From positions 164,500 through 228,499 of the IMG/VR virus record IMGVR_UViG_3300046810_000338: a stretch of 64,000 nt of DNA; one strand, given 5' to 3'. The DNA comes from a virus. A program made the translations under genes and the position numbers. Each line of letters starts with the position of its first letter. Positions within the stretch are counted from its first letter, which is position 1. This document shows positions 1 to 64,000 of this stretch, piece after piece. A model generated the notes under the pieces. It was given only the letters and a program-made list of their open reading frames with translations, was not told the DNA's origin and did not search any database.

Positions 1-489
1 AGAATCCACACGCCCGGTTGGATCAACGAACTTGCTCAGTGCGGCACGAGTGCCTTCGATGTCCTGTTCCTTGAAGTGCTTGAGATCGGTTACGCCAGCA
101 GCCGAGGCCAGGGTGTCAGGACTGGCGATGCGCAGGCTCAACCAGATGCTGAAAGGCTTGAGCACTTCGTTCTCAATGTTCTCAACCTTGAGCAAGGCGT
201 CGAACAGAGACTCGCTGTAATCGGCCAGGCCGCCCTTGAGACCACGAGGGGTGGTGATCTTGACCTGAGAGATGTCGCTGAAGCGGGCACCGGCCAGATC
301 TTTGATAACGCTGTTGTAGGCAACCAGAGGAATCTTGGCATCGGGACGGATGCGGTTGTTGGACCAGTCGCCAATGATGTTGGCCACACCACGCAGTTTG
401 GCATGCACAGAGGACACAACGTCGCCCACCATGCCGATCCCCAACGCGTCGGTGATGATCATCTGGTGTTTAAGTTCAAGATCGCGCAT
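1..489 (-). CDS. Putative virion protein, C-terminus cut by the window edge
   Basis: The reading frame is open from an ATG at 489 down to base 1 (163 codons, no stop) and continues outside the window. It begins MRDLELKHQMIITDALGIG and carries regular hydrophobic periodicity with no membrane segment or catalytic motif. An in-frame GTG at 528 is an alternative start; a weak GGACGG lies 8 bases before the ATG. It is divergent from the RecA-like gene at 625. I do not recognise the family. The style resembles head or inner-body structural proteins of phiKZ-like phages, which is an inference from context only. Confidence 0.7.
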   Translation of the reverse strand, partial: MRDLELKHQMIITDALGIGMVGDVVSSVHAKLRGVANIIGDWSNNRIRPDAKIPLVAYNSVIKDLAGARFSDISQVKITTPRGLKGGLADYSESLFDALLKVENIENEVLKPFSIWLSLRIASPDTLASAAGVTDLKHFKEQDIEGTRAALSKFVDPTGRVDS

Positions 490-527
490 TTCAAGTACCG
501 TCCACAATGTCGGATTAATAGGTTCCA

Positions 528-570
528 CTCGTAAGCGGCTATACTATTTGAATCACTTAAGCGCTACGAG
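528..570. promoter_or_regulatory. Dyad in the divergent control region
   Basis: CTCGTA at 528-533 is repeated inverted as TACGAG at 565-570, around an AT-rich core containing TATACTATTTGAATC. The dyad lies between the minus-strand gene starting at 489 and the plus-strand gene starting at 625, so it could be an operator or promoter element for either. No consensus is recognised. Confidence 0.25.
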
Positions 571-624
571 ACAGAGAAACGTATTAGAAAGCTATACCGC
601 ACTTACACGAATTGGGGATAAAAG

Positions 625-2133
625 ATGCGTCGTGCTAAATTTGAATCATCGTCCGCAGTATTGCCCGTATTGAATACCGGTGGTATCTGGGACTTGCCTA
701 CGGGTACTTACTTGACTGGCAAGCATGGGGAAATGATTCTCTGTGGCGGCCTGTCCTGGCTGACGGGCATCGCAGGGCCAGGCAACACCTACAAGTCGTT
801 GATGCTCTGGGACATGATCCTGTGTGTTCTGGAAGCCTACTTCGGTCTGGCAGAAGCAACCAGCTACGACACCGAGATGTCGCAGAAACGCAGTCGTCCT
901 CGCAGCTTGTCTAAGGCGTCTGTATTCGAGCGCCTGCGCGAACTGCATGACATTGTCTTCGATGAGAAGTCCAACGTCGAAGGTATCTTGCAGATGACGT
1001 CTGCTCGTGAATACCTGGGCGACAAATGGTACTCCATTTTGTCCGACGCAATGGACGACAAATGGGACGAGTTTCTCAAAGAAGAGAAACGCAATGCCAA
1101 AGATCCACAAGTATGCCTGACGACCCCTTTCGTCGACGACGACGGCGTCTTTGTCAAGGCTTCTGTGCCAGATCTCTACGGCATCGACTCACTCTCCAAC
1201 TTCTTGACGTCTTCCGTTGAGAAGCTGCAAGACGAACACGACATCGGTGAATCCGGTCGGAACATGGAAGTGATGCGCGGTGGCATGGCCAAGACGCAGA
1301 TGATGATGGAGCTGCCTGTTAAGACGGCCCGTGGCGGCGGCTACGTCATCATGACAGCGCATGTGGGCAAAGAGTTCCAGATGGACCCCCGCACCCCTCC
1401 ACAGAAGCAACTGGCGTTCCTCAAGCAAGGGCTCAAGTTCAAGAACGTGCCTGAGAAGTTCTCGTTCCTGGTGAACAACTGCTGGTTCTGCATGATGGCC
1501 AGCCCGCACTGGGTCAGTTCCAGCGACCGCGTGCCGATGTATCCGCGTAACAGTGATGACAAGGTCAGCGGTGATACCGATCTGATGACGGTGTTGATCT
1601 CTAACCTGCGTGGTAAATCTGGTGGCTCCGGCATGCCATTCGATGTTGTGGTTAGTCAATCCGGCGGCGTTAAGCACGGCCTGACCCAATTTGAATGGTT
1701 GAAGAAGTACAACCGTTTCGGCCTGACCGGCGATCTTCAGAAGTATGTGCTGGATCTTCTGCCAGACATTAAACTGTCGCGTACTGCCATCCGTGACAAA
1801 CTGGACAACAGCTACACTCTGCGTCGTGCAATGCATATCACCTGGGAAATGTCGTTCATCCGTACCTGCATGCAGGACTGGCCAGAGAAATGGCGTAACG
1901 TTGCTCCACAAGAGCTGTACGACGGTCTGAAGGCTAAAGGCTACGACTGGAACCAACTGCTGGAAACTCGCACCACCTGGAACTTCAACGAAGCTTCTCA
2001 TCCTCGTGAGTTCCTGTCCACTGCCGACCTTCTGAACATGTACCACGATGAGTACGTTCCTTACTGGATGAAGGAGCCACCAAAAGCCGCTGTCGCAGCC
2101 CACCAGAAGTGGAAGGCTACGCAGCCGGCATAA
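625..2133 (+). CDS. RecA/UvsX-like P-loop ATPase
   Basis: This 502-residue protein has a P-loop at residues 48-58 (GIAGPGNTYKS) on a strand-loop-helix typical of RecA-fold ATPases, an acidic YDTEMS motif at 81-86, and a hydrophobic strand ending in YVIMTAHVGKEF near 240-251, where RecA-type proteins read out the nucleotide state. Such proteins act in phage recombination or replication. The glycine before the P-loop lysine is replaced by tyrosine (TYKS, not TGKS), so ATP use is not certain. The start is the ATG after GGGGATAAAAG. A phiKZ-like UvsX homologue is the likely identity, but a terminase- or portal-associated ATPase cannot be excluded. Confidence 0.6.
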   Translation: MRRAKFESSSAVLPVLNTGGIWDLPTGTYLTGKHGEMILCGGLSWLTGIAGPGNTYKSLMLWDMILCVLEAYFGLAEATSYDTEMSQKRSRPRSLSKASVFERLRELHDIVFDEKSNVEGILQMTSAREYLGDKWYSILSDAMDDKWDEFLKEEKRNAKDPQVCLTTPFVDDDGVFVKASVPDLYGIDSLSNFLTSSVEKLQDEHDIGESGRNMEVMRGGMAKTQMMMELPVKTARGGGYVIMTAHVGKEFQMDPRTPPQKQLAFLKQGLKFKNVPEKFSFLVNNCWFCMMASPHWVSSSDRVPMYPRNSDDKVSGDTDLMTVLISNLRGKSGGSGMPFDVVVSQSGGVKHGLTQFEWLKKYNRFGLTGDLQKYVLDLLPDIKLSRTAIRDKLDNSYTLRRAMHITWEMSFIRTCMQDWPEKWRNVAPQELYDGLKAKGYDWNQLLETRTTWNFNEASHPREFLSTADLLNMYHDEYVPYWMKEPPKAAVAAHQKWKATQPA

Positions 2134-2146
2134 ATGCTATCTGTGC

Positions 2147-2170
2147 GGGAGTGGTCCTGTAGCCACTCCC
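2147..2170 (+). terminator. Hairpin after the RecA-like gene
   Basis: GGGAGTGG and CCACTCCC form an 8-bp stem with an 8-base loop, 14 bases after the stop codon. No T-tract or TATG follows, so it may be an attenuator rather than a full terminator. Confidence 0.45.
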
Positions 2171-2184
2171 TTGAGGCCTGAACA

Positions 2185-2532
2185 ATGAAAGCTTATCGCG
2201 ATAATATCTATGAGGTCCTGAGCACTCTGGACTCGGCAGTTGCCAGACAATGGCGACTGTCTTATTACCCACCAGTGGCTCATGCATCTCGCGCTGAAGA
2301 GATCAAAGCTCTGATGGATTATTTCTTCCGAGCCTTCTCTCGGTTGCCGGGTGATAACACCCACGTACTCAACTGCCTCATTGCTAACGCCAACAACTGG
2401 GAATACTGGTTGCATGACTTCACCCATGTGGTGGCTGTCCAGTTCGTTAGCAATGCTCGCCACATTTTCGCTCCCACTCGCGACCTCGCTGATAACGTCA
2501 GTGAGCTTGGTCAATTGCTGGGAGCCTATTGA
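2185..2532 (+). CDS. Hypothetical protein, 115 residues
   Basis: A small soluble, largely helical protein (starts MKAYRDNIYEVLSTLDSA) rich in aromatic and histidine residues in the middle. GAGG lies upstream of the ATG with suitable spacing. It sits between the RecA-like gene and the polymerase beta C-terminal gene, 12 bases before the latter, so it is probably co-transcribed with it. No family is recognised. Confidence 0.75.
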   Translation: MKAYRDNIYEVLSTLDSAVARQWRLSYYPPVAHASRAEEIKALMDYFFRAFSRLPGDNTHVLNCLIANANNWEYWLHDFTHVVAVQFVSNARHIFAPTRDLADNVSELGQLLGAY

Positions 2533-2544
2533 CATAGGTGCCCC

Positions 2545-3219
2545 ATGGCTGGTAATCGTAAAGTTGCTGAAAAAATCCTATTTGCAGATTACGCCTTGTA
2601 TGACCCACAGGGCGAGAATCTGAAACGCTATGCTACCTATGTGGCAGGCATGAACGATGGCCAGTTCGATGCGTTTATCAATCGACTGGGGTCAGGTGAA
2701 GAATTCCTTTACCTGAAAGTGCCTAACTTCAAAGGCAGAAGTCTGACCTTTGAACGTATCCTGGAAATCGGTGATATCGTTGGGTACAAGTTCTTCCAGC
2801 GGATCTGGATTACTGACCGGGCAACCGGTGTCACCATGCTCAGTAACCATGAGTACATGATTGTTGTTCTGCCCAACCGTCGGCAGAGTCAATCGCTCAT
2901 GGGCAAGATGTCCGTGGCCAAAGATAACAGCCATGTCGATACCTTGACTGACCAGCCTACCAACGAATCCAAAACCAGTAGCCTCTCTTTTGTCGAGACC
3001 CAGGTTCTTTCCAACCAAGGGGTTGATCGGCCATTGGAAGAGTTGATGCGGGTACGGGGCGGTAACCTTAAGGCACTGGCCCGGTTTGAACAACAGTTCC
3101 TGGAAAAAGGTTCGGCCAGTCTGGACGCTCCAGGCATGGAAGTGGGCAAGGTCAAGTCCGTGCAGAACACTTCCATCTATCTCAAAGCCATGCATTTGGA
3201 TAACACTTTCAATCAGTAG
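2545..3219 (+). CDS. RNA polymerase beta subunit, separate C-terminal domain
   Basis: This 224-residue protein aligns by eye with the end of bacterial RpoB. [20 protein letters not shown] (72-91) matches the RpoB stretch [31 protein letters not shown] (101-110) matches [31 protein letters not shown] (119-138) matches MHARSTGSYSLVTQQP, and [20 protein letters not shown] (149-168) matches the MEVWALEAYGAAYTLQEML helix. In cellular enzymes this clamp-anchoring region follows the catalytic lysine region, where the 1470-residue beta protein at 19158-23570 stops. The two are therefore probably parts of one virion polymerase; phiKZ gp149 is the likely counterpart. AGGTG precedes the ATG. Confidence 0.8.
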   Translation: [224 protein letters not shown]

Positions 3220-3228
3220 GAGATTGTA

Positions 3229-3834
3229 ATGGAATTGGATCGCGCTCAGGCAGCTGCGCATTACGTGGGTCAGGCACAAGAGGCTTTGGCTATTGTTCTG
3301 GCTCGCTGCGAATGGACCTATGGTCAAGACGCCGCCAAGAAAGCTGCACTGATGTTCACGCAGTTGTTCTTCGGTCACAACCTGCCGCTCTACTGCGAAC
3401 CCAATGAAGTGCTGACCTTGTTTAACACGATCAGTACCACCGCCATTTCCCCAAAGGTTTGGGGTGGTGAATTCATTATGGGCCTGAGTCAGCAGTTCAA
3501 CATGTTTGTTGAACCTGCCGTGCAGTACCCACACGTCAAGTCGCCCGCTGACCAGCAACCAAAACTGACAGAGTTGGGCTGGCACCTGGTTGCAGCCATG
3601 ACAGGCATGCATGGCGATACGCCTAAGGACGTTGATCAAGACCTGGTACACCCTTACGGTCACTACATGCTCGACGTGCCCAAGGCGTACCAGGTGACAA
3701 CGATCCTGTTCAACTTCCCTTGGATGACACCGCTCTATCTGTTGTCTCTGGCAGACCCTGCGCACATCTCGGTCATCGTCGGCCCGTATGGCTCACGAGA
3801 CATCCCTGCCGGTTCCGAGCAAGACGGTGCGTGA
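3229..3834 (+). CDS. Hypothetical protein, 201 residues
   Basis: The start is the ATG after TAGGAGATTGTA, 9 bases downstream of the beta C-terminal gene. The protein is helical at the N-terminus (MELDRAQAAAHYVGQAQEAL) with a hydrophobic, proline-rich C-terminal part (NFPWMTPLYLLSLADPAHIS). It has no recognisable family. It is translationally coupled to the next gene, whose GTG overlaps its stop codon. Confidence 0.75.
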   Translation: MELDRAQAAAHYVGQAQEALAIVLARCEWTYGQDAAKKAALMFTQLFFGHNLPLYCEPNEVLTLFNTISTTAISPKVWGGEFIMGLSQQFNMFVEPAVQYPHVKSPADQQPKLTELGWHLVAAMTGMHGDTPKDVDQDLVHPYGHYMLDVPKAYQVTTILFNFPWMTPLYLLSLADPAHISVIVGPYGSRDIPAGSEQDGA

Positions 3835-4577
3835 ACCGTCGTAAGTTCTGCGTGTTCCTAGACGCTATTCTGGATACGCGTCTGGGAGCCATGAACACCT
3901 TCAGTCCGGATATCTCTGGTAAGCTGGTAGAGACGCCCGACTACTTCAACCGTATCGATGACAACTATGATCGGTTTGGTCCAGGCGTGACCATGATGTG
4001 GCGCAACATCTACGCAGGTCGTAATGTTGAGGTCTTGAAAAGCAGTTTCCCAACCATGATCCCTGCACTGGTAGGTTTGGAAGTTCGCTCGATCTACGCC
4101 AAAGCCATTGACCACCCAGTGCACAAAGGGGTGGACGTTGACATCAACATCTGGCCTTACAAGCTGGATGATATCGAGCAGGATGAAATCTGTCTGGCGT
4201 TGCAGTCTATGATCATTCCCGTCGACGAGTACGACGAGTATGCATTTGACACCCGGTTCAGAACGATCAGTGTTGCTCCCAAGGATTTTACCCTGGAACT
4301 GATTCGTGAGAACTACGCCATGGTGATCATGTACGACTTTCAGGAGTGGTACGACATCCAGGCAGCGGAGATCATCAAAGGCGAGTCTACTGCGCGTCTG
4401 ACTACGATGTGTGTGCCGATGTTGTTCAAGCACACGCCCAAACGTAAGGATTTGATTGCGCAGGATGGGCAGATACAAAACCCATTCGACGATACCAAAC
4501 GAATCCTCTCCCTGTACATCCAATTGGATTTCTGGGATGCACGGGTGTTTTCTCTACCGAGCCCATTCGAAGCATAA
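3831..4577 (+). CDS. Hypothetical, putative virion protein, 248 residues
   Basis: The GTG at 3831 overlaps the TGA of the previous gene (GTGA) and is preferred to frames opening further upstream inside that gene. The protein starts MNRRKFCVFLDAILDTRLGA and contains beta-type segments such as VDVDINIWPYKLDDIEQDE and a C-terminal LSLYIQLDFWDARVFSLPSP. It resembles a tail or baseplate type of fold in its aromatic and acidic composition, but no family is recognised. It ends in GCATAA just before a strong bidirectional hairpin. Confidence 0.7.
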   Translation: MNRRKFCVFLDAILDTRLGAMNTFSPDISGKLVETPDYFNRIDDNYDRFGPGVTMMWRNIYAGRNVEVLKSSFPTMIPALVGLEVRSIYAKAIDHPVHKGVDVDINIWPYKLDDIEQDEICLALQSMIIPVDEYDEYAFDTRFRTISVAPKDFTLELIRENYAMVIMYDFQEWYDIQAAEIIKGESTARLTTMCVPMLFKHTPKRKDLIAQDGQIQNPFDDTKRILSLYIQLDFWDARVFSLPSPFEA

Positions 4578-4616
4578 GCCCTCTCCCTCTTCCCGCAAAG
4601 GAAGAGGGAGAGTATG
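4573..4616. terminator. Bidirectional terminator CATAA-hairpin-TATG
   Basis: A 13-bp stem (4581-4593 with 4600-4612) closes a 6-base loop between two converging genes. CATAA flanks it on the left (4573-4577) and TATG on the right (4613-4616), so each strand reads hairpin then TATG. There is no T-tract. Confidence 0.8.
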
Positions 4617-4618
4617 CC

Positions 4619-5137
4619 CTAGCTTGGATCATGTTCAAGCAGGTTGTTATTGACCCGTGCGTGCTTCTGAGCCAGGTCTTTGTAGGTTATCGTTTGAACA
4701 CCCACATCCATCTCACCAGGCACCGTTGATATCTCAGGCAGACTGGAGTCGTCGATGTGCGGCAACTCGCGTATCCCCGTACGAGCAGTAGGGTCACGCA
4801 ACAGGGGCTTGTTACCTTGCCGCCGGCTGAGTTCAACCAAAGCCTGTGCCACCAACTGTTCGCGCGCAGCAGCAGTGTTGTCGGTCTTCTGTTTCATCAG
4901 ACCAAATGAAACTTGGTCCATGTTGGACAACGTGACCAACAGCAGCTTGGCATCATCCAGATCTTTAGGGACCTTGGTGCCGTCATTGGTTAGGTTGTTG
5001 ACTATCTTGAGCCTGACCGACTGTGTAAGGGCCAAAACCCCTTCAGGTGTATCAGGCAACTTATCTGGATTCTCGTACGCCGGGATCTTGCTAGGCACGT
5101 AGGTATCCAGTTCTTCTTCTCCCATCAATTCTGTCAT
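4619..5137 (-). CDS. Hypothetical protein, 172 residues
   Basis: The ATG at 5137 is chosen because GTGGAG lies 7 bases upstream of it; a GTG at 5149 is in frame but is part of that ribosome binding site. The protein begins MTELMGEEELDTYVPSKIPA, has a central helical stretch (LVTLSNMDQVSFGLMKQKTD) and ends in a flexible acidic tail. This acidic, helical, soluble make-up would suit a small packaging or scaffold-type protein, but that is only a guess. It is divergent from the gene at 5258. Confidence 0.75.
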   Translation of the reverse strand: MTELMGEEELDTYVPSKIPAYENPDKLPDTPEGVLALTQSVRLKIVNNLTNDGTKVPKDLDDAKLLLVTLSNMDQVSFGLMKQKTDNTAAAREQLVAQALVELSRRQGNKPLLRDPTARTGIRELPHIDDSSLPEISTVPGEMDVGVQTITYKDLAQKHARVNNNLLEHDPS

Positions 5138-5168
5138 GATATTCTCCACGAATATAAGGAAATCTCAG

Positions 5169-5186
5169 ACCTAAATTATCTACGTG
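5169..5186. promoter_or_regulatory. 18-base repeated control element, copy 1
   Basis: ACCTAAATTATCTACGTG is one of three near-identical elements (others at 29321 and 49284) with consensus ACCTARATYATYYNNGTG. It lies in the divergent region between genes starting at 5137 (minus) and 5258 (plus) and is followed by an AT-rich GTTATATTTC at 5201. A phage promoter or operator is the likely role. Confidence 0.45.
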
Positions 5187-5257
5187 AGATAGACAAGTCT
5201 GTTATATTTCAAAGCTACTAAATATGTGTATAGGCTACTTACGACTAGGCGCATGTG

Positions 5258-5770
5258 ATGTTCAAGAAAATCTGGAGATGGATAATGGAGGAGGATGAGG
5301 ACGTAATTACCCCTCAGCCCGATCCGCTAGCAGATCGCATGACGTCGATGTTGGATGTACTTGGCCGATTTGCAAGCCTGCTAGCGCAACACCGGTGGAA
5401 AGGACGCAGGGTAACCTGGCGCACCTCCACAATAACCAGTGTCCATTCGGACATTTATAATCTAATCGATACCGTACGGAGCACCACCCATGCAGTCATG
5501 GTCAAAGGAAAACCAGAAACGACCACCCGACTCAGCCGCAGATTTGTGGACAACCTAACCACGACTACTCTCGATGGCTACCTCGTTGACGAACAAGGTA
5601 TGTCTACCGAACCGAGTGTCATTATGCAGGAGCTGATTACCGCTGTCAGGGAACTGGTCGCCAACATCAACCTGTGTAAGGAAAGCGATGCCATGAACTA
5701 TGAATGGTATCTTGCACAATGCTCAAATCTGTTTGTCGAGCTAGAGATTGTATTTAAGGCCTACCTCTAG
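5258..5770 (+). CDS. Hypothetical protein, 170 residues
   Basis: The ATG at 5258 directly follows an in-frame GTG at 5255; AGG at 5247-5249 is the only weak ribosome binding site. The protein starts MFKKIWRWIMEEDEDVITPQ and is mostly helical, with conserved-looking basic and hydroxylated stretches (TTTRLSRRFVDNLTTTTLDG). No family is recognised. It is the first plus-strand gene after a divergent control region and is followed 26 bases later by the internally duplicated gene at 5797. Confidence 0.7.
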   Translation: MFKKIWRWIMEEDEDVITPQPDPLADRMTSMLDVLGRFASLLAQHRWKGRRVTWRTSTITSVHSDIYNLIDTVRSTTHAVMVKGKPETTTRLSRRFVDNLTTTTLDGYLVDEQGMSTEPSVIMQELITAVRELVANINLCKESDAMNYEWYLAQCSNLFVELEIVFKAYL

Positions 5771-5796
5771 TCTCCTCAAGCTGAGGGTCTTTCTGG

Positions 5797-6489
5797 ATGA
5801 GTACACAAAGAGGGAGTGACATCTCAATTTTGTTGGCCTCTCACGACAAACGTATCCGAGAAGCGTCTGGCTTATTGAGCAGGCTGTATCGGTTAACCTT
5901 GCTTGAGCTGTCGATAACCCCGTATAAGTGGAACCTGTTGCTGACCAACTACTTGGACAATCTGGCTCACACCCAGAGTCTGTCTCAGGACAAGATTACG
6001 AACGAGCGCAACAACCTGCGTAAGGGACTGTCTGAGCCTGACATGACATTCGAGATGTTGGCCCGAGGATTAAAGGTCCTCAATCCAAAGGAGATTCATT
6101 TTGACGTGGAGTTAATGTTCCCCCAGAACGTGACACTCACAACGACGATCAACATGATCTCCCCACAGAACGGCGAACAGGGAAAGCTGACTGAGATGTA
6201 TAGCAACATCCTTGCCATGCTTGGCAAGGACGTGAACAACCTGGAACCGGAGATAGATGCCTACCTCTCCAATCCGTTGATTCGCGAAGATATAAAAGGA
6301 CGCAAGAAAGGAAACGACAAGGGCAACCTACGTCGTGAACTACCAGGCATGGCCATGACTTTTGACGTGTTCAAGAAAGGACTACGGATTCTTGCACCCG
6401 ATGAAGTAACCATGACCATCCGACTGCGGTGGAATCGCAGTCGTGTCACCAAACACAAGCTTATCATTGTTACCCCCAAGCAAGCATAA
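5797..6489 (+). CDS. Hypothetical protein built of two related halves
   Basis: The 230 residues fall into two similar units. NNLRKGLSEPDMTFEMLARG with LKVLNPKEIHFDVELMF in the first half matches GNLRRELPGMAMTFDVFKKG with LRILAPDEVTMTIRLRW in the second, and each is preceded by a YLxN helix. This is an internal duplication of a domain of about 100 residues, so the protein may bind two copies of one ligand or act as a pseudo-dimer. GAGGG lies upstream of the ATG. Function is unknown. Confidence 0.75.
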   Translation: MSTQRGSDISILLASHDKRIREASGLLSRLYRLTLLELSITPYKWNLLLTNYLDNLAHTQSLSQDKITNERNNLRKGLSEPDMTFEMLARGLKVLNPKEIHFDVELMFPQNVTLTTTINMISPQNGEQGKLTEMYSNILAMLGKDVNNLEPEIDAYLSNPLIREDIKGRKKGNDKGNLRRELPGMAMTFDVFKKGLRILAPDEVTMTIRLRWNRSRVTKHKLIIVTPKQA

Positions 6490-6526
6490 GTCAGCCCTCT
6501 CTCCAGCCTTCGGGTTGGAGAGAGGG
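6485..6526 (+). terminator. Terminator hairpin, 14-bp stem with TTCG loop
   Basis: The arms 6495-6508 and 6513-6526 close a TTCG tetraloop right after the stop codon of the 5797 gene. CATAA precedes it at 6485-6489. TTTATTTTTT follows only at 6541-6550, so a U-tract-dependent mode is unlikely. Confidence 0.75.
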
Positions 6527-6589
6527 TCTGTTGCCCTCGGTTTATTTTTTGGCCAATCCTATAGTCCTTTTATCAGTGGAATCCTAATC

Positions 6590-7600
6590 ATGAGAACAAA
6601 CATTGCCCCGACTACGATCTACACGGGTATCGATGAAAAGCTTAAGGTTAAAGACGCCGCTGATATCACGGGCGCAACCGGTAACACCTCGGTAATCGAT
6701 GCACTGTCTGGCATGAAAGATGAGGTCGTAGATACCTTACGTAAAACACCTCAGCTGGCTTCCAGGTTGACCCAGTTGGTTCTGGATGTAAAGAATGGTC
6801 GGGCAACAGGCACCGATACCGCTTCTCGTATTGCCAGTGTCTTTAGCAACCGAGGCGGGGTGTTGGACGATCTGTCTAACAGAGCCAAAGGCGTCATGCA
6901 AGATTCGCTGGGTATGTCCCCAGCACTGGCTAACCAGGTATTCATTGCAGCCAAGGGCACTGTCCTGGCCGGTACTGCGTACTTGGGTTCTAGCCGAGAC
7001 ATCAGCAGTGCCTCAGGCGTTGCCTCGACACTGCAACGCCTGCTCAATGACAAAGACGCTATCCAGTACGTGGATCTGTCTGCTCAAGCTTCTCTGCTGT
7101 CCGGTGTGATGAACGAGGCTATCAAGTCGGGCATCCCTCAAGGCATCGACATGCTGATGAAGCAGGCGGCCACAGACGCCCAGCGTAGTGCCATTGCCAG
7201 TCAGAACTTGTACGCTGTGGTGTTCAGCGGTAACTTGGATACCGTGGAAGCTATGGTCAAGTACGTAACCCCTGAGGCTATCAAAGCTCGCTATCCAACC
7301 TTTGCTCGTGACTTCCTGGCCCAGTACACCTTGCTGGCCACCGATAACCCACTCACCTACGCTCCAGCTAAAGCCAGAATCTTGGCGCTGTTTCGACTGA
7401 TTGATCCCGTTTGGGACATTACGATGCGTAACGGTGCGCCGGTCCCCTCCCTAGCTCCGTTCGTGTCGGCCTCATCGGATGCTGTGAAAGTATTTGCAAC
7501 CTCCGATGAATACCGTAATGCAATGACCATTGCTCCTGGCTTCAAGTCAGTTGAGGCCAAGGCTTGGATTAAACAGCATTACTCGTTCTTCCCTGCTTAA
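6590..7600 (+). CDS. Putative virion structural protein, 336 residues
   Basis: The ATG at 6590 is preceded by AGTGGAATCC; the frame is open further upstream, but only across the terminator of the previous gene. The protein is alanine-rich and helical (MRTNIAPTTIYTGIDEKLKV, then long amphipathic helices through residue 230) and ends KAWIKQHYSFFPA. There is no enzyme motif. Abundance of Ala, Ser and Thr and regular helices fit a structural or internal head protein. Identity is not established. Confidence 0.65.
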   Translation: MRTNIAPTTIYTGIDEKLKVKDAADITGATGNTSVIDALSGMKDEVVDTLRKTPQLASRLTQLVLDVKNGRATGTDTASRIASVFSNRGGVLDDLSNRAKGVMQDSLGMSPALANQVFIAAKGTVLAGTAYLGSSRDISSASGVASTLQRLLNDKDAIQYVDLSAQASLLSGVMNEAIKSGIPQGIDMLMKQAATDAQRSAIASQNLYAVVFSGNLDTVEAMVKYVTPEAIKARYPTFARDFLAQYTLLATDNPLTYAPAKARILALFRLIDPVWDITMRNGAPVPSLAPFVSASSDAVKVFATSDEYRNAMTIAPGFKSVEAKAWIKQHYSFFPA

Positions 7601-7614
7601 CAAAGGCAAAAGTC

Positions 7615-8193
7615 ATGGCTGACAAAGTGCTGATCGTCCCCATACGGCAGTTTAACTTGTATAGCGTTGCATACAACAAGGAGTTCACAGAAGCACTCGG
7701 TAAACCCTACTGGCTGACCAATGAAAACTACGTTTATTACTTGGGCGATAAGTTCAGTAATGAATGGGTGCTGGTACCCCGTGGGTTTGGTACGGATGGC
7801 GCAACTGTCCCTCCAGCCTTTCAGGGCATTCTACCGGTGTTTGGTAAACATGGAGCAGCCGTTATCTTGCATGACTGGTTGTGTGAGAACGGCTATGTGT
7901 GGCACATGGACAAGGCAACTGGGATTGTCCATAAACGGGTGCTGACCCGTAAGGAAATCGATTCTGTTTTCATCGAAGCCCTGACCGTGGTTGAAATGCC
8001 AGCCGATACTATCAAGCTGGTTAACTTGGGCTTTATCGCCTATCGCAGTTGGGCTAACCCATCTGTCCCTAACCCCAACATTGAAAAGAACAAATTGGAA
8101 ATGAACTGGGCTGCCAACAATGGGGTAGTCCCCTTTTCTGGTGAGCAGCTGTACGACGTTGTAGGTCACCCGCCTGCTTGGGTATTCGTGTAA
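7615..8193 (+). CDS. DUF1353-like phage protein
   Basis: The 192-residue protein carries the DUF1353 signature: a strand-turn GFGTDGATVPPAFQ at residues 58-71 and AAVILHDWLCENG at 80-92, with the invariant HDxL. DUF1353 proteins are widespread in phages and occur among virion or lysis-associated genes, but their biochemical role is not established. AAGG lies upstream of the ATG, 14 bases after the preceding gene. It ends just before a bidirectional terminator facing the 8240 gene. Confidence 0.75.
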   Translation: MADKVLIVPIRQFNLYSVAYNKEFTEALGKPYWLTNENYVYYLGDKFSNEWVLVPRGFGTDGATVPPAFQGILPVFGKHGAAVILHDWLCENGYVWHMDKATGIVHKRVLTRKEIDSVFIEALTVVEMPADTIKLVNLGFIAYRSWANPSVPNPNIEKNKLEMNWAANNGVVPFSGEQLYDVVGHPPAWVFV

Positions 8194-8197
8194 GCGA

Positions 8198-8236
8198 CAT
8201 AGCCTCCTGCTCCTGTGAGGGAGCAGGAGGCGTATG
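8198..8236. terminator. Bidirectional terminator with TATG on both sides
   Basis: A 12-bp stem (8202-8213 with 8220-8231) lies between converging genes. CATAG on the left (CTATG on the minus strand) and TATG at 8233-8236 on the right flank it, so transcripts from either side meet hairpin then TATG. Confidence 0.8.
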
Positions 8237-8239
8237 CTG

Positions 8240-10366
8240 TTAGTTGTTGGCCACGGTACCACGACCAAAGATGGAGAGAATCCGACCAGGCAAACTCCCT
8301 GCTACGTTGTTGATAAAACTGGATTGACTGGACCAGGTGTCGAATGAGGTCATCATTCTGGTTTGAGCCAATCGAATCTTCTGCGTGGTGTAGATTTGTT
8401 CTTGCAGTGACAAGCCGCCCAGCACAGCCATCATCTCACTGAACTTGCTGGAGTCGTCATAGGTTGCCGGGTCGAGCAGAGTGGCTTTGGCTTGGGATGA
8501 GTTAGTAGCCTCACCTGTCACCAGGCCGCGCAAGCCATCGTCAATCTTGCCCACAGTTTGCGTCAGGCCGGACCAGAAACTAGCTTCTGTGCTGATTGGC
8601 ATGTGCACGATGCTGGACAGGTCAACGATTTCAAAGTTCAGCGTGACGCCCAGCGCTTCACCTTCAGAGTTACGGCCCAGGTTACCAACACCTACTGCGA
8701 TAGACAAGTTACGTACCATGCCCAGCTTGATGGTGCAGCGCCCACGAGAGTACGCTTCCAGAATGAAAGGCGAGGTGTAGGACATCTTACCGGTCGATTG
8801 AGGCATGACTGTAGCTAGTGCCATGGACACTGGAACCCAAATGTCCTTGAACCGACTGATAGGATCGCCCGACCAACCCCGCAGTTCGATCGTGTAGTTG
8901 GTAGCCGGCATGCTAGCAGCCGAACTCTGCCACACTTGCGGAATGTCAACAAAGGCGTTACCCATCAGCGCTGTCAGGTTAGACACACCGATGAAGTCCA
9001 GACCGCCTGAGATGACGTTCTTGATCGAACCCACTACTGTGTCAACCAGCCCAATACCGGTTTGGAACTCAGCCGCATTGAAGCGGATAGAGCGTGCGTT
9101 GGATACAGTGCCGTTGAAACCAGAAGCAATCGAAGACTCGCCTACGGTGTTGTCAAACGAGAAGGTACTAGGACCGCTGTTATCCACACGGAAGGTTACC
9201 CACTCGGCACCCTCGTTCATGCCCGCCTTTTGGTGTTCAACCATGGCGTCCAACATGCTCCATTTGGCCAAGGTACTGGCGTCGGCCGTCTTCTTGCCTG
9301 AGGAGTCAGTGCCACCTGTTTCGTTGTCCGCCTTAAACGACAGCACCGCCCGTTCAAGCTTATCACTGTCCAGGTTCTCAAACTGGTTACCCGTAGCGTT
9401 CAGATAACGACGGGTGTAGGTCATGACGTCACCGATCTTAGTATCGGTTAGCGCGCCAAACGCCGCGTTGTTTGCCCATTGCCTGAAGGAGTCAATGAAC
9501 CCGCCCTTAGACGTGGCCTGAATGGCCAGGTCGTTAACCGCTTCCTGGAACTTGAGCGATAGTCGGTTATAGCGGTTGGCCACACCAAACAGATCGATGC
9601 CACCGTCCTTACGGAAGATGTCTGGCAACATTGCGTTGTACTGCTTGATCTCGTCTGCACGAGCAGCAATCTCTTCCTTGGAATCATCGCGGCCACCCAC
9701 ACGAGGAATAATCCCCATGTTGGTAGCCAAGGAGTTGGCAATGTTGTTCGCCGCCATCCAGTAGTTGTGCATCGTTGGTTCCAAGTAGTAATACCTGGAA
9801 ATACTTTTGCCCAACAGAAAAGCAACGGCCTTGCCGACAAACATAATAGGCGCAATGGTTGCCCCCACCACCGCCGTCAGCATCCGCCCCGCCTCATAGA
9901 AGACGCTAGGGCCCGCACCTGTACGAGCCACCACCGAAGCAGTAGGATCATAGAAGCTGAAGAAGAACGACAACAGCCCGTTCATCTTAGGCACACCCAG
10001 ACGCATGGTGATGTATTCACCTGTGTCGTCGTACATCGCCGAATAAGCGCGACCAAGGCCACGAGACGCTGCCACGCTGTTACGCACGTCTGTCTTGCGG
10101 TCTTCTTCACTGATCAACAACTGGTACACCGGGTTGTCAATCGAATAGCTCAGCGCAGTGTTGAGCCCAGGTACCGTCATATCGGCATACTGGGTAAACT
10201 GTGGAAACGGGTTGATGCAGCGAGCGCCACCCAATGTGGTGTCGCTGAATTTTACGCGTGCACCCGAATCCAATCGATTCTGTCGGTCTTGAATGGTACG
10301 GCCTGCCTTTGTAATCAAAAAGCTGGACCGTACCCAACTGTCGTTCCGTACCTGGGTGGTCGCCAT
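8240..10366 (-). CDS. Large putative virion protein, 708 residues
   Basis: The start has GGAG 8 bases upstream. The N-terminal third is Ser/Thr-rich and ordered (MATTQVRNDSWVRSSFLITK). A hydrophobic stretch near residues 160-195 (including AVVGATIAPIMFVGKAVAFLL) could insert into or cross a membrane or pack inside a tail. The C-terminal half is beta-rich and ends RILSIFGRGTVANN. It lies directly downstream of the gp181-like gene on the same strand, separated by a terminator. This position suggests a virion or tail-associated protein linked to infection, but the family is not recognised. Confidence 0.65.
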   Translation of the reverse strand: MATTQVRNDSWVRSSFLITKAGRTIQDRQNRLDSGARVKFSDTTLGGARCINPFPQFTQYADMTVPGLNTALSYSIDNPVYQLLISEEDRKTDVRNSVAASRGLGRAYSAMYDDTGEYITMRLGVPKMNGLLSFFFSFYDPTASVVARTGAGPSVFYEAGRMLTAVVGATIAPIMFVGKAVAFLLGKSISRYYYLEPTMHNYWMAANNIANSLATNMGIIPRVGGRDDSKEEIAARADEIKQYNAMLPDIFRKDGGIDLFGVANRYNRLSLKFQEAVNDLAIQATSKGGFIDSFRQWANNAAFGALTDTKIGDVMTYTRRYLNATGNQFENLDSDKLERAVLSFKADNETGGTDSSGKKTADASTLAKWSMLDAMVEHQKAGMNEGAEWVTFRVDNSGPSTFSFDNTVGESSIASGFNGTVSNARSIRFNAAEFQTGIGLVDTVVGSIKNVISGGLDFIGVSNLTALMGNAFVDIPQVWQSSAASMPATNYTIELRGWSGDPISRFKDIWVPVSMALATVMPQSTGKMSYTSPFILEAYSRGRCTIKLGMVRNLSIAVGVGNLGRNSEGEALGVTLNFEIVDLSSIVHMPISTEASFWSGLTQTVGKIDDGLRGLVTGEATNSSQAKATLLDPATYDDSSKFSEMMAVLGGLSLQEQIYTTQKIRLAQTRMMTSFDTWSSQSSFINNVAGSLPGRILSIFGRGTVANN

Positions 10367-10393
10367 GTAAATTCTCCAGAAAGAGGATTGATC

Positions 10394-10436
10394 ATAAAGT
10401 AAGCCCTGACTCCCACAGGTAGGGGAGTCAGGGCTC
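10394..10436 (-). terminator. Minus-strand terminator, hairpin then TTATG
   Basis: The arms 10403-10415 and 10423-10436 form a stem of about 13 bp between two minus-strand genes. On the minus strand it is followed by TTATG (CATAA at 10394-10398). The plus side has no TATG, which shows that the motif follows the direction of transcription. Confidence 0.8.
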
Positions 10437-10442
10437 TAAGGT

Positions 10443-13400
10443 TTACGTAGGGATTCTCAGACTCATGGGACCCGCAGCACGAGGACCTTGATTAGACAAA
10501 CTCTGGCTCAACCCAGCGATGGCTTTAATAACACCTTCAAAGCCATCAGTTTGAACCTTCAATTGCTTCTCAGATACCTCTACCAACTTATCAACCCCAC
10601 CACCGCTCATGTTAGCCGCAGAGGTGGTTTGTGCCGAAGCACTGGCTGCCCGCTGACGATCAATGGCCTCGGCAGTAGGGATGGGCAATGCTGTTTGGGT
10701 AGGTTGAGCAGTAGGCACCGGACTGTTCTGCACAGGATCGGACACTGGCAACATCCCACTAGGGGGCGATGCAATGTCAGAACCCATAGCGTTACCAGCA
10801 CGAGCTGTAGCCGCAGCAGAGGCGACTGGTTGCTCTGTAGCTGGCCCAGTCTCAGGGCCGGACGGTTTGACCTCTGGAGTGGCACTGGAGGCCGCTGTAA
10901 CACCCATGTCTGGAGCTGGAGCCCCAGTTGCACCCGCAGCAGCAGCGCTGGCAGCGGTATCAGACATCGTTTGTGGAGTGGTTTTAGGAGCATCCATAGA
11001 TGGATTAACCGAAGCGCCACCGGCATTGAAGATGCTATCGTCCACCGTCTCGCCTTTCGACTTGAGGTAGGCGTTCATCATCGGACCGTAGAGGTTGCGG
11101 TTCTTGATTTGCTTGTTGCCTTGAATCGTCAAGATCTCCCTGGCCGTCCGAGGACGATCCAGCTTACCATCCACATAGAAGATCGACTTGTTATTGGCAG
11201 CAGCCTTGGAGTCCAAGTCTTTGCCCAAGCGATCTGGGTTCTTCACCATCTGAGCGTAACCGCCTGCGCCCAAGAAGTGAGCCCCGTACAAATCGACGTC
11301 TGTGAAGTTATCACGACCCAGCGACTTTTTAAGTTGCTCGGAGTTCTGCTTCATGTACATCACCGTCATCAGAGCGTTAGCCCTTGGATCGGTGGCTGGA
11401 GTGTTGGCTGGAATGCCAAACATTGGCCCGTAGGTCTTGAGCATCGTCTTCCATGTACTGCCGATGAACTGACCCAGACCCGTAGCCGAACCCACGGTGT
11501 TCTTGACACTGGAGTTGAATCCAGACTCAGTCGCCACCAACCCTGCCAGAATGCCTGGGTTGATCCCAGTCATCTTGGCCACAGCTGCCAGCAGTTCCTT
11601 GTGCTCGTTAAAGCCTTTAGGTCCTGTTGGCATTGGCAGTTCGGTATAGTTTCCGTACTTACCGCCTTCCCCGCCCTGTGCAAAGGTTGTTGCGACCCCG
11701 CCACCCTGTTGAGGTGTGTACTGATCACCGCCCCCGTTGTATCGGTCTGCCTTGTCGTAGTTGGTCGTTGCATTACTGCGACCACCCGCTACGCTAGGCG
11801 TTGTCCCACCATTGATTCCTTCATTGGGGGACTTGGCACCGAACAACTTGGCAAAGAACCCAGGTTGGTCATCGGCTACAGGCTTGGGCTTGTCATCCCC
11901 ACCGAACCAACCACTGACCGTATCACCAATGCTTGCAAAGAAGCCTTTGGTTTTAGACAGCAGGGAACTTTTGGTCTTACCGTTCTCACCCGACTCTTCG
12001 TCCAGCTGATCCTTCTCGCTGGCTTTGATGATCGCTTTCATGTTCTCAGCGACAGTCGAGGCATCCGTGTTTGGCTTCTGGCCCAGGGTAGGGCTCAGTG
12101 GAATCGACCAAATGGATACAAAGCTGTCTTTGTACACAGCACCGGAACCAATCATGGCTTCGGCCACTTTGTACATCTGAGCAGACTTAAGCTTCTCATG
12201 TGCACGGCTAGGCGTTGCAGTACCCGACACTGCTTTCACAGCGCCAGCAAAGGTTGTCCACGCAGGCAGGAACCGAAGGTCCAGCCATTGTTTGAAGTTG
12301 TTGTAGCTGGCCGACCCAATCTCACCCACACCGAAACGTGGACCACACTGAGCAATCAACTCTTCCAACTTACCTTCATAAGTACCCGCCCCATTGCTAT
12401 CCACCTTGGTCTTCTGGTTAGCCACCCATTCCAAATAGATCAATCCATTGACCAGTTCGGTGTTGAGTGTTGTCAGACCGTAGACCCGCATTCGCACAGT
12501 ACGAAACGCATCCAACACTGTCGTCGGATAAAGGTCTTCAGGGAATTGCACAGGGACACCGTCTTTGCTCGTGAACGTCGAGTAAGCACCCGCGATCACA
12601 GCCAGAGCCGCCATACCAGCCGCCCCCGGAGCACCTGCCATCAAAGGAGCCTTGATGCTTACGCCACCAGCTCTTGCAGGCGCCCCTGAGGCCGATGCGC
12701 CTTCAGCCCCGACCAATGCCGCAACTCCGGCAGCAGTAGCCGCAGCAGCTACTGTAGGAGCTGTGGGGGCCACACCCGGTAGAGGAAGCTGGGTGCGTTC
12801 CAATGGTTTGGCACCATCCTTCTTAAAGACGGCTTCTGCTTCGGCTGCAATGTCATCGATCTTCTTCTCGTCGGTCAGAGGCGACATCCCTGGGGTTGCC
12901 GTAACTCCAATCGACCAAGCGTCACGACCCGCGCCACGCACTGCATTGAGCAGGGCGAGTTTGGTATCGGCTTTGAGGTCGTCATCGAGCTTGTTCAAAG
13001 CCTCTTTGATTTCCAACTTAGCCATGGCCTGCAACCAGGTGCTGAACACAGGACGGAACCTGCGCTCGTACCAGATGGAGAAGTTACGCATTGGGAGCGA
13101 ACCAGGCTTCTCTGGATCAAGGTCAAGTTCTTTGATAGCTTCCAGAGCATCATCGCCTCCGGAGGTTACATTGACCTTGCCATCGGTAACGGTAACGTGT
13201 TTGAGCAACTTCTCCTCAAACGCCAACATCTTCTTGGCATAGTCATCGTCATCACCCGAGAACCCGTATTGCGCCAACCGAAGTTTCTGCAATGGGCGTG
13301 ACTTGCTGGAGTCGTACCACTTGTAAGCCATCCAACCCAGCGAAGCCACACCGATCACAGTGCCTGCGATCGCTGCCACGGGAGCAGAGATAATGCCAGC

Positions 13401-16400
13401 CGCTACTGCACCAGCACCCAGAGCACCCCGTAGAGCCCAACTGCCCGCAGTACGAACACCTGCGCCTATCGCTGTGCGGACAGCACCGCTACCCAACAGA
13501 CTACCCAGCTTACCAACCCCTGGTATCTTGTTGAGCATCCGACCCCCCCAACGCATCCCGCGCCCGCCCCAGTTGCGCAGCTTGCCCAACACTCCCTTAC
13601 CATGACTTGCAAGGTCAGCAGCGTTAGCAGCGTCTTGCAAGGACATGCCATCGTCATCCCCTTTCTTCTTGCCGAACAAACCTTTCAGTTTGTCACCCAG
13701 GCCACCGAGCAGGGCAGCAATGCCGCCCTTACCCAATGCTTCTTTCCCAGTAGCTTTACCACCTGCGGCTGCGATCTTGTCCTTGACAGCCTGAGCGCGT
13801 TTACGCTCTTGGTCCTGCCACGAACCATCGACCACGCCATCCCCATCAGCATCGCCCACCTTGCGCTTTGCCTTTTTAGGCTTGCTCAGGTTGGAAACCT
13901 GCTCCAGGATACTCATTTGCACTTGCAGCTGTGCTTTGAGAATGTCGCTGGAATACCCGTCGTCGGAGAACATGTTGGAGATCTTGGAACCGGCCTTGGA
14001 CAACAGACCTACGCCCCACTTACCAAACTTGCGCAACCCATTACCGACAGACTTGCCGATCTTCTTGATACCGTCGAGTGCCCGAGTACCTGTGTTCTTG
14101 AGCCGGGTAATGCCACGCCCAACCCGAGTCATCGCCATTGCCCAACCGGCTTTGATATCTTCACCGTATTGGTCAACCATGCCCTTGCGCATGTCCTTGA
14201 GCGACATCACCAAGTTGCCGTTAGCATCAACAATGTCGCCTTTGATGTCAGACAGCTTCTTGATCACGTTGCCGGTAGCTTTGTCAAAGTACCCACCGTT
14301 CTCCAAAACGGTTTTAAGCAGTCGAGGCAGCTTCTCGCCTTTGAGGTAAACGTCGTGCAGTCCGTTGAGCTTATTCCATGCCCAGTCCTTAACCGCAGTG
14401 AGTTTACCCAGCGCGAAGTTCTTGACACCTGCCCAACGTCCCAGAGCAGAATCGATCAGACTGTTCGCCCCATCCTTGAGGTTCTTCCAGCCAGCCAGAA
14501 TAACGCGCTTACCCAGACGGTCAGTCAGACCCGTCTTGAGATCTTCCAGGCTCAGAACAATGTTGCCAGCCTCATCGACCACAGCACCCTTGATATCAGA
14601 GAGCTTCTTGATGATCTTGCCAGTGGCTTGGTCACGGTAAAGTCCAAGTTGCAACTTACGCGCTTCCAGAGCAGGGTGCTCCCAGCCTTTGACGTAGATA
14701 TCAACCACACTGCCCCGGAAGTTATCCAGTGCAGTACCTGCCTTGCCCAACATGTCGGTAGCACCGCCCACGAGGCTCTTGGCGCGATCCTTGATGTTCT
14801 TGAGATGCTTGTTAGCAAACCCACGGGCACCACGGAACGCGTCCCCAATGCGCTTACCGCCACGCTTAGCACGGTCTTTCCACAGACCGGCCTCTGTGCC
14901 TAACTGTTTACCGCCCACAATGAACAGGTCATCGGTGACTTTAACATTGGCAAACTGACGACCATCCTGGAGAATGTCCATGATCTCTTCCAGAACCAAA
15001 GTTTGGTAGCCTTGGTTGTAGGAATCGTTCAGGGTTTCCAGTGTAGCGATGATCTTGTCCATTTTGTCCAGCGTTGGCTGGGCATCATGGGCTTCAGCTT
15101 TGGGCATAGCGGCTGCAAAGGTGCGTCCCATCAGTTCGTAGTCAAACACGAACGGAGCAGCGGCAGCAGGGGCAGGTTGTGGTGGAGCAGCTTTACCTGG
15201 ATCGTTAGCCGCTTTGGCACCTGACAAAATGTCTTGCAACATTTTGCGCAGTTGATCGTCTTCCTTTTTACGGCGACGAGGAGAACGACTGCCCGGCCCA
15301 CCTGGACCACCATTTCCTCCATTGCCCCCATTCCCGCCGTTGCCTCCATTACCACCGGAACCGCCTGGGCCCCCTGGACCACCAGGGCCGGCTGGAGCAG
15401 GACGAGGTTTGGACTTAGGAGAGAAGAGGCTGTCTTGGTCGAACAGTTTACCGTCATCTTCGCCGAGGCGCATGTCGGTGACTTTATCGAAGTTGATCGA
15501 TACAGACCCATTCTTGTTAACCAAGATCCCTGCGTTGAGCAACTCCTCTTTATAGCCCGCTTGAATAAGCGCCTTGATAGGGCCAGACGGGTCAGAGAAG
15601 TTGTGACGCATTGATTGCAGCATGGTGCCTACATCGGCTTCATGACTGTTAACCGCCTCACGGTCTTCCTGGGCAATGTCGCCGTTGATGTCCACCTTGT
15701 GCCGTTGTTGCAACAGCTTACGGATAGCAGCTTTGTCAGCTGGGTGAGCATTGCCATGCAATGCACCACCATTGGCGATGTCTTTAACCTTGAAGGCTTT
15801 GTTGGTCATGTTCAACTGAACCAGATGACGCCCCAACGCTTTACGTTGGTTCTGAGTCAGCTTCTTCTCAGGATCGATTGTATCAATGATACCGTCAAGC
15901 CCTTTGACGTTGTGAGCAGACTGTCCGTCACGTACCAATGAGTTCTTAACCCGACCGATCATGGTGCGTGCATCGGTAAAGGTACCCGAGGCCATGTCGT
16001 AGCGGATCATTGGTACAGAGTCATCGCCTGTGCGTGCTTTAACCGCTTCGTGGTGAATACGGCTCAGCAATCCAGGAATGATGTCGATCAAAGAACGGTT
16101 GGACAGTTTGTTGAAGTTATCAGGCATGTGACCTTTGGAGAGGTCCTCATTCTTGATAGAACTGTCCAGGTTGGTCGAGTGCAGCAGGGACCGACCGAAG
16201 TCAAGCAGCGTACCTTTAATGCCGTCGTGGGTATTACGCTTGCCGGCCTGTTCGTCCAACCAGCGAGCACCGTTGGTCAAGGCATTGCGGGTCAGACCCT
16301 GTTTGCCGTTGAACCGAACGTTCTGCCCCAACCGTGCCCGAGCCTTACCACCAAACTTGTTGATGCCCCAATCACCTGCCGCACCCATGGCCAGTTCAAT

Positions 16401-17447
16401 GAGAGAGCCGACAGAGTCATCAGACCCGCCCATCTCCTCTTGCATCTGAACCATGTCACCGCCCATGTCGCCGGCGTCGCGGAATCCATCACGAATACCA
16501 CGCAGTTTGTCACGGGCGGTTGTGGTAACCCGGTCCTTGACACCCTTGGCGGTTTTGTTGATGTAGTCACCGAGGTTGCCATACATGCCAGAACCCAGCG
16601 CCTCCAACAGACGCGCTTGGTTCATCTTGCCAAATTCTTCACTGGCAGTAATCTTGGCAGCTTCAGGCAAACCGGTGTTCTTGGCAATGGCATCCAGTCG
16701 TGCCATGATGTCGACACTGGAACGACCCTGTTGGTCGACCAAATCGTTCATCAGGTAGTTGGACTGCATTTGCAGTTCCAACGTCTTACGCTTCCAACGA
16801 GAATCCAAGCCCTCGTTATAGTCACGCAGCTGTCTTAGGCTGGTGTCCATGGAACTGAAGGCAGCCATCTGCGTCTTGAAACGCTTACGGCCGATTGTTT
16901 CATTGTTAATGCGACGAGCTTCGCCAATCTCACGATCAGATTGACTCTGGTCGTTCATGGCACCCATGATGTCGTCAAGGCGAGCAGAGGTTTCTTCGGC
17001 GCGTTCCTGCTCCTTGGTTTTACCGCGGTAAGCCGAATCGTCCTCCCCTGCTAATTTCTTAAGCAACGTGCCTAACTTATCAGGGAGCTTTCCTTGAATT
17101 TTAGGCAAAGTGCGACGCAAGGTCTTTTGCATGTCCTTGCGGGTCTTATCGATTTCACTTGCCCCAGCATCGAAGACATCTTTCATCGATGTAGCGGCAT
17201 CAAAACCTACGCCCACAGTGTCGCTGTAAGCGCCTGGCAAAACGGCTGTAGCAGCTTTGCGGATACGGGCTGGGTCAGCGACTGTCTTGACCGCTCCTTT
17301 GAGAGCAGAAGAGGCGACCTTGCGGACTGGGGTTCGGTCGTCTTTAGGCTCTTCTATGGAGTCCTCGAAGTCGAAGTCGGGCCAATCCATGTCCTCCATG
17401 TTATCAAAATCGAAATCGACCTTGCCACCGGCTTTCTTGCTGGCCAT
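10443..17447 (-). CDS. Giant virion protein with lytic transglycosylase domain (phiKZ gp181-like)
   Basis: This 2334-residue protein has a soluble transglycosylase domain near residues 1943-2115; LAGLVATESGFNSS carries the catalytic glutamate (residue 1974), followed by GLGQFIGSTWKTM. Other parts are charged N-terminal helices, a Gly/Pro-rich linker at about 681-722, a hydrophobic alanine-rich segment at 1330-1378, two internal duplications (917-978 with 1032-1095; 1386-1523 with 1646-1788) and a low-complexity Ala/Pro/Thr C-terminus. Its size and place beside the virion polymerase genes match phiKZ gp181, thought to cut peptidoglycan during genome entry. The ATG at 17447 has GGGTGA upstream; a GTG at 17459 belongs to that site. 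Confidence 0.85.
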   Translation of the reverse strand: MASKKAGGKVDFDFDNMEDMDWPDFDFEDSIEEPKDDRTPVRKVASSALKGAVKTVADPARIRKAATAVLPGAYSDTVGVGFDAATSMKDVFDAGASEIDKTRKDMQKTLRRTLPKIQGKLPDKLGTLLKKLAGEDDSAYRGKTKEQERAEETSARLDDIMGAMNDQSQSDREIGEARRINNETIGRKRFKTQMAAFSSMDTSLRQLRDYNEGLDSRWKRKTLELQMQSNYLMNDLVDQQGRSSVDIMARLDAIAKNTGLPEAAKITASEEFGKMNQARLLEALGSGMYGNLGDYINKTAKGVKDRVTTTARDKLRGIRDGFRDAGDMGGDMVQMQEEMGGSDDSVGSLIELAMGAAGDWGINKFGGKARARLGQNVRFNGKQGLTRNALTNGARWLDEQAGKRNTHDGIKGTLLDFGRSLLHSTNLDSSIKNEDLSKGHMPDNFNKLSNRSLIDIIPGLLSRIHHEAVKARTGDDSVPMIRYDMASGTFTDARTMIGRVKNSLVRDGQSAHNVKGLDGIIDTIDPEKKLTQNQRKALGRHLVQLNMTNKAFKVKDIANGGALHGNAHPADKAAIRKLLQQRHKVDINGDIAQEDREAVNSHEADVGTMLQSMRHNFSDPSGPIKALIQAGYKEELLNAGILVNKNGSVSINFDKVTDMRLGEDDGKLFDQDSLFSPKSKPRPAPAGPGGPGGPGGSGGNGGNGGNGGNGGNGGPGGPGSRSPRRRKKEDDQLRKMLQDILSGAKAANDPGKAAPPQPAPAAAAPFVFDYELMGRTFAAAMPKAEAHDAQPTLDKMDKIIATLETLNDSYNQGYQTLVLEEIMDILQDGRQFANVKVTDDLFIVGGKQLGTEAGLWKDRAKRGGKRIGDAFRGARGFANKHLKNIKDRAKSLVGGATDMLGKAGTALDNFRGSVVDIYVKGWEHPALEARKLQLGLYRDQATGKIIKKLSDIKGAVVDEAGNIVLSLEDLKTGLTDRLGKRVILAGWKNLKDGANSLIDSALGRWAGVKNFALGKLTAVKDWAWNKLNGLHDVYLKGEKLPRLLKTVLENGGYFDKATGNVIKKLSDIKGDIVDANGNLVMSLKDMRKGMVDQYGEDIKAGWAMAMTRVGRGITRLKNTGTRALDGIKKIGKSVGNGLRKFGKWGVGLLSKAGSKISNMFSDDGYSSDILKAQLQVQMSILEQVSNLSKPKKAKRKVGDADGDGVVDGSWQDQERKRAQAVKDKIAAAGGKATGKEALGKGGIAALLGGLGDKLKGLFGKKKGDDDGMSLQDAANAADLASHGKGVLGKLRNWGGRGMRWGGRMLNKIPGVGKLGSLLGSGAVRTAIGAGVRTAGSWALRGALGAGAVAAGIISAPVAAIAGTVIGVASLGWMAYKWYDSSKSRPLQKLRLAQYGFSGDDDDYAKKMLAFEEKLLKHVTVTDGKVNVTSGGDDALEAIKELDLDPEKPGSLPMRNFSIWYERRFRPVFSTWLQAMAKLEIKEALNKLDDDLKADTKLALLNAVRGAGRDAWSIGVTATPGMSPLTDEKKIDDIAAEAEAVFKKDGAKPLERTQLPLPGVAPTAPTVAAAATAAGVAALVGAEGASASGAPARAGGVSIKAPLMAGAPGAAGMAALAVIAGAYSTFTSKDGVPVQFPEDLYPTTVLDAFRTVRMRVYGLTTLNTELVNGLIYLEWVANQKTKVDSNGAGTYEGKLEELIAQCGPRFGVGEIGSASYNNFKQWLDLRFLPAWTTFAGAVKAVSGTATPSRAHEKLKSAQMYKVAEAMIGSGAVYKDSFVSIWSIPLSPTLGQKPNTDASTVAENMKAIIKASEKDQLDEESGENGKTKSSLLSKTKGFFASIGDTVSGWFGGDDKPKPVADDQPGFFAKLFGAKSPNEGINGGTTPSVAGGRSNATTNYDKADRYNGGGDQYTPQQGGGVATTFAQGGEGGKYGNYTELPMPTGPKGFNEHKELLAAVAKMTGINPGILAGLVATESGFNSSVKNTVGSATGLGQFIGSTWKTMLKTYGPMFGIPANTPATDPRANALMTVMYMKQNSEQLKKSLGRDNFTDVDLYGAHFLGAGGYAQMVKNPDRLGKDLDSKAAANNKSIFYVDGKLDRPRTAREILTIQGNKQIKNRNLYGPMMNAYLKSKGETVDDSIFNAGGASVNPSMDAPKTTPQTMSDTAASAAAAGATGAPAPDMGVTAASSATPEVKPSGPETGPATEQPVASAAATARAGNAMGSDIASPPSGMLPVSDPVQNSPVPTAQPTQTALPIPTAEAIDRQRAASASAQTTSAANMSGGGVDKLVEVSEKQLKVQTDGFEGVIKAIAGLSQSLSNQGPRAAGPMSLRIPT

Positions 17448-17510
17448 ATCGTCACCCACTATTCAAATAGCTTACAAATCATAAATTAACTGTCATCAGA
17501 GAAGGGTGCC

Positions 17511-19136
17511 ATGAAAAGATCCTCTTTACCGGCCAACGTCACTATCCTGGATACACGTTCGCCGCGGGTCGCCCAACTGCGCGAAGTGACCAGTTTGGAC
17601 ATCACCGTAGCGGCCACCCGTAACCTGCACCCTGAAGGTCTGTTCTCTACTCAGATCTTTGGTCGTGTCGGATCGGATGAACGCGACACCACGTTCGGTC
17701 GAATCAAGATTGCCGTGCCGGTCTTTGACCCGACCACCTTCGACATCCTGATGTCGCTCAAGGGACTGTATCCTGCGATCATCAACGAAACCAAGTTTGC
17801 AGTGTGGGATGAGGTTGAGCGAGATTTTGTCGCCTCCGATCCCCTCAAGGGCGATACGGGTTACGACTTCTTCTTCCGTCATTGGAACAAGATCCAGTTT
17901 GCCAAGAGCAACTCTGATCGACGCAACATCAAGATCCAGATGTTGGAGAAGTACAAAGACGAAGCGACCCTGCAAAGCTTCGTTGTGCTGCCTGCTGGTT
18001 TGCGTGACATCGAAACCAACGAAGCGGGGCGTCTGGAAGAGAACGAGGTCAACGAGCTGTACCGTCGCGTACTGTCCTCTGCCCGTGTTTTGAACATCGG
18101 TGTAACGACTGGTGATTTGCGTTCACTCAATGCCCCTCGTAGGTCCTTGCAGCGGGCTATCCAGGAAGTCTGGCAGTATTTCTTTGACTTCATTGGTGGC
18201 AAGCGCGGTTACATGGCCCAACGGATGGCCAGTCGTCGTATCTTTGACGGTACTCGAAACGTCATTACAGCGATGGACCCTATTCGTGCTGAGATCGGCA
18301 TGGGTGAGGCGCTGGACATTAACAAGACCCAGGCCGGTATCTTCCAGACCGCCAAGGGCACTCGCCCTATGACAATCGGTATCCTGCGTAAGGTGCTGAT
18401 GGAGCATGTCTTCGAGGACACGCCTGAATCCACTCACGCCTGGTTGATCAACCCCAAGACGTTTGAGCGGGTTCATGTCAATGTGGGTTTCCAGATCAAA
18501 GACCGTTGGACGACCAAAGACGGTTTGGGCAAAGTGATTGAGAGTTTCCGTGAAGACTCTCTGCGTCAATCTGCCCTACAAATCAACGGCATGTACTTGG
18601 GCCTCATCTATGAAAAAGATGGGGCATACAAGATGTTCTATGACATTGCCGAGTTGCCAGAAGGATTGTCTCGTCACAACGTTCGGCCTATCACACTGAC
18701 CGACTTCCTTTACCTTAACTGCGTAGAGCGTTGGTTGCAGTGCTACCTGATCCCTACCCGTTATCCGGTGGCAGGTGCTGGTTCTATCTATCCAAGCCAG
18801 ATCGCTCTGGTGTCCACCGTGCCTGCCACTCAGGCTCGGCGGTTGGATGAGAACTGGGAAGCAGGGCCAAACAGCTTTGTGGTAAACAGCTACCCACTGC
18901 GTAACGCTGTGTACTTTGACTCGATGTCGGTGCACCCTGCGATGCTGGTAGGCCTGGGCGCCGACCACGACGGTGACATGGCTTCGGGTAACATTGTCAT
19001 GGCCGATGAGTCTATCAAGGAGCTGGACAACTTGATGGATCAGGCAACCACCTATTTGAACCCCCAAGGCGGGTTGAAGTCCTCAATGGACTATTACACC
19101 ACAGCCCTGGTCACTCACAACATGAGCTTGCGTTAA
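17511..19136 (+). CDS. Virion RNA polymerase beta-prime, N-terminal half
   Basis: The 541 residues end shortly after the catalytic aspartate motif ADHDGDMASGN (D485, D487, D489), which corresponds to NADFDGD of RpoC and binds the active-site magnesium. PTRYPVAGAGSIYPSQ upstream fits the RAPTLHRLGIQAFQP segment. The C-terminal half of beta-prime (trigger loop, bridge helix) is not in this protein or elsewhere in the window, so beta-prime is split as in phiKZ, where gp180 would be the counterpart. GAAGGG precedes the ATG. It is followed by the beta gene after 21 bases, so the two are co-transcribed. In phiKZ relatives such an enzyme is packaged and transcribes early genes. Confidence 0.9.
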   Translation: MKRSSLPANVTILDTRSPRVAQLREVTSLDITVAATRNLHPEGLFSTQIFGRVGSDERDTTFGRIKIAVPVFDPTTFDILMSLKGLYPAIINETKFAVWDEVERDFVASDPLKGDTGYDFFFRHWNKIQFAKSNSDRRNIKIQMLEKYKDEATLQSFVVLPAGLRDIETNEAGRLEENEVNELYRRVLSSARVLNIGVTTGDLRSLNAPRRSLQRAIQEVWQYFFDFIGGKRGYMAQRMASRRIFDGTRNVITAMDPIRAEIGMGEALDINKTQAGIFQTAKGTRPMTIGILRKVLMEHVFEDTPESTHAWLINPKTFERVHVNVGFQIKDRWTTKDGLGKVIESFREDSLRQSALQINGMYLGLIYEKDGAYKMFYDIAELPEGLSRHNVRPITLTDFLYLNCVERWLQCYLIPTRYPVAGAGSIYPSQIALVSTVPATQARRLDENWEAGPNSFVVNSYPLRNAVYFDSMSVHPAMLVGLGADHDGDMASGNIVMADESIKELDNLMDQATTYLNPQGGLKSSMDYYTTALVTHNMSLR

Positions 19137-19157
19137 TCGTAAGTAAAGGAGATCACC

Positions 19158-22100
19158 ATGGTTCGTTTTGAACCCTTCAACCGACACTACGGGATTGTCC
19201 GAGGTGAGCAAGTAAGCTCTCCTCGAATGTCCGATATGGTTGATGTTGAGTTTCCAACCGGGTCGGTGCTGCACTTCCTGCCCGGCGACATGACTGAGTG
19301 GGCCCCAGAGCCTACCTGGTGGATGATTCGTAAAACTGAGGGCGCTGTCTGGGTTGATCACGTTACCGAGTTCACAGCGACTCACGGTAAGACAACGCCG
19401 GTTACGGGGAGTCCAACTAACTTCATCCGTAAGTTCCACCAAAAGTTCCCATCGCTCAAGAAAGTGATCAACCTGGATGTGCCACTGGGTTCTGCTACCA
19501 GCACCATCGTGATCAACCACGCTCTGGGTATGCACTTTGTTAAGTACCAGTCCAACCGCTTCCTGGACTTCCAGCGCAACCAGAACTTGCGTGACAACAT
19601 CTTCGCCAAGGTTAAGGCCTTGGTTGAACAGGTGGATCGTCCGCACTTCATTCCGCTCAAGATGCCTACAAGCTTTCCATCGCTGGGTAAGATCCAGCGG
19701 GCTGAGAAAGAGATGGGCGTGGAAGAGATCAAGTTGTTCGGATCTCTTGAGCGTCTGATGTTCTTGGAAGTGTGGAAATGGTTGGGTGATCCTACTCAGG
19801 GCATTATCGCAACACTGGATCAGTCCAAACTGCATAACGTGAACTTTGTGTTCATGGTGCGGGGCAACTGGTACTTTGCCAACCTCGCCACGCTGGGCGA
19901 GTTGCGCAAAGAGATCATCGTCAAGACCAAGGAATCGGTTAAGGCTGTCGGCGCAGTCTCCGCGGTCTCTTCTGAAGAGTCGACGGAAGAAGTTGCCATT
20001 GCAGGTAAGGTCGGCAAGAAGTCTGGCAAGTACGAACCTGTACAACTGCAAAAGCACTTCCTCAATGGCTTGATCGATTTGATCGAAGCTGGAGTGGTGG
20101 CCGAAAAAAAGCAGCCGCTGCCGCTCGACGACGGGCATGTTCAAAACGACCAGTCCCAAAAAGACCCGTTGACCCAGGCAGAGATCCAGACCCAGAACGA
20201 GGCAACACTGAGTCGAGTGACGGCATCGAAGGAGGTGTCGGGGAAATACGAACAGACGCCCAAGACTTTAGCCAATATCGGCGTGGACAACTCCCAAGCG
20301 ACTACAAAGCAGTCCGTGTCGGTGGAGGAGGAAGCCTCGGCGAAGGAACAGGCGGTCTTGGAAGCGGAACGATCCGAGGCATTATCCAGAAACTTACAGG
20401 CCGGCAAGGTTACCACTGAGTTAACCGACGAGGAGATCGATGCCAACCTGGAAGCACTGGATCGTGTGGATCAGATCCAGAACGGCAACGATTTCGCAAC
20501 ACCCCATAACCCCAACACCAACCCGTTGGAAGAAGGCATTCTGGCACCTATTCGTGCTCGGGCCAAAGATGGGTTGATCTCGGGTGCTGAGCTACGTCGT
20601 GGTGAGGCACTGGCAGTTGCCTATAAAAAGATCAAGAACCCGTATGGTTCTGGTCTGCTGCATGAAGCTGCGGTGGTCAAGCCTGAGGAGCTGGTAGTGA
20701 CTCCAGCCAAGTACAAGGTCAAAGGCCTGGTGCTGGATGAGTCCATGCTGGAATCTTCTGTACGGGAGATCAACAAGACCTACGTGCAGAACACCATGCA
20801 TAAGGACTTGGTTAACTCGGTCCTGCATTTCCAGAAGTCGGGCATGGCGGTTGTTGACTACAACGTCAACAAGTCGCGTACCGTGCTCGGGGCTCAAGAC
20901 ATTACCTCTGCGCGTTTCCAACCGGTAGACGGTGCTCCAAGTACCGTTCGGTTTATGACGCCGGTGATCGATGATGAGGGTGTGTTCAAGGCCGGTGGTA
21001 CCCGTTATCGCTCACGCTTTCAACGGGTCGATGTGCCTATCCGTAAGGTCAAGCCCAGCCAGGTGTCCCTGACCAGCTACTACGGCAAGATCAGTGTTAC
21101 GCTGTCTGATAAAGAAGTACACAACTACCCGACGTGGTTGGGTAATCAATTGTCTGCTATGGACATTGATAAGAAAGGTGTGCTCAAGGACGTTCACTTC
21201 ACCAACGTATTCGACCGTGAGTTCAAGAGCCCCAAGACGTATTCGTTGCTGGCCCACAAAGTCCACTCGATGCGCATTGGTGATCTGACCTTCAACTTCC
21301 GTCATCAAGACCGTTTGACCTGGGGCCTGGACTCCACCATTGCAGCGCTGGAGAAAGACGGCGGTGTGGTGTGTGGGATTGACAGTAAGAAACAACTGGT
21401 GCTCATGGATCGCCAGAACAAGCTGTCGGTTAACGGTCAACCACTGGGCACGATCGAAGAGCTGCTGGGTCTTGACCTGAGCGCTGCTCCTCACCAGATG
21501 GCCATCATCCGGGTACGTGGGCAGAACATCCCACTGGGCGTTGTGATGGCAAGCTACCATGGCCTGACCAACTTGATCGCCATGCTCAAGGCCACTACCC
21601 GCCGTGTGTTGGCTGGCGATCGTGCCAACCTTGAGCGCCACGAATACCCTGTACGCTTCTCTGATGAAACGCTGGTGTTGGATACGCGGGAACCTTTGGC
21701 AATGATGTTGTTGTCGGGCTTCCGTTACTACCACAAGCAAATCCGTCAGATCAGCATCTACAGTTTTGACACCATGTCGGCTTACAGTCATCTGTTGGAT
21801 GCCAATAGTCGTAACGGCACCTACACCGTGGAACTGGATCTGCTGGATAAGCAGTTCGTTGATCCGATGACCGAGCGTACCCTGATTGAGATGGGTGAGC
21901 CTACCACCTGGCGTGGTCTGTTGACGCGTTCTGCTGAGCTGTTGTTGACCGACTACTCCCCTGAGGAAGTAGATGGCGATTACATGCTCTACAAAGGCTA
22001 CGAGCGTGTGGCAGGGGCGGTGTACAAAGAGTTGGTGGTTGCAACGCGTCAGTACAAACTGCGCAGCCGTGTCACCAAAGCTGCAATGGACATGAAGCCC

Positions 22101-23570
22101 ACTGCGGTGTGGAACGTCATCACCGGCGACTCAGCAACCAGCCCTATCAACGACTGTAACCCCATTGCCGATCTGCGGGCTTCTGAAGCCGTTACGTACA
22201 TCGGTACAGGTGGTCGCTCCAAGCGGTCTATGGTGGCGCGTACTCGCAAGATGCACAAGAACGACCGTGGCACTATCGGTGAGGCTACCGTAGACAGCGG
22301 TGACGTGGGTATCAACGTTTACTTCTCGGCCAACCCTCGGATTGTTAACACCGGTGGTAAGGCGTTGATCGGCGATCCAAAAGACATGGGCGTAAGTTCC
22401 ATGGTGTCCACCTCTGCCATGTTGGCTCCGGCGGGCGACATCGACGACCCTAAGCGTTTGGCATTTGTCAGTATCATGCATGGTTCGGGTATTGCAGCGG
22501 TGGGTTATCGCACCATGCCGTACGGTACCAACTATGAAGATATCATTCCTCACCGGGTGGGCAAGAAGTTCTGTTACGTAGCGCGTGGGGCTGGGGTGGT
22601 CACCAGTTTGAAAGCTGGGGTAATGAAAGTTACCTACGCTGACGGCTCTATTGATGCATTGGAAGTGGGTCGAGTCTTTACCTCTGGTGAAGGTCACACC
22701 TACCCCAACGATTTGATTACCTTGGTCAAGGCTGGCGACACGTTCATTGAAGGCGACTGCTTGGTTTACAACAAAGCCTTCTTCGAGGAGTCTCCATTCG
22801 AATCGCGGGCTGTCATGTACAAACATGGCGTACCGTGCACCATCGCTCTGTACGAGTCGGTTAACACGCTGGAAGACAGCTCGATGATTAGCGAGCGGGT
22901 GAGTAAGGCCATGCGGGCTTACGAAACCGAGATTCGTGACGTCGTGATTGACTTCAAAGTCACCTTGCACACCATCGCTCAAGAGGGCGAAACGGTTGAG
23001 CCGGATGATATTTTATGTACTATGGAAGATCCAACTTCCCAAGCGGCAGACCTTTTTAGCGAAGAAGCGGTTGAGTCTCTTCAACTGTTGGCGGATAAAT
23101 CGCCTAGCGCTAACCTGCATGGCGTGATTGACAAGATCGAGATCCTCTATAACGGTGAGCTTGAGGACATGTCTCCTTCGCTGCGTAAGTTGGTCGAAGA
23201 GTCTGATCGCAAACTGCGTAATCGCAACCGTGATCTGGGTGACCCTGTGGAAAGTGGACGTGCAGACGAAACTCTGCGCATCCGTAACCAACCTCTACAG
23301 ATGGACACCATGACTATCCGTTTCTACATCTCCCACGGCCGCGATGCGTTCGCAGGCGATAAGGGGGTGGTGGGTAATCAGATGAAAACGGTGTTTGGTC
23401 AGGTTATGGGTGGGACGTTTGAAACCGAGTCTGGTCAGCCATTGGACATGGTGTGCTCCGACAAAGGGATCGAAGATCGAATTGTTCGCTCTGCTCGCAA
23501 GGCTGGGATGATGAACTCCCTGCTCATGCACACAGCGAAGAAAATGGTTGCAGCTTACCGGGGTGCATAA
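19158..23570 (+). CDS. Virion RNA polymerase beta subunit lacking the C-terminal domain
   Basis: In this 1470-residue protein, residues 1000-1024 (from CNPIADLRASEAVTYIGTGG) align with the rifampicin-pocket NPLSELTHKRRLSALGPGG region, with ARTRKMHKNDRGTIGEATVD after it. NTLEDSSMISERV near 1236-1248 matches YNFEDSILVSERV. The two universal lysines lie in GDK (K1402) and GNQMK (K1410), eight residues apart as in E. coli K1065 and K1073. The protein stops soon after SGQPLDMVCSDKGIEDRI. The missing clamp region is encoded at 2545. A charged, Gln- and Glu-rich linker spans about 270-445. The start follows AAAGGAGATCACC. phiKZ gp178 is the nearest named counterpart. Confidence 0.9.
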   Translation: MVRFEPFNRHYGIVRGEQVSSPRMSDMVDVEFPTGSVLHFLPGDMTEWAPEPTWWMIRKTEGAVWVDHVTEFTATHGKTTPVTGSPTNFIRKFHQKFPSLKKVINLDVPLGSATSTIVINHALGMHFVKYQSNRFLDFQRNQNLRDNIFAKVKALVEQVDRPHFIPLKMPTSFPSLGKIQRAEKEMGVEEIKLFGSLERLMFLEVWKWLGDPTQGIIATLDQSKLHNVNFVFMVRGNWYFANLATLGELRKEIIVKTKESVKAVGAVSAVSSEESTEEVAIAGKVGKKSGKYEPVQLQKHFLNGLIDLIEAGVVAEKKQPLPLDDGHVQNDQSQKDPLTQAEIQTQNEATLSRVTASKEVSGKYEQTPKTLANIGVDNSQATTKQSVSVEEEASAKEQAVLEAERSEALSRNLQAGKVTTELTDEEIDANLEALDRVDQIQNGNDFATPHNPNTNPLEEGILAPIRARAKDGLISGAELRRGEALAVAYKKIKNPYGSGLLHEAAVVKPEELVVTPAKYKVKGLVLDESMLESSVREINKTYVQNTMHKDLVNSVLHFQKSGMAVVDYNVNKSRTVLGAQDITSARFQPVDGAPSTVRFMTPVIDDEGVFKAGGTRYRSRFQRVDVPIRKVKPSQVSLTSYYGKISVTLSDKEVHNYPTWLGNQLSAMDIDKKGVLKDVHFTNVFDREFKSPKTYSLLAHKVHSMRIGDLTFNFRHQDRLTWGLDSTIAALEKDGGVVCGIDSKKQLVLMDRQNKLSVNGQPLGTIEELLGLDLSAAPHQMAIIRVRGQNIPLGVVMASYHGLTNLIAMLKATTRRVLAGDRANLERHEYPVRFSDETLVLDTREPLAMMLLSGFRYYHKQIRQISIYSFDTMSAYSHLLDANSRNGTYTVELDLLDKQFVDPMTERTLIEMGEPTTWRGLLTRSAELLLTDYSPEEVDGDYMLYKGYERVAGAVYKELVVATRQYKLRSRVTKAAMDMKPTAVWNVITGDSATSPINDCNPIADLRASEAVTYIGTGGRSKRSMVARTRKMHKNDRGTIGEATVDSGDVGINVYFSANPRIVNTGGKALIGDPKDMGVSSMVSTSAMLAPAGDIDDPKRLAFVSIMHGSGIAAVGYRTMPYGTNYEDIIPHRVGKKFCYVARGAGVVTSLKAGVMKVTYADGSIDALEVGRVFTSGEGHTYPNDLITLVKAGDTFIEGDCLVYNKAFFEESPFESRAVMYKHGVPCTIALYESVNTLEDSSMISERVSKAMRAYETEIRDVVIDFKVTLHTIAQEGETVEPDDILCTMEDPTSQAADLFSEEAVESLQLLADKSPSANLHGVIDKIEILYNGELEDMSPSLRKLVEESDRKLRNRNRDLGDPVESGRADETLRIRNQPLQMDTMTIRFYISHGRDAFAGDKGVVGNQMKTVFGQVMGGTFETESGQPLDMVCSDKGIEDRIVRSARKAGMMNSLLMHTAKKMVAAYRGA

Positions 23571-23577
23571 CCCCGGT
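23557..23577 (+). terminator. Hairpin overlapping the beta stop codon
   Basis: ACCGGGG (23557-23563) and CCCCGGT (23571-23577) pair with the TAA stop codon in the loop, followed by TTTCATTT. It may be a weak terminator or an mRNA processing or stability signal between beta and the next gene. Confidence 0.5.
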
Positions 23578-23607
23578 TTCATTTAATACTCTCATCGGAG
23601 AAACATC

Positions 23608-23802
23608 ATGGGTCCATCTAACAATGCCCGGCTGATCGAACACAACACCGCAGTCGTTGCTAATGCGGTCAACATTGTCGTGCTTGCCTTGGGCGAAGTC
23701 ATGGGTCGTCAGGTCCAACGCCAAACTGGCGGCAATGTTATTTCCGATGAAGCATTGACCTCTCTGGTCACCGCTCGCATCAAAAACAAACTGGGTCTGT
23801 GA
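23608..23802 (+). CDS. Small hypothetical protein, 64 residues
   Basis: CGGAGAAACATC precedes the ATG. The protein starts MGPSNNARLIEHNTAVVANA and contains one amphipathic helix (VNIVVLALGEVMGRQV). It lies between the polymerase beta gene and the 477-residue gene, 16 bases before the latter. This suggests a small structural or polymerase-associated factor, but no family is recognised. Codon use and spacing are typical of its neighbours. Confidence 0.7.
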   Translation: MGPSNNARLIEHNTAVVANAVNIVVLALGEVMGRQVQRQTGGNVISDEALTSLVTARIKNKLGL

Positions 23803-23818
23803 GCGTAGGGAGAATTCC

Positions 23819-25252
23819 ATGTTTCCAACCAACCTCGTACAAGAAGCCATTGCTTTGGCTACGAATGCCGCCGAGCGCGACATTGCCATCAATGGCGCAC
23901 CGAACAGCTTTCTCGATACGCTGATCGGTTTGTCCAAGAATGCTCTGGACACCTCGTCCTCGTCGATGGACGATGCCGGGCAGCGTTACGATCGTTCTGA
24001 TACCTTCTCGCATTTGGAATGCGACGTCCATACCGCCTTTGCTGACCGCGATGCACTCGCTTCGGCCAAGGTAATTGCCAGCAACATCAACACGGCGCGT
24101 AACGATGCCATTCCGTTGATTGCCGGCATCATGGCCGACTTCGAAAAGATCATCAACCCGGACATCCCATTCGCCTATCGCCGTCGGGCGGTTATCCCAG
24201 TTCAGTTCAATCCGATCTGGTCCAGCGAATACGTCCAGAACATCGCCCAAACCTACGCTACGGCAACAGGTCTCGGCGAGATTCCTCAGGGCCTAGTGCT
24301 GTCCAACGAAGAAGAGCAGTTCACCAACTTCGTTGAGTTGACCAAGACGGGTCTGTCGTCGGTGGATGGCCAGTTGGGGAAACTGTTGTCCTCGTATGAA
24401 GACAACTATCTGCTCCAGTTGTTCAAGGATACCTTCACCCATGGCTCGATGCGCATGGTGCGTGGTCCTGATGATCTGACCGATGGTTGGATCAACGACA
24501 ACATCCTGATCCACGTCTGGGCACGTAACCTGTCCGAGATGACCCCTAGCAAGTCGGCTCACGGCCTGCCTGGCTATCGCGCTGGTATCACCGCCGTTAT
24601 CGCTCGCAGCGGTAACAACGTGTGGAACATCAACAAGCTGCGTGAGAACTGTGCCACCAACGGTATCATGATCCTGGCGTACCAAGGTGACAACACCTAC
24701 GTACATTCGGACATCTACACCGATTGGCTCAAGACCAAGAACGCAGCGGGTATCAAAGGCAGTCCTGAAATCATTCTGGGTGCCTCCCTGCTGACCGGCC
24801 AACTGCGTCCTACTAAAGGCGAAGAGCTGTTGGCTCAATCGGTTCAGCTGACCGAGAAGTGGAACAACTATGTTTCCATGACCAGCCGTAGCGAGCAGGA
24901 AAACCTGAACTCTACTGCACGGCGTGAGTTGTTCATTCTGATCCGTTCGCGTATCGATGCCCGTCTGGGTGAAGGCCTGGTTGGCAGCTACGATGAAGTG
25001 ATCCTGCGTTTGAATGACGCGTGCGATCAGCTGGCTACCAACTTCATCAAGAATGCCTATCCGGCGATCCGCGATGTAGTGCTGTACACCTTCTACGTCA
25101 ATACCGACGTGCCGCAGTTCATCATGGCGATGGACGAGGTGTGCAGCGACGACGACGACCTCTCTGAAGAGGAAGTCGCCTCGATCGCTACCGTCAACTA
25201 CGTCTCCGACTGGATGGCCAAACTGCTGACCATTCGTGGCGGTTCTCGCTAA
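23819..25252 (+). CDS. Conserved phage protein next to virion polymerase, 477 residues
   Basis: GGGAGAATTCC precedes the ATG. The protein is mixed helical with an acidic C-terminal stretch (VCSDDDDLSEEEVASI) and ends in WMAKLLTIRGGSR. The middle contains ISPKSAHGLPGYRAG-like loops but no recognised catalytic motif. It lies between the polymerase genes and the prohead protease in a tightly packed operon (12 bases before the next gene). In phiKZ the equivalent interval encodes gp177-gp176, so a virion or morphogenesis role is likely. Confidence 0.65.
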   Translation: MFPTNLVQEAIALATNAAERDIAINGAPNSFLDTLIGLSKNALDTSSSSMDDAGQRYDRSDTFSHLECDVHTAFADRDALASAKVIASNINTARNDAIPLIAGIMADFEKIINPDIPFAYRRRAVIPVQFNPIWSSEYVQNIAQTYATATGLGEIPQGLVLSNEEEQFTNFVELTKTGLSSVDGQLGKLLSSYEDNYLLQLFKDTFTHGSMRMVRGPDDLTDGWINDNILIHVWARNLSEMTPSKSAHGLPGYRAGITAVIARSGNNVWNINKLRENCATNGIMILAYQGDNTYVHSDIYTDWLKTKNAAGIKGSPEIILGASLLTGQLRPTKGEELLAQSVQLTEKWNNYVSMTSRSEQENLNSTARRELFILIRSRIDARLGEGLVGSYDEVILRLNDACDQLATNFIKNAYPAIRDVVLYTFYVNTDVPQFIMAMDEVCSDDDDLSEEEVASIATVNYVSDWMAKLLTIRGGSR

Positions 25253-25263
25253 GGAGATGATGC

Positions 25264-25986
25264 ATGGATATCCGAGGACTGAAACGCGATGCAGGAGCTG
25301 CCAAGCGCAACATCCTGGTTCGTGGTGACGAGATGGTCGCCAAGGTTCCATGCAAGATCGTGATCCCCGCTCGGTACATTGAGCGGGGGCTGGGGACTCT
25401 TGAGCCCGAAGTCTATGTCATCTCCATCTATGCCATGATCTTCGAGGACAATACCTACACGATCGCTCAGGCTCCATCTCTGATGCGCCTGACACCCACT
25501 GACGTTCAGGACATCGTGATTGAGGAAGAACCGTACGTCGAGTTCTCCTTTGCCAAGGGTGCTGTGATCTGCCCAAACTTGAACTTGGTTATGCGTAATG
25601 AGATGATTTATTACGTGTATAACGAGTTCACCGCCAAGGGCAACATGCCTTGGTTTATGGGCGAGAACGATAAGACCATTCCGTATGAGAATGCTCCCCG
25701 CTTCTGTGGGGTGAACGTTGGGGCCAACCCTTCGATCATGCAGATGGTTCACTCCTCGACCACACGGGTGGCGAACAACAAAGCCGTTCAGTTGCGACAC
25801 GCTGTTAGAACGCCTAAGGAATTGGCGGCCGTAGAAGCAGTTACCATTGCTCTGCGTTCCATCATCTGGGGGCCGACTAACACGCCTGCTCGTATCATCG
25901 GCTCGTATTTCAAGGAAGGTTTGACGACAGCATTGGTTAACCCCAGTGAGATCAAAGAGCCTATCGAGGACATGTTAATGAGGTAG
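25264..25986 (+). CDS. Conserved phage protein upstream of prohead protease, 240 residues
   Basis: TAAGGAGATGATGC precedes the ATG. The protein begins MDIRGLKRDAGAAKRNILVR, is beta-rich in its first half (KIVIPARYIERGLGTLEPEV) and has the pattern WFMGENDKTIPYENAPRFCG in the middle. The start is 12 bases after the 477-residue gene, and the protease gene follows after 6 bases, so the three are translated together. By gene order it corresponds to phiKZ gp176. The biochemical role is unknown. Confidence 0.65.
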   Translation: MDIRGLKRDAGAAKRNILVRGDEMVAKVPCKIVIPARYIERGLGTLEPEVYVISIYAMIFEDNTYTIAQAPSLMRLTPTDVQDIVIEEEPYVEFSFAKGAVICPNLNLVMRNEMIYYVYNEFTAKGNMPWFMGENDKTIPYENAPRFCGVNVGANPSIMQMVHSSTTRVANNKAVQLRHAVRTPKELAAVEAVTIALRSIIWGPTNTPARIIGSYFKEGLTTALVNPSEIKEPIEDMLMR

Positions 25987-25992
25987 TGGGCC

Positions 25993-26793
25993 ATGGCCGC
26001 TAATCAAGTGCGTTACGGTTGTACGGCCCTGTTGGGCGTCAACAAAAAAGGTATCATCAAGCCAGATGCCAACGGTTACTACCCTATCACAGTTGGGGGC
26101 TTTAACGTCCACAACTACGGTGGTGCGTACTACCCGTTGGGAGAGGCGGCCAAGTTGTTCGAAGAGTCCGGCTCTTTGATGCGCCGGATCAAGGCAGGCG
26201 TTGTGCGGGCTGAGTTGGGTCATCCTCGTAAAGAGAACATGGGGCCTAACGATTTCTTCAAGCGTCTGAACGAGATCTACGAAGAAAAGGTGTGTGGTCA
26301 CTTTGCTGAGGTGTGGCTGGATTACGACAATTACAAGTCGAAGTCTGGTTTCCCGATGGTCGCCATCGTGGCACGCGTCAAGCCTTCTGGCCCGTACTGC
26401 GACACCCTCAAGATGTCGTTGGACAATCCTGAGGAAGAAACCTGCTTCTCCATTCGTGCAGCGGTTGTGCCGAAGATGGAAGGCGGTCGTGAAGTGCGCT
26501 ACGTTGAAGACATCGTGACGTGGGACTATGTGAACGAGGGTGGTATCGCCATCGCTCGCAAATACTACTCGATGGCTTTGGAGAGTATGGATGCGCGCAT
26601 GACCGACATTGCTACTGAGGACAATCTGATTGTTACTCCGGCGATGCTGGAACATGCAACTAAGGCCTCCATCCGCACCATGGGTTTGGAATCTGAAGAT
26701 ACCCAGCGTCTGAAGGACCTGGGAGAGCGTCTGGGCTGGGATCGTCCTACACGGACATCTTTCCCTACCCCAAGCTATCTGAAGTGGTCATAA
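25993..26793 (+). CDS. Prohead maturation serine protease (phiKZ gp175-like)
   Basis: The 266 residues show the herpes/HK97-type prohead protease pattern. VRAELGHPRKENM has the catalytic histidine in ELGHP (H77), then a beta-rich core follows (HFAEVWLDYDN, MVAIVARVKPSGPY). ETCFSIRAAVVP has serine S153 in the position of the usual SxR motif. Such proteases cleave scaffold and inner-body proteins after (S/A/G)-X-E in phiKZ-like phages. Two putative substrates with ALE and SLE motifs are encoded at 46568-49231. Gene order matches phiKZ gp175 downstream of gp176-gp180. GAGG lies upstream of the ATG at a slightly long distance. Confidence 0.75.
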   Translation: MAANQVRYGCTALLGVNKKGIIKPDANGYYPITVGGFNVHNYGGAYYPLGEAAKLFEESGSLMRRIKAGVVRAELGHPRKENMGPNDFFKRLNEIYEEKVCGHFAEVWLDYDNYKSKSGFPMVAIVARVKPSGPYCDTLKMSLDNPEEETCFSIRAAVVPKMEGGREVRYVEDIVTWDYVNEGGIAIARKYYSMALESMDARMTDIATEDNLIVTPAMLEHATKASIRTMGLESEDTQRLKDLGERLGWDRPTRTSFPTPSYLKWS

Positions 26794-26831
26794 GACCTTG
26801 CAGGGGCTCCTAAGGGAGTCCCTGCTTTATG
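26789..26831 (+). terminator. Terminator CATAA-hairpin-TTATG
   Basis: The arms 26800-26810 and 26814-26825 lie just after the protease stop codon. TTATG follows at 26827-26831 and CATAA precedes at 26789-26793. It ends the polymerase-protease operon before the small-gene array. Confidence 0.8.
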
Positions 26832-26891
26832 CCACCGGATTACTTTTTTACACACCTGAAGTATCTACTTGAACTGTATTGGAGATTTGCA

Positions 26892-27101
26892 ATGGTTAAC
26901 TACCTGTCGACTCAGTTGCAGTATGCCAACAATCATCGCCTGCAAGCGGTGAGTGTGGTAGAAGTTGAGAACATGGAAGTTCTGTATCAACGGACACTTT
27001 CGATCATTTGGATAGATGGTGTTATCCAACGTCACTACAAGGCAACTGAATCTGGGAACGGATTTGCTTGCGCTACCTTTGAAATAGGAGGATTAGAATG
27101 A
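26892..27101 (+). CDS. Small array gene 1, 69 residues, NY-type N-terminus
   Basis: The ATG at 26892 is chosen over an upstream in-frame codon because TTGGAGATTTGCA gives a good ribosome binding site. The N-terminus MVNYLSTQLQYANNHRL fits the pattern of the array: hydrophobic, polar, Tyr, then Ser or Asn. The rest is a short beta-rich chain (RTLSIIWIDGVIQRHYKA). Its stop overlaps the next start (ATGA). No known family. Confidence 0.65.
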   Translation: MVNYLSTQLQYANNHRLQAVSVVEVENMEVLYQRTLSIIWIDGVIQRHYKATESGNGFACATFEIGGLE

Positions 27102-27478
27102 GTAGCCTGCGCTATTGCAACACAGTCCGCCGATATGCCGGCAACTATGTTCAAGTCATTGGTAACATCACCGACATCTCTACCGTGCCTGGAAGAGAGG
27201 GTCTCGTTGCCGACATCACGGCGATGGCGATGAGTTTGGCTCCAACCGATTACAGCATGAGCGATTTCGAAACAGTCTATCGCACTGCCAGGAGCTCTCA
27301 GTTTGGGATGTGTCAAGTCGAGCGTTTCCATTACTGCGAGCAACGGGCAAGGCGGATGACCTCTGAGCGCTATCGGGAAACCAGATTAATCATGGCCGCC
27401 GGGCATAAAGACTTCGGTCGCCTGTTTGAGCCTCGTCCAATGTGGCATGAAGGCTATGCCGAAAAGATAGGATTGTAG
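27098..27478 (+). CDS. Small array gene 2, 126 residues, LRY N-terminus
   Basis: The ATG overlaps the previous stop and AGGAGG lies just upstream. The N-terminus MSSLRYCNTVRRYAGNY carries the array signature LRYxN. The remainder is longer than in its neighbours and charged, with RFHYCEQRARRMTSERYRET and a C-terminal WHEGYAEKIGL. Function is unknown; a host-directed or regulatory role would be usual for such packed small phage genes, as an inference. Confidence 0.65.
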   Translation: MSSLRYCNTVRRYAGNYVQVIGNITDISTVPGREGLVADITAMAMSLAPTDYSMSDFETVYRTARSSQFGMCQVERFHYCEQRARRMTSERYRETRLIMAAGHKDFGRLFEPRPMWHEGYAEKIGL

Positions 27479-27480
27479 TC

Positions 27481-27705
27481 GTGCGATACGAAAACCAACA
27501 AATCGTAACAGCGCTGTCAGTTAGCCAAAGTCACTGCCGCTGGGATGGTGAATACCATGACTTTGCCATCGCTACCCAGGTTAGCCTTGCAGCATACATT
27601 CGTGGCTACAAAGAAACACATTTCACCTACTCGAACAGTTCTGAACGCATTTATCTTTCCAAGACCCGAGGTGAACAGCAGACCTCCCCTGAGTACCGTT
27701 ATTAA
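27481..27705 (+). CDS. Small array gene 3, 74 residues, RYEN N-terminus
   Basis: The start is a GTG two bases after the previous stop, with AGGAT upstream. MRYENQQIVTALSVSQSHCR shows the signature at the very N-terminus. The body ends THFTYSNSSERIYLSKTRGE and a short tail. The motif FTYSNSSERIYLSK recalls the signature itself. No family is recognised. Confidence 0.6.
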   Translation: MRYENQQIVTALSVSQSHCRWDGEYHDFAIATQVSLAAYIRGYKETHFTYSNSSERIYLSKTRGEQQTSPEYRY

Positions 27706-27730
27706 GAAAGTTACGGCCGAGGAAACGATT

Positions 27731-27982
27731 GTGGATAGATTGAAATATACGCACATGACCAGGCAGTATGGGGAGGGTTGGGTTCAAACAGTATTCACCA
27801 GATCTTCTGAAGAACCTAGTTGGTTGAATACCAACAGCACTCGCTGGACCACATCCGGACTTACGCTGCATCACAGCACTGTCGTTGCTGGGGTTCATCG
27901 GATTGATATAATCCATCCTCGGGCCGATGTACCTGCCCCAGTATTTAAACACTCCTGGGGCTCAGAAGAAAGTTACAGTTGA
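27731..27982 (+). CDS. Small array gene 4, 83 residues, LKY N-terminus
   Basis: The frame is open well upstream, but the GTG at 27731 is preferred. It has GAGGAAACGATT upstream, avoids most of the overlap with gene 3, and gives the N-terminus MDRLKYTHMTRQYGEGW, which matches the array signature. The chain is Ser/Thr/His-rich (TSGLTLHHSTVVAGVHRIDI) and ends SWGSEESYS. Function is unknown. Confidence 0.6.
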   Translation: MDRLKYTHMTRQYGEGWVQTVFTRSSEEPSWLNTNSTRWTTSGLTLHHSTVVAGVHRIDIIHPRADVPAPVFKHSWGSEESYS

Positions 27983-27991
27983 GGAGGTACC

Positions 27992-28273
27992 GTGATCAAG
28001 TACAGCAATTCTCAGATGCACAAGGAGGACCATTACGACCCGCATCGAACGGAGAGCCACGCCACTCACTATCGAGGCGACAAGCCTCTACGGGACAACG
28101 TGACCATCGTTCGCCAACCCTTCTGGACAGCCCCAGCTCACTACGCCATCTACTCCCACAAGCTGCATCCGTACGGTGAGGGCGGTATTAATCGCCTGAT
28201 CGAACAGGGGCGTATTGACGACGCGGGTCGAAGTGCTACTCGACTCATGACTTTACTGAGGCCTGACGAATGA
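27992..28273 (+). CDS. Small array gene 5, 93 residues, IKY N-terminus
   Basis: The GTG start follows a strong GAGGAGGTACC. MIKYSNSQMHKEDHYDPHRT carries the signature in its most compact form. A basic, histidine-rich first half is followed by a helical C-terminus (INRLIEQGRIDDAGRSATRL). Its stop overlaps the next ATG. Function is unknown. Confidence 0.65.
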   Translation: MIKYSNSQMHKEDHYDPHRTESHATHYRGDKPLRDNVTIVRQPFWTAPAHYAIYSHKLHPYGEGGINRLIEQGRIDDAGRSATRLMTLLRPDE

Positions 28274-28530
28274 GTAACCAACGTATTCGTTACGAGTCCC
28301 ACCAGCGTCTTGGCAGAACTCGTCTGGGTAAGGAGACTTATTCTTCTTCGAGTACGGTCAGCGTTGTGACCACCGGAGAGGCCCAAATCAACTTCACCTA
28401 CCATGGTGCCGGCGACATCGCCGCTAGTGCCTATGAGCTGTTCACCAGGGACGGACCAGCTTTCCTTGGCACTACCAAAAAACAGTACAGGGAATGGATG
28501 ACTCCCTTGTCAGTTGAATTGAGGCGATAA
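28270..28530 (+). CDS. Small array gene 6, 86 residues, IRYES N-terminus
   Basis: It starts in an ATGA overlap with gene 5. MSNQRIRYESHQRLGRTRLG has the clearest signature (RYESxxRL), shared with gene 8. A beta segment (TVSVVTTGEAQINFTYHGAG) and a helical C-terminus (KKQYREWMTPLSVELRR) follow. Function is unknown. Confidence 0.65.
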   Translation: MSNQRIRYESHQRLGRTRLGKETYSSSSTVSVVTTGEAQINFTYHGAGDIAASAYELFTRDGPAFLGTTKKQYREWMTPLSVELRR

Positions 28531-28534
28531 GGTC

Positions 28535-28750
28535 ATGCTTCGATACCGTTCACATAACCGGATGTACGTTAATCATTTATCGGGGCATCAGGTTTATTCC
28601 AGCCACACGAAGGTTACTCACGACGTGGTGGTCTTTAACGAAGTCGGACGGCGTGGCGCTGTCGGATCTGGCATTCATGAAGAAACCTACTTCTCTGTAA
28701 GGGAAGGCGGTCATTTTCTGCGCGGAACCTTCTTTGGAGGCTTCAAATGA
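28535..28750 (+). CDS. Small array gene 7, 71 residues, LRY N-terminus
   Basis: AAGG lies close to the ATG. MLRYRSHNRMYVNHLSGHQV shows the signature LRYxSxxRM. The body is beta-rich (KVTHDVVVFNEVG) and ends REGGHFLRGTFFGGFK, similar to the HYLRGRVVGDF segment of gene 8, so these two may be paralogues over their whole length. Its stop overlaps the next start. Confidence 0.65.
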   Translation: MLRYRSHNRMYVNHLSGHQVYSSHTKVTHDVVVFNEVGRRGAVGSGIHEETYFSVREGGHFLRGTFFGGFK

Positions 28751-28998
28751 ACCTGCGATATGAATCCGTAATCCGGCTCGCTAACCGTGAGCCTGAGGAA
28801 GGTGGTCCTGTGGTTGTGGCCTCGACTACTGTTATTCATCCTGGAGGCTACGATTACAATGTTGCCTGTCGTATGAGTGAAATGGGTCAACCTCCTTTTC
28901 GTGAGAACTACTTTGCTCGCATGGGCAAAGAGCATTATCTGCGTGGTCGTGTAGTAGGCGATTTCCGTGAACGCAAGGTTAAGATTACCTTTTTCTAG
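28747..28998 (+). CDS. Small array gene 8, 83 residues, LRYES N-terminus
   Basis: It starts in an ATGA overlap. MNLRYESVIRLANREPEEGG has the signature LRYESxxRL, close to gene 6. The C-terminal part FARMGKEHYLRGRVVGDFRE resembles that of gene 7 (EGGHFLRGTFFGGF). Function is unknown; whole-length kinship with gene 7 supports tandem duplication. Confidence 0.65.
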   Translation: MNLRYESVIRLANREPEEGGPVVVASTTVIHPGGYDYNVACRMSEMGQPPFRENYFARMGKEHYLRGRVVGDFRERKVKITFF

Positions 28999-29006
28999 GA
29001 GGAGAG

Positions 29007-29309
29007 ATGCTCAGACATCACCGACTACAAATTCGTAACGATGGTCAAACCGATACGGTCACCACCGAATTACGAATACCCGAATACCATGAATCAGGTT
29101 GGCATCCAACTAGTCTCATAGTCCATCACGTAGATAACGGGGACGTGACGGGCGAGAGATTCATCTTGTTTGGAGGTCAGTCTGTCCAAGTGTTCGTGGG
29201 TGAGGAATCGGACTGCTATGCAACCGTTAATGTTGGCGGATGTATCGTTGGTCTTCATCGAGTTGGTTCAATGATTCGGTTACCTGCCAAACGTTGGAGT
29301 CTGAAATAA
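29007..29309 (+). CDS. Small array gene 9, 100 residues, LRH N-terminus
   Basis: TAGGAGGAGAG directly precedes the ATG. MLRHHRLQIRNDGQTDTVTT is a degenerate form of the signature (LRHHxxxIR). The chain is beta-rich, with IVHHVDNGDVTGERFILFGG and VQVFVGEESDCYATVNVGG, and ends LPAKRWSLK. It closes the array. Function is unknown. Confidence 0.65.
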   Translation: MLRHHRLQIRNDGQTDTVTTELRIPEYHESGWHPTSLIVHHVDNGDVTGERFILFGGQSVQVFVGEESDCYATVNVGGCIVGLHRVGSMIRLPAKRWSLK

Positions 29310-29320
29310 AGATTGTTGAC

Positions 29321-29338
29321 ACCTAAATCATTCAAGTG
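29321..29338. promoter_or_regulatory. 18-base repeated control element, copy 2
   Basis: ACCTAAATCATTCAAGTG, followed by GTTATTAG at 29344, lies in the 141-base gap before the 29451 gene. It matches the elements at 5169 and 49284. A TTGACA at 29316 overlaps its upstream edge but has no convincing -10 partner. Confidence 0.45.
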
Positions 29339-29450
29339 GACTAGTTATTAGATTGGTTCATAAGCTTCTCATTTCACGATGAGATTTATCCTGCCAAGAC
29401 CTGGAACATGTTCTGTCCAATTCTGGCAATCGTAATCAAGGAAACATGAG

Positions 29451-29942
29451 ATGTCCATCAAAAAGAATTTGTCCACTGGTTCCGCTCTGTTGCTCAAGAA
29501 CCTGACTACCGCCATCGACGCCACTCTGGGCGGCGAGAAGCCACCGAGCGATCTGGAAGTAAGCCTGGATAACAAAACCCTGGCCGATGTTCTGGACGGC
29601 TACGTCACCACCACCGATGTCGGCGAACGCGCTGTCACTGTGGACGACCTTCAAGCGGTCGGTAACTTCCGTCGTGACTTCCAGCAGGTCACTCGCATCT
29701 ACAACGGCGACGCCGGTGTAGAGCACATGGAAGCCAACGTTGACGCCACCTCCTTCCGCACCACTGTCAATCTCGGCAACCTCGGCACCAGCGTGCAAGC
29801 GGCGTTCTTCAAGCCTGGCAAGGAAGACCAGGGCAACACCAACTTCGTGTCGATCACCGATGCCTGGGACGGCAGCGATGAAGACAAAGCCGTCGAAGCT
29901 CATCTGAAAAGCCTGAGCCAACGTCTGGTTGCGAAGAAGTAA
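29451..29942 (+). CDS. Hypothetical protein, probably highly expressed, 163 residues
   Basis: AAGGAA lies upstream of the ATG. The protein (MSIKKNLSTGSALLLKNLTT) is acidic and soluble, with a central pattern VDDLQAVGNFRRDFQQVTRI and a lysine-ended helix at the C-terminus. Codons are strongly biased to C-ending forms (GAC, ACC, AAC) compared with the small genes upstream. It has its own control region and a classical T-tract terminator, which together suggest strong independent expression. No family is recognised. Confidence 0.7.
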   Translation: MSIKKNLSTGSALLLKNLTTAIDATLGGEKPPSDLEVSLDNKTLADVLDGYVTTTDVGERAVTVDDLQAVGNFRRDFQQVTRIYNGDAGVEHMEANVDATSFRTTVNLGNLGTSVQAAFFKPGKEDQGNTNFVSITDAWDGSDEDKAVEAHLKSLSQRLVAKK

Positions 29943-29955
29943 TACCCCGGCCAGG

Positions 29956-29997
29956 AGAGATTAGCGGAAGCTAATCTCTCTCAGCATTCTTTTTTTT
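29956..29997 (+). terminator. Classical intrinsic terminator with T-tract
   Basis: AGAGATTAGC and GCTAATCTCT pair around GGAA and are followed by TCTCAGCATTC and eight T residues. It is one of only two T-tract terminators in the window, so it might serve the host RNA polymerase. Confidence 0.8.
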
Positions 29998-30045
29998 GTT
30001 ACACTCGGTTGCAACTATATGCAATCCAACAACGAGGCTTACTGC

Positions 30046-30381
30046 ATGAAAATCACCATCGCTACTCCTGCACTGTTGGGCGTATTCGCTTCGGAAGAAG
30101 TGGAAGGCCAAGTTATCTATACTTCGAGCATCGTCGGTGTCTCCGGCACCAACATCAAACTGTCCGGCATCGGCAACTCCGTCATCGAACTGCCGCTGAC
30201 CGTTCAAGGTGGCCTGAAAACCCTGCCGACCGTTGGTCAACCGATCCGTTTCAATGCCGACGGTCTCATCATCGGCGTGCTGTTGGTTCCTGAAGCCAAG
30301 CCTGCACGTAATACCGGCAGAACTTCTCCATCGTTCGACCAGATCGCCGCCCTGCGCGCCGCTGGCAGCGACCGCCACTAA
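30046..30381 (+). CDS. Hypothetical protein, 111 residues
   Basis: The ATG at 30046 has GAGG 8 bases upstream and is preferred over the in-frame ATG at 30019, which lies in a TATATG context and has no binding site. The protein is a compact beta-rich chain (KITIATPALLGVFASEEVEG, then VSGTNIKLSGIGNSVIELPL) with a basic, disordered C-terminus (ARNTGRTSPSFDQIAALRAA). Its codon bias is similar to the 29451 gene. Function is unknown. Confidence 0.7.
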   Translation: MKITIATPALLGVFASEEVEGQVIYTSSIVGVSGTNIKLSGIGNSVIELPLTVQGGLKTLPTVGQPIRFNADGLIIGVLLVPEAKPARNTGRTSPSFDQIAALRAAGSDRH

Positions 30382-30400
30382 GCACTGAGCACCGGTCAGG

Positions 30401-30428
30401 CCCGCCTCGCAAGAGGTGGGTCACTATG
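30401..30428 (+). terminator. Hairpin followed by TATG
   Basis: CCCGCCTC and GAGGTGGG pair (one G-T) around GCAA, 19 bases after the stop codon. TATG follows at 30425-30428. The minus side has no TATG, in keeping with a plus-strand terminator. Confidence 0.7.
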
Positions 30429-30448
30429 CCCTTGAATGGAGAAACCCT

Positions 30449-31045
30449 GTGACAACGATTGCGTATCACCGAGGGCAAATGTCCTCTGACAGCCGTGTAG
30501 CAGTTCGATTGAATACGCGGGCCGAGAGCTTCGAGTTCCGTGAAAAGATCTTTCGTAGTAGCTGCGGTCGTGCTTATGCTGGTCAAGCAGGCGACAACCT
30601 CCTTCCAGAAGCCATGGAAGAGTTGGTTCAACAGTTGTTGTTGGGGATCATCGACTACGAAAAAGACCCTTCTGCGTGGACTGGTCTTAAAACCCCAGTC
30701 AAGGAAGACATCGTCGTCATGACGCAGCACTCGGCTTACCTTTTTGAACACATCAAAACCACCGTGCTCATTCCTCTTACCGATGACATGGTGGCGACCA
30801 TGGGGTCTGGTGAAGACCTGGCTAAGACGGCACTGATAGCTGGCTGTTCGCATGAACAAGCCATTGGCTACGCCTTGTTGCATGACCGCTTTTCCGGTGG
30901 CCAATGCCACGTTTACAATGCCAGTGATCTTGAGCCACTACTGCGCCTGCGTACTGCGGAGGAGATCTCGGCTGAGTTAACCAAAGCCGGCATCGAGCAC
31001 ACGATCACTTCGGTTGATGAAGCACCTGCCGGGGGTTTGGAATGA
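30449..31045 (+). CDS. Proteasome/HslV-like Ntn hydrolase
   Basis: After removal of the initiator the 198-residue chain starts TTIAYHRGQMSSDSRV, the N-terminal threonine-nucleophile pattern of HslV and 20S beta subunits (HslV: TTIVSVRR...GDGQ). The partner aspartate (D14) and lysine (K33 in REKIFR) follow in order. GRAYAGQAGDNLLPEAMEEL fits the FAGGTADAFTLFE strand-helix of HslV, and TMGSGEDLAKTAL fits the GSGGNFAxAA motif. These enzymes degrade unfolded proteins with an ATPase partner; no HslU-like gene is in the window. The GTG start has GGAG 8 bases upstream. Confidence 0.75.
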   Translation: MTTIAYHRGQMSSDSRVAVRLNTRAESFEFREKIFRSSCGRAYAGQAGDNLLPEAMEELVQQLLLGIIDYEKDPSAWTGLKTPVKEDIVVMTQHSAYLFEHIKTTVLIPLTDDMVATMGSGEDLAKTALIAGCSHEQAIGYALLHDRFSGGQCHVYNASDLEPLLRLRTAEEISAELTKAGIEHTITSVDEAPAGGLE

Positions 31046-31569
31046 ATCTGATTGCATTTAAAAATGGGCTGATTCTCTTTTCGCCAAATATCTACTGGCG
31101 AAATGGGACGACCGATGTTTTCCAAATGGAGGCATGGGTAACTCCAAAGGGGCTCATTCTCCCATTGACGGCCATCGCGGTATCGGCCAGGGAGACATTG
31201 ACTGACCCGACTTACTGTCCCACCGACAAGGTCAATAATCTGGAAATAGGTATGCTTCTTACCCCAGACGGGCGCTTATATACGATGACTTATGTCAACG
31301 ATCCAAGCGGGGACAGTAAGCTAAGCAAAACCATGATGGGTTGCAAGTCCTACGACAGAATAGCGTTATCGCCGGATCGCTACTGCACGTTCTCTGCGAT
31401 GGTGGCAATTGATCTGGTGGACGAACCCATCAAAGCACTCGACATCGTTGATCGGGTGCGCAACATCGTAACTGTCGGATACCAACAGTGGAAGCTGGAG
31501 GATCTGGTTAATTGGACCAAAGAGCAAGTAGCTCTTAAGTTCCCCGAGGAGAAGAAAGATGAATCGTGA
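31042..31569 (+). CDS. Hypothetical protein, 175 residues
   Basis: The start lies in an ATGA overlap with the Ntn hydrolase gene, so the two are translationally coupled and may work together. The protein (MNLIAFKNGLILFSPNIYWR) is beta-rich up to residue 90 and helical at the C-terminus (DLVNWTKEQVALKFPEEKKD). No family is recognised. It could be a partner or substrate adaptor of the Ntn hydrolase, as an inference from coupling only. Confidence 0.65.
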   Translation: MNLIAFKNGLILFSPNIYWRNGTTDVFQMEAWVTPKGLILPLTAIAVSARETLTDPTYCPTDKVNNLEIGMLLTPDGRLYTMTYVNDPSGDSKLSKTMMGCKSYDRIALSPDRYCTFSAMVAIDLVDEPIKALDIVDRVRNIVTVGYQQWKLEDLVNWTKEQVALKFPEEKKDES

Positions 31570-32224
31570 TCGCCCTTCTTTGTTTGAGATGCTTGGCCAT
31601 AGCGCTGCCGACATGGCCGAAGCTGAAAAGCTGGTGGACATGTTTGATCGGGTACGTGGGTTTATCCGTCAAAGCGGGGTACACTGCGTAGTAACTACCC
31701 CGCCCGCCCAGGCCGATCTGACCTGTACCGAATGGTCTATCCAGTTTGAAGCTGGTACAGACCCAATCGTTGCAGATGGTTTGGCCGGAACGATTGCGGC
31801 GACGACGGCCATGCGTTGCTCCAACGTTACACGGTTGGATGGCATTCCTCGTTACGACTTTGTTTCGCTGATTGGTTATAGCCACCTACGTGACGGGGTC
31901 TGTATTGATACCCGCAAGGAAGCTGAACTGAAACAACGAACCGAGACCATCAAAGGTTTCGATATCGATTACGAACGGATACCGGGCGACACGCCGATAG
32001 ACCTGGGAGACAGTCGGTGGCGGTCAGCTAGTGGCCTCAACTACTTCTCTCATGCCCACGTTGGGCGGTTTGATGCATCTGGGCCAATCCCTACCATTGA
32101 CAACCCAGGCGGTGGTTCACCCTGCTGGGGCGATCCTGCTCCAACAGCAGAACGGGCAGCCGCAGAACGGCGCCGTTCCAAGATCCATGTCAATGGCCGA
32201 CCGAAGAAAGGGTGGCAGCGATGA
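31559..32224 (+). CDS. Hypothetical protein with basic C-terminal tail, 221 residues
   Basis: GAGGAGAAAG precedes the ATG, which overlaps the previous gene by 11 bases. The N-terminal part (MNRDRPSLFEMLGHSAADMA) is helical and the middle beta-rich. The C-terminus, RRRSKIHVNGRPKKGWQR, is a basic tail whose last nine residues recur, with changes, at the ends of the next two proteins. The tail may be a localisation or nucleic-acid binding peptide. No family is recognised. Confidence 0.65.
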   Translation: MNRDRPSLFEMLGHSAADMAEAEKLVDMFDRVRGFIRQSGVHCVVTTPPAQADLTCTEWSIQFEAGTDPIVADGLAGTIAATTAMRCSNVTRLDGIPRYDFVSLIGYSHLRDGVCIDTRKEAELKQRTETIKGFDIDYERIPGDTPIDLGDSRWRSASGLNYFSHAHVGRFDASGPIPTIDNPGGGSPCWGDPAPTAERAAAERRRSKIHVNGRPKKGWQR

Positions 32225-32373
32225 GCCCGTTCCAAGAGGCTAGACAATGGCTCCGTGAGTGGCGTAAGCGGGTCGATGCCAAGATTGCCCTGCTCATGGA
32301 AGGGAAGACCCGCCCTAACTTCTATCGGCACAAGGATCGGCGTGGTAAACCCATCAAGGGCTGGCAGAAATGA
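32221..32373 (+). CDS. 50-residue basic protein with KGWQK tail
   Basis: The frame runs from an ATG overlapping the previous stop (ATGA) to the TGA at 32371-32373, which itself overlaps the next ATG. The protein, from MSPFQEARQWLREWRKRVDA to DRRGKPIKGWQK, is very basic and helical. Its end GKPIKGWQK matches GRPKKGWQR of the upstream protein and GRKKKIWER of the downstream protein. The unbroken coupling to both neighbours and the shared tail support it as a real gene despite its size. Confidence 0.65.
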   Translation: MSPFQEARQWLREWRKRVDAKIALLMEGKTRPNFYRHKDRRGKPIKGWQK

Positions 32374-32591
32374 CCAGGCGTACCAGGGTCAGGTCGATGG
32401 AGTCTGCGACCAAACACCGTGGTAAATTAAACGCCGAACAAAAGGCTCAGTTAGAAGTACAAAAGAAAGTCCTTGCGCTCATGTGGAATGGTTGCAAGGA
32501 AACCATTAAGTTCGCTCTCTTAAGGATGAGCACTACGAGCAAACCCAAGGTTGCTCGCAATGGCAGGAAGAAGAAAATATGGGAACGGTAG
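32370..32591 (+). CDS. 73-residue basic protein with KKIWER tail
   Basis: It starts in an ATGA overlap. The sequence from MTRRTRVRSMESATKHRGKL to SKPKVARNGRKKKIWER has a net charge strongly positive at both ends, which suggests nucleic-acid binding. The final NGRKKKIWER is the third variant of the shared C-terminal tail in this cluster. It overlaps the XRE regulator gene by 13 bases. Confidence 0.65.
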   Translation: MTRRTRVRSMESATKHRGKLNAEQKAQLEVQKKVLALMWNGCKETIKFALLRMSTTSKPKVARNGRKKKIWER

Positions 32592-32992
32592 TAGATAAAC
32601 AAGCGGACTTGTTCGCGATTCTGAGAAAGCACGCACGTACCTTGGAAAAGGCCGATGATGCTTTCAACTGGGCAGGGTTCGTTGACGATTTGATTCTTGA
32701 ACTCAACGAGATAAAAATAGATATCTGTCCCGACCAGGACATCTATCTGCGTACCCAGGGCAGACAGTGTGAGGAAATCGGTAAGCGCATTATTCAGGCG
32801 CGCACCAACCTCAACATGGTTCAGACGCGCCTGGCAATCCTGACTGGGATTCCACAGCCGTCGCTTTGTAGTTTGGAGTACGGGGGGATAAAGAAGATCA
32901 AACTGACCAGACTGGCAGCGATTGCGGCTGCTACAAAAACAACTACCGACTACCTCATTTACGGTATCGGAAGCTTGCCACGCACGATGTAA
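32579..32992 (+). CDS. XRE/Cro-CI-type helix-turn-helix regulator
   Basis: Residues 67-128 form an HTH_3 domain: IGKRIIQARTNLNMVQTRLA, then ILTGIPQPSLCSLEYGGIKK with the recognition helix, then LTRLAAIAAATKTTTDYLIYG. An N-terminal helical extension of about 60 residues could be the dimerisation or ligand part. Such proteins repress or activate promoters; here it may time expression of the surrounding accessory genes. It is the last of four overlapping genes. GGAAGAAG lies upstream of the ATG. Confidence 0.8.
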   Translation: MGTVVDKQADLFAILRKHARTLEKADDAFNWAGFVDDLILELNEIKIDICPDQDIYLRTQGRQCEEIGKRIIQARTNLNMVQTRLAILTGIPQPSLCSLEYGGIKKIKLTRLAAIAAATKTTTDYLIYGIGSLPRTM

Positions 32993-33002
32993 GGAAGGTT
33001 GT

Positions 33003-33821
33003 ATGAAAAATAAAGGCAACGCAGCGGACACTCACATCGTCGTTGATGGGGACGGCAATGTTAGTTCTAAAACAACTATCACTACGGAAGATGGGCTCCT
33101 AACCATTGACCATGTAGCCGAGGATCAGTTTTCTCGTCGCATGCGTCTGCGTGACAAAACCAGGACGGCTTATCCAGCAAATGCTTACATCGTTCGCTGC
33201 ACCAACATAGCAGCGCTCGAAGCTCATCTGGAGGCAAACCCACCCGTATCACCGTTGCAGGTTATCCTGCGAGCACTAGCACACGTCATCGGATTGCATC
33301 TATCTGTAACACACGTTTACTTCACACCAGAACTGCATTGGCGCTTTATCGGCCCCGACAACTTCGGTCCTTTCTTTGGCACCCAGGTTAACATGGCCTG
33401 GCTAGAAGAAGCAGCTCAGGCAGCTGTTGAGATTGACTTAGTTAGTCGGCCCATCTTTCTGATCGAAAGTCCTGAGGCAAAAGACGACTGGGAGGCCGAT
33501 ACGCTGCTGCCACCGGGTTTGAATTCCGTCATGCGCAACATCCTCGACCCCGCATTGTTTCTTCAGGAATTTCCACCAGAAGAGCCGATGGTGTGCAATG
33601 TAGAGGTCGGCAATGCCCTGCCCAAAGCAAACCGACATGATCGTCGGATGCGAGGTGCGCGTAGACGCATCGATACACTGGAAAATGTTCTTAGCGAACT
33701 CTACCAGGTGTTAGGGGAACTCGATGCACCAGAAAAGGTGCTCGATCAGGTAACAGCTGCACTGGAAGGTGCTGTGTTGCCACATGAATCACTTCTGCCA
33801 TTCGTTAAAGGGGAACAGTAA
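33003..33821 (+). CDS. Hypothetical protein, 272 residues
   Basis: The ATG at 33003 follows AAGGAAGGTTGT and is preferred over an upstream codon inside the regulator gene. The protein begins MKNKGNAADTHIVVDGDGNV, a DxDGxG-like acidic loop, and ends with a long helix bounded by RHDRRMRGARRRIDTLENVL and VLGELDAPEKVLDQV, probably a coiled coil. TAATG couples it to the next gene. No family is recognised. Confidence 0.7.
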   Translation: MKNKGNAADTHIVVDGDGNVSSKTTITTEDGLLTIDHVAEDQFSRRMRLRDKTRTAYPANAYIVRCTNIAALEAHLEANPPVSPLQVILRALAHVIGLHLSVTHVYFTPELHWRFIGPDNFGPFFGTQVNMAWLEEAAQAAVEIDLVSRPIFLIESPEAKDDWEADTLLPPGLNSVMRNILDPALFLQEFPPEEPMVCNVEVGNALPKANRHDRRMRGARRRIDTLENVLSELYQVLGELDAPEKVLDQVTAALEGAVLPHESLLPFVKGEQ

Positions 33822-34438
33822 TGAAAGAGCCTAAAGGTACCGTTAGTCCAAACACAGGTACGATCCTGGACATGTCAACCACCAGTCTGGAACCATTCGC
33901 CAGTCCCATGCCTGTGCGGCGCGATGTCCTGTTCGTGGGTAGCATCAGCGAACATCGCCTGGCCATGACGTTGGGCAACCACGCCCACCGCATGCACGCT
34001 TTGGACCCAGCGCTGGTATCCCATCGAGTGGTGACAACCGGTATGGAGTTGGTTGCCCAATCGACAGCCAGGATGACGGGTTACCGTCGTGGGGAAATGG
34101 CGATCTTGTCCAGCGATGACCCTAGCTTCAAGAACTGGGGTAATCCTGAGAACGCCAAACTGGTCGTGGATGGCGCACCTCCAGGTAACCGGGAAGAAGT
34201 TAAGCGGATGGGCACTGCCACTATCCCGGCCGACTTCTGGCTGTCCCTCAAGGCCATGATGGAGAAGTACGGTAACCATCTGGTGGTCAACGTTGAGGCA
34301 CCTCGTCGGGAACACCATTACGGCTATCACCCTACTCCTGAAAACACGCTGATCGTGTGTGACAGTTACGCTGACTATCGGCACAGTGGGCGCATGATGA
34401 CTTCTAAGCACGCTGGTGCACGGGGTAACAAGAAATGA
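33821..34438 (+). CDS. Hypothetical protein, 205 residues
   Basis: TAATG overlap with the previous stop. The protein (MKEPKGTVSPNTGTILDMST) has a central basic region and a C-terminal part with HYGYHPTPENTLIVCDSYAD and a tail ending SKHAGARGNKK. No motif is diagnostic. It is coupled by ATGA overlap to the 87-residue gene downstream. Confidence 0.65.
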   Translation: MKEPKGTVSPNTGTILDMSTTSLEPFASPMPVRRDVLFVGSISEHRLAMTLGNHAHRMHALDPALVSHRVVTTGMELVAQSTARMTGYRRGEMAILSSDDPSFKNWGNPENAKLVVDGAPPGNREEVKRMGTATIPADFWLSLKAMMEKYGNHLVVNVEAPRREHHYGYHPTPENTLIVCDSYADYRHSGRMMTSKHAGARGNKK

Positions 34439-34698
34439 CAGAAGCCATCCAGGAGATTGAACGCATCGAACTGCTGGCCAACGAAGCTAGCAAACGAGCT
34501 GTACGCAGTGGTCGTAAGTACATCGACGCCCTGCGAATGCTGCAATCTGAACTGCGTCGTGAAAACATCGCTATTTCAGACAGTCATCTTCAAAGCATCC
34601 TTACGCTGGCTTATAGCCGCGCAAGTGAAAGCTACGAGGTCAATGTGGCCTACAAGGCCAAACGCAAAACTCAACGGGCAGCGCAATCGGTTGCCTAA
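34435..34698 (+). CDS. Small helical protein, 87 residues
   Basis: ATGA overlap at the start. The chain is almost entirely helical and charged (MTEAIQEIERIELLANEASK, then RSGRKYIDALRMLQSELRRE) and ends in a lysine- and arginine-rich tail (KAKRKTQRAAQSVA), consistent with a small nucleic-acid or protein binding factor. No family is recognised. Confidence 0.65.
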   Translation: MTEAIQEIERIELLANEASKRAVRSGRKYIDALRMLQSELRRENIAISDSHLQSILTLAYSRASESYEVNVAYKAKRKTQRAAQSVA

Positions 34699-34769
34699 GT
34701 TCCACTCTTTTCGTTTGCCTTCTGTCAGCCGAATAGGTTAGATGGTTGGTCTATTCAGGGATTAGTAGT

Positions 34770-35297
34770 ATGTCTGGTAAAACGCTTACTCTTCAGCGCA
34801 AGGAACCCACCAATGGGGCCAAGCGTACACAGATCACCGTTCAACGCGTTCGTCGAAAGCCTATCAGCATAGATGAAGCAGCTGCTCTTTTTGAAACGCC
34901 TGAGATCCCAGATCTCGGCGACGCTGTCCGTGCGGCCAATTCGGAGCGAATGATCGCTGCGCTTGAGCAACATGTCGGCAAACCTGCAAAACGCCCCACA
35001 GGCCTTCCTAAGGCCCCACAGGCAGTAACTTACTACGAGGATAAAGACGAGTGGCAACACATCGTCATTCCTGGTGGCAAGCGTGACGTTCACCTGCATG
35101 AAATGTTGGACAAAGACAAGTTTCTGCTGAACGTCAATGGCGCTCGGCTCGACCATGATCAGATTGTTGCTTTGGCCGACGAGCTTCAGCACTACCTGAC
35201 ACACGGTTTCCTCAAGGAGAATGCAAATGTCGAAAGATCTTCGAAGCCATGCAAAGAAACTGCACCTGTACCTGCTGACCCACCTGTTTACCACTGA
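34770..35297 (+). CDS. Hypothetical protein, 175 residues
   Basis: The ATG at 34770 is chosen; an in-frame TTG at 34746 is less likely. The ribosome binding site is weak (GGGATTAGTAGT). The protein starts MSGKTLTLQRKEPTNGAKRT, basic and probably disordered, followed by a folded part (WQHIVIPGGKRDVHLHEMLD, LADELQHYLTHGFLKENANV). Its last 24 codons overlap the next gene in another frame; those residues (ERSSKPCKETAPVPADPPVY) look unstructured, as expected for an overlap. Confidence 0.65.
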   Translation: MSGKTLTLQRKEPTNGAKRTQITVQRVRRKPISIDEAAALFETPEIPDLGDAVRAANSERMIAALEQHVGKPAKRPTGLPKAPQAVTYYEDKDEWQHIVIPGGKRDVHLHEMLDKDKFLLNVNGARLDHDQIVALADELQHYLTHGFLKENANVERSSKPCKETAPVPADPPVYH

Positions 35298-35718
35298 TCG
35301 GGTTGACGGGCGGGTGCCTCTGGTTCCACGAGAGGCGATTCACAAAGACCTGGAGTTGACCGAAGCACAAATGGTCAACGCAATGATGACTATCCGCGAT
35401 CAAGCGGCTAAACGGAGTGAACCCTCGCTGACTGCATTGATAGTCAAGCGCGAAGCAGACAACCCACTGACTGTCTACGACATGTGGTCTCAGATCAATG
35501 CCGAGCTGGGTGGGGTATGGCGCTGGCCATCCAAGTACAAAGATGAACCCGTCGAGTTGGATAGCATCACCAGAAAGATGGAAATCTGGTTGCACCCACA
35601 CGCGGGCGGTACTGTTGTTGAAAGTGTCCTCGGCGTCTCCAAAGTCGTGGTGCACGAAAGTCACTTGCAGACTGACTATGATGTTCTCATGGACAGTTAC
35701 CGAGACTACTTCAAGTAA
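35227..35718 (+). CDS. Hypothetical protein, 163 residues
   Basis: The ATG at 35227 is preferred over one at 35221 because AAGGAG lies 7 bases upstream of it. The N-terminal part (MSKDLRSHAKKLHLYLLTHL, REAIHKDLELTEAQMVNAMM) looks like a winged-helix or helical DNA-binding fold, but no family is established. The rest is mixed. It ends just before a convergent pair of terminators facing the tail tube gene. Confidence 0.65.
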   Translation: MSKDLRSHAKKLHLYLLTHLFTTDRVDGRVPLVPREAIHKDLELTEAQMVNAMMTIRDQAAKRSEPSLTALIVKREADNPLTVYDMWSQINAELGGVWRWPSKYKDEPVELDSITRKMEIWLHPHAGGTVVESVLGVSKVVVHESHLQTDYDVLMDSYRDYFK

Positions 35719-35721
35719 GAT

Positions 35722-35768
35722 CATAACGCCCTCTCCTACCTTCGGGTAGGAGAGGGCTATCTCTTATG
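35722..35768 (+). terminator. Plus-strand terminator, 13-bp stem, TTATG downstream
   Basis: The arms 35728-35740 and 35745-35757 close a TTCG tetraloop. TTATG follows at 35764-35768, then TTCTTTTTTG. CATAA lies at 35722-35726. Confidence 0.8.
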
Positions 35769-35790
35769 CTTTCTTTTTTGTTTCCATGGG

Positions 35791-35820
35791 CATAAATGGC
35801 CTGGGTTTTACCCCAGGCCA
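35791..35820 (-). terminator. Minus-strand terminator of the tail tube gene
   Basis: TGGCCTGGG (35797-35805) and CCCAGGCCA (35812-35820) pair. On the minus strand the stem is followed by TTATG (CATAA at 35791-35795), while the plus side has none. Confidence 0.75.
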
Positions 35821-35825
35821 AGGTG

Positions 35826-36704
35826 TTACATTTTGGCGCCGACAGAGGCAGCAGCTGCCGCAGCGATGCTTTCTTTGTAACCACGAGTCGATGCCAGGTA
35901 ATCGGCATGGATCGCGTCCATTGCAGCCGGACGGTTGTTCGGGCTCACGCCAGTCAGGCTGATGGAACTCAGCACTTCTTGAGCGAACGCGAAGACGGCG
36001 TCGGTCGATTCAGTCACACCGGTGAATTCCATGGAGAACTGAAGCGCCTGATCGCCTTCCGGCAAGTTGCGGACCAGTTCACGAGGAATACCCGAGGACG
36101 GCATCATGTTGCTGATCAGAGCCGCTTCCACCACATAGCGGTGGGTTGGATCTGGCTCGATGAACAACATGGTCATCGACATGAAGTCTTCCAGGATTTC
36201 TTCAGGCATGCCAGAAACAGCCATCGACAAGATGTCCGGGAACTTGGTTTCCGGGTTCATCATGCAGACTTTGTGCCAGAAGGTGAAGAAGCGGGTAAGA
36301 ACCTTACCGTACTTCTCCTGGTAGCTGAACGATGGAGCCGATTCAGCGAGCATCATGTTGCTGATGATCTTGAGCTTCTGACCAGCACCGCCGACCGCAG
36401 TTTCTGCAAACTCAGGCGTCATGGTGAGGTTGATACCTTCGATGGAGAGTGGGTGCTCTTCCATCAGAACCTTGAGGGTATCTTTGATCAGTTGCCCGCC
36501 ATCCAGGTAGTCAAAGGCTTTAGGGCCTTGAACCACGATTGGAATCATCGGTTTGCGGGTGTACGGGGTGTTGCTCGGCAGCTCGCGGAAGTTCGGCATG
36601 AAGCCAAACTGTGCACCCATACGCGGGTCCACAACCGGAGTCAGGGCGTTCTTAGCGAAGCCCTGTTTGCCCAGCAGACGATTTACCAAATCAGTGCTAG
36701 CCAT
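35826..36704 (-). CDS. Tail tube protein (phiKZ gp30-like)
   Basis: This 292-residue protein lies directly downstream of the sheath gene and ends the minus-strand pair. Length and place match phiKZ gp30, the inner tail tube. The N-terminus is MASTDLVNRLLGKQGFAKNA and the C-terminal half is rich in strand-forming stretches (DQALQFSMEFTGVTESTDAV). GAGGATTTCTC precedes the ATG. The protein should stack as hexameric rings inside the sheath. The call rests on synteny and composition, not on a catalytic signature. Confidence 0.7.
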   Translation of the reverse strand: MASTDLVNRLLGKQGFAKNALTPVVDPRMGAQFGFMPNFRELPSNTPYTRKPMIPIVVQGPKAFDYLDGGQLIKDTLKVLMEEHPLSIEGINLTMTPEFAETAVGGAGQKLKIISNMMLAESAPSFSYQEKYGKVLTRFFTFWHKVCMMNPETKFPDILSMAVSGMPEEILEDFMSMTMLFIEPDPTHRYVVEAALISNMMPSSGIPRELVRNLPEGDQALQFSMEFTGVTESTDAVFAFAQEVLSSISLTGVSPNNRPAAMDAIHADYLASTRGYKESIAAAAAASVGAKM

Positions 36705-36721
36705 GAGAAATCCTCAAGTAG

Positions 36722-36743
36722 GCCCCGCTCCTTAGAACGGGGC
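36722..36743 (-). terminator. Hairpin between sheath and tube genes
   Basis: GCCCCG and CGGGGC pair around a 10-base loop between the sheath stop and the tube start. No TATG or T-tract follows on the minus strand, so it is more likely an attenuator or mRNA-stabilising hairpin that adjusts the tube to sheath ratio. Confidence 0.45.
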
Positions 36744-36750
36744 TAATGGG

Positions 36751-38826
36751 TTAAACCGCTACACCAGCCAGGTCGCCCAGGCGGTTGGCGCGTACGGTGA
36801 ACGAACCTACGGTACGCAGGCTACCCAGACCCAGATCGATCAAGCAGCTCCAGCTGTAGCCGCGCTCGCTGTCGTCTGGCGTGAAGTACGTGTTCGGGAT
36901 AACCCGTACACGGCCGTCGTACTTGCCAGCTACAGCAGCAGAGATCTTGTCGTTGGACTTCTGGATGAACTGCGCATCGGTCAGCTCGTCGGTCAAACCA
37001 ACCAACTCGGTCCAGACCGCACGGCAGACCTTGACGATGTCCACTGCGATGATCATGTTGATCGCCGAGTTCAGAGGACTGGTGTCGTCGGTGTAAACAG
37101 TCTGGTAGGCCGGGATGAACTGATCGCGACGGTTCTTGTACTGAGCCCAGATGATGCCGGCAGACCAGAAGTCGTCAACCACTGGATCAGTTTTGGAACG
37201 TGCGTTCAGCGAGGTGTAGCCGGTAACCACGTTGTTGCCTGGGGTATCTGGACGCTTCTCAGTGACCCAGATGCCGTCGCCAGCGCCCATGTAAGCGGCG
37301 CTATCAGCACCCCACTTGTGTGCCAGAGGAACAACCGACTTGACCTTGGCAGCTGGGTATACGCCAGCGTGACCGATGATCATGCCACGGCAGCAGCCGG
37401 TGCCATGCAGAGTGGACTCAGGGTAGCTCAGCAGCTCGTTGGAGAGTGCCAGGCCGATCGAGTAGTCTTCTGCTTCGTCGTTTGCCGGAGTGTCCCAGAC
37501 CTGCGTAGTCAGAACCACGTAGATGTCATCACGGAAGCTCAGCAGTTTCGGGAACTTCAACTTGACAGGCAGAGTGTAGCCTGTGTCGTAGAACACGGAG
37601 ACAGGTACACGGAAGGGGTCCCACAGACGCGAGGGGTCTTCCATGAAGCCGTCGATGAAGTCGCCCACCGCAGCATCGTAGGTAGCCGGAGTGAACGTGC
37701 CGTCAGCACCGCCCTGGGCATAGTGCACAGTGGCGTCGGTGAACAGCAGGCCACCAGCCGATGGAGATTCCATCTTGATGGTGTGGTACGGGTAGCCGAG
37801 GTACGACATGCCGGTCAGGAAGTTGACCATGTGGAAGTCTTCTTCGCTGTCACCAGCGGTGTCGTACGGCAACTCAGTTGCGTGCAGAGCGCGCAGCAGG
37901 ATTTCCAGGTTGTCTTCGTAAACGAAGTAGCCCGAGAAAGTGCCGTAGGTATCAGGACCACCGTCGGTTGCCCGAGCGTTGTACTTCTGCAACAGCACTT
38001 CTTCAATGCCGTATTCGACCTGAGTGTTCTTGTCGTACACGCCCTCTTTGAAAGAGAACATAACCGACTGGTCGCCACCGAGGGTGGTTTTGATCAGAGG
38101 GCTCGAACGATCAGTCAGGCGCTCCATAGCTTGGAAGCTATAAAGGAAGGCGCGCTGGTCTTCGATCAGATCATCGCGAGTACCGCCAGACGACTTGATA
38201 GTCGGAGCAGTCAGACGAACGCCACCACGGTTACCAGCCGACCCACGGTGAGGACGTTGCAGGTCGAACAGCGGGTAGGTTTTGCCCGACTCGTTGTTCT
38301 TGCCGACCATGTCGCCGGTGCCAATAACAGCCTGACCCAGATCGCCGGTGGTCAGTGGAGTGGTGAAGATGCGGACACGACTACCCAACAGGGTTGGGGT
38401 CGTCGGATCAACCATCGCCTGGCCAGTCGACGGATCTACTTTATAGGACCCGTCAGCATTGCGCAGCGTGTTGGGTACGTTGTCGGCAACCAGCTCTGCC
38501 CAGACGGTCATACCGGCGGGAGCAGGGGCGTCTTCGGCAACGATGCGCTTGACCAGAATCTGGTTACCAGCGGCGTTAACCGTTTCAGCCAGCAGGTTCT
38601 GGTGAGTGAAGTGAGCCGCACGGCGATCAAACACATCGTCGCCGTAGAGAATCTTGATCTGCCCACCTGATACCAGTTGGTCAGTCTCAGGACCCCAGGC
38701 GGCTCCAAGCATGAACATCGGGCAGTGAGTCGGCACGGCCAACGGGGTGGCGGGGTTGCTTCCACGACCATTGTCGTCGAACCCGTCGAAGAGGAAACGC
38801 GGTGCCGCGTTTTTAACGGTTGCCAT
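36751..38826 (-). CDS. Tail sheath protein (phiKZ gp29-like)
   Basis: At 691 residues the size is close to phiKZ gp29 (about 695). The start is ATG at 38826 with AAAGGAGCG 8 bases upstream, giving MATVKNAAPRFLFDGFDDNG; the frame runs further upstream but only through the structured leader. The C-terminus carries the compact beta domain typical of contractile sheaths (RGYSWSCLIDLGLGSLRTVG, then SFTVRANRLGDLAGVAV). GLN- and ASN-rich loops and the LTDELTDAQFIQKSNDKIS helix precede it. It is followed by the tube gene, the usual partner. Confidence 0.8.
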   Translation of the reverse strand: MATVKNAAPRFLFDGFDDNGRGSNPATPLAVPTHCPMFMLGAAWGPETDQLVSGGQIKILYGDDVFDRRAAHFTHQNLLAETVNAAGNQILVKRIVAEDAPAPAGMTVWAELVADNVPNTLRNADGSYKVDPSTGQAMVDPTTPTLLGSRVRIFTTPLTTGDLGQAVIGTGDMVGKNNESGKTYPLFDLQRPHRGSAGNRGGVRLTAPTIKSSGGTRDDLIEDQRAFLYSFQAMERLTDRSSPLIKTTLGGDQSVMFSFKEGVYDKNTQVEYGIEEVLLQKYNARATDGGPDTYGTFSGYFVYEDNLEILLRALHATELPYDTAGDSEEDFHMVNFLTGMSYLGYPYHTIKMESPSAGGLLFTDATVHYAQGGADGTFTPATYDAAVGDFIDGFMEDPSRLWDPFRVPVSVFYDTGYTLPVKLKFPKLLSFRDDIYVVLTTQVWDTPANDEAEDYSIGLALSNELLSYPESTLHGTGCCRGMIIGHAGVYPAAKVKSVVPLAHKWGADSAAYMGAGDGIWVTEKRPDTPGNNVVTGYTSLNARSKTDPVVDDFWSAGIIWAQYKNRRDQFIPAYQTVYTDDTSPLNSAINMIIAVDIVKVCRAVWTELVGLTDELTDAQFIQKSNDKISAAVAGKYDGRVRVIPNTYFTPDDSERGYSWSCLIDLGLGSLRTVGSFTVRANRLGDLAGVAV

Positions 38827-38872
38827 TGGGTACGCTCCTTTAAAGGGGGTATTCGTTCTTTGCAAAGAGTTT

Positions 38873-38924
38873 GCCTGCCGGTAAACCCTCTTTGGGGCCA
38901 TGGTTCCCCTTGGAAGAGGCAGGC
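38873..38924 (-). promoter_or_regulatory. Structured 5-prime leader of the sheath gene
   Basis: GCCTGCC (38873-38879) pairs with GGCAGGC (38918-38924). Inside it CCTCTT with AAGAGG and GGGG with CCCC can form a further nested stem. The element lies about 50 bases upstream of the sheath ATG. A translational or stability control element is likely. Confidence 0.4.
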
Positions 38925-39009
38925 CATGCATCGGCCAATGTTGACTAAGCCATAAGATAGAAGATTAACTACCAACTCTTTTCCCATATAACGAACGCCA
39001 GAGGCTACC

Positions 39010-39888
39010 ATGATTATTGAACCGTATGAAACAACCATTGCCAAACCTTACAAGGTAGCCGCTATCCGCGCAGCCGTGGTTGCTGCTGCTCTGGCCGATC
39101 GTCCCGACGGTTCTATCTTCCTTATTCAGGAAGGGCACAAGGAAGTTCCAACCTTTACTCAACCGGTAGCATACGAAACCCCCGCCAACCGCGATCCAGT
39201 GATCGCGATTGACGGTCGCCAATTCAATGGCACTAATGGGTTTGTAGTTGAGCAACTTAATCTGTTGAAGTTGCGTGCAGCTTTGACACTGCATGGGGTC
39301 CGTGAAAAGTCTCTGGCATCATTCTTCCATCCGGTCGCACAGGTTGCTTATGCAAACATTCTGGCCGGGGTAGTTGCCAAGAAATTCAGCATTGACCCCA
39401 AGCTTAAACTCCAAATCACGACAGTAGCAGCAGCTCACTACTACAACATTACTCACGATCTGGGTGAGGGTGGCTACAGTGATTCTGAACTGCCATTACT
39501 GATGCACACCCTGACCAAGAACCTGAAGATGCCGATGGACATCGTGTCGGGGGTGATGGACAAGATGGAATCTGGCAGCACCATCAAAGCCTTCTGCGAC
39601 AACGTGCGTGCTGTTGACGGCACTGACCGCACAGCAGCGTTCATGCCTGGCATGCTGGCGAACATGGTCAGTGACCTGTGGTTCGGCGTTAACGCCAACG
39701 AGATCGTACAGGTGTCCTTGGAGCATGCTCCTACCTTCTGCGCCCTGCTGTTTACTGCGCTGGGCGAAGGCACCTTCTCTCGCGGTGAGTTCAGCAACCG
39801 CCTGAAATACGTGAGCAGTGTGCGTCAGAAGGCTGAAACCTTCCGTACCACTATTCGCCTTATTGAATCGGAGATTGTCAATGCCTAG
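39010..39888 (+). CDS. Conserved phage protein (phiKZ gp28-like by position), 292 residues
   Basis: GAGGCTACC precedes the ATG. The protein (MIIEPYETTIAKPYKVAAIR) has an alanine- and valine-rich N-terminal helix region and a helical C-terminal half (FSNRLKYVSSVRQKAETFRT is in the last 35 residues). It overlaps the next gene by 8 bases. Its place between sheath and the 895-residue gene matches phiKZ gp28. A tail or neck morphogenesis role is inferred. Confidence 0.65.
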   Translation: MIIEPYETTIAKPYKVAAIRAAVVAAALADRPDGSIFLIQEGHKEVPTFTQPVAYETPANRDPVIAIDGRQFNGTNGFVVEQLNLLKLRAALTLHGVREKSLASFFHPVAQVAYANILAGVVAKKFSIDPKLKLQITTVAAAHYYNITHDLGEGGYSDSELPLLMHTLTKNLKMPMDIVSGVMDKMESGSTIKAFCDNVRAVDGTDRTAAFMPGMLANMVSDLWFGVNANEIVQVSLEHAPTFCALLFTALGEGTFSRGEFSNRLKYVSSVRQKAETFRTTIRLIESEIVNA

Positions 39889-42568
39889 TACGTACCTGAT
39901 CGATCACGCCATTGCGAATGTGTGGTGTGCTCCTGGCCAGGACTTTCAGGCGGTTATCAGTCCCTTCCGGCTGACCAATTACTTGGGCGCCAGAAGTAAG
40001 TACGACGTGGAGATGGGGCAGGAGATTCCTTTACCGGATGACACGACCGTATTCCACCTCTTCCAGATTGGTAATCTCCATCCTGGATTCATCGGCATCT
40101 TCCCTAAAGCAGGGACCTGGATTCGTGCAAGCGACCACTGCAATGTCATGGGTATGCTCATCGACATCTATGGCCGCACTGGGGTGCATCTGCCCCGCAT
40201 CGAAACCTGGATTGTTGTACTGCCTAATCGCAACATGTTGGTTGCGATTGCAGATCAGGGCGATAAGTTTGATCTGTCGGCGGAACAGGTCTTTCTGCGC
40301 TTCTACTCCAATGCTTTCTTTGAGAGTGATCGCAGTGACGCAGCCCAAGAAATCCCGTACCAAACCATCCTGGACAACCCGGCTAATGATTGGGCTAACC
40401 TGGGTGGCATACGCGGCGCTGGTCGTGGTGGTGATGTCATTGTTGAGGGTGTGCGTCTTAAGCGTCGTAATGAGCTGATGCTGTTGGATGCCCGCGTTAC
40501 GGTCATGCGTAACTTGGGCTTTGGCGCTGTCAAGTGCTACTACAACGGCATTATGGTTCCAGACTTCTCAGGAGCCTATTACAGCTCGGCGGTGTTTAAG
40601 GAAGGGGATTGGGCAGAGTTCGTCATGGATGCGTCCATGCGTGAGGTGGTGCAGTTTAAGATGGTTGATCTGCCTACCTTCGACTCTACCCTGGACGGCT
40701 CTCGAAAATACTTGCTTCACCGACCAGAAGCGTTCATTGAATCGATTCAGTTCAAGGACGATTTGGATATTTATCTGTCTCGCCCTCTGGACAATGGTCG
40801 CTGGGAAGCGATCAACTACTACCAGCACTCTGAGAACGCCATGCGAATGGTGACCCATCAAGACTGGTCGATTCCTGTGCCGTTTGTGGTGGGCTACAAG
40901 GACGGGGTAACGGGTTTCAGTAACCCAATGGAGTGGACCGTTCAGGTGCACGTACGAGAAGCTGGGTTCCTGCGTCCTCTGATCAATGAGACCAGTCGGA
41001 TTAAAGAGCTGTACAAGCTCCCTCCTGCTGATCGTAGCCTCGCTATGCTGGGTATCAACTCTACCCTGCCGTTCTGGCGAGCACCTGCATTGGAAGCGGC
41101 GGTATATCCTGAGCTGATGCGTCGGTTCTCGGGCAACTTCACGGTAGCAGAAGTGGAACAAGCTTATGGCTACAATGCCATCAGTAAGTTGCTGGCAGAT
41201 AGCCCCATTCCTACCACCCTGGAGTTGGGTAACCCTGTCGCCGTGCTGCCCGTTGGGCTGCAAGCCGACGCGACTGTCTACGAGTACGATGTCGATGGTC
41301 TGTTGTTGGGTTGGAGCCAGACACATGGCACCACCCACTACAGTTGCCGCAACACGAATTGTGCGTTTGTAGAAGGACGCATTGGACTGGGGGGCAGTAA
41401 GCTCTCTACCACGTTCGGTACGGCTCCTCTGACCATGAACCCCGACGTTGACTACTTCTTCATGAAGGTGCCAACTTGGGGCGGGGTAATCAACGGCTCG
41501 TTTACGCCTGCCGTGCTGGGAACTGACTACGTCATTACCAATGGCGTGGCTCACTGGAACCTGGACCCCAAGGCGTGGCTCTGCGTAGTGCGGGACAACT
41601 CACAGTTCCTGTCGTACACGATCCAGCTGGATGCAACGGATGGGTTGATGATCTTCAGTGTTCAGTCTGAGGAAGTCGATCCGAGTGAACCTGCTAACCG
41701 CGTTGAACAAGTGCCCTACGGCAAGATTACGCTGTGGCTGAATCGCCGTACGTTGATCGAGAACATCGACTACGTGGTGCGCTGGCCTCAGGTTGTGATC
41801 TGCAACAAGGAATTCATCAGCACCGATCCTCTGCAACGTGTGGACATTCGTTGTGTGGGTCTGCCGTTTGTGGACGACACAGGCGAGTTTGTACGTGAGT
41901 TGCCGCTGGACACTGGGTTTGTGGAATACGGGCAGTTGAGCCACAACAACCATTACAACGTGCGGGACGATAAGGTCCAGCGTATTGTGGTGCGTGGTCG
42001 AGTGCGCCAACCCTCGGACATTTCCTATCCTGAGAATGGCGTGGGGGCATCTGTAGCGGGCGTCGTTAACGGCGATCCGTACAGCGTAGAAGAAGTGATT
42101 GTGCCTGTGGATCGTTTTACCACCGACACGACGACCAACCTGCGAGCCGCTGCAATGGAACGGGATCGGTTGATCGAGAACTACATGGATCAGTTTGTCC
42201 ATGAGCCTACCGAGCCTAACCCCAACCCTATTCCTGCGCGTTACGACGTGTTCAGTCCGTTCTTGGCCAAGATCATTCGTGATCTGCAACACGGCTACTT
42301 GTCCATCAAGGCTGCTGACATGCCTTTGACTGACAACAAAACCAAGACGATGTTGGCCGATTATGTCTACCTGTTGGAGTATGACCCGTATCGGCTTAGC
42401 CTGCCGCCCGACTACGTGACCATCCACCCCCATGACAGCTACACCGCTATCACCTTGGGTGTGTATGAGTTCTACCTGGTTCAGAAGGCCGTCAAGCTGT
42501 ACTTCGCAGACTCTATCGACACCAGTTTGCTGCTCGGTGTTGAAGAGGGTTGGGTACCTATTTCCTAG
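39881..42568 (+). CDS. Large virion protein (phiKZ gp27-like by position), 895 residues
   Basis: The ATG at 39881 has GGAG upstream and overlaps the previous stop; upstream in-frame codons lie inside the gp28-like gene. The protein (MPSTYLIDHAIANVWCAPGQ) is beta-rich with many aromatic residues and repeated YDV/FDS type turns, as expected of a tail or baseplate component. The C-terminus ends YFADSIDTSLLLGVEEGWVP. No enzymatic motif is seen. Order and size fit phiKZ gp27 in the tail module. Confidence 0.65.
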   Translation: MPSTYLIDHAIANVWCAPGQDFQAVISPFRLTNYLGARSKYDVEMGQEIPLPDDTTVFHLFQIGNLHPGFIGIFPKAGTWIRASDHCNVMGMLIDIYGRTGVHLPRIETWIVVLPNRNMLVAIADQGDKFDLSAEQVFLRFYSNAFFESDRSDAAQEIPYQTILDNPANDWANLGGIRGAGRGGDVIVEGVRLKRRNELMLLDARVTVMRNLGFGAVKCYYNGIMVPDFSGAYYSSAVFKEGDWAEFVMDASMREVVQFKMVDLPTFDSTLDGSRKYLLHRPEAFIESIQFKDDLDIYLSRPLDNGRWEAINYYQHSENAMRMVTHQDWSIPVPFVVGYKDGVTGFSNPMEWTVQVHVREAGFLRPLINETSRIKELYKLPPADRSLAMLGINSTLPFWRAPALEAAVYPELMRRFSGNFTVAEVEQAYGYNAISKLLADSPIPTTLELGNPVAVLPVGLQADATVYEYDVDGLLLGWSQTHGTTHYSCRNTNCAFVEGRIGLGGSKLSTTFGTAPLTMNPDVDYFFMKVPTWGGVINGSFTPAVLGTDYVITNGVAHWNLDPKAWLCVVRDNSQFLSYTIQLDATDGLMIFSVQSEEVDPSEPANRVEQVPYGKITLWLNRRTLIENIDYVVRWPQVVICNKEFISTDPLQRVDIRCVGLPFVDDTGEFVRELPLDTGFVEYGQLSHNNHYNVRDDKVQRIVVRGRVRQPSDISYPENGVGASVAGVVNGDPYSVEEVIVPVDRFTTDTTTNLRAAAMERDRLIENYMDQFVHEPTEPNPNPIPARYDVFSPFLAKIIRDLQHGYLSIKAADMPLTDNKTKTMLADYVYLLEYDPYRLSLPPDYVTIHPHDSYTAITLGVYEFYLVQKAVKLYFADSIDTSLLLGVEEGWVPIS

Positions 42569-42590
42569 CCTCCTTCGGGAGGCTCTTTTT
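42567..42590 (+). terminator. Classical terminator, AGCCTCC stem with T-tract
   Basis: AGCCTCC and GGAGGCT close a TTCG loop, followed by CTTTTT, right after the stop codon of the 895-residue gene. It is one of two T-tract terminators in the window. Confidence 0.8.
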
Positions 42591-42604
42591 AAGAGACCAC
42601 GTAC

Positions 42605-44308
42605 ATGGCCGGAATCACAACAGATCCAAACATGATCATCGATCCCGATCGGACAACGTTTCATGTTTGGTCAATGCCACAAATTTTTATCCCTGGGGGT
42701 GCGGGTGGTCGTAACGTACCTAACATCGACAACTGGGTGCTGGAATGGTCGACTAAGTCGTATCTGGTTTACCGGGTCATCGACGTTGACTACACCACCG
42801 GCAAGAGTACGTTGCAGCTGAGCCACGAGGTTCCTAATGCAACGGACCTGAGCGAGACAGACATCATTCTGTCGACCTATCCCGGCAAGCCCATCAAAGC
42901 CTTCCGTGCCTACATCGACCGCAGTGTTAAGCCGTCGACCGTATCGATCGATCGGCATCTGTTCGTATTGGGTTCGCTGAGTCGTTATGCCAAGCTGTAT
43001 AAAGGCACCGACATTGGTGTCAACGGTGAGGTCATCTCGGCGATGTACGATCAGGGCAACACACTGATCGGTGAGAACCTGTTGCTGGAGACGGTGGCTA
43101 CAGTTGCTATCCCTTCTGCGGGTGTGGGCGCGGTTATCAACTCAGGCGTCAAGATCGTCAGTCCAGGCTACCTGGCCAAAGACGTGATCGACAACGAAGT
43201 GCTGACGCTGGTCTTCTACGATGACGTGGGTAACATTGTTGAGACTGCCTCGATCGTTGCGTACAACACCTCGTTCTCCAGCCAGCCTGATACCTCGCGC
43301 AAATACGTGAAGGACATCATGCTCGACTCCTCGTTCCTGAGCGAGGGTGATTCGACCAACATCGTGATCCCGCGTAACGTGACACTGGAGTCGATTCTGG
43401 CGTTTGGTAAGGTCCTCTACTCGGACGGTGATACCAAGCAGGTACCAATCGATGGCGGCAAGATGGCGCTGTTCGGTCTTTACAACGACCGCTACATTGC
43501 TAACAGCGATGGCATGCGGGCCAAGGTTGTGCTGCGGTATTTGCTCGACCCGTCAGAGTACCTGTACGGCGCTTCAGTGGGCGAAGCACCCCACATGTCT
43601 AAACCGTACACGGTTGAGACTACCGCGTTCGAGAAGGCCTTTGCAGCTCGTATCTGGGCCTATCCTACATGGGTAGACGAGCTCTCTGGATATCGTATGA
43701 AGTATTATCTTTCGACGTTGAGTCGCGATACTCTCTATGATGTCACTAGCAAGGTGCGCCTGAGCATCAATTCACCTATCTTCGACCCCCTCCTGTATGG
43801 CGCCAGACAGAGCCTTATTCTGACGCTGGACCTTAACACGGTTGACCCTGTGTTCAAGTCCTGGAAGTTCATTCAGCCAACCACCATCACCCTTTACGGG
43901 GAAGGTAATACGGCCAACACTTCTTACACGGTTAACTACGCCCCTGGCGGCGCGACTGTGTTTGGGTTGGACCTTAAAGCCTTGGGCGACTATCGCTCTG
44001 CGGGTAGCTGGCTGCTGGACGTCTCGCAACAGGCAGGCAGTAAAGAAGATTGGTTGGAGAAGATGTTCTACAACACCTTGCCCATCCATAACCCAGCCAA
44101 CGAGTTGCGAGCCCCAGCTCCTACTCACTTCAACCTGGTGATTGCAGGCTTCCGTCAAGAGTTCCCTGTTACGGGGTTCGGAGGTGCATTGCAGATCCAG
44201 GCGCAGCCTAATCCAGGAGAGCCTGTGTTCTTCGAATGGATTCTGCGTGACGGCAACGGTGACCATGCGATGGGTGTTAGTGCCATTCCTTTCTTCCAGA
44301 TCGACTAA
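42605..44308 (+). CDS. Large virion protein (phiKZ gp26-like by position), 567 residues
   Basis: The start is the ATG 15 bases after the T-tract; AAGAG is the only weak ribosome binding site. The protein starts MAGITTDPNMIIDPDRTTFH and is beta-rich throughout (VYRVIDVDYTTGKSTLQLSH, LAARQSLILTLDLNTVD-like strands). It ends MGVSAIPFFQID. Its sequence style is like the 895-residue neighbour, so both may be parts of one tail structure. Order fits phiKZ gp26, upstream of the terminase. Confidence 0.65.
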   Translation: MAGITTDPNMIIDPDRTTFHVWSMPQIFIPGGAGGRNVPNIDNWVLEWSTKSYLVYRVIDVDYTTGKSTLQLSHEVPNATDLSETDIILSTYPGKPIKAFRAYIDRSVKPSTVSIDRHLFVLGSLSRYAKLYKGTDIGVNGEVISAMYDQGNTLIGENLLLETVATVAIPSAGVGAVINSGVKIVSPGYLAKDVIDNEVLTLVFYDDVGNIVETASIVAYNTSFSSQPDTSRKYVKDIMLDSSFLSEGDSTNIVIPRNVTLESILAFGKVLYSDGDTKQVPIDGGKMALFGLYNDRYIANSDGMRAKVVLRYLLDPSEYLYGASVGEAPHMSKPYTVETTAFEKAFAARIWAYPTWVDELSGYRMKYYLSTLSRDTLYDVTSKVRLSINSPIFDPLLYGARQSLILTLDLNTVDPVFKSWKFIQPTTITLYGEGNTANTSYTVNYAPGGATVFGLDLKALGDYRSAGSWLLDVSQQAGSKEDWLEKMFYNTLPIHNPANELRAPAPTHFNLVIAGFRQEFPVTGFGGALQIQAQPNPGEPVFFEWILRDGNGDHAMGVSAIPFFQID

Positions 44309-44315
44309 GTCGTAA

Positions 44316-44343
44316 GCTCCCTTGGGCAGTAGCCCAAGGGAGC
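44316..44343 (+). terminator. Hairpin before the terminase gene
   Basis: GCTCCCTTGGGC and GCCCAAGGGAGC form a perfect 12-bp stem around AGTA, 7 bases after a stop codon. No TATG or T-tract lies directly behind it; the next TATG is the terminase start codon context (TTTATG). Confidence 0.6.
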
Positions 44344-44359
44344 CACTAAGGAGCGGTTT

Positions 44360-46522
44360 ATGATTTTGCACTCGGAGGACATCCTGGATTATCCGGGGGC
44401 CATCTATGATTTCCATACGTCCAACAAAAGCTTTGTTCGGTACGTAGCCCTGCTTAAGGCAATGGGCGTAAAGAATGCCTATTTTGCTTTGGCACTCATG
44501 CAGCCAGAATTGCAAGGGGTCAATCCCCACGATCCCAACTTGGACGAGCTTACCAAGATCAAGATCTGGCAAGAGTGCATGGAAAACCCCTGGTACTTCC
44601 TGAGGGAGGTTATCCGTATTAAAGCGGGTGACATGATCCCGTACGGCGCTAACCGGGGTAACATGGCTTTGATGTGGCTGTTCCTTAACCACATTGACAT
44701 GTTCCTGATCCAGCCTCGTCAGACAGGTAAGTCTGTCGCGGCCGACTGTCTGATGCTGTGGCTGATCTACTTCGGTTGCTACAACATCGAGATCCAGCTT
44801 ATTACAAAAGACGCCAACCTTCGAACGACGAACGTCAATCGGATGAAGGCCATGCGTGACGGTATCCCACAATACTTAATTGCGTTTGACAAGAACGACC
44901 CAGACAACACCGAGGTCATTGGTTACGCTGCTCGCAAGATGCTCTACACGGCCAAAGTGCCACGGGCCTCTGAGATCGATGCTGAGAAAGTGGGTCGGGG
45001 TGCTACAGGCGAGATCCTGCAATTTGACGAAGCCCCGCACATTAACCACATCGGCATTACCTTGCCATCGGCTCTGGGTTCCTCCACCGCTGCCCGTGAG
45101 AACGCCAAACGTAACAACACGCCATACGGCATTCTGTACACCACTACCGCTGGCCGTATTGACAGCCGTGATGGTCGGTACGTGTACGACATGTTGCAAG
45201 GGGCAGCTATCTGGAACGAAGGGTTCCTGGATGCGGGCAGTCAAGAACGTCTGGAGCAAATGGTTCTCGACCATGGCACCTCCGATGCTCCTCTGATGAA
45301 CTGCACGTTCTCTCACAGGCAATTGGGTTACACCGATGCCTGGCTATGGGAAACCATGGCGCGCAACAAAGCGTCGGGGGAACTGGCAGAGCGGGACTAC
45401 CTTAACCGCTGGACAAACGGTACAGGCAGTAACCCAATCTCGGCACAGCTGCTGGAACGGATTGCTAAGTCTGAGCGAGATCCTAACTGGATTGAGCATA
45501 CCAAAGAAGGCTACATGGTTCGCTGGTATATCCCTGAGGCCGAGATGTCTGCTATGTTGGCAGAGCGCAAGTTCATCATGGGGCTCGATACCAGTGATGC
45601 GATCGGTCGAGACGGTATTGACATGGTGATCATTGATACCCGAACACTGTCGGTGGTAGCATCGGGTACCTTTAACCGTACCAGTATCTACCGCTGGATT
45701 AGTTTCCTCGGTGCCTTCATGATTCGTTACCCGAACATCACGCTGATCCCTGAACGTAAGTCCAGTGCTCAGTCGATTGTGGATGGCCTGGTTCAGATTC
45801 TGGACTCGGCAGGTATCGATCCATTCCGTCGTATCTTCAACCACCTTGCGGACAACAAAGAGAAGTACGGAGAAGAGCTGACCTCTACAGCCAACTCCAT
45901 GCTGCGTCGTCGTATGTACGAAACCCACAAGCAATACTTCGGGTTCAATACCACAGGCGATTCTCGTACGCAGCTGTATGTGGACGTGCTTAACAACACG
46001 TTGGAAGATGCAGCCGGTAAGATCCTCGATAAGAAACTCTCGGGTGAACTGCGTGGGTTGGTTGTCAAGAACGGGCGTGTGGATCACCAGACCGGCGGAC
46101 ACGATGACTCGATCATTGCCTACCTCATGGCCAACTGGATGTTGATCCATGGTCGTAACCTGCAACACTACGGCATTACGTCCAAAGACATTCGTACCGA
46201 GGTTGTACGCGGTAAGGATGTGGTGACTGTAGCGGACATGATCAAACAAGATCGTGCTCGTAAGTTGCGCGCTAATCTGGACTCTCTGTTCGAGCGTCTG
46301 AATAACGTGACTACTGATGCAGAAGCCATCCGTCTGGAATACGAGATCCGTCACCTGATGACCCTGTCGTTTGACATTGGGGAATCTGCTGAGAGTATTC
46401 AAGAGCTGATCGATGCGGCTGCGGCTAAACGGCGTGACCGTCTGAGAACCAATCGCTACAACCACAACTCCGGTGTCAACTGGAATACTCAAGGGTGGCA
46501 GCCGCCTCCCATGACCTGCTAA
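44360..46522 (+). CDS. Terminase large subunit
   Basis: This 720-residue protein has a Walker A at residues 118-125 (QPRQTGKS) after the typical hydrophobic strand, and a Walker B with catalytic carboxylate ILQFDEAP (D223, E224). The RNase H-like nuclease has its first aspartate in MGLDTSDAIG (D410) and the C-terminal pair in GGHDDSIIAYLMAN (D582, D583). The protein packages DNA into proheads and cuts it. The frame is continuous, so there is no intein, which some relatives carry. CTAAGGAGCGG precedes the ATG. Position after the gp26-like gene matches phiKZ gp25. Confidence 0.9.
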   Translation: MILHSEDILDYPGAIYDFHTSNKSFVRYVALLKAMGVKNAYFALALMQPELQGVNPHDPNLDELTKIKIWQECMENPWYFLREVIRIKAGDMIPYGANRGNMALMWLFLNHIDMFLIQPRQTGKSVAADCLMLWLIYFGCYNIEIQLITKDANLRTTNVNRMKAMRDGIPQYLIAFDKNDPDNTEVIGYAARKMLYTAKVPRASEIDAEKVGRGATGEILQFDEAPHINHIGITLPSALGSSTAARENAKRNNTPYGILYTTTAGRIDSRDGRYVYDMLQGAAIWNEGFLDAGSQERLEQMVLDHGTSDAPLMNCTFSHRQLGYTDAWLWETMARNKASGELAERDYLNRWTNGTGSNPISAQLLERIAKSERDPNWIEHTKEGYMVRWYIPEAEMSAMLAERKFIMGLDTSDAIGRDGIDMVIIDTRTLSVVASGTFNRTSIYRWISFLGAFMIRYPNITLIPERKSSAQSIVDGLVQILDSAGIDPFRRIFNHLADNKEKYGEELTSTANSMLRRRMYETHKQYFGFNTTGDSRTQLYVDVLNNTLEDAAGKILDKKLSGELRGLVVKNGRVDHQTGGHDDSIIAYLMANWMLIHGRNLQHYGITSKDIRTEVVRGKDVVTVADMIKQDRARKLRANLDSLFERLNNVTTDAEAIRLEYEIRHLMTLSFDIGESAESIQELIDAAAAKRRDRLRTNRYNHNSGVNWNTQGWQPPPMTC

Positions 46523-46525
46523 TGG

Positions 46526-46564
46526 CATAAGCCTCCTGCCCACTCAAAGGGCAGGAGGCTTATG
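46526..46564. terminator. Perfect bidirectional CATAA-hairpin-TTATG
   Basis: CATAA (46526-46530), stem GCCTCCTGCCC with GGGCAGGAGGC (46531-46541 and 46549-46559), then TTATG (46560-46564). It separates the converging terminase and inner-head genes and is the best palindromic example. Confidence 0.85.
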
Positions 46565-46567
46565 GTG

Positions 46568-47908
46568 TCACTTGGAAATGTCTTTGCGCAAGCGAGCAAC
46601 GATCTCACGCATTTTGGTACGGGTTTCTGGAGTGACTTCTGGACTCATGGCGAAGACTTCAAAGATCTCCATCTGTTCCTTCAGTGCATCAACTGTCTCC
46701 TTACCCAACACATTGACCAGTTTGTTGAAAGCGGCAACTTCGATGTCTACCATTTCCAGCAACCAGTCGGCAACCTTGACCTTTTCCTTGGTCATGTCGA
46801 TGTATCGAGTGAGAATGTTGTTGGTGTGTTCGGGAACGCCTTCAGTCGCCTTCAGTCGCTTCTCATCGGCCTCAATCAACTTGGCCAACTTAGTCACGTC
46901 ATCAAAGTCTTTGACCAACTTGGAGTTATCAGGAACCCGAACCTTCAAACGCTCGCCAGTGCGCTCACCGACCCGAATGGCCTGGATGAAGTCTTCCAGG
47001 GCCGACCCAACCATACTCGCTGGTGATTTAGCCCAGTCACGGATGTGCATCATCGTGTGCAATGGGTTTGTCTTGTCGGTAAGGGGGATCTCCTGCTGTA
47101 GTTTGAAGTAGCGAACGAACTCTGCCATTTCTGCAATGGCGGGGTTGTTGGATCTACCCATAAACTCGGCCGAGGCCGCCCAGGCTTTCTTGATGGAGAT
47201 GTCGGACTCGTCGCCTTCTTTCATTTTCAAAGCAGCTTCGACAGCCGGCTTAAGGATCTCTTTATAATCCTTGTCCAGATCAATGGTCAGCTTGCTGTAT
47301 ACCTTGGACGCCAGGGAATATACGCCCACTGTACTGTCGACAGAAACATGTGCCAAACTTTCCCAGGCCAGGTTGTTAAGACCGTAACCCTTTAGCCGCT
47401 CAACCACTTCATCCGTGGTCTTCTTCACCTTCTCAACCGATGCGTGGTAGGCTGCGGTGTTCATGGCCAACGCTTCCTTGGCAGCTTTGCCGGCTTCCTC
47501 CTTGCCACCAGTGACCTTGTTCAGGTTATCAACGGCCTTGGCATTTGGAGTTGCCTGTCCTTTACCAGAAGCACGCATCATCAACCAAATGAGCGTACCC
47601 AAGCCTGCAATGACGCCAGCGGCGATGATGACCTTAAGCGTAGTCGACAACGCTTCCTGCGTCATCTCGTAATTGGTGTTGGTAGGCTGGGTCGTAAAGG
47701 ACTCAAGTGCCATGTCGGCAGGCAGGTAGTCTTTGAACTGATTCGCCAGATCAATCGAAACACCGCCAGTGGATTGAAGAAGCTCAAGGCTCATTTCGAC
47801 CTGTGCTCGGTCATCGGCGATCTGAGAAACGAGATCATCGATCTGTTCGATTTCCATGCCCTCCATTGATTCAAGAGTGAGGGTAGAATACTTTTCTGTC
47901 AGTTTCAT
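46568..47908 (-). CDS. Putative inner-head protein with membrane-like segment, 446 residues
   Basis: An acidic N-terminal region of about 70 residues (MKLTEKYSTLTLESMEGMEI) ends at the motif ALESF (67-71), a possible (S/A)-X-E prohead protease site. A hydrophobic helix follows at about 90-112 (TLKVIIAAGVIAGLGTLIWL), then charged helical repeats to the C-terminus (TKMREIVARLRKDISK). This build fits proteins of the phiKZ inner body that lose a propeptide. AAGGAC precedes the ATG, and the gene is co-oriented with the 437-residue gene 9 bases upstream of it. Confidence 0.65.
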   Translation of the reverse strand: MKLTEKYSTLTLESMEGMEIEQIDDLVSQIADDRAQVEMSLELLQSTGGVSIDLANQFKDYLPADMALESFTTQPTNTNYEMTQEALSTTLKVIIAAGVIAGLGTLIWLMMRASGKGQATPNAKAVDNLNKVTGGKEEAGKAAKEALAMNTAAYHASVEKVKKTTDEVVERLKGYGLNNLAWESLAHVSVDSTVGVYSLASKVYSKLTIDLDKDYKEILKPAVEAALKMKEGDESDISIKKAWAASAEFMGRSNNPAIAEMAEFVRYFKLQQEIPLTDKTNPLHTMMHIRDWAKSPASMVGSALEDFIQAIRVGERTGERLKVRVPDNSKLVKDFDDVTKLAKLIEADEKRLKATEGVPEHTNNILTRYIDMTKEKVKVADWLLEMVDIEVAAFNKLVNVLGKETVDALKEQMEIFEVFAMSPEVTPETRTKMREIVARLRKDISK

Positions 47909-47917
47909 GACAAGTCC

Positions 47918-49231
47918 TTACTTGTAGTAGTTCATGGTCAAGGCACGAACCACGATGTAGAGTTCAAGCGCAGTGCGCAGCGAGGAGATCTGGGTGTCGC
48001 TCTTAGACAGACGAGACTTGGTCACGATCTGCAAGGCCATGTCACGGGCTTTGATCAACCCCGTGTCACGCATCCGAGAGGCCATGTACAGATCCTTAAG
48101 ACGCGAGATCAATACAGCCAGATCATCTACCCGCTTCAATGCCACACGGTTGACCTGGATGTAGTCTACAGCGTGCAGAACCAGTTCCTCTGCCAACTCA
48201 CCCGTAGGTACCTTCATGCGCCCCCTGTGGGCCTCTGAGGTCCACTTGAGCAGTTCTAGGAAAAGGTTGGGCGATACACTGCCCACCATCTCTGTCACGA
48301 TCGTTACACACTCATCACGGATGAATGTGTTGGGGTCTTGCATGACGCCCAGGATGTAAGGCACATAGCGCTTGTTGGCATTCATGTGACTCTTTACCAT
48401 CAACTCACCGTCAATGGTCAGTGTCGAGGTGGTCGTACGAATACGACCGCCGTTACGACGCACATCCAGGTGCACCTGGAAGATCTTCTTCATGACTTCC
48501 CGCAAACGATCCTGAGGCTCGGTTACGGCATAAGTAACCGACACGTCTGGACTGTAGTGCTCAACGCAGGCGTGGTGGATAGCATTTGGCAGAAAGAAAC
48601 GTTCGGCCCGTTGAGTAAACCACACGTCCCATGAACCCGCTTGCTTGATGTCAAACTTCAGCGAGAGCGAGGCATAGGTTGCTTTGGCTTCTTCTACAGA
48701 AGCAGGCTTGTCGTACCAGTGAGACAACAGACTGGTAAACAGCTTAACCTGCAACATGTAGAACACATCAATCTTGGCCTGGATCTTTTTAGCCTGAGAC
48801 AGCTTAGGACTGTTGTGCAGGCGATAGATCAGGTAAAGAGCGGCGGTGTTATACGGGTCACTCAGACGCGCAAAGTCAGATTCGATCAAAGGCGTCTTGA
48901 CGATCTCGGCACGAGCCTCGTTCTCGTCAATACCAATCACGTCTTCAAAGAAGATACTGCGATCGGTTGAGGTATGGCGAACAATCTCCACACCTAACAG
49001 ATTGCCACCAAAGAACGCAATGTGATCTTCGTTCTTGTTGATGAACCCACGTTTGTATTTGGCGATATGCTCAACCAAATAGTTATCTACCACGAGGTCT
49101 TCGCACAGTACGTCAAAGACCTGCTTAATGGTGCCGCCGTCACTAGACAGGGCTTCCAGGGCCATGGAGGCTATGAACCGCCCGGCATCGGCTTCGAGGC
49201 TATCAAAGTCGAAGTTGTAATAGTGATCCAT
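47918..49231 (-). CDS. Putative inner-head or virion protein, 437 residues
   Basis: The N-terminus MDHYYNFDFDSLEADAGRFI contains SLE at 11-13 and ALE at 24-26, two possible cleavage sites for the phiKZ-type prohead protease. The remainder is helical and charged, without membrane segments or catalytic motifs. It is the first gene of a two-gene minus-strand unit; AAGGGAC lies upstream of the ATG. The divergent control region with the 18-base element follows. The structural call is an inference from motifs and neighbours. Confidence 0.6.
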   Translation of the reverse strand: MDHYYNFDFDSLEADAGRFIASMALEALSSDGGTIKQVFDVLCEDLVVDNYLVEHIAKYKRGFINKNEDHIAFFGGNLLGVEIVRHTSTDRSIFFEDVIGIDENEARAEIVKTPLIESDFARLSDPYNTAALYLIYRLHNSPKLSQAKKIQAKIDVFYMLQVKLFTSLLSHWYDKPASVEEAKATYASLSLKFDIKQAGSWDVWFTQRAERFFLPNAIHHACVEHYSPDVSVTYAVTEPQDRLREVMKKIFQVHLDVRRNGGRIRTTTSTLTIDGELMVKSHMNANKRYVPYILGVMQDPNTFIRDECVTIVTEMVGSVSPNLFLELLKWTSEAHRGRMKVPTGELAEELVLHAVDYIQVNRVALKRVDDLAVLISRLKDLYMASRMRDTGLIKARDMALQIVTKSRLSKSDTQISSLRTALELYIVVRALTMNYYK

Positions 49232-49283
49232 TATAGAAGTCCCTTGAGGGTAGGCTTGGCTATAGGATACGAGAAAAAGTCAG

Positions 49284-49301
49284 ACCTAGATTATCTTAGT
49301 G
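49284..49301. promoter_or_regulatory. 18-base repeated control element, copy 3
   Basis: ACCTAGATTATCTTAGTG is followed by CTATATAAAG at 49308. It lies in the divergent region between the inner-head unit (start 49231) and the short-gene cluster (start 49403). It matches copies at 5169 and 29321. Confidence 0.45.
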
Positions 49302-49384
49302 CAGACCCTATATAAAGAAATTTCAAACCTATATTCTTGCTGTGAATGAGTTGAATAAACAATCTCGTTCATCTATCTAACCAG

Positions 49385-49398
49385 GTTCTAAGGAGAAC
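49385..49398 (+). promoter_or_regulatory. Hairpin ribosome binding site 1
   Basis: GTTCT-AAGG-AGAAC: the Shine-Dalgarno core AAGGAG sits in the loop and 3-prime arm of a 5-bp hairpin, 4 bases before the ATG at 49403. It is the first of nine covarying copies in this cluster. Confidence 0.6.
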
Positions 49399-49402
49399 TA
49401 AC

Positions 49403-49699
49403 ATGTCCATTACTACCACTATCGCCACTACCCTGAACAACATCTTCGCCCTCACTCGGGTTAAAGAGGTTACTCTGAAAGTCAATCAACCAGAAGCTCT
49501 GACCTACATTGAGACGGTTGAGGCTGGCGGGGTAATTAAGCGTCACGGCATCACCGTTACTTTCAATAACTTCCTGAACCCCTCTATGGGTTACAAACAG
49601 GTTGTACTCTGGAAGTACATGCAGCGCATGGCTAAATCCAATAACTTGGGTGAGCTGCGCGTCATCAACTTCAACGGCGAGATCTACTCCGTCGAGTAA
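49403..49699 (+). CDS. Hypothetical protein, 98 residues
   Basis: First gene of the short-gene cluster, behind hairpin ribosome binding site 1. MSITTTIATTLNNIFALTRV leads into beta-type segments (KEVTLKVNQPEALTYIETVE) and a C-terminal strand GELRVINFNGEIYSVE. The fold looks small and beta-rich. No family is recognised. It is monocistronic, with a control region upstream and a 12-bp hairpin downstream. Confidence 0.7.
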   Translation: MSITTTIATTLNNIFALTRVKEVTLKVNQPEALTYIETVEAGGVIKRHGITVTFNNFLNPSMGYKQVVLWKYMQRMAKSNNLGELRVINFNGEIYSVE

Positions 49700-49708
49700 T
49701 AGTAACAT

Positions 49709-49738
49709 CCTTAGCCTAACAATGGTGTTAGGCTAAGG
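49709..49738 (+). terminator. Hairpin terminator, 12-bp stem
   Basis: CCTTAGCCTAAC and GTTAGGCTAAGG pair around AATGGT, followed by CTTACC rather than TATG. It isolates the 49403 gene from the next. Confidence 0.7.
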
Positions 49739-49750
49739 CTTACCTTCCAA

Positions 49751-49764
49751 GTCCTAAGGAGGAC
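49751..49764 (+). promoter_or_regulatory. Hairpin ribosome binding site 2
   Basis: GTCCT-AAGG-AGGAC: relative to site 1 the third pair from the loop changes from T-A to C-G with pairing kept. The ATG follows at 49770. Confidence 0.6.
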
Positions 49765-49769
49765 ATGTC

Positions 49770-50651
49770 ATGAAACAAGCGAACATTACTTTCATCGAAG
49801 ATGCTGAAGGCGCCCTGATCTTTCAATACGAAGGTCGCAAGTATCTCTACGCTGGTCGTAAAGAGGGGACCATGTATGGTATCTCCACCATTCGTGAAGA
49901 ATGGAAGGAACTGCTGGAAGATGCTGGCAATCGTTCTTACGAGAAGGTTGGTAAGCGGGCTGTGGAGATTGGTCTGGACTTTGTATGTTTTGACCTGGGC
50001 GTCATTAACATCGACGCGGTGGCCAAGGTCACGGATCTAATGGAGACCTACGATGACTTCGAAGGTCTGGGTGTAATGTCAATCAGCAAAACCGATTGCC
50101 GTTCTCCAGACGGCATCACGATCGGTTTGATCGACGGCATGATCGCCATGGCTCGGGTTCTGCGTAAAGCCAACCTGGGCTCGGCAGAGGTACAAGAGGC
50201 TCTGAAGGACTTCACTACCGATGAGGATGTGAAGTGGTTGATGGAGCAGTCTGTACAGAACTGGGACTTCGAAGAGGACGCTAGCTGGCAACTGGGTGAT
50301 CCACTTCACCCAGTGGTCGTTCCTGAAACGGCTCCTCAGCCAGCCCTCGAATCTTCCAAAGATGGCAAGTACATGGTGGAGTATTGCCAGAAGACTTGGC
50401 CAGTCGGTTGGGATCACCAGGACTCGACCATCGAGTTTGACAGTCGGGATGAAATGACCACCTGGCTGGTGAACAAGATCGAGTGGTGCAAGTACGAAGA
50501 TAACGGCTTCCGTTGCCGCGTCTATTTGTACAAGGACAACTTTCCTTACTCGATCGGCAAAGGTGAATGGACTGACAAGCAGTTCAAAGACGTTGGCATG
50601 GGTTGTAAACCAACGGTTGAAGTCCTCGCCGACATGGAATGGATGAAGTAA
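49770..50651 (+). CDS. Hypothetical protein, 293 residues
   Basis: Behind hairpin ribosome binding site 2. The acidic protein has an N-terminal beta domain (FIEDAEGALIFQYEGRKYLY), a helical middle (LIDGMIAMARVLRKANLGSA, VQEALKDFTTDEDVKWLMEQ), a proline-rich spacer near 190, and a C-terminal domain rich in Trp and Tyr (YCQKTWPVGWDHQDS, FRCRVYLYKDNFPYSIG). It is flanked by hairpins on both sides. No family is recognised. Confidence 0.7.
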   Translation: MKQANITFIEDAEGALIFQYEGRKYLYAGRKEGTMYGISTIREEWKELLEDAGNRSYEKVGKRAVEIGLDFVCFDLGVINIDAVAKVTDLMETYDDFEGLGVMSISKTDCRSPDGITIGLIDGMIAMARVLRKANLGSAEVQEALKDFTTDEDVKWLMEQSVQNWDFEEDASWQLGDPLHPVVVPETAPQPALESSKDGKYMVEYCQKTWPVGWDHQDSTIEFDSRDEMTTWLVNKIEWCKYEDNGFRCRVYLYKDNFPYSIGKGEWTDKQFKDVGMGCKPTVEVLADMEWMK

Positions 50652-50664
50652 AGCTGAATAGTAC

Positions 50665-50700
50665 CCCAGTCTCCCAATAGTGGGAGACTGGGTTTTATAC
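50665..50700 (+). terminator. Hairpin followed by TTTTATAC
   Basis: CCCAGTCTCCC (50665-50675) and GGGAGACTGGG (50682-50692) pair; TTTTATAC follows in the place where TTATG stands elsewhere. Confidence 0.75.
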
Positions 50701-50705
50701 CCTCG

Positions 50706-50719
50706 GTTCTAAGGAGAAC
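50706..50719 (+). promoter_or_regulatory. Hairpin ribosome binding site 3
   Basis: GTTCT-AAGG-AGAAC, same as site 1, 4 bases before the ATG at 50724 and only 5 bases after the TTTTATAC of the terminator, so the leader would be very short if transcription restarts there. Confidence 0.6.
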
Positions 50720-50723
50720 TAAA

Positions 50724-51212
50724 ATGGTTACTGATATTCGTGATCCGTTGGATAATGTTACCATGGTTGCCAAGCTGTTTGCAGGCTTCGTTGCCTCTGG
50801 TGATCTGGTGCTTGAACCGGAAGTTGATAATGAGGCTGCTCTGCGCAACTACCATCGTTGCCGCGAGTTCGCCAAGGGGCGTGGGTTGCCGGGTGCCAAT
50901 CTGGAAGAAGACATGGATCTGGTCAAGATCGCTCGTCTGCGCAGTGCTGCTCAGATCCTGTCAGCCTTTACCAAAGACGATGTCCATCGCATGAAGGACT
51001 ATATCTCGGTCGAAGGTGCCAAGAACAATTTGCAGGCACTGTGTCGCGCAGTCGAATTGGGTATGGTAGAATTCAAACCGTTGACCAGCAATGAGGTCTA
51101 CGTTGAGAACTGCCGTATCGCCAACGAATTCTTGAGCCTGCCAAACCCTTTCACTCCACCGCCTGCGCCTACCAAGCCTTTGCTTTCGGTTATCAAATCT
51201 ACCAAGTTCTAA
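50724..51212 (+). CDS. Hypothetical protein, 162 residues
   Basis: Mainly helical, soluble protein (MVTDIRDPLDNVTMVAKLFA, VKIARLRSAAQILSAFTKDD) with a proline-rich C-terminus (PNPFTPPPAPTKPLLSVIKS). Its TAA stop lies inside the hairpin ribosome binding site of the next gene, so termination and re-initiation may be linked. No family is recognised. Confidence 0.7.
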   Translation: MVTDIRDPLDNVTMVAKLFAGFVASGDLVLEPEVDNEAALRNYHRCREFAKGRGLPGANLEEDMDLVKIARLRSAAQILSAFTKDDVHRMKDYISVEGAKNNLQALCRAVELGMVEFKPLTSNEVYVENCRIANEFLSLPNPFTPPPAPTKPLLSVIKSTKF

Positions 51213-51219
51213 GGAGAAC
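51206..51219 (+). promoter_or_regulatory. Hairpin ribosome binding site 4
   Basis: GTTCT-AAGG-AGAAC contains the stop codon of the previous gene (51210-51212) and precedes the ATG at 51223 by 3 bases. Confidence 0.6.
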
Positions 51220-51222
51220 AAG

Positions 51223-51711
51223 ATGGACGTACATTTCAAAGTTGACAATCGGAATACTCTCGGGAAGTTTCCTCTGGCCGCCTACATTCAGGCACCCAAG
51301 GTCGATGTCGATCTTTTTCGCAGGGAGCTGCACTGGGTCAGTGAGAAGTTTGAGAGCGAAGCTCTGCGTGCAGAGAAGATGTTCTACATCGCTTACGAAC
51401 ACGGTGGCGATGCGCTGATAGTCGAACTGATCGATCTGGCTAAGCGCTGCACCCCAGATCTGGGGATTGCTAAGACCACCGACAACCAATTCGTGTTCAG
51501 GCATGTTCTACTGCATGGTATCGACGTCACTCAGGACGACCAGTACAAGTGCCTGTATGCAGTTCACATGCTGCAACAGATTCTTAGTTTTGCTGCACTG
51601 CCTGACGGTCCTGGTGAAGAAGGTCATCTGGACTTCGTTGCCAAAGCGTTTGACACGTTGGTTGATCGCCTGCGTGCAACTGTCAAGACCATGAACAAGC
51701 TTCAAGGTTAA
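51223..51711 (+). CDS. Hypothetical protein, 162 residues
   Basis: Second gene of a two-gene unit, behind hairpin ribosome binding site 4. A soluble helical protein (MDVHFKVDNRNTLGKFPLAA, ALIVELIDLAKRCTPDLGIA) ending in the helix FDTLVDRLRATVKTMNKLQG. The equal length of 162 residues shared with its neighbour is not matched by visible sequence similarity. No family is recognised. Confidence 0.7.
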   Translation: MDVHFKVDNRNTLGKFPLAAYIQAPKVDVDLFRRELHWVSEKFESEALRAEKMFYIAYEHGGDALIVELIDLAKRCTPDLGIAKTTDNQFVFRHVLLHGIDVTQDDQYKCLYAVHMLQQILSFAALPDGPGEEGHLDFVAKAFDTLVDRLRATVKTMNKLQG

Positions 51712-51721
51712 CCTGAAATAC

Positions 51722-51755
51722 CCCAGCCCATCATTTCGATGGGTTGGGTTTATAC
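51722..51755 (+). terminator. Hairpin followed by TTTATAC
   Basis: CCCAGCCCATC (51722-51732) and GATGGGTTGGG (51738-51748) pair, then TTTATAC. It closes the 50724-51711 unit. Confidence 0.75.
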
Positions 51756-51759
51756 TCGC

Positions 51760-51774
51760 GATTCTAGGAGAATC
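51760..51774 (+). promoter_or_regulatory. Hairpin ribosome binding site 5
   Basis: GATTCT-AGG-AGAATC forms a 6-bp stem with the outer pairs changed in a compensated way (G-C, A-T). The ATG follows at 51777. Confidence 0.6.
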
Positions 51775-51776
51775 AC

Positions 51777-52091
51777 ATGGAATACGTACAAGCTGCTCTG
51801 ATCATTGCTCTTTGCTTAGCTACTCTGCTACGTGTTGTTTACTGGGCTGTACATGGTGGCGCTTACGTTCGTTCGGTAGGCGTCATGTTCAAGGCTGCAA
51901 GTCGTGGTGAGGATTACTACGAAGTTGTGGTTGGCGGTACTCGGCTGCGCAAGGTGTTAGAAGTTGAGGCTACTCTGTCTCCTCTGCACAGCGAACACGC
52001 ACTGCGTCGCCGCATCTGGCGGATGGCAAAACGGTGTGAACCAAAAATCAGTCGGATCAGCTATGCTGGTCACGTCTACGCTTACAATTAA
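51777..52091 (+). CDS. Small membrane protein, 104 residues
   Basis: A hydrophobic helix at residues 4-27 (VQAALIIALCLATLLRVVYW) would anchor it in the inner membrane, with a basic cytoplasmic C-terminal part (LRRRIWRMAKRCEPKISRIS). No signal peptidase site is obvious. It is followed after 24 bases by another membrane protein gene, so the two may act together at the host envelope. Function is unknown. Confidence 0.7.
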   Translation: MEYVQAALIIALCLATLLRVVYWAVHGGAYVRSVGVMFKAASRGEDYYEVVVGGTRLRKVLEVEATLSPLHSEHALRRRIWRMAKRCEPKISRISYAGHVYAYN

Positions 52092-52095
52092 TCCT

Positions 52096-52111
52096 AGTTC
52101 AAAGGAGAACT
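52096..52111 (+). promoter_or_regulatory. Hairpin ribosome binding site 6
   Basis: AGTTC-AAAGGA-GAACT pairs 5 bp with the Shine-Dalgarno sequence in the loop, 4 bases before the ATG at 52116. Confidence 0.55.
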
Positions 52112-52115
52112 AAAC

Positions 52116-52523
52116 ATGGCTCTTAAAGATTACATCCTGCTGATCAAAAAGAACAAACCGGTCCTGCTGGCTGTCGGCATGACCGTGCTGTTGGTTCCGG
52201 CGCTCATCACCTACTGGCTCTACAGCTGGCTGGGTGAGAGCGCTGTCACCTGGCTGACTCTCTGGAGCGTCATCTTCATGGAGGGAGTGCGCTTCTTCGT
52301 CGGTCGCTCTGCCGATTTCAAGGCAGGGGTTGCAAAGTCGTTGTCCAAGGTTTTCGCTGCCCAGGGTTACATGCTCTCCTGTCGCATCTGCTCTATCGTC
52401 GTTACCATCGGCCTGCTTTATGCCGGCTGGTGGATGTGCGCTGTGCTCACGCTGGTTGTGTGGTACCAGTTTGAAAGCTTGGTCAAGGCGGCTAGCAAGC
52501 CTGCCGATGGCGTAACCTTCTAA
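52116..52523 (+). CDS. Membrane protein with several helices, 135 residues
   Basis: Hydrophobic segments lie at about 14-36 (NKPVLLAVGMTVLLVPALIT), 42-60 (AVTWLTLWSVIFMEGVRFF) and 88-118 (SIVVTIGLLYAGWWMCAVLT), giving three or four transmembrane helices. The protein probably sits in the host inner membrane, where early phage membrane proteins often block superinfection or alter envelope functions; that role is an inference. The ribosome binding site is hairpin 6. Confidence 0.7.
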   Translation: MALKDYILLIKKNKPVLLAVGMTVLLVPALITYWLYSWLGESAVTWLTLWSVIFMEGVRFFVGRSADFKAGVAKSLSKVFAAQGYMLSCRICSIVVTIGLLYAGWWMCAVLTLVVWYQFESLVKAASKPADGVTF

Positions 52524-52530
52524 CACCCTA

Positions 52531-52551
52531 GGGCTCTCCGGGAGAGAGCCC
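52531..52551 (+). terminator. Hairpin, 8-bp stem
   Basis: GGGCTCTC and GAGAGCCC pair around CGGGA, then GCTCTTAAG. It ends the membrane-protein unit; no TATG follows. Confidence 0.55.
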
Positions 52552-52596
52552 GCTCTTAAGTGCATTGATTTCCAGTGTACTTAAAAGTCGTATCCC

Positions 52597-52612
52597 ATTT
52601 CTAAGGAGAAAT
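52597..52612 (+). promoter_or_regulatory. Hairpin ribosome binding site 7
   Basis: ATTTCT-AAGG-AGAAAT forms a 6-bp stem, again with compensated outer pairs. The ATG follows at 52616. Confidence 0.6.
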
Positions 52613-52615
52613 ACC

Positions 52616-53170
52616 ATGACTCATCCATCCTACAACGCTGTACAGAACGCCACTCTGGAAGCTGGCTCCATTGCATTCGATCCCAAGAAAGATCAGCCCG
52701 CCGGCTACGGTATCTTTCTTAACGTCTTCTACCTCGCCGAACACCGCAAGCATGCCGATAACTTGCCGTGCATCGAAATCCTCGAAGGCGACATGGAGCA
52801 CAATGACTACTACGGTCCTCTGACTCGTCGCAACCTGCGTCTGAAAGTGGGCACTCTGGTGCGGGCAGTGTCGCCTGGCAAGAACAACCGTCGGATGTTG
52901 ATCCTTGCTGGTCACACCGGCAACCTGGTTCTGTTCGAACGTTACACCGGTGGCGACAAAGGCGTGCTCGTCATGAACGTTCCTCGCGAATACACCCATC
53001 TGTTCGGTGGTTCGGCGTCTACTGAACACGACGTGCAATTGATGACGGGTGGTCTGTGGGGTACCAACGTCGTGCAGATCATGACCGACGTCATGCGCAC
53101 CTTCATCACCACCGACTTCTCTGGCGACCAAATCGTCACTAACAACGATCGGGATCTTGACGATGAGTAA
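52616..53170 (+). CDS. Hypothetical protein, 184 residues
   Basis: The ATG at 52616 stands behind hairpin ribosome binding site 7; upstream in-frame codons fall in the leader. The protein (MTHPSYNAVQNATLEAGSIA) has a beta-rich middle (VGTLVRAVSPGKNNRRMLIL, GDKGVLVMNVPREYTHLFGG) and ends in an acidic tail. C-ending codons dominate, suggesting strong expression. It overlaps the next gene by 8 bases. No family is recognised. Confidence 0.7.
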   Translation: MTHPSYNAVQNATLEAGSIAFDPKKDQPAGYGIFLNVFYLAEHRKHADNLPCIEILEGDMEHNDYYGPLTRRNLRLKVGTLVRAVSPGKNNRRMLILAGHTGNLVLFERYTGGDKGVLVMNVPREYTHLFGGSASTEHDVQLMTGGLWGTNVVQIMTDVMRTFITTDFSGDQIVTNNDRDLDDE

Positions 53171-53387
53171 TTTAAACGTTGACTACGAACCGGATGAGAT
53201 CCGCGATAACCTTTCCCCTGCCGAACAAGCGGTCTACGACAAAAACGTTGCCGCCGATATTCGGATCATCATGTCCGACCAAGCCATTCGTGACCGCCTG
53301 GTCGGTCCGTGGGATGGTGAAGGCTGGGATGAGGGTATGGACGAAGTCACCCGCCTGCAACGCATCAACATGATGCCTGTCAAGTAA
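53163..53387 (+). CDS. Small acidic protein, 74 residues
   Basis: The ATG at 53163 overlaps the end of the previous gene (ATGAGTAA), so it is translated by coupling. The protein is acidic (MSNLNVDYEPDEIRDNLSPA, then WDGEGWDEGMDEVTRLQRIN), helical and soluble; such acidic small proteins often mimic DNA or bind host enzymes, an inference without further support. A 12-bp hairpin follows. Confidence 0.65.
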   Translation: MSNLNVDYEPDEIRDNLSPAEQAVYDKNVAADIRIIMSDQAIRDRLVGPWDGEGWDEGMDEVTRLQRINMMPVK

Positions 53388-53392
53388 TCTAC

Positions 53393-53420
53393 AGTCTGGG
53401 CCACAAAGGTGGCCCAGACT
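53393..53420 (+). terminator. Hairpin terminator, 12-bp stem
   Basis: AGTCTGGGCCAC pairs with GTGGCCCAGACT across a short AAAG loop, then ACATCC. It separates the 52616-53387 unit from the next gene. Confidence 0.7.
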
Positions 53421-53428
53421 ACATCCAT

Positions 53429-53444
53429 GGTTCTAAGGAGAATT
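53429..53444 (+). promoter_or_regulatory. Hairpin ribosome binding site 8
   Basis: GGTTCT-AAGG-AGAATT keeps pairing through two G-U pairs, which RNA tolerates and a DNA operator would not. The ATG follows at 53448. Confidence 0.6.
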
Positions 53445-53447
53445 AAA

Positions 53448-55076
53448 ATGTCTAATGAAAGCAAAGTTTTGGTAAACGGTACTCCAATGGAAGCCGTCTT
53501 CCCTGAAGGGACTGAAGTGGTCGCCGACGACAAAGTTCGTTACACCATCGTTCATGGTCGCTGGGTTCCAGAAGGTGCAGTACAAAAGGCACTGTCCTGC
53601 ATTCATCTGGACGCGTCTGCCAATCGCATGGAATTGATGAACGCCATGCTCGACGGCAAAACAAAAGTTACTGGCAAGCCCTACCCGTTCCCACCGTTTC
53701 CTCTTGATGGCACCGAGGAAACAAATCGAACAGAGTTGTCTCCAGAAGAAAAGGCCAGTCTGTTCATTGCTAACGAATGCGGTGCAGTCAGTGAGGCGAC
53801 CCACGCGATCCTCGTTGAACACATCGTTAACGAACGCAAGGCGCCAGTCACCGAATTGCCGGAACCGGCGTTGTCTACCATTCAAAAATACGCTAATTTC
53901 CGCGACATCGGTGCTCTGGAAATCGGTGGCGGTGGTTCCCAAAAACACTACCAAACGCCAAGTAAGACCCGAGTCGAGCTGGAACAGGAACTTTCCAGTT
54001 TCATGTTCCTTATGGCAACCGGTAAGGAGATGCCAGAGGACCCTTTGGACAAGGCGCTCATCATGGCCAACACGTTCCTGCCAACCAGCCCAAAGCTGAA
54101 TGCCATTATCAGCCGGGCCGAGGAGCTGCACCCTGGCTTAAAGGCTCGGTTGTTTATGTCGGTGGAAGGCAAGCCGGATTTTGCTATTGGCGATGTAGAC
54201 CCGGAACTGCTTCCAGCTCTGTCTCAGGCACTCAAGGAATACAGCGCTCCGCCTGCACCAGAATCGCTCTTTGCCCATGAGCCCATTCTGGCCAGCAATC
54301 GCAAGACACCGGCAGAGATGGCGCAGGATGGTTACTGCTTCGGTACGGAAACCAGCACCCTGGTTCCCTCCGATGATGAACCAGTTATCGTTGTGGCGGC
54401 AGGACATCTTGCCGAGGTGGAACAACAACGCGGTGTTCATCGTGAAGGACGTGGCTTCGTAACCCGCCGCGTGATCATGGCTGAATCCAGCACACCTTTC
54501 ACAGGGCGCAACGTGATAACCTCGCCACCACCAATTGTCGAGGATTTGTCGCTGTTAATAACCGCGTGGAAGGTCATGGGGTTAGATCCTGACAACCTGC
54601 ACCGTGAGAGCTGGCACCTGGACATCGGCAGTAACCGTGCTCACAAACTCTTTGTCCAAGAACTGGAAAAGTGTCTGGATTCGGCTGGTAAGCTTTTTAT
54701 CGGTCCGGATGAACTCGCCGAATGGTACGACATGTTGAAGCTGCCGATCCGCGGCATTCTTCAACAACGCAGGCCAACTATCTATTACCCAGAGGACCAA
54801 ACGCTTAAACACGCTTGGGACAAAATGGGTTTAGACTTTGCGCGTCTTCCAGAACGTGATCGCAATCTCAACATCGCCGACTATTCTGCATGGATGCTGT
54901 TCGTTGCTGAGATTCGTAAACTGTTTCTCGATGAGAACGGCGTCGATTGGTTAAAGCCAATCGACAATGAACTGCTCAGCAAAATCCTCGCCCATCCCAT
55001 CGAAGACATTCTGGACATTATGCCCAGAGAGAGTTTGGATGAAATGTTGGCAGAAAATAAATCCTACAATGCCTGA
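53448..55076 (+). CDS. Hypothetical protein with C-terminal duplication, 542 residues
   Basis: Behind hairpin ribosome binding site 8. The N-terminal domain (MSNESKVLVNGTPMEAVFPE, then VRYTIVHGRWVPEGAVQKAL) is followed by helical and linker regions. The last third holds two related units of about 75 residues: residues about 367-441 (AWKVMGLDPDNL, AHKLFVQELEK, LKLPIRGILQ) and 450-527 (AWDKMGLDFARL, AWMLFVAEIRK, LAHPIEDILD). It is the largest protein of the cluster. No family is recognised; the repeat may bind a repeated partner. Confidence 0.7.
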   Translation: MSNESKVLVNGTPMEAVFPEGTEVVADDKVRYTIVHGRWVPEGAVQKALSCIHLDASANRMELMNAMLDGKTKVTGKPYPFPPFPLDGTEETNRTELSPEEKASLFIANECGAVSEATHAILVEHIVNERKAPVTELPEPALSTIQKYANFRDIGALEIGGGGSQKHYQTPSKTRVELEQELSSFMFLMATGKEMPEDPLDKALIMANTFLPTSPKLNAIISRAEELHPGLKARLFMSVEGKPDFAIGDVDPELLPALSQALKEYSAPPAPESLFAHEPILASNRKTPAEMAQDGYCFGTETSTLVPSDDEPVIVVAAGHLAEVEQQRGVHREGRGFVTRRVIMAESSTPFTGRNVITSPPPIVEDLSLLITAWKVMGLDPDNLHRESWHLDIGSNRAHKLFVQELEKCLDSAGKLFIGPDELAEWYDMLKLPIRGILQQRRPTIYYPEDQTLKHAWDKMGLDFARLPERDRNLNIADYSAWMLFVAEIRKLFLDENGVDWLKPIDNELLSKILAHPIEDILDIMPRESLDEMLAENKSYNA

Positions 55077-55124
55077 TCGTCATTAGACGAAGGCATCTAT
55101 CTCCATTTTCTTAAGGCAGAAAAG

Positions 55125-55310
55125 ATGAAAAATGTAATCGCAGTAGTAACCGGGTTGATCCTTGGCGCAGCGCTCATGGCTGGCCATTACGAGAAGCCCG
55201 GTGTTGCACAGGATCGTTCAACGGTCGTTGTGGGTCATCGTGTGGCCCCCAATGGTCAACAAATGGTTAGCTTTGCAGACGGCCATGTTATCACCGTACT
55301 GCAATTCTAA
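55125..55310 (+). CDS. Small protein with N-terminal membrane helix, 61 residues
   Basis: TTAAGGCAGAAAAG precedes the ATG. Residues 3-20 (NVIAVVTGLILGAALMAG) form a hydrophobic helix, either an uncleaved anchor or a signal sequence, followed by a short soluble part (VGHRVAPNGQQMVSFADGHV). It is probably exposed to the periplasm. Its TAA stop lies inside hairpin ribosome binding site 9. Function is unknown. Confidence 0.65.
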   Translation: MKNVIAVVTGLILGAALMAGHYEKPGVAQDRSTVVVGHRVAPNGQQMVSFADGHVITVLQF

Positions 55311-55317
55311 GGAGAGT
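55304..55317 (+). promoter_or_regulatory. Hairpin ribosome binding site 9
   Basis: ATTCT-AAGG-AGAGT pairs five positions with one U-G and includes the stop codon of the 55125 gene. The ATG follows at 55321. Confidence 0.5.
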
Positions 55318-55320
55318 GTT

Positions 55321-55614
55321 ATGCAACAGCAGTTTAAAGTATTGGAAAGCAGTCTGCGGACTGTGCTGGATGAGGCACCTGCTTTGCTTCATCACGAAGA
55401 GCTGAGCCCTTGTTTGAAGATGGCGTTGCTGAACAGCCTTCGTAACGACTTGGCAGATTTGCTCAATCGTATTGCCAATCTGTCTGGGCAGTCGCCAGAG
55501 ACTCACACCAACATTTTCCGAGAGGCCAGTCGCTTCTGTTTGCAAGTGAGCGACCTGAATAAGCCATCGCAGGGTATGTGGAGAATGGAACATGGCGGTT
55601 ATGGTGGCTTCTAA
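55321..55614 (+). CDS. Small helical protein, 97 residues
   Basis: The start is the ATG behind hairpin ribosome binding site 9; the frame runs further upstream through the previous gene, but no start there is plausible. The protein (MQQQFKVLESSLRTVLDEAP) is helical with a glycine-rich aromatic end (GMWRMEHGGYGGF). It overlaps the next gene by 23 bases. No family is recognised. Confidence 0.65.
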   Translation: MQQQFKVLESSLRTVLDEAPALLHHEELSPCLKMALLNSLRNDLADLLNRIANLSGQSPETHTNIFREASRFCLQVSDLNKPSQGMWRMEHGGYGGF

Positions 55615-55873
55615 GTCCTGGGTTGATCCAGCCTTTGCCAGGCTGCAAATGATGAGCCTGGTTGTTCAGGCTCAGTATCTTCACCGAGCATTGTCGGGCA
55701 AGCCCACCTTGCTCAACCTGATGCTCGACAACATCAAGCAGGAATCGGACCACTGGGTTCGGTTCCTGCCTAAAATGGACCATCCGGTCTACGTGATTGC
55801 AACGCCGTTCGATCCCAATCGGGAACGATCGGTGGATGAATTCCCAATTGAATTTAAGGAGTTAGTACCATGA
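55592..55873 (+). CDS. Hypothetical protein, 93 residues
   Basis: GGAGAATGGAAC precedes the ATG, which lies inside the end of the previous gene. The protein (MAVMVASKSWVDPAFARLQM) is helical for about 60 residues (SLVVQAQYLHRALSGKPTLL) and ends with an acidic segment (RSVDEFPIEFKELVP). Its TGA overlaps the next ATG (ATGA). Function is unknown. Confidence 0.65.
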   Translation: MAVMVASKSWVDPAFARLQMMSLVVQAQYLHRALSGKPTLLNLMLDNIKQESDHWVRFLPKMDHPVYVIATPFDPNRERSVDEFPIEFKELVP

Positions 55874-56244
55874 CCATGATGAACATTTTTACCCGAGGAG
55901 CGCGCACCATGCCAACTGAAGAAGAGTACCACCCAATCCTGTTCGTGCGTAACGAAAAGGATGAGCACGTCCCAGTGGACAACAATCCCCTGTGGATTGC
56001 CAAGCTGGGTCAGGTCATTGACCGTGGGGAATCCTTTGCCGACCTGATCGGCCCACTGCTGGTCCGTCGCGGGTGCGAAGGAGACTGGCATTATTACCCA
56101 GCTCCATTTCTGTTCAAGTCTCCTGAAGAACGCCGGGTTGCAGCCACTCGCCGTGGCAAGAACCCACCCGCAGAGCCATGGGTCCGCCGTAAGCTGGCCC
56201 TGCTCTATCGACTGGCTCGCCGTGAATATAAACTGGTGGCCTAA
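55870..56244 (+). CDS. Hypothetical protein, 124 residues
   Basis: It starts in an ATGA overlap with AAGGAG upstream. An in-frame second ATG follows two codons later. The protein (MTMMNIFTRGARTMPTEEEY) has a central beta segment and a basic C-terminal helix (RRVAATRRGKNPPAEPWVRR, then LALLYRLARREYKLVA). It is the last gene of a coupled group of three. No family is recognised. Confidence 0.65.
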   Translation: MTMMNIFTRGARTMPTEEEYHPILFVRNEKDEHVPVDNNPLWIAKLGQVIDRGESFADLIGPLLVRRGCEGDWHYYPAPFLFKSPEERRVAATRRGKNPPAEPWVRRKLALLYRLARREYKLVA

Positions 56245-56307
56245 ATATAACAGGAGTATTTCACTCACTTACTTACTTTCAACTTTGCTGGTAGCCGAGG
56301 GGGGTAC

Positions 56308-56784
56308 ATGAAAATTGGATGTTGCGAACATGTTTCCTCCCTTGTAGCCAAAGAGGTCGGCTTACAATGGACTGGTCGGAAAATGGCCCTAAGAGACTTA
56401 GGGCCAACTGATCGGGTAACAGGTTTATTTTTTGTCTCCACGTACATTGACTTGTCCTTGGATGAGTACATTTATTTGATTGACCATCTTTCTCTGTTGA
56501 CGATGTTCAATGGAATACGATGCAAGATCCCCGCGTTCCATTTCAACTCTGCCATGGTCAGCTATTTGGAGCATGCCGGACATCGGTATTGGTACATCGC
56601 TGTCAATGGAGAACTGGTGAGAATAAGAGAGATGACCATGACCAAGCTGTCCAATCGATTGAACATCAACCTCGATGAAGACATCCGTCATTGCTTTGAT
56701 CAGCTCTTCATTCACTCCCCAGTAGAAGCCCGTCAAACTTACATGCCTCAACGTGGTAAAACACCTCGATTGAAATGGTCGTAA
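56308..56784 (+). CDS. Hypothetical protein, 158 residues
   Basis: GAGGGGGGTAC precedes the ATG. The protein (MKIGCCEHVSSLVAKEVGLQ) contains hydrophobic and aromatic segments (LSLDEYIYLIDHLSLLTMFN, SYLEHAGHRYWYIAVNGELV) and a basic end (AGRQTYMPQRGKTPRLKWS type). It is followed by a 13-bp hairpin with TTATG. No family is recognised. Confidence 0.65.
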   Translation: MKIGCCEHVSSLVAKEVGLQWTGRKMALRDLGPTDRVTGLFFVSTYIDLSLDEYIYLIDHLSLLTMFNGIRCKIPAFHFNSAMVSYLEHAGHRYWYIAVNGELVRIREMTMTKLSNRLNINLDEDIRHCFDQLFIHSPVEARQTYMPQRGKTPRLKWS

Positions 56785-56790
56785 TACTCT

Positions 56791-56828
56791 GCCTGTACAG
56801 CCGCTACTGCGGCTGTACAGGCATTATG
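56791..56828 (+). terminator. Terminator, 13-bp stem then TTATG
   Basis: GCCTGTACAGCCG and CGGCTGTACAGGC pair; TTATG follows at 56824-56828. The minus side has TATT instead, so the element is directional. Confidence 0.8.
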
Positions 56829-56894
56829 CCACCTATTTTCTTTTTGTTACTGTATGACACACGACTACCTTTTCTTGTCTACGAGTGTATTCTA

Positions 56895-57278
56895 ATGCAG
56901 TTAGAAAATAGAATTGAGCGTACACACGAACTGAAAAACATGTTGAGTGGCCCAGGACCTGCTGTCGTCCAACACTGGGAAGACTACCGCAAGTTTGAAG
57001 CCATGATGGGTGGCGACCATGAGGTTGCACTTTTCTTTGCTGAGCAAGATGTAAAGCGCGAAATCAGCAATGGGAAGTTCAATACCCCGGTTGCACAATC
57101 CGATCTGGATCTGTTCGTGATCAGGGCCCCAACCATTTTACGGTGGTTGGATAAAGACATTTCCGCTGTCATTGAAGTAGGAGGGAATGACGCCATTGTA
57201 TACCTGAAAACTTTATCTGATCTGCGCCAGATTCTTACCCGGACACTGGAGCACTATCAGAGGATCGTGGGTGTATAA
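56895..57278 (+). CDS. Hypothetical protein, 127 residues
   Basis: The ATG at 56895 is preferred; further upstream the frame runs into the terminator and TTATG. The ribosome binding site is weak. The protein (MQLENRIERTHELKNMLSGP) is helical and acidic, with a central VQHWEDYRKFEAMMGGDHEV and a C-terminal helix (LRQILTRTLEHYQRIVGV). It abuts the macro-domain gene, so the two are probably co-expressed. No family is recognised. Confidence 0.65.
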   Translation: MQLENRIERTHELKNMLSGPGPAVVQHWEDYRKFEAMMGGDHEVALFFAEQDVKREISNGKFNTPVAQSDLDLFVIRAPTILRWLDKDISAVIEVGGNDAIVYLKTLSDLRQILTRTLEHYQRIVGV

Positions 57279-57728
57279 ATGACCGTCGAAGTTGTTTACC
57301 GCAACTTGTTTGATTCAACCGAAGACGCCATCGTCATCACAGTCAACTGTGGTGGCATCATGGGTAAAGGTGTGGCTGAAGGTTTCAAGCATCGATACCC
57401 GTTATGCTTCTTCGATTACAACCGACGCTGTAAAGGGGCTCTGGTTAAACCAGGGAGAATCACGTTGAAGGACGTGTACCGCTTGCCTAACGGTAAGTAC
57501 GCGATTCTATTCCCTACCAAATCCACCTGGAGAAGGAACTCTGATATTGAATGGATTAAAAGTGGACTAAAAGACTTATGCGACATTGTCTTGCATCTAG
57601 GTCTGGACTCCATTGCCATGCCTCCACCGGGTTGCGGTAATGGCGGTCTGGATTGGGATAAAGAAGTTGGGCCATTAGTCCACGAATGGTGGGATGGTTC
57701 TGAGGTAGAAGTCGTGGTGTGCAGGTAG
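57279..57728 (+). CDS. DarG/TARG1-type macro domain, putative ADP-ribosyl hydrolase
   Basis: The 149 residues cover one macro domain. DAIVITVNCGGIMGKGVAEG (16-35) is the ADP-ribose binding loop with N23 and GIMGKG. AILFPTKSTWRR (75-86) carries the lysine (K81) at the place of the catalytic lysine in DarG (NFPTKxxWR). PPPGCGNGGLDW (115-126) is the second loop, nearly as in DarG (PPLGCGNGGLDW). DarG removes ADP-ribose that the toxin DarT adds to DNA. A phage copy without DarT would be expected to protect phage DNA against host DarTG. It starts one base after the previous stop codon. Confidence 0.85.
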   Translation: MTVEVVYRNLFDSTEDAIVITVNCGGIMGKGVAEGFKHRYPLCFFDYNRRCKGALVKPGRITLKDVYRLPNGKYAILFPTKSTWRRNSDIEWIKSGLKDLCDIVLHLGLDSIAMPPPGCGNGGLDWDKEVGPLVHEWWDGSEVEVVVCR

Positions 57729-57913
57729 ACATTATATGTGCGCGTTGCTGCGACGCTGGTCCTCACCTTAAGGAGTCGGGCGCTGAGACTGAATTGGTCC
57801 TTTGCCTGGCATTAAGGTACGGTGGCTTGGGGTTTCCCGTCCTTTCCTCTAAGCCACAAGTTGTAGAGTGTGGACGCGTTCTGCCTGACGCGTTTGACTA
57901 TGCAGCCTACTGA
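57719..57913 (+). CDS. Possible small cysteine-containing protein, 64 residues
   Basis: A GTG at 57719 overlaps the end of the macro-domain gene; GAGG lies 13 bases upstream, a long spacing. The frame MQVDIICARCCDAGPHLKES has CxxCC near the N-terminus and runs on to a hydrophobic VLCLALRYGGLGFPVLSSK and an end AFDYAAY. It fills the space between the macro gene and the next terminator. The lack of a good start makes it uncertain. Confidence 0.4.
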   Translation: MQVDIICARCCDAGPHLKESGAETELVLCLALRYGGLGFPVLSSKPQVVECGRVLPDAFDYAAY

Positions 57914-57962
57914 TCGCCAGATTCTCCTGTGGGTGGTCAGTGGGGTGCCGTGACAACGTAAT

Positions 57963-57992
57963 GGTCCGTCCCTTAGGGGGCGGGCCACTATG
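57963..57992 (+). terminator. Hairpin then TATG
   Basis: GGTCCGTCCC (57963-57972) and GGGGCGGGCC (57977-57986) pair with two G-T; TATG follows at 57989-57992. It ends the short-gene cluster before the tail-fibre genes. Confidence 0.75.
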
Positions 57993-58033
57993 CCGTAATT
58001 GTATAAGACCCCCAACCTATTAGGAGCTTTACC

Positions 58034-58519
58034 ATGGGTATTCGTACCATTGCACAGATCATCGCCCAGCTGACTGGCTTCGCTGCTAAGGGTGACAACA
58101 ATGACATCACCAAGCTTTCTGCACTGACCTCTCTGGTCAAGAAAGTAACGGCCACCATTATCAGCGTGGGTAGCTTGGCTGAGAAGATTCGTATCGTTAC
58201 GGCGGCAACCGGCACTGTAACCCTGGACCTGGCAACGGCCTCGACCTTCGAGTTGCAGATGACTGGTAATACGACGGTGGCATTCACCAACGTTCCCACC
58301 ACGGTAGGCGAGAGCATTGGGTTCACCATTCGCATTGTTCAACCAGCGTCACCGTTCTCGATCACCTGGCCTACCAGCATCACCAAATGGATCACCCCCA
58401 CAGGTCTGGCCCCAGACACTCCGGCGGCCAACAAGACCGGTGAGTTTATCTTTACTGCCCATGTGGCATCGATCAGCTCTGGCACTACGATCACGGGTCG
58501 TAAAGGGGCAACAAATTGA
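58034..58519 (+). CDS. Tail-fibre N-terminal type protein, 161 residues
   Basis: TTAGGAGCTTTACC precedes the ATG. The start MGIRTIAQIIAQLTGFAAKG continues GDNNDITKLSALTSL, the pattern by which many phage fibres begin. A beta-rich domain follows (TAATGTVTLDLATASTFELQ, then FTNVPTTVGESIGFTIRIVQ) with ISITWP-like strand endings, found in phage fibre and receptor-binding proteins. It probably forms the base of the fibre encoded with the next gene, which starts in an overlap. Confidence 0.75.
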   Translation: MGIRTIAQIIAQLTGFAAKGDNNDITKLSALTSLVKKVTATIISVGSLAEKIRIVTAATGTVTLDLATASTFELQMTGNTTVAFTNVPTTVGESIGFTIRIVQPASPFSITWPTSITKWITPTGLAPDTPAANKTGEFIFTAHVASISSGTTITGRKGATN

Positions 58520-59553
58520 GCATTGCATCCAGACTGATGGGTGCCCCGTCAGACACTCAAATTATTGTCCCTCCTTTAAGCCAGTTGTTTGAAGCAAAGA
58601 CCTACTCTGGATTCGAACTACAGAGCAGTGCTGATAGAAAAGTCAGTAGCAACGTTGACCTGTTAAACAATTCTGGTTTGCGTTGGATTAAACGCCGGGG
58701 TGGCGGTGGGAACCACATTCTGATCGAAAGCAGTATGCGTGCAAATAACCTACCGTTACTGTCTACCAACACAACTGACGGACCGTTTCCAAATGGTAGC
58801 ATCTCCACAGTCGCACCCTTGGCAGACGGCTTCAGCGTTACGATAGAAGAAGATGTGGGCAGCTCCGTTGGCACCTATGTGGCATGGTCTTTTCGTGAAG
58901 CCCCCAAGTTCTTTGATGCAGTGCGTTACTCTGGCAGTGGTATAAGTCAGGTAATTCCACACAGCCTGGGCGTTGCTCCCGGCATGATCGTCACCAAGAT
59001 GATCAACGGTAGCGGGGATTGGAACGTTTACCATCGCAATAGCGGGTTAGATTCTGGTAACGGTAGCGATGGTGTTCTGACGCTAAACACAACCTCTGGC
59101 AGTCTAATTGATGATGGTCGATATTGGGGAGTCCCTGGGGAAGGACCAGTCAGCCCAGACGCCTCAAGCTTCACCGTTGGCTACGGCAACGCTCAGGGTG
59201 CTGGAGAGTATCTAGCACTGCTATTTGCCCACTCGGACGATCCTGATAGCTATGTTCGTTGTGGGTGGTTTGAGACAAACAGCGGAGGCGCTGGTCAACT
59301 CAACCTGGGGTTCAAGGCAAACTTCCTGTTGGTCAAACGCAAAGACAACGACGGTGATTGGATGATTTTTGACGGGGCTCGTGGTCTTGACACTACCAGT
59401 ACCTTCGAGTACCTGAAAGCCAACAGTCCCGATCGGAATAGCCAGACTAACGACGTTGTCATTAGTCCTGGCGACACCACCACCGATTTCTCCTATCCCG
59501 CATATGGCGCATCGCGTTACATCTACATGGCCATTCGCTTCCCTGACTCCTGA
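58516..59553 (+). CDS. Tail-fibre / receptor-binding protein with DUF7483-like domain
   Basis: The start is a TTG overlapping the previous stop (TTGA), with GGGG 8 bases upstream. The 345 residues contain the motif set AWSFREAPKFFDAVRYSGSG, then VIPHSLGVAPGMIVTKMING, then WNVYHRNSGLDSG, as in the phage tail domain DUF7483. The end ASRYIYMAIRFPDS is typical of that domain. It should bind a host surface structure. A fibre-assembly chaperone is encoded directly after it, which supports the role. Confidence 0.8.
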   Translation: MSIASRLMGAPSDTQIIVPPLSQLFEAKTYSGFELQSSADRKVSSNVDLLNNSGLRWIKRRGGGGNHILIESSMRANNLPLLSTNTTDGPFPNGSISTVAPLADGFSVTIEEDVGSSVGTYVAWSFREAPKFFDAVRYSGSGISQVIPHSLGVAPGMIVTKMINGSGDWNVYHRNSGLDSGNGSDGVLTLNTTSGSLIDDGRYWGVPGEGPVSPDASSFTVGYGNAQGAGEYLALLFAHSDDPDSYVRCGWFETNSGGAGQLNLGFKANFLLVKRKDNDGDWMIFDGARGLDTTSTFEYLKANSPDRNSQTNDVVISPGDTTTDFSYPAYGASRYIYMAIRFPDS

Positions 59554-59560
59554 GGTTACT

Positions 59561-60388
59561 ATGTCTCTCATTGTTTATATCAACACCCTCACTGGGAAGT
59601 ACCCAGTAACCGAACAAGATATTCGAGCTAACAATCCGAACGTCAGCTTCTCCCCTCCCTTCATTGCCCCAAAGCAGTATCGACAGGTCTTTGCCTCCAA
59701 GTTGCCAGACTTCAACCCACTCACCCAACGCCTGGCCGAAGCCGCTCCCGTGATCAGTCAAACGGGTACCTACGAACGCGGTTGGACAATCGTTGATCTT
59801 GATCCAGACGTGGCCCAGAAAAACCTGGCCAACCGACTGGTTAATGATACTGCTCGGCTGATTGCAGCCATCAAGATTTCTGAAACAGTGGCTGACATCA
59901 AAGACGTCTATGACTCCATCGTTGCCTCTGGGGCAACGTTGCCTGACTATGGGGTCATCCGCCCGTACGCACTGGATCGCTTGAATGCGGACTACACGAC
60001 AGCCGTTAACTTCATTCGGGCAGACTATCCAGAAGCCGAGTTGATCACCTGGACCATGCAGCGTACCGAAGCCAAAGCCTACCTGGCCTGGGAGAATGCA
60101 GGTTCTAAGGGTACTCCTCCTGATACTCCGTTCCTGGTGCAACTCAACGCGGAGCGCACGGCGATGCAAGTGGGCGATGGCATGGTCGACTTGGTGAACC
60201 GCATCATTAACAACGATGCGTTCTACACCCCGGCGATGGCCAAACTCACTGCCATGCGTCACGGCTTTGAGAAACAGCTCAATGCATTCACCACACTGGA
60301 ACAGGTGGCATCGATCGATTGGGTGTTCCCCAACCTTGTAGCAGAGGCACAGGCGGCTGCCGCTGCGGCGGCTAATCCGGCAACATAA
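59561..60388 (+). CDS. Tail-fibre assembly protein (DUF4376-like)
   Basis: GAGG precedes the ATG at 59561. The N-terminus (YINTLTGKYPVTEQDIRANN, then PNVSFSPPF) is the usual beginning of phage fibre-assembly proteins. The C-terminal part (MQRTEAKAYLAWENAG, TPFLVQLNAERTAMQVGDGM, then FEKQLNAFTTLEQVASIDW) matches DUF4376-type chaperones. The protein should help trimerise the fibre encoded upstream. An Ala-rich tail ends it, just before a bidirectional terminator. Confidence 0.8.
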   Translation: MSLIVYINTLTGKYPVTEQDIRANNPNVSFSPPFIAPKQYRQVFASKLPDFNPLTQRLAEAAPVISQTGTYERGWTIVDLDPDVAQKNLANRLVNDTARLIAAIKISETVADIKDVYDSIVASGATLPDYGVIRPYALDRLNADYTTAVNFIRADYPEAELITWTMQRTEAKAYLAWENAGSKGTPPDTPFLVQLNAERTAMQVGDGMVDLVNRIINNDAFYTPAMAKLTAMRHGFEKQLNAFTTLEQVASIDWVFPNLVAEAQAAAAAAANPAT

Positions 60389-60427
60389 GTGCACCCTCCT
60401 TCCCTTTAGGGGGAAGGAGGGCTTATG
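60384..60427. terminator. Bidirectional CATAA-hairpin-TTATG
   Basis: CATAA at 60384-60388, stem 60394-60404 with 60410-60421, and TTATG at 60423-60427, between the converging fibre genes. Confidence 0.8.
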
Positions 60428-60430
60428 CCG

Positions 60431-61492
60431 TTATGAGCAACGCAGACGAATCTTGAGCTTATCCATGTCGGCCTTTGTCAAAGACAAACCAGCAACGTTT
60501 TTATCCGTTGAAGTCAGGCGCTGAAAAGTACCCATTGCACCCGTCATCGTTTTCGACCACGGTTTGAAGACCGTACCATCCTCAGAGAAGCTGGTCGTTG
60601 CCGTCATGGTCATGCCATTAACCGCTTTCAACCGACCCTTGGCCAACACCCCGACCACTTTGGCACTGGTCAGACTGGGGGCAGTGTAACCCACATCCAA
60701 CGTGGCCAGCTGAGCAGGCCCGCTAACAACAGGCGTGTCGATATCCGACGTACCCGTGATGGCGGTTTTCAACACCGAGTCCACTGTGCCGGTAGACGGG
60801 GTCAGGTTAGTGGCAGTGGTGGTCGCTACCGCCATGGGTGCCACCGTAATGTTGCCAGGAGGCATCAGGGTTTCCCCAGACTCGTACTCAATCCAATAAA
60901 GGTCTTTAAAGCACCATTCATAGGTCAAGTTGAGGGTTGAGGTGCGCTCGCCGTAGCCACCCATGTCTTGGTAGATAGCCGCGTTGTTGGCAACCGCGGT
61001 TGTCATCCAGGCAGGGATTGGCGTAACCGCAAGCTTTACCCCATTGACCCAACGATCGATGATTCCGTTGGGGAAGTCCAGCTTCCACGTACACCAGTAT
61101 TCAACGCCTGCTGCCAAACCAGGCAGGTCGGTGGACGAGAAGAGCTGAAGTCGGTTGACCACGTTGTCGTTGATGAAGCCCATCACCGAATCAAACCAAG
61201 ACCCAGTAGTGTTCTTCACACGAAACCCACTGTAGATGGTTCTGCCAGCCGTCAGTTGTCCAACCAGATTAGCCAGGGTGTTGTACAGCGTGATGTATGC
61301 AACGTCTGCCCCGGCAGTGCGCTTGTTGGTCAAGTGCAGGTAGCCGTTGGCATCTACCGAAGTGCCGGCTACCTGGTTACCGGAGTAGGCGTTGTCGTTT
61401 CGACGAACCCACCCAGTACCAGGCAGAGTAGTGGCCGCAGTCAGCGTGGCTGGAACCGGATAGGCCCAACCGTAGGCATCATGAATGATCAT
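60431..61492 (-). CDS. Tail-fibre protein with lectin-like domain, 353 residues
   Basis: AAGGATACCCGAC precedes the ATG. The first 200 residues form a jelly-roll type domain (DAYGWAYPVPATLTAATTLP, FRVKNTTGSWFDSVMGFIND, EYWCTWKLDFPNGIIDRWVN) like concanavalin-type carbohydrate binders. A Thr-rich linker joins a C-terminal Ig-like domain ending MDKLKIRLRCS. The 360-residue gene at 62095 has the same two-part build, so the two look like diverged paralogues. It likely contacts host surface sugars. Confidence 0.7.
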   Translation of the reverse strand: MIIHDAYGWAYPVPATLTAATTLPGTGWVRRNDNAYSGNQVAGTSVDANGYLHLTNKRTAGADVAYITLYNTLANLVGQLTAGRTIYSGFRVKNTTGSWFDSVMGFINDNVVNRLQLFSSTDLPGLAAGVEYWCTWKLDFPNGIIDRWVNGVKLAVTPIPAWMTTAVANNAAIYQDMGGYGERTSTLNLTYEWCFKDLYWIEYESGETLMPPGNITVAPMAVATTTATNLTPSTGTVDSVLKTAITGTSDIDTPVVSGPAQLATLDVGYTAPSLTSAKVVGVLAKGRLKAVNGMTMTATTSFSEDGTVFKPWSKTMTGAMGTFQRLTSTDKNVAGLSLTKADMDKLKIRLRCS

Positions 61493-61503
61493 GTCGGGTA
61501 TCC

Positions 61504-62085
61504 TTAGTTGGTCAGCACAAAGGTTGTGCCGGGTAGGTAGTAGAAACTACGGGAACCAATGGTCAGCGTAATGCTGGTTGCACCATTGGCGATTGGGCCA
61601 TCCACCAAGTCGCGTTGTTCCAGAGCCAGACCAAACTTGGAGTTGATAGCGGCAATCGTGTTGTACACGGTTGTACCCACCACTCCAGGCAGACCGTTGA
61701 CCTTATCTGCAAAAGCGTCCGACAATGGATGGCGGGCGTAGTTAAACAAATAACTACCGCCATACGCACAGGTTGGCGTTGCAGTCACTGTTACCGTGGT
61801 GTTGTAATCCGTTGCTGGATCTAGCACCACGGGGTCGGCAAAGGTCAAGTCGCTGGCAACAAAGTTGCGACTTTGCTCATTATTGATGGCCGTCAACAAG
61901 CCCACCAAAGGCGCAGTGCCATAAGGAGGACCGGAAGCAGGTTTGGTCAAGATGAATGCAGACAACTGTCGAACGCTCAGCACCGTGGTTTCTGAGGTGA
62001 TCGCGTAGACGTTGACATCGCGCAGTTTGGTGCGACCATCCTGCGTGATGGCGTAGACGTTAATGTCACGAAGATTGGTAGTCAT
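61504..62085 (-). CDS. Tail-fibre accessory protein with repeated N-terminal motif, 193 residues
   Basis: AAGGAGGAGTC precedes the ATG. The N-terminus repeats LRDINVYAIT and LRDVNVYAIT 15 residues apart. Two copies of a tail-type module follow (LLTAINNEQSRNFVASDLTF, then NTIAAINSKFGLALEQRDLV), each with an IN-x-DL pattern and a following beta strand. The module also occurs in the 164-residue protein at 63187. The protein probably belongs to the same fibre or baseplate assembly. Confidence 0.65.
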   Translation of the reverse strand: MTTNLRDINVYAITQDGRTKLRDVNVYAITSETTVLSVRQLSAFILTKPASGPPYGTAPLVGLLTAINNEQSRNFVASDLTFADPVVLDPATDYNTTVTVTATPTCAYGGSYLFNYARHPLSDAFADKVNGLPGVVGTTVYNTIAAINSKFGLALEQRDLVDGPIANGATSITLTIGSRSFYYLPGTTFVLTN

Positions 62086-62094
62086 GACTCCTCC

Positions 62095-63177
62095 TTACGG
62101 TGCAGTCGGGGTGACTACAATCTCAAGCCCGGCCAAAGACGTAGGACTGTATGCGGTGCCATCTGGCAATGCAATGGCTGCTGGCAAGCGGGTGTCATAC
62201 GACATGGTACCTGCGGTCAGCGGCATTGCAGTGGCCGCCGTGGTTGTACCGCCGTAAGCCAATGCCAGGGAGACGTTGTTAGCAGTGGATAGGTCTTTGG
62301 TGGCCGAAGCCCTGACAGTCAACCCGAGCACGTTAAGCCCGGTAATGGTAGTCGTATCCATCTTAACTCGCAGTGGTGACAGATCGGCCGCCAATGCCAC
62401 CACCGGTGCGGTAAGGGCAGCGGACGTAGACCGCTTGGTATTAAGTGCATCGACTGTGGTAGAGCCCGACGGAGGGGTAGAAGTACCTGTAGTCGAGACA
62501 ACCGGCAGTCTGTTCAGCACCACTGGGCCCAAACGGTTAACTGCGGTGTCACCGGCGGTGCCGTAGTCCACAACTGTGATGATGTCGGAGAGCCCATGAA
62601 CAACCAAATCGCCACCGAGGATCATGTAGTAGGTGGAGATTGTGCCGATCTGCCAGTACAGCGTACGGAAGTTGGCTTTGGTGATACTGGTGGGTAGTGC
62701 ACCGGAGCTGGTCTGTACATTGTTGGTGAAGACCACCCACGTCAAGGCATTGAGGTCAATGGTCACCTCGTAGTACGTGGCCACCCCCACCGCATCTGTG
62801 GTACGGGAGTAGATGATGGGTAACAGTCCGTCGCCCGCCGTCGTTGTTCCGTTGGTGATGCTGAAAATGGGTTGGTCAGCACTAGGTGCGTTGAATCGCG
62901 TAACCCGGAAGGCCAGCGTGAACTTGTTGGGAGTGCCTCCGGGGGTCAGCGCACTGAACTGCAAAGTGTTCAAACCGGCACACTGCGCGGTGTTGCCTTG
63001 CAGTTTACCCAACGCCATCATGTTGCCGTTGTAGGGACGCAGTGCGGCAAAGTTACCAGAACCGCCCCAATAGCAATTGAACTTCAGGTCAGAGTTGGCC
63101 ATACCGAAGCATGTGGTGTAAGACCCAATAGCAAAGTTCTGGGGCAGGTGTTCGAGACCATAGGCGGTGATAGCCAT
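62095..63177 (-). CDS. Tail-fibre protein with lectin-like domain, 360 residues
   Basis: AAGGAGCTAAC precedes the ATG. MAITAYGLEHLPQNFAIGSY leads a beta-rich N-terminal domain (FTLAFRVTRFNAPSADQPIF, YEVTIDLNALTWVVFTNNVQ), a Ser/Thr/Pro-rich linker (VSTTGTSTPPSGSTTVDALN) and a C-terminal beta domain ending TSLAGLEIVVTPTAP. It matches the 353-residue gene in layout. Host receptor contact is the likely role. Confidence 0.7.
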   Translation of the reverse strand: MAITAYGLEHLPQNFAIGSYTTCFGMANSDLKFNCYWGGSGNFAALRPYNGNMMALGKLQGNTAQCAGLNTLQFSALTPGGTPNKFTLAFRVTRFNAPSADQPIFSITNGTTTAGDGLLPIIYSRTTDAVGVATYYEVTIDLNALTWVVFTNNVQTSSGALPTSITKANFRTLYWQIGTISTYYMILGGDLVVHGLSDIITVVDYGTAGDTAVNRLGPVVLNRLPVVSTTGTSTPPSGSTTVDALNTKRSTSAALTAPVVALAADLSPLRVKMDTTTITGLNVLGLTVRASATKDLSTANNVSLALAYGGTTTAATAMPLTAGTMSYDTRLPAAIALPDGTAYSPTSLAGLEIVVTPTAP

Positions 63178-63186
63178 GTTAGCTCC

Positions 63187-63681
63187 TTATACCCAATTGA
63201 TAGAATTGGTACTGAATGCAGTGGAGAGGGCAGGTTTACGAGCCACTGTGAGCGTGCAGGAGCCCTTGAATTTAGGAGACCCTGCCTTGGCTGTGAGTGT
63301 CAGCGTAAAACTGGTAGAAGACGATTGTGCGGTCACCTGAGCGTTAACCAGGTCATCTGTCGTGAACTCAATCCCTGTCAGCTGGATCAGCTGCGGGATA
63401 AGGTCGTAAACCATCACCCCATCGGTCAGCTGAACCAGTTTAGGGATAACCGAGGTGGTGAGGTACGCCAGGTCCATGCGGTTGTAGTAAACCGTACGGT
63501 TAAGCGTGGACAGACCGTCTGCGCTCGGGTACGAGCACAGGCGACCAACTTCCTTGTTACTGCCCAGGAATGGACCAGCAGTAACCGTGCCAGCCAGGGT
63601 GACCGTAGCTGGGTCCAGGGTTCGACCCTCCAACGTCGATAACGCAGAGACGAACCGGGCCTTATTGAAATAGGCAAACAT
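63187..63681 (-). CDS. Tail-fibre accessory protein, 164 residues
   Basis: GAGGTGAAAC precedes the ATG. The protein (MFAYFNKARFVSALSTLEGR) has two copies of the module seen at 61504: YDLIPQLIQLTGIEFTTDDL followed by a strand (FTLTLTAKAGSPKFKGSCTL), and a degenerate first copy (LSTLEGRTLDPATVTLAGTV). It lies between two fibre genes on the same strand, spaced by 8 to 10 bases, so it is translated with them. Confidence 0.65.
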   Translation of the reverse strand: MFAYFNKARFVSALSTLEGRTLDPATVTLAGTVTAGPFLGSNKEVGRLCSYPSADGLSTLNRTVYYNRMDLAYLTTSVIPKLVQLTDGVMVYDLIPQLIQLTGIEFTTDDLVNAQVTAQSSSTSFTLTLTAKAGSPKFKGSCTLTVARKPALSTAFSTNSINWV

Positions 63682-63689
63682 GTTTCACC

Positions 63690-64000
63690 TCACGGGTTAT
63701 AGTGGAAGTAGAGGGGTCTGGTGAACCAACTACCTGCCAGTGGAGGGACTACGATAACCTTGGCAAACCGACCAGTTTGATCGGCGTCTGGTATTGCAGC
63801 ATTGGGCAGCGAGTAGCTGAAGGCTACGGCTGCACGCATTCCGCCCAAGGTTTGATAGGAGCCACCTGAGAAGATAGTGATCCCGCCCAGGGCATTGGAC
63901 ATACTGGCAAAGGTGTCACCCACTGCATCAGACAGGACGGTGCCGGATGCCGCAATCCCAGAGAACAAGCTCTTACCTTGCGTGGTGCTGTAATCGATGC
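63690..64000 (-). CDS. Tail-fibre protein, N-terminus beyond the right edge
   Basis: The frame is open to the last base of the window. The visible C-terminal part (IDYSTTQGKSLFSGIAASGT, then VGDTFASMSNALGGITIFSG) is Gly/Ser-rich and beta-type, and ends FTRPLYFHYNP. The TTQG-x-x-FSG turn with a following GDTF pattern is common in phage fibres. The stop codon is 8 bases before the 63187 gene start, as within an operon. Confidence 0.65.
   Translation of the reverse strand, partial: IDYSTTQGKSLFSGIAASGTVLSDAVGDTFASMSNALGGITIFSGGSYQTLGGMRAAVAFSYSLPNAAIPDADQTGRFAKVIVVPPLAGSWFTRPLYFHYNP

Follow-up and report, generated by a model that had tools for sequence, protein, structure and literature searches.

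Shine-Dalgarno sequences held in the loop of a covarying hairpin before putative early genes of nucleus-forming-type jumbo phages

Why would a phage place the Shine-Dalgarno sequence of gene after unrelated gene in the loop of a short hairpin whose arms are free to change? The question is raised by a gene cluster at 49.4-55.6 kb of a 64,000-nt window, the whole stretch of DNA analysed here, which corresponds to positions 164500-228499 of a virus record of 228,499 bases (G000). A first-pass annotation had described nine such hairpins in the cluster and attributed them to selection on RNA structure and not on a DNA operator. All nine were found again where they had been placed, and a tenth was added. 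The conservation of a shape while its letters change points to an undescribed and widely used device that would control the translation of early viral messages.

The cluster and its ten hairpins

The window encodes a large terminase (TerL, 44360-46522) with about 40-46% identity to those of phiKZ-related phages, and the record contains a chimallin homologue (G000 61502-63226, E 2.9e-26). G000 thus has the chimallin homologue and the phiKZ-type TerL expected of a Chimalliviridae-like phage, and is therefore a nucleus-forming-type jumbo phage. The cluster opens with a 41-base repeat (Table 1), a second copy of which, 95% identical, lies at G000:145449-145489. The repeat agrees with early promoters described for OBP, EL and phiKZ (PMC7058600), and the AT-rich TATATT sequence characteristic of such promoters is found just 5' of the cluster, its core about 65 nt from the first hairpin; relatives show the same arrangement. 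The promoter motif suggests that the cluster is transcribed early in infection. The products of the cluster are poorly matched in databases: PHROGs gave no matches for the nine proteins searched, the sole Pfam match was a sub-threshold one to DUF883, close relatives of the 52616 protein were not found in phages or viral contigs, and a search of a phage collection found no DNA relative of the region.

Table 1. Putative early promoter and Shine-Dalgarno (SD) hairpins of the cluster, in window coordinates.
Feature	Position	Strand	Sequence	Gene	Remarks
Early promoter, phiKZ/OBP/EL-type	49306..49346	+	core TTTCAAACCTATATT (49321-49335)		head of cluster
SD hairpin 1	49385..49398	+	GTTCT-AAGG-AGAAC	49403-49699
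SD hairpin 2	49751..49764	+	GTCCT-AAGG-AGGAC	49770-50651	hairpin retained by G001 and G002 orthologues
SD hairpin 3	50706..50719	+	GTTCT-AAGG-AGAAC	50724-51212
SD hairpin 4	51206..51219	+	GTTCT-AAGG-AGAAC	51223-51711	contains stop codon of preceding gene (51210-51212); G001 homologue GATCT-AAGG-AGATC
SD hairpin 5	51760..51774	+	GATTCT-AGG-AGAATC	51777-52091	3-nt loop; arms GTCCT and TGTTCT in G001/G002 homologues
SD hairpin 6	52096..52111	+	AGTTC-AAAGGA-GAACT	52116-52523	register and stem as in the others, A-A in place of closing U-A
SD hairpin 7	52597..52612	+	ATTTCT-AAGG-AGAAAT	52616-53170
SD hairpin 8	53429..53444	+	GGTTCT-AAGG-AGAATT	53448-55076	two G-U pairs
SD hairpin 9	55106..55123	+	TTTTCT-TAAGGC-AGAAAA	55125-55310	absent from first-pass annotation
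SD hairpin 10	55304..55317	+	ATTCT-AAGG-AGAGT	55321-55614	one G-U pair; contains stop codon of preceding gene (55308-55310)

The pairing exceeds what chance would give. At least five pairs form in nine of the ten leaders, against a mean of 0.9 and a maximum of 5 with shuffled flanks, and for most of the ten the minimum-energy fold of the 28-nt leader is the hairpin itself. The element is absent before the next two genes (55592 and 55870) and, as had been noted, from the strong sites at 19146, 25252 and 44347; further copies occur elsewhere in the source genome, at G000 148340 and 30374. That the arms change while pairing is kept receives modest support within the window: when the real 5' flanks were re-dealt among the ten leaders, a mean of 5.0 of 10 were paired compared with the 9 observed (P = 0.0008), the mean being high because TTCT/AGAA is common to most arms. 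Judged from the sequences, the window by itself proves the hairpin and proves covariation weakly; it is the relatives, discussed below, that prove covariation.

Could the element be a palindrome that serves as a transcription operator at the DNA level, or else a copied repeat overlapping start sites by chance? As DNA it forms an imperfect inverted repeat, and GTTCTAAGGAGAAC is repeated exactly, as such an explanation would have it. However, the arms vary freely with pairing retained, the register is tied to the Shine-Dalgarno sequence and to the strand, G-U pairs are tolerated as had been claimed (hairpins 8 and 10), and the element precedes internal genes as well as promoter-proximal ones. 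The ten cluster proteins show no mutual paralogy, therefore the leaders are not copies spread by gene duplication. This explanation is scarcely credible.

Covariation, geometry and distribution among relatives

Relatives were surveyed by collecting all AGGAG sites with an ATG and an open frame, with pairing ignored, and permuting the 3' arms among sites. Sites with at least five contiguous Watson-Crick pairs, over all AGGAG sites, were 9/81 in G000 (permuted mean 0.7), 10/70 in G001 (0.95), 10/66 in G002 (1.2), 14/39 in G006 (1.7), 7/14 in G012 (1.5), 9/57 in G011 (0.7), 11/61 in G005 (1.1), 9/68 in G010 (0.65), 8/37 in G008 (0.7) and 6/73 in the cultured Erwinia phage Alexandra (0.6). In partial samples of other genomes there were none: phiKZ 0/29, 201phi2-1 0/21, phiHQ 0/22, Psa21 0/11, LucasX 0/13, Ea35-70 0/24, Goslar 0/22 and SNUABM37 0/18. 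When full genomes were searched by pattern, most carriers had several matches, almost always with self-complementary arms, and Erwinia phage pEa_SNUABM_7 had two with matched arms; among the other public phage records none was self-complementary and three had single hits with mismatched arms.

Covariation was measured over a non-redundant set of 95 CTNAGGAG start sites, drawn from nine jumbo-phage records whether or not they could pair. Of 258 column pairs, the outer three of the stem score highest (z of 27, 18 and 12; the next is 4.5), and each of them shows all four Watson-Crick types. A single register is enriched, in which the stem begins directly 3' of the GG and the loop is NAGG (82 sites compared with 3.2 permuted); in control jumbo phages the same register gave 2 sites and 1.8 permuted. 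Loop variants were AAGG (46), TAGG (12), GAGG (9) and CAGG (4). A sixth pair is Watson-Crick in 29% of cases and 26% are expected, therefore the stem is 5 bp long. Other registers that appeared enriched were traced to terminators preceding an ATG or to a reading of these hairpins shifted by one GG in the 3' direction, and were rejected.

The same conclusion is reached gene by gene. Orthologues of the early genes mostly retain the hairpin with different arms, for example GATCT at G001 102159 and GTTCT at G002 160802, GATCT at G005 74118 and CTGCT at G010 61066, or GTCCT at G001 32606 and GTTCT at G002 90877. The closing pairs differ as well in the orthologues at G005 69555 (TGTTCT-TAAGG-AGAACA) and G010 55153 (AACTT-AGAGG-AAGTT). 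Exceptions include G006 202282, whose orthologues elsewhere lack such a hairpin, and G006 149125; the few genes with hairpin-free orthologues are chiefly one 520-aa core gene of G006. Covariation and the orthologous leaders together support the annotation's view that RNA structure, and not a DNA operator, is what has been selected.

Exact-pattern scans of viral contigs found at least 119 and at least 120 stretches with matched arms, compared with 98 and 99 with swapped arms. Among the matches listed, further start sites within the matched loci had hairpins in 20/249 and 6/233 cases, against 0/221 and 1/276 within the swapped loci. When bacterial genomes were scanned with a single arm pair, the hits were isolated ones spread over unrelated taxa, as chance would give. 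Alexandra apart, the carriers encode chimallin and fall into three TerL clades; with the backbone of the TerL tree unresolved, one origin with losses and several gains both fit. A chimallin match was not found in Alexandra, nor a TerL match in its relative pEa_SNUABM_7.

The element is also linked to early promoters. Over seven genomes, an early-promoter core lies 25-95 nt upstream of 16 of the 61 hairpin sites but of 8 of the 283 other AGGAG sites (odds ratio 12, Fisher P 4e-8), and the distance from core to hairpin is nearly constant, 70 in each of G000, G001 and G002, and 62-65 in G006. The first genes of G005 and G010 share a different upstream sequence, of the TTTCAACGATACATGATAGCGGTGAA type, and host-type TATACT boxes, judged by eye, lie upstream of three Alexandra sites. 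Such promoters are present in phiKZ, yet 210 kb of that phage contains no such hairpins. Sequence comparison shows that the structure is under selection, that it keeps to one register and that it is enriched a short way 3' of early promoters.

A further feature lies upstream of the stem. The 12 nt 5' of it contain 6.8% G compared with 19.8% in other AGGAG leaders, and a CC is found 3-6 nt 5' of the stem in 72% of hairpin leaders and 22% of the others (50% and 13% in Alexandra). This C-rich, G-poor stretch is part of the element. An H-type pseudoknot between the C-run and the GG of the loop was considered and set aside on inferred geometry.

Possible display or recognition of the ribosome binding site

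What could such a hairpin do? The predicted energies of the isolated hairpins have a mean of -3.2 and range from -0.1 to -7.0 kcal/mol. The wild-type MS2 coat hairpin, at -7.9, is fully translated (PMC9894550); every hairpin here is weaker, therefore the hairpin alone should not repress. In predicted folds from -45 to +48 the GG is unpaired with a mean probability of 0.74 in wild-type leaders, falling to 0.18 when three arm bases are broken in silico. Other AGGAG genes with products of 120 aa or more, a group that may include false starts, give 0.28. With the stem broken, the GG is predicted to pair with the C-run (0.35) or with downstream sequence (0.34). These predicted folds support display and protection of the Shine-Dalgarno sequence. 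A structure that permits translation is favoured over a strongly repressing switch, though a factor may bind it as well.

An RNA thermometer or stability switch, in which the Shine-Dalgarno sequence is hidden until the RNA melts, is suggested by the position of the hairpin over the ribosome binding site, but it is highly improbable: the GG is unpaired in the loop and not within the stem as in FourU and ROSE elements, the energies are spread over the wide range given above, and Rfam has no matches within the window.

The best reading, which we hold to have an even chance of being right, is that the element acts in translation initiation, as a self-folding cassette that displays the ribosome binding sites of early genes. 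It is possibly read by a factor too. It would consist of a G-poor, C-rich single strand (often ACCC), a gap of 2-3 nt, the 5-bp stem with the NAGG tetraloop holding the GG of the Shine-Dalgarno sequence, and the start codon. In this phage family an early vesicle separates transcription from translation, and mRNAs are translated after export (PMC12908238). Early transcripts would be made by the virion RNA polymerase inside the vesicle and would meet ribosomes only after release, therefore they would fold before translation. A small stem would form fast and keep the GG in its loop, away from upstream C-runs and downstream sequence, and the 30S subunit would open the weak stem once the loop paired with the anti-Shine-Dalgarno sequence. 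The C-run may contact the initiating ribosome or a factor, or it may form an alternative closed state.

Several observations stand against display. The AG of the Shine-Dalgarno sequence always lies within the stem, a place that pure display would not choose, and many members of this phage family do without the element. Alexandra lacks a detected chimallin and seemingly uses host-type promoters, therefore the argument from uncoupling does not cover it. Display does not account for Alexandra, for the C-run or for the exact tetraloop, and the last two hint at specific recognition.

A strong rival, to which we give a smaller but real chance, is a post-transcriptional operator of an early regulon, in which early genes are turned up or down as a class by a protein or RNA, from phage or host, that binds the hairpin. 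A stem of exactly 5 bp and a NAGG loop between arms that are free to vary, the C-run conserved at a fixed place in Alexandra as well, and the association with early promoters across a gene class would all be expected, and T4 RegA and RegB and the MS2 coat protein act in this way on their targets. However, no protein family is clearly common to Alexandra and the other carriers and absent from non-carriers, a phage CsrA was not found in any of the 13 records searched (13/13), and outside the C-run nothing is invariant but the letters that the Shine-Dalgarno sequence and its pairing require. It is conceivable, if doubtful, that the hairpin and C-run form a recognition site by which a phage factor or modified ribosome favours or shuts off early mRNAs class-wide, independently of the genes carried, and that unrelated lineages gained it separately.

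A repressor site for host CsrA/RsmA, in which a hairpin loop over the Shine-Dalgarno sequence presents GGA, is very unlikely. The AAGGA in a short hairpin at the ribosome binding site resembles a CsrA site, but the A of the GGA sits in the stem and not in the loop, the A that ANGGA requires two bases before the GG is free to vary here, while N is almost invariably A. That the 13 records searched encode no CsrA counts against this explanation as well.

It is also unlikely that the hairpin is a shield against endonucleases or RNAs that attack a free Shine-Dalgarno sequence, such as T4 RegB-like enzymes, host toxins or antisense RNA. RNA structure protects GGAG from RegB in T4 (PMC3014915), and half of the GGAG is paired in these hairpins. 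The GG remains exposed, however, and RegB on its own cleaves where GGA is unpaired and the final G constrained (PMC3014915), so a half-open loop is no clear block. A RegB model gave no match here, but it gave none in its controls either.

Relation to known elements

To our knowledge, structured ribosome binding sites have so far been known gene by gene. Here a single short shape, its letters free, precedes dozens of early genes that are unrelated to each other, in several lineages of jumbo phage that include cultured Erwinia phages. The annotation knew of no description of this element, and the open-access full texts searched, with few subscription papers or preprints among them, gave none. 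If display is true, the element would be portable and would guarantee, independently of sequence, that the start site is accessible on mRNAs already folded when ribosomes arrive; if a factor reads it, nucleus-forming phages would have a further, new level of control over their early genes. In both cases early genes gain a mark by which their sequence can be recognised, and the element is compact enough for reporter tests.

Known systems share parts of this design. In the MS2 coat gene the ribosome binding site also lies in a local hairpin whose stability permits full translation (PMC9894550), but that is a single site in an RNA phage with the start codon within the hairpin, and here a Shine-Dalgarno loop with free arms is repeated before many unrelated genes. 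T4 RegA and RegB likewise act at the translation start of a whole early-gene class (PMC3014915), but RegB sites are set by GGAG and downstream sequence and protected by structure, with no covarying hairpin. CsrA/RsmA sites also present GGA on a short stem at the ribosome binding site, with another loop register and other conserved positions. The translational operator of T4 gene 43 is a short hairpin with a conserved loop adjoining the ribosome binding site (PMC3014915), but it serves one gene, is bound by that gene's own product and lies 5' of the site; in the element described here the loop is the Shine-Dalgarno sequence itself.

Gene borders within the cluster

Most genes of the cluster at 49.4-55.6 kb are separated by strong GC-rich hairpins, with predicted folds of -25 to -34 kcal/mol over the intergenic stretches, and some of them have TTTTATA after them. 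Many of the genes thus look like single units made up of hairpin, short leader with a Shine-Dalgarno (SD) hairpin, and ORF. At two borders the TAA stop of the upstream gene sits within the CTAAGG of the next gene's SD hairpin, so that a ribosome terminating there would melt the hairpin of the downstream gene.

Features and their positions
Feature	Record	Position	Relation
TAA within CTAAGG	window	51210-51212; 55308-55310	upstream gene's stop
GC-rich hairpin	window	49711-49739; 50663-50697; 51721-51751; 52527-52581; 53392-53421	intergenic
ACAAGT-AAGG-ACTTGT	window	47910-47925, minus	ahead of start of divergent gene 46568-47908
GCAGGGGCTCC-TAAG-GGAGTCCCTGC, 11 bp	window	26800-26830	then TTT, then ATG of gene 26829
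TTTCAACGATACATGATAGCGGTGAA-type sequence	G005	247530, 249002, 69346, 73312, 178888	ahead of first hairpin genes
TTTCAACGATACATGATAGCGGTGAA-type sequence	G010	163833, 234765	ahead of first hairpin genes

Hairpins at other genes

The hairpin ahead of the divergent gene is possibly an SD-hairpin variant that lacks GGAG. The one before gene 26829 may be a terminator that abuts, or hides, the start site.

Related phages

The upstream regions of the first hairpin genes in G005 and G010, two related jumbo-phage records, have the TTTCAACGATACATGATAGCGGTGAA-type sequence in common. It differs from the phiKZ-type core, and in this clade it probably serves as early promoter. Erwinia phage pEa_SNUABM_7, a cultured Erwinia jumbo phage, has one small-gene cluster with several SD hairpins (214000-219000) and offers a practical test system for them.
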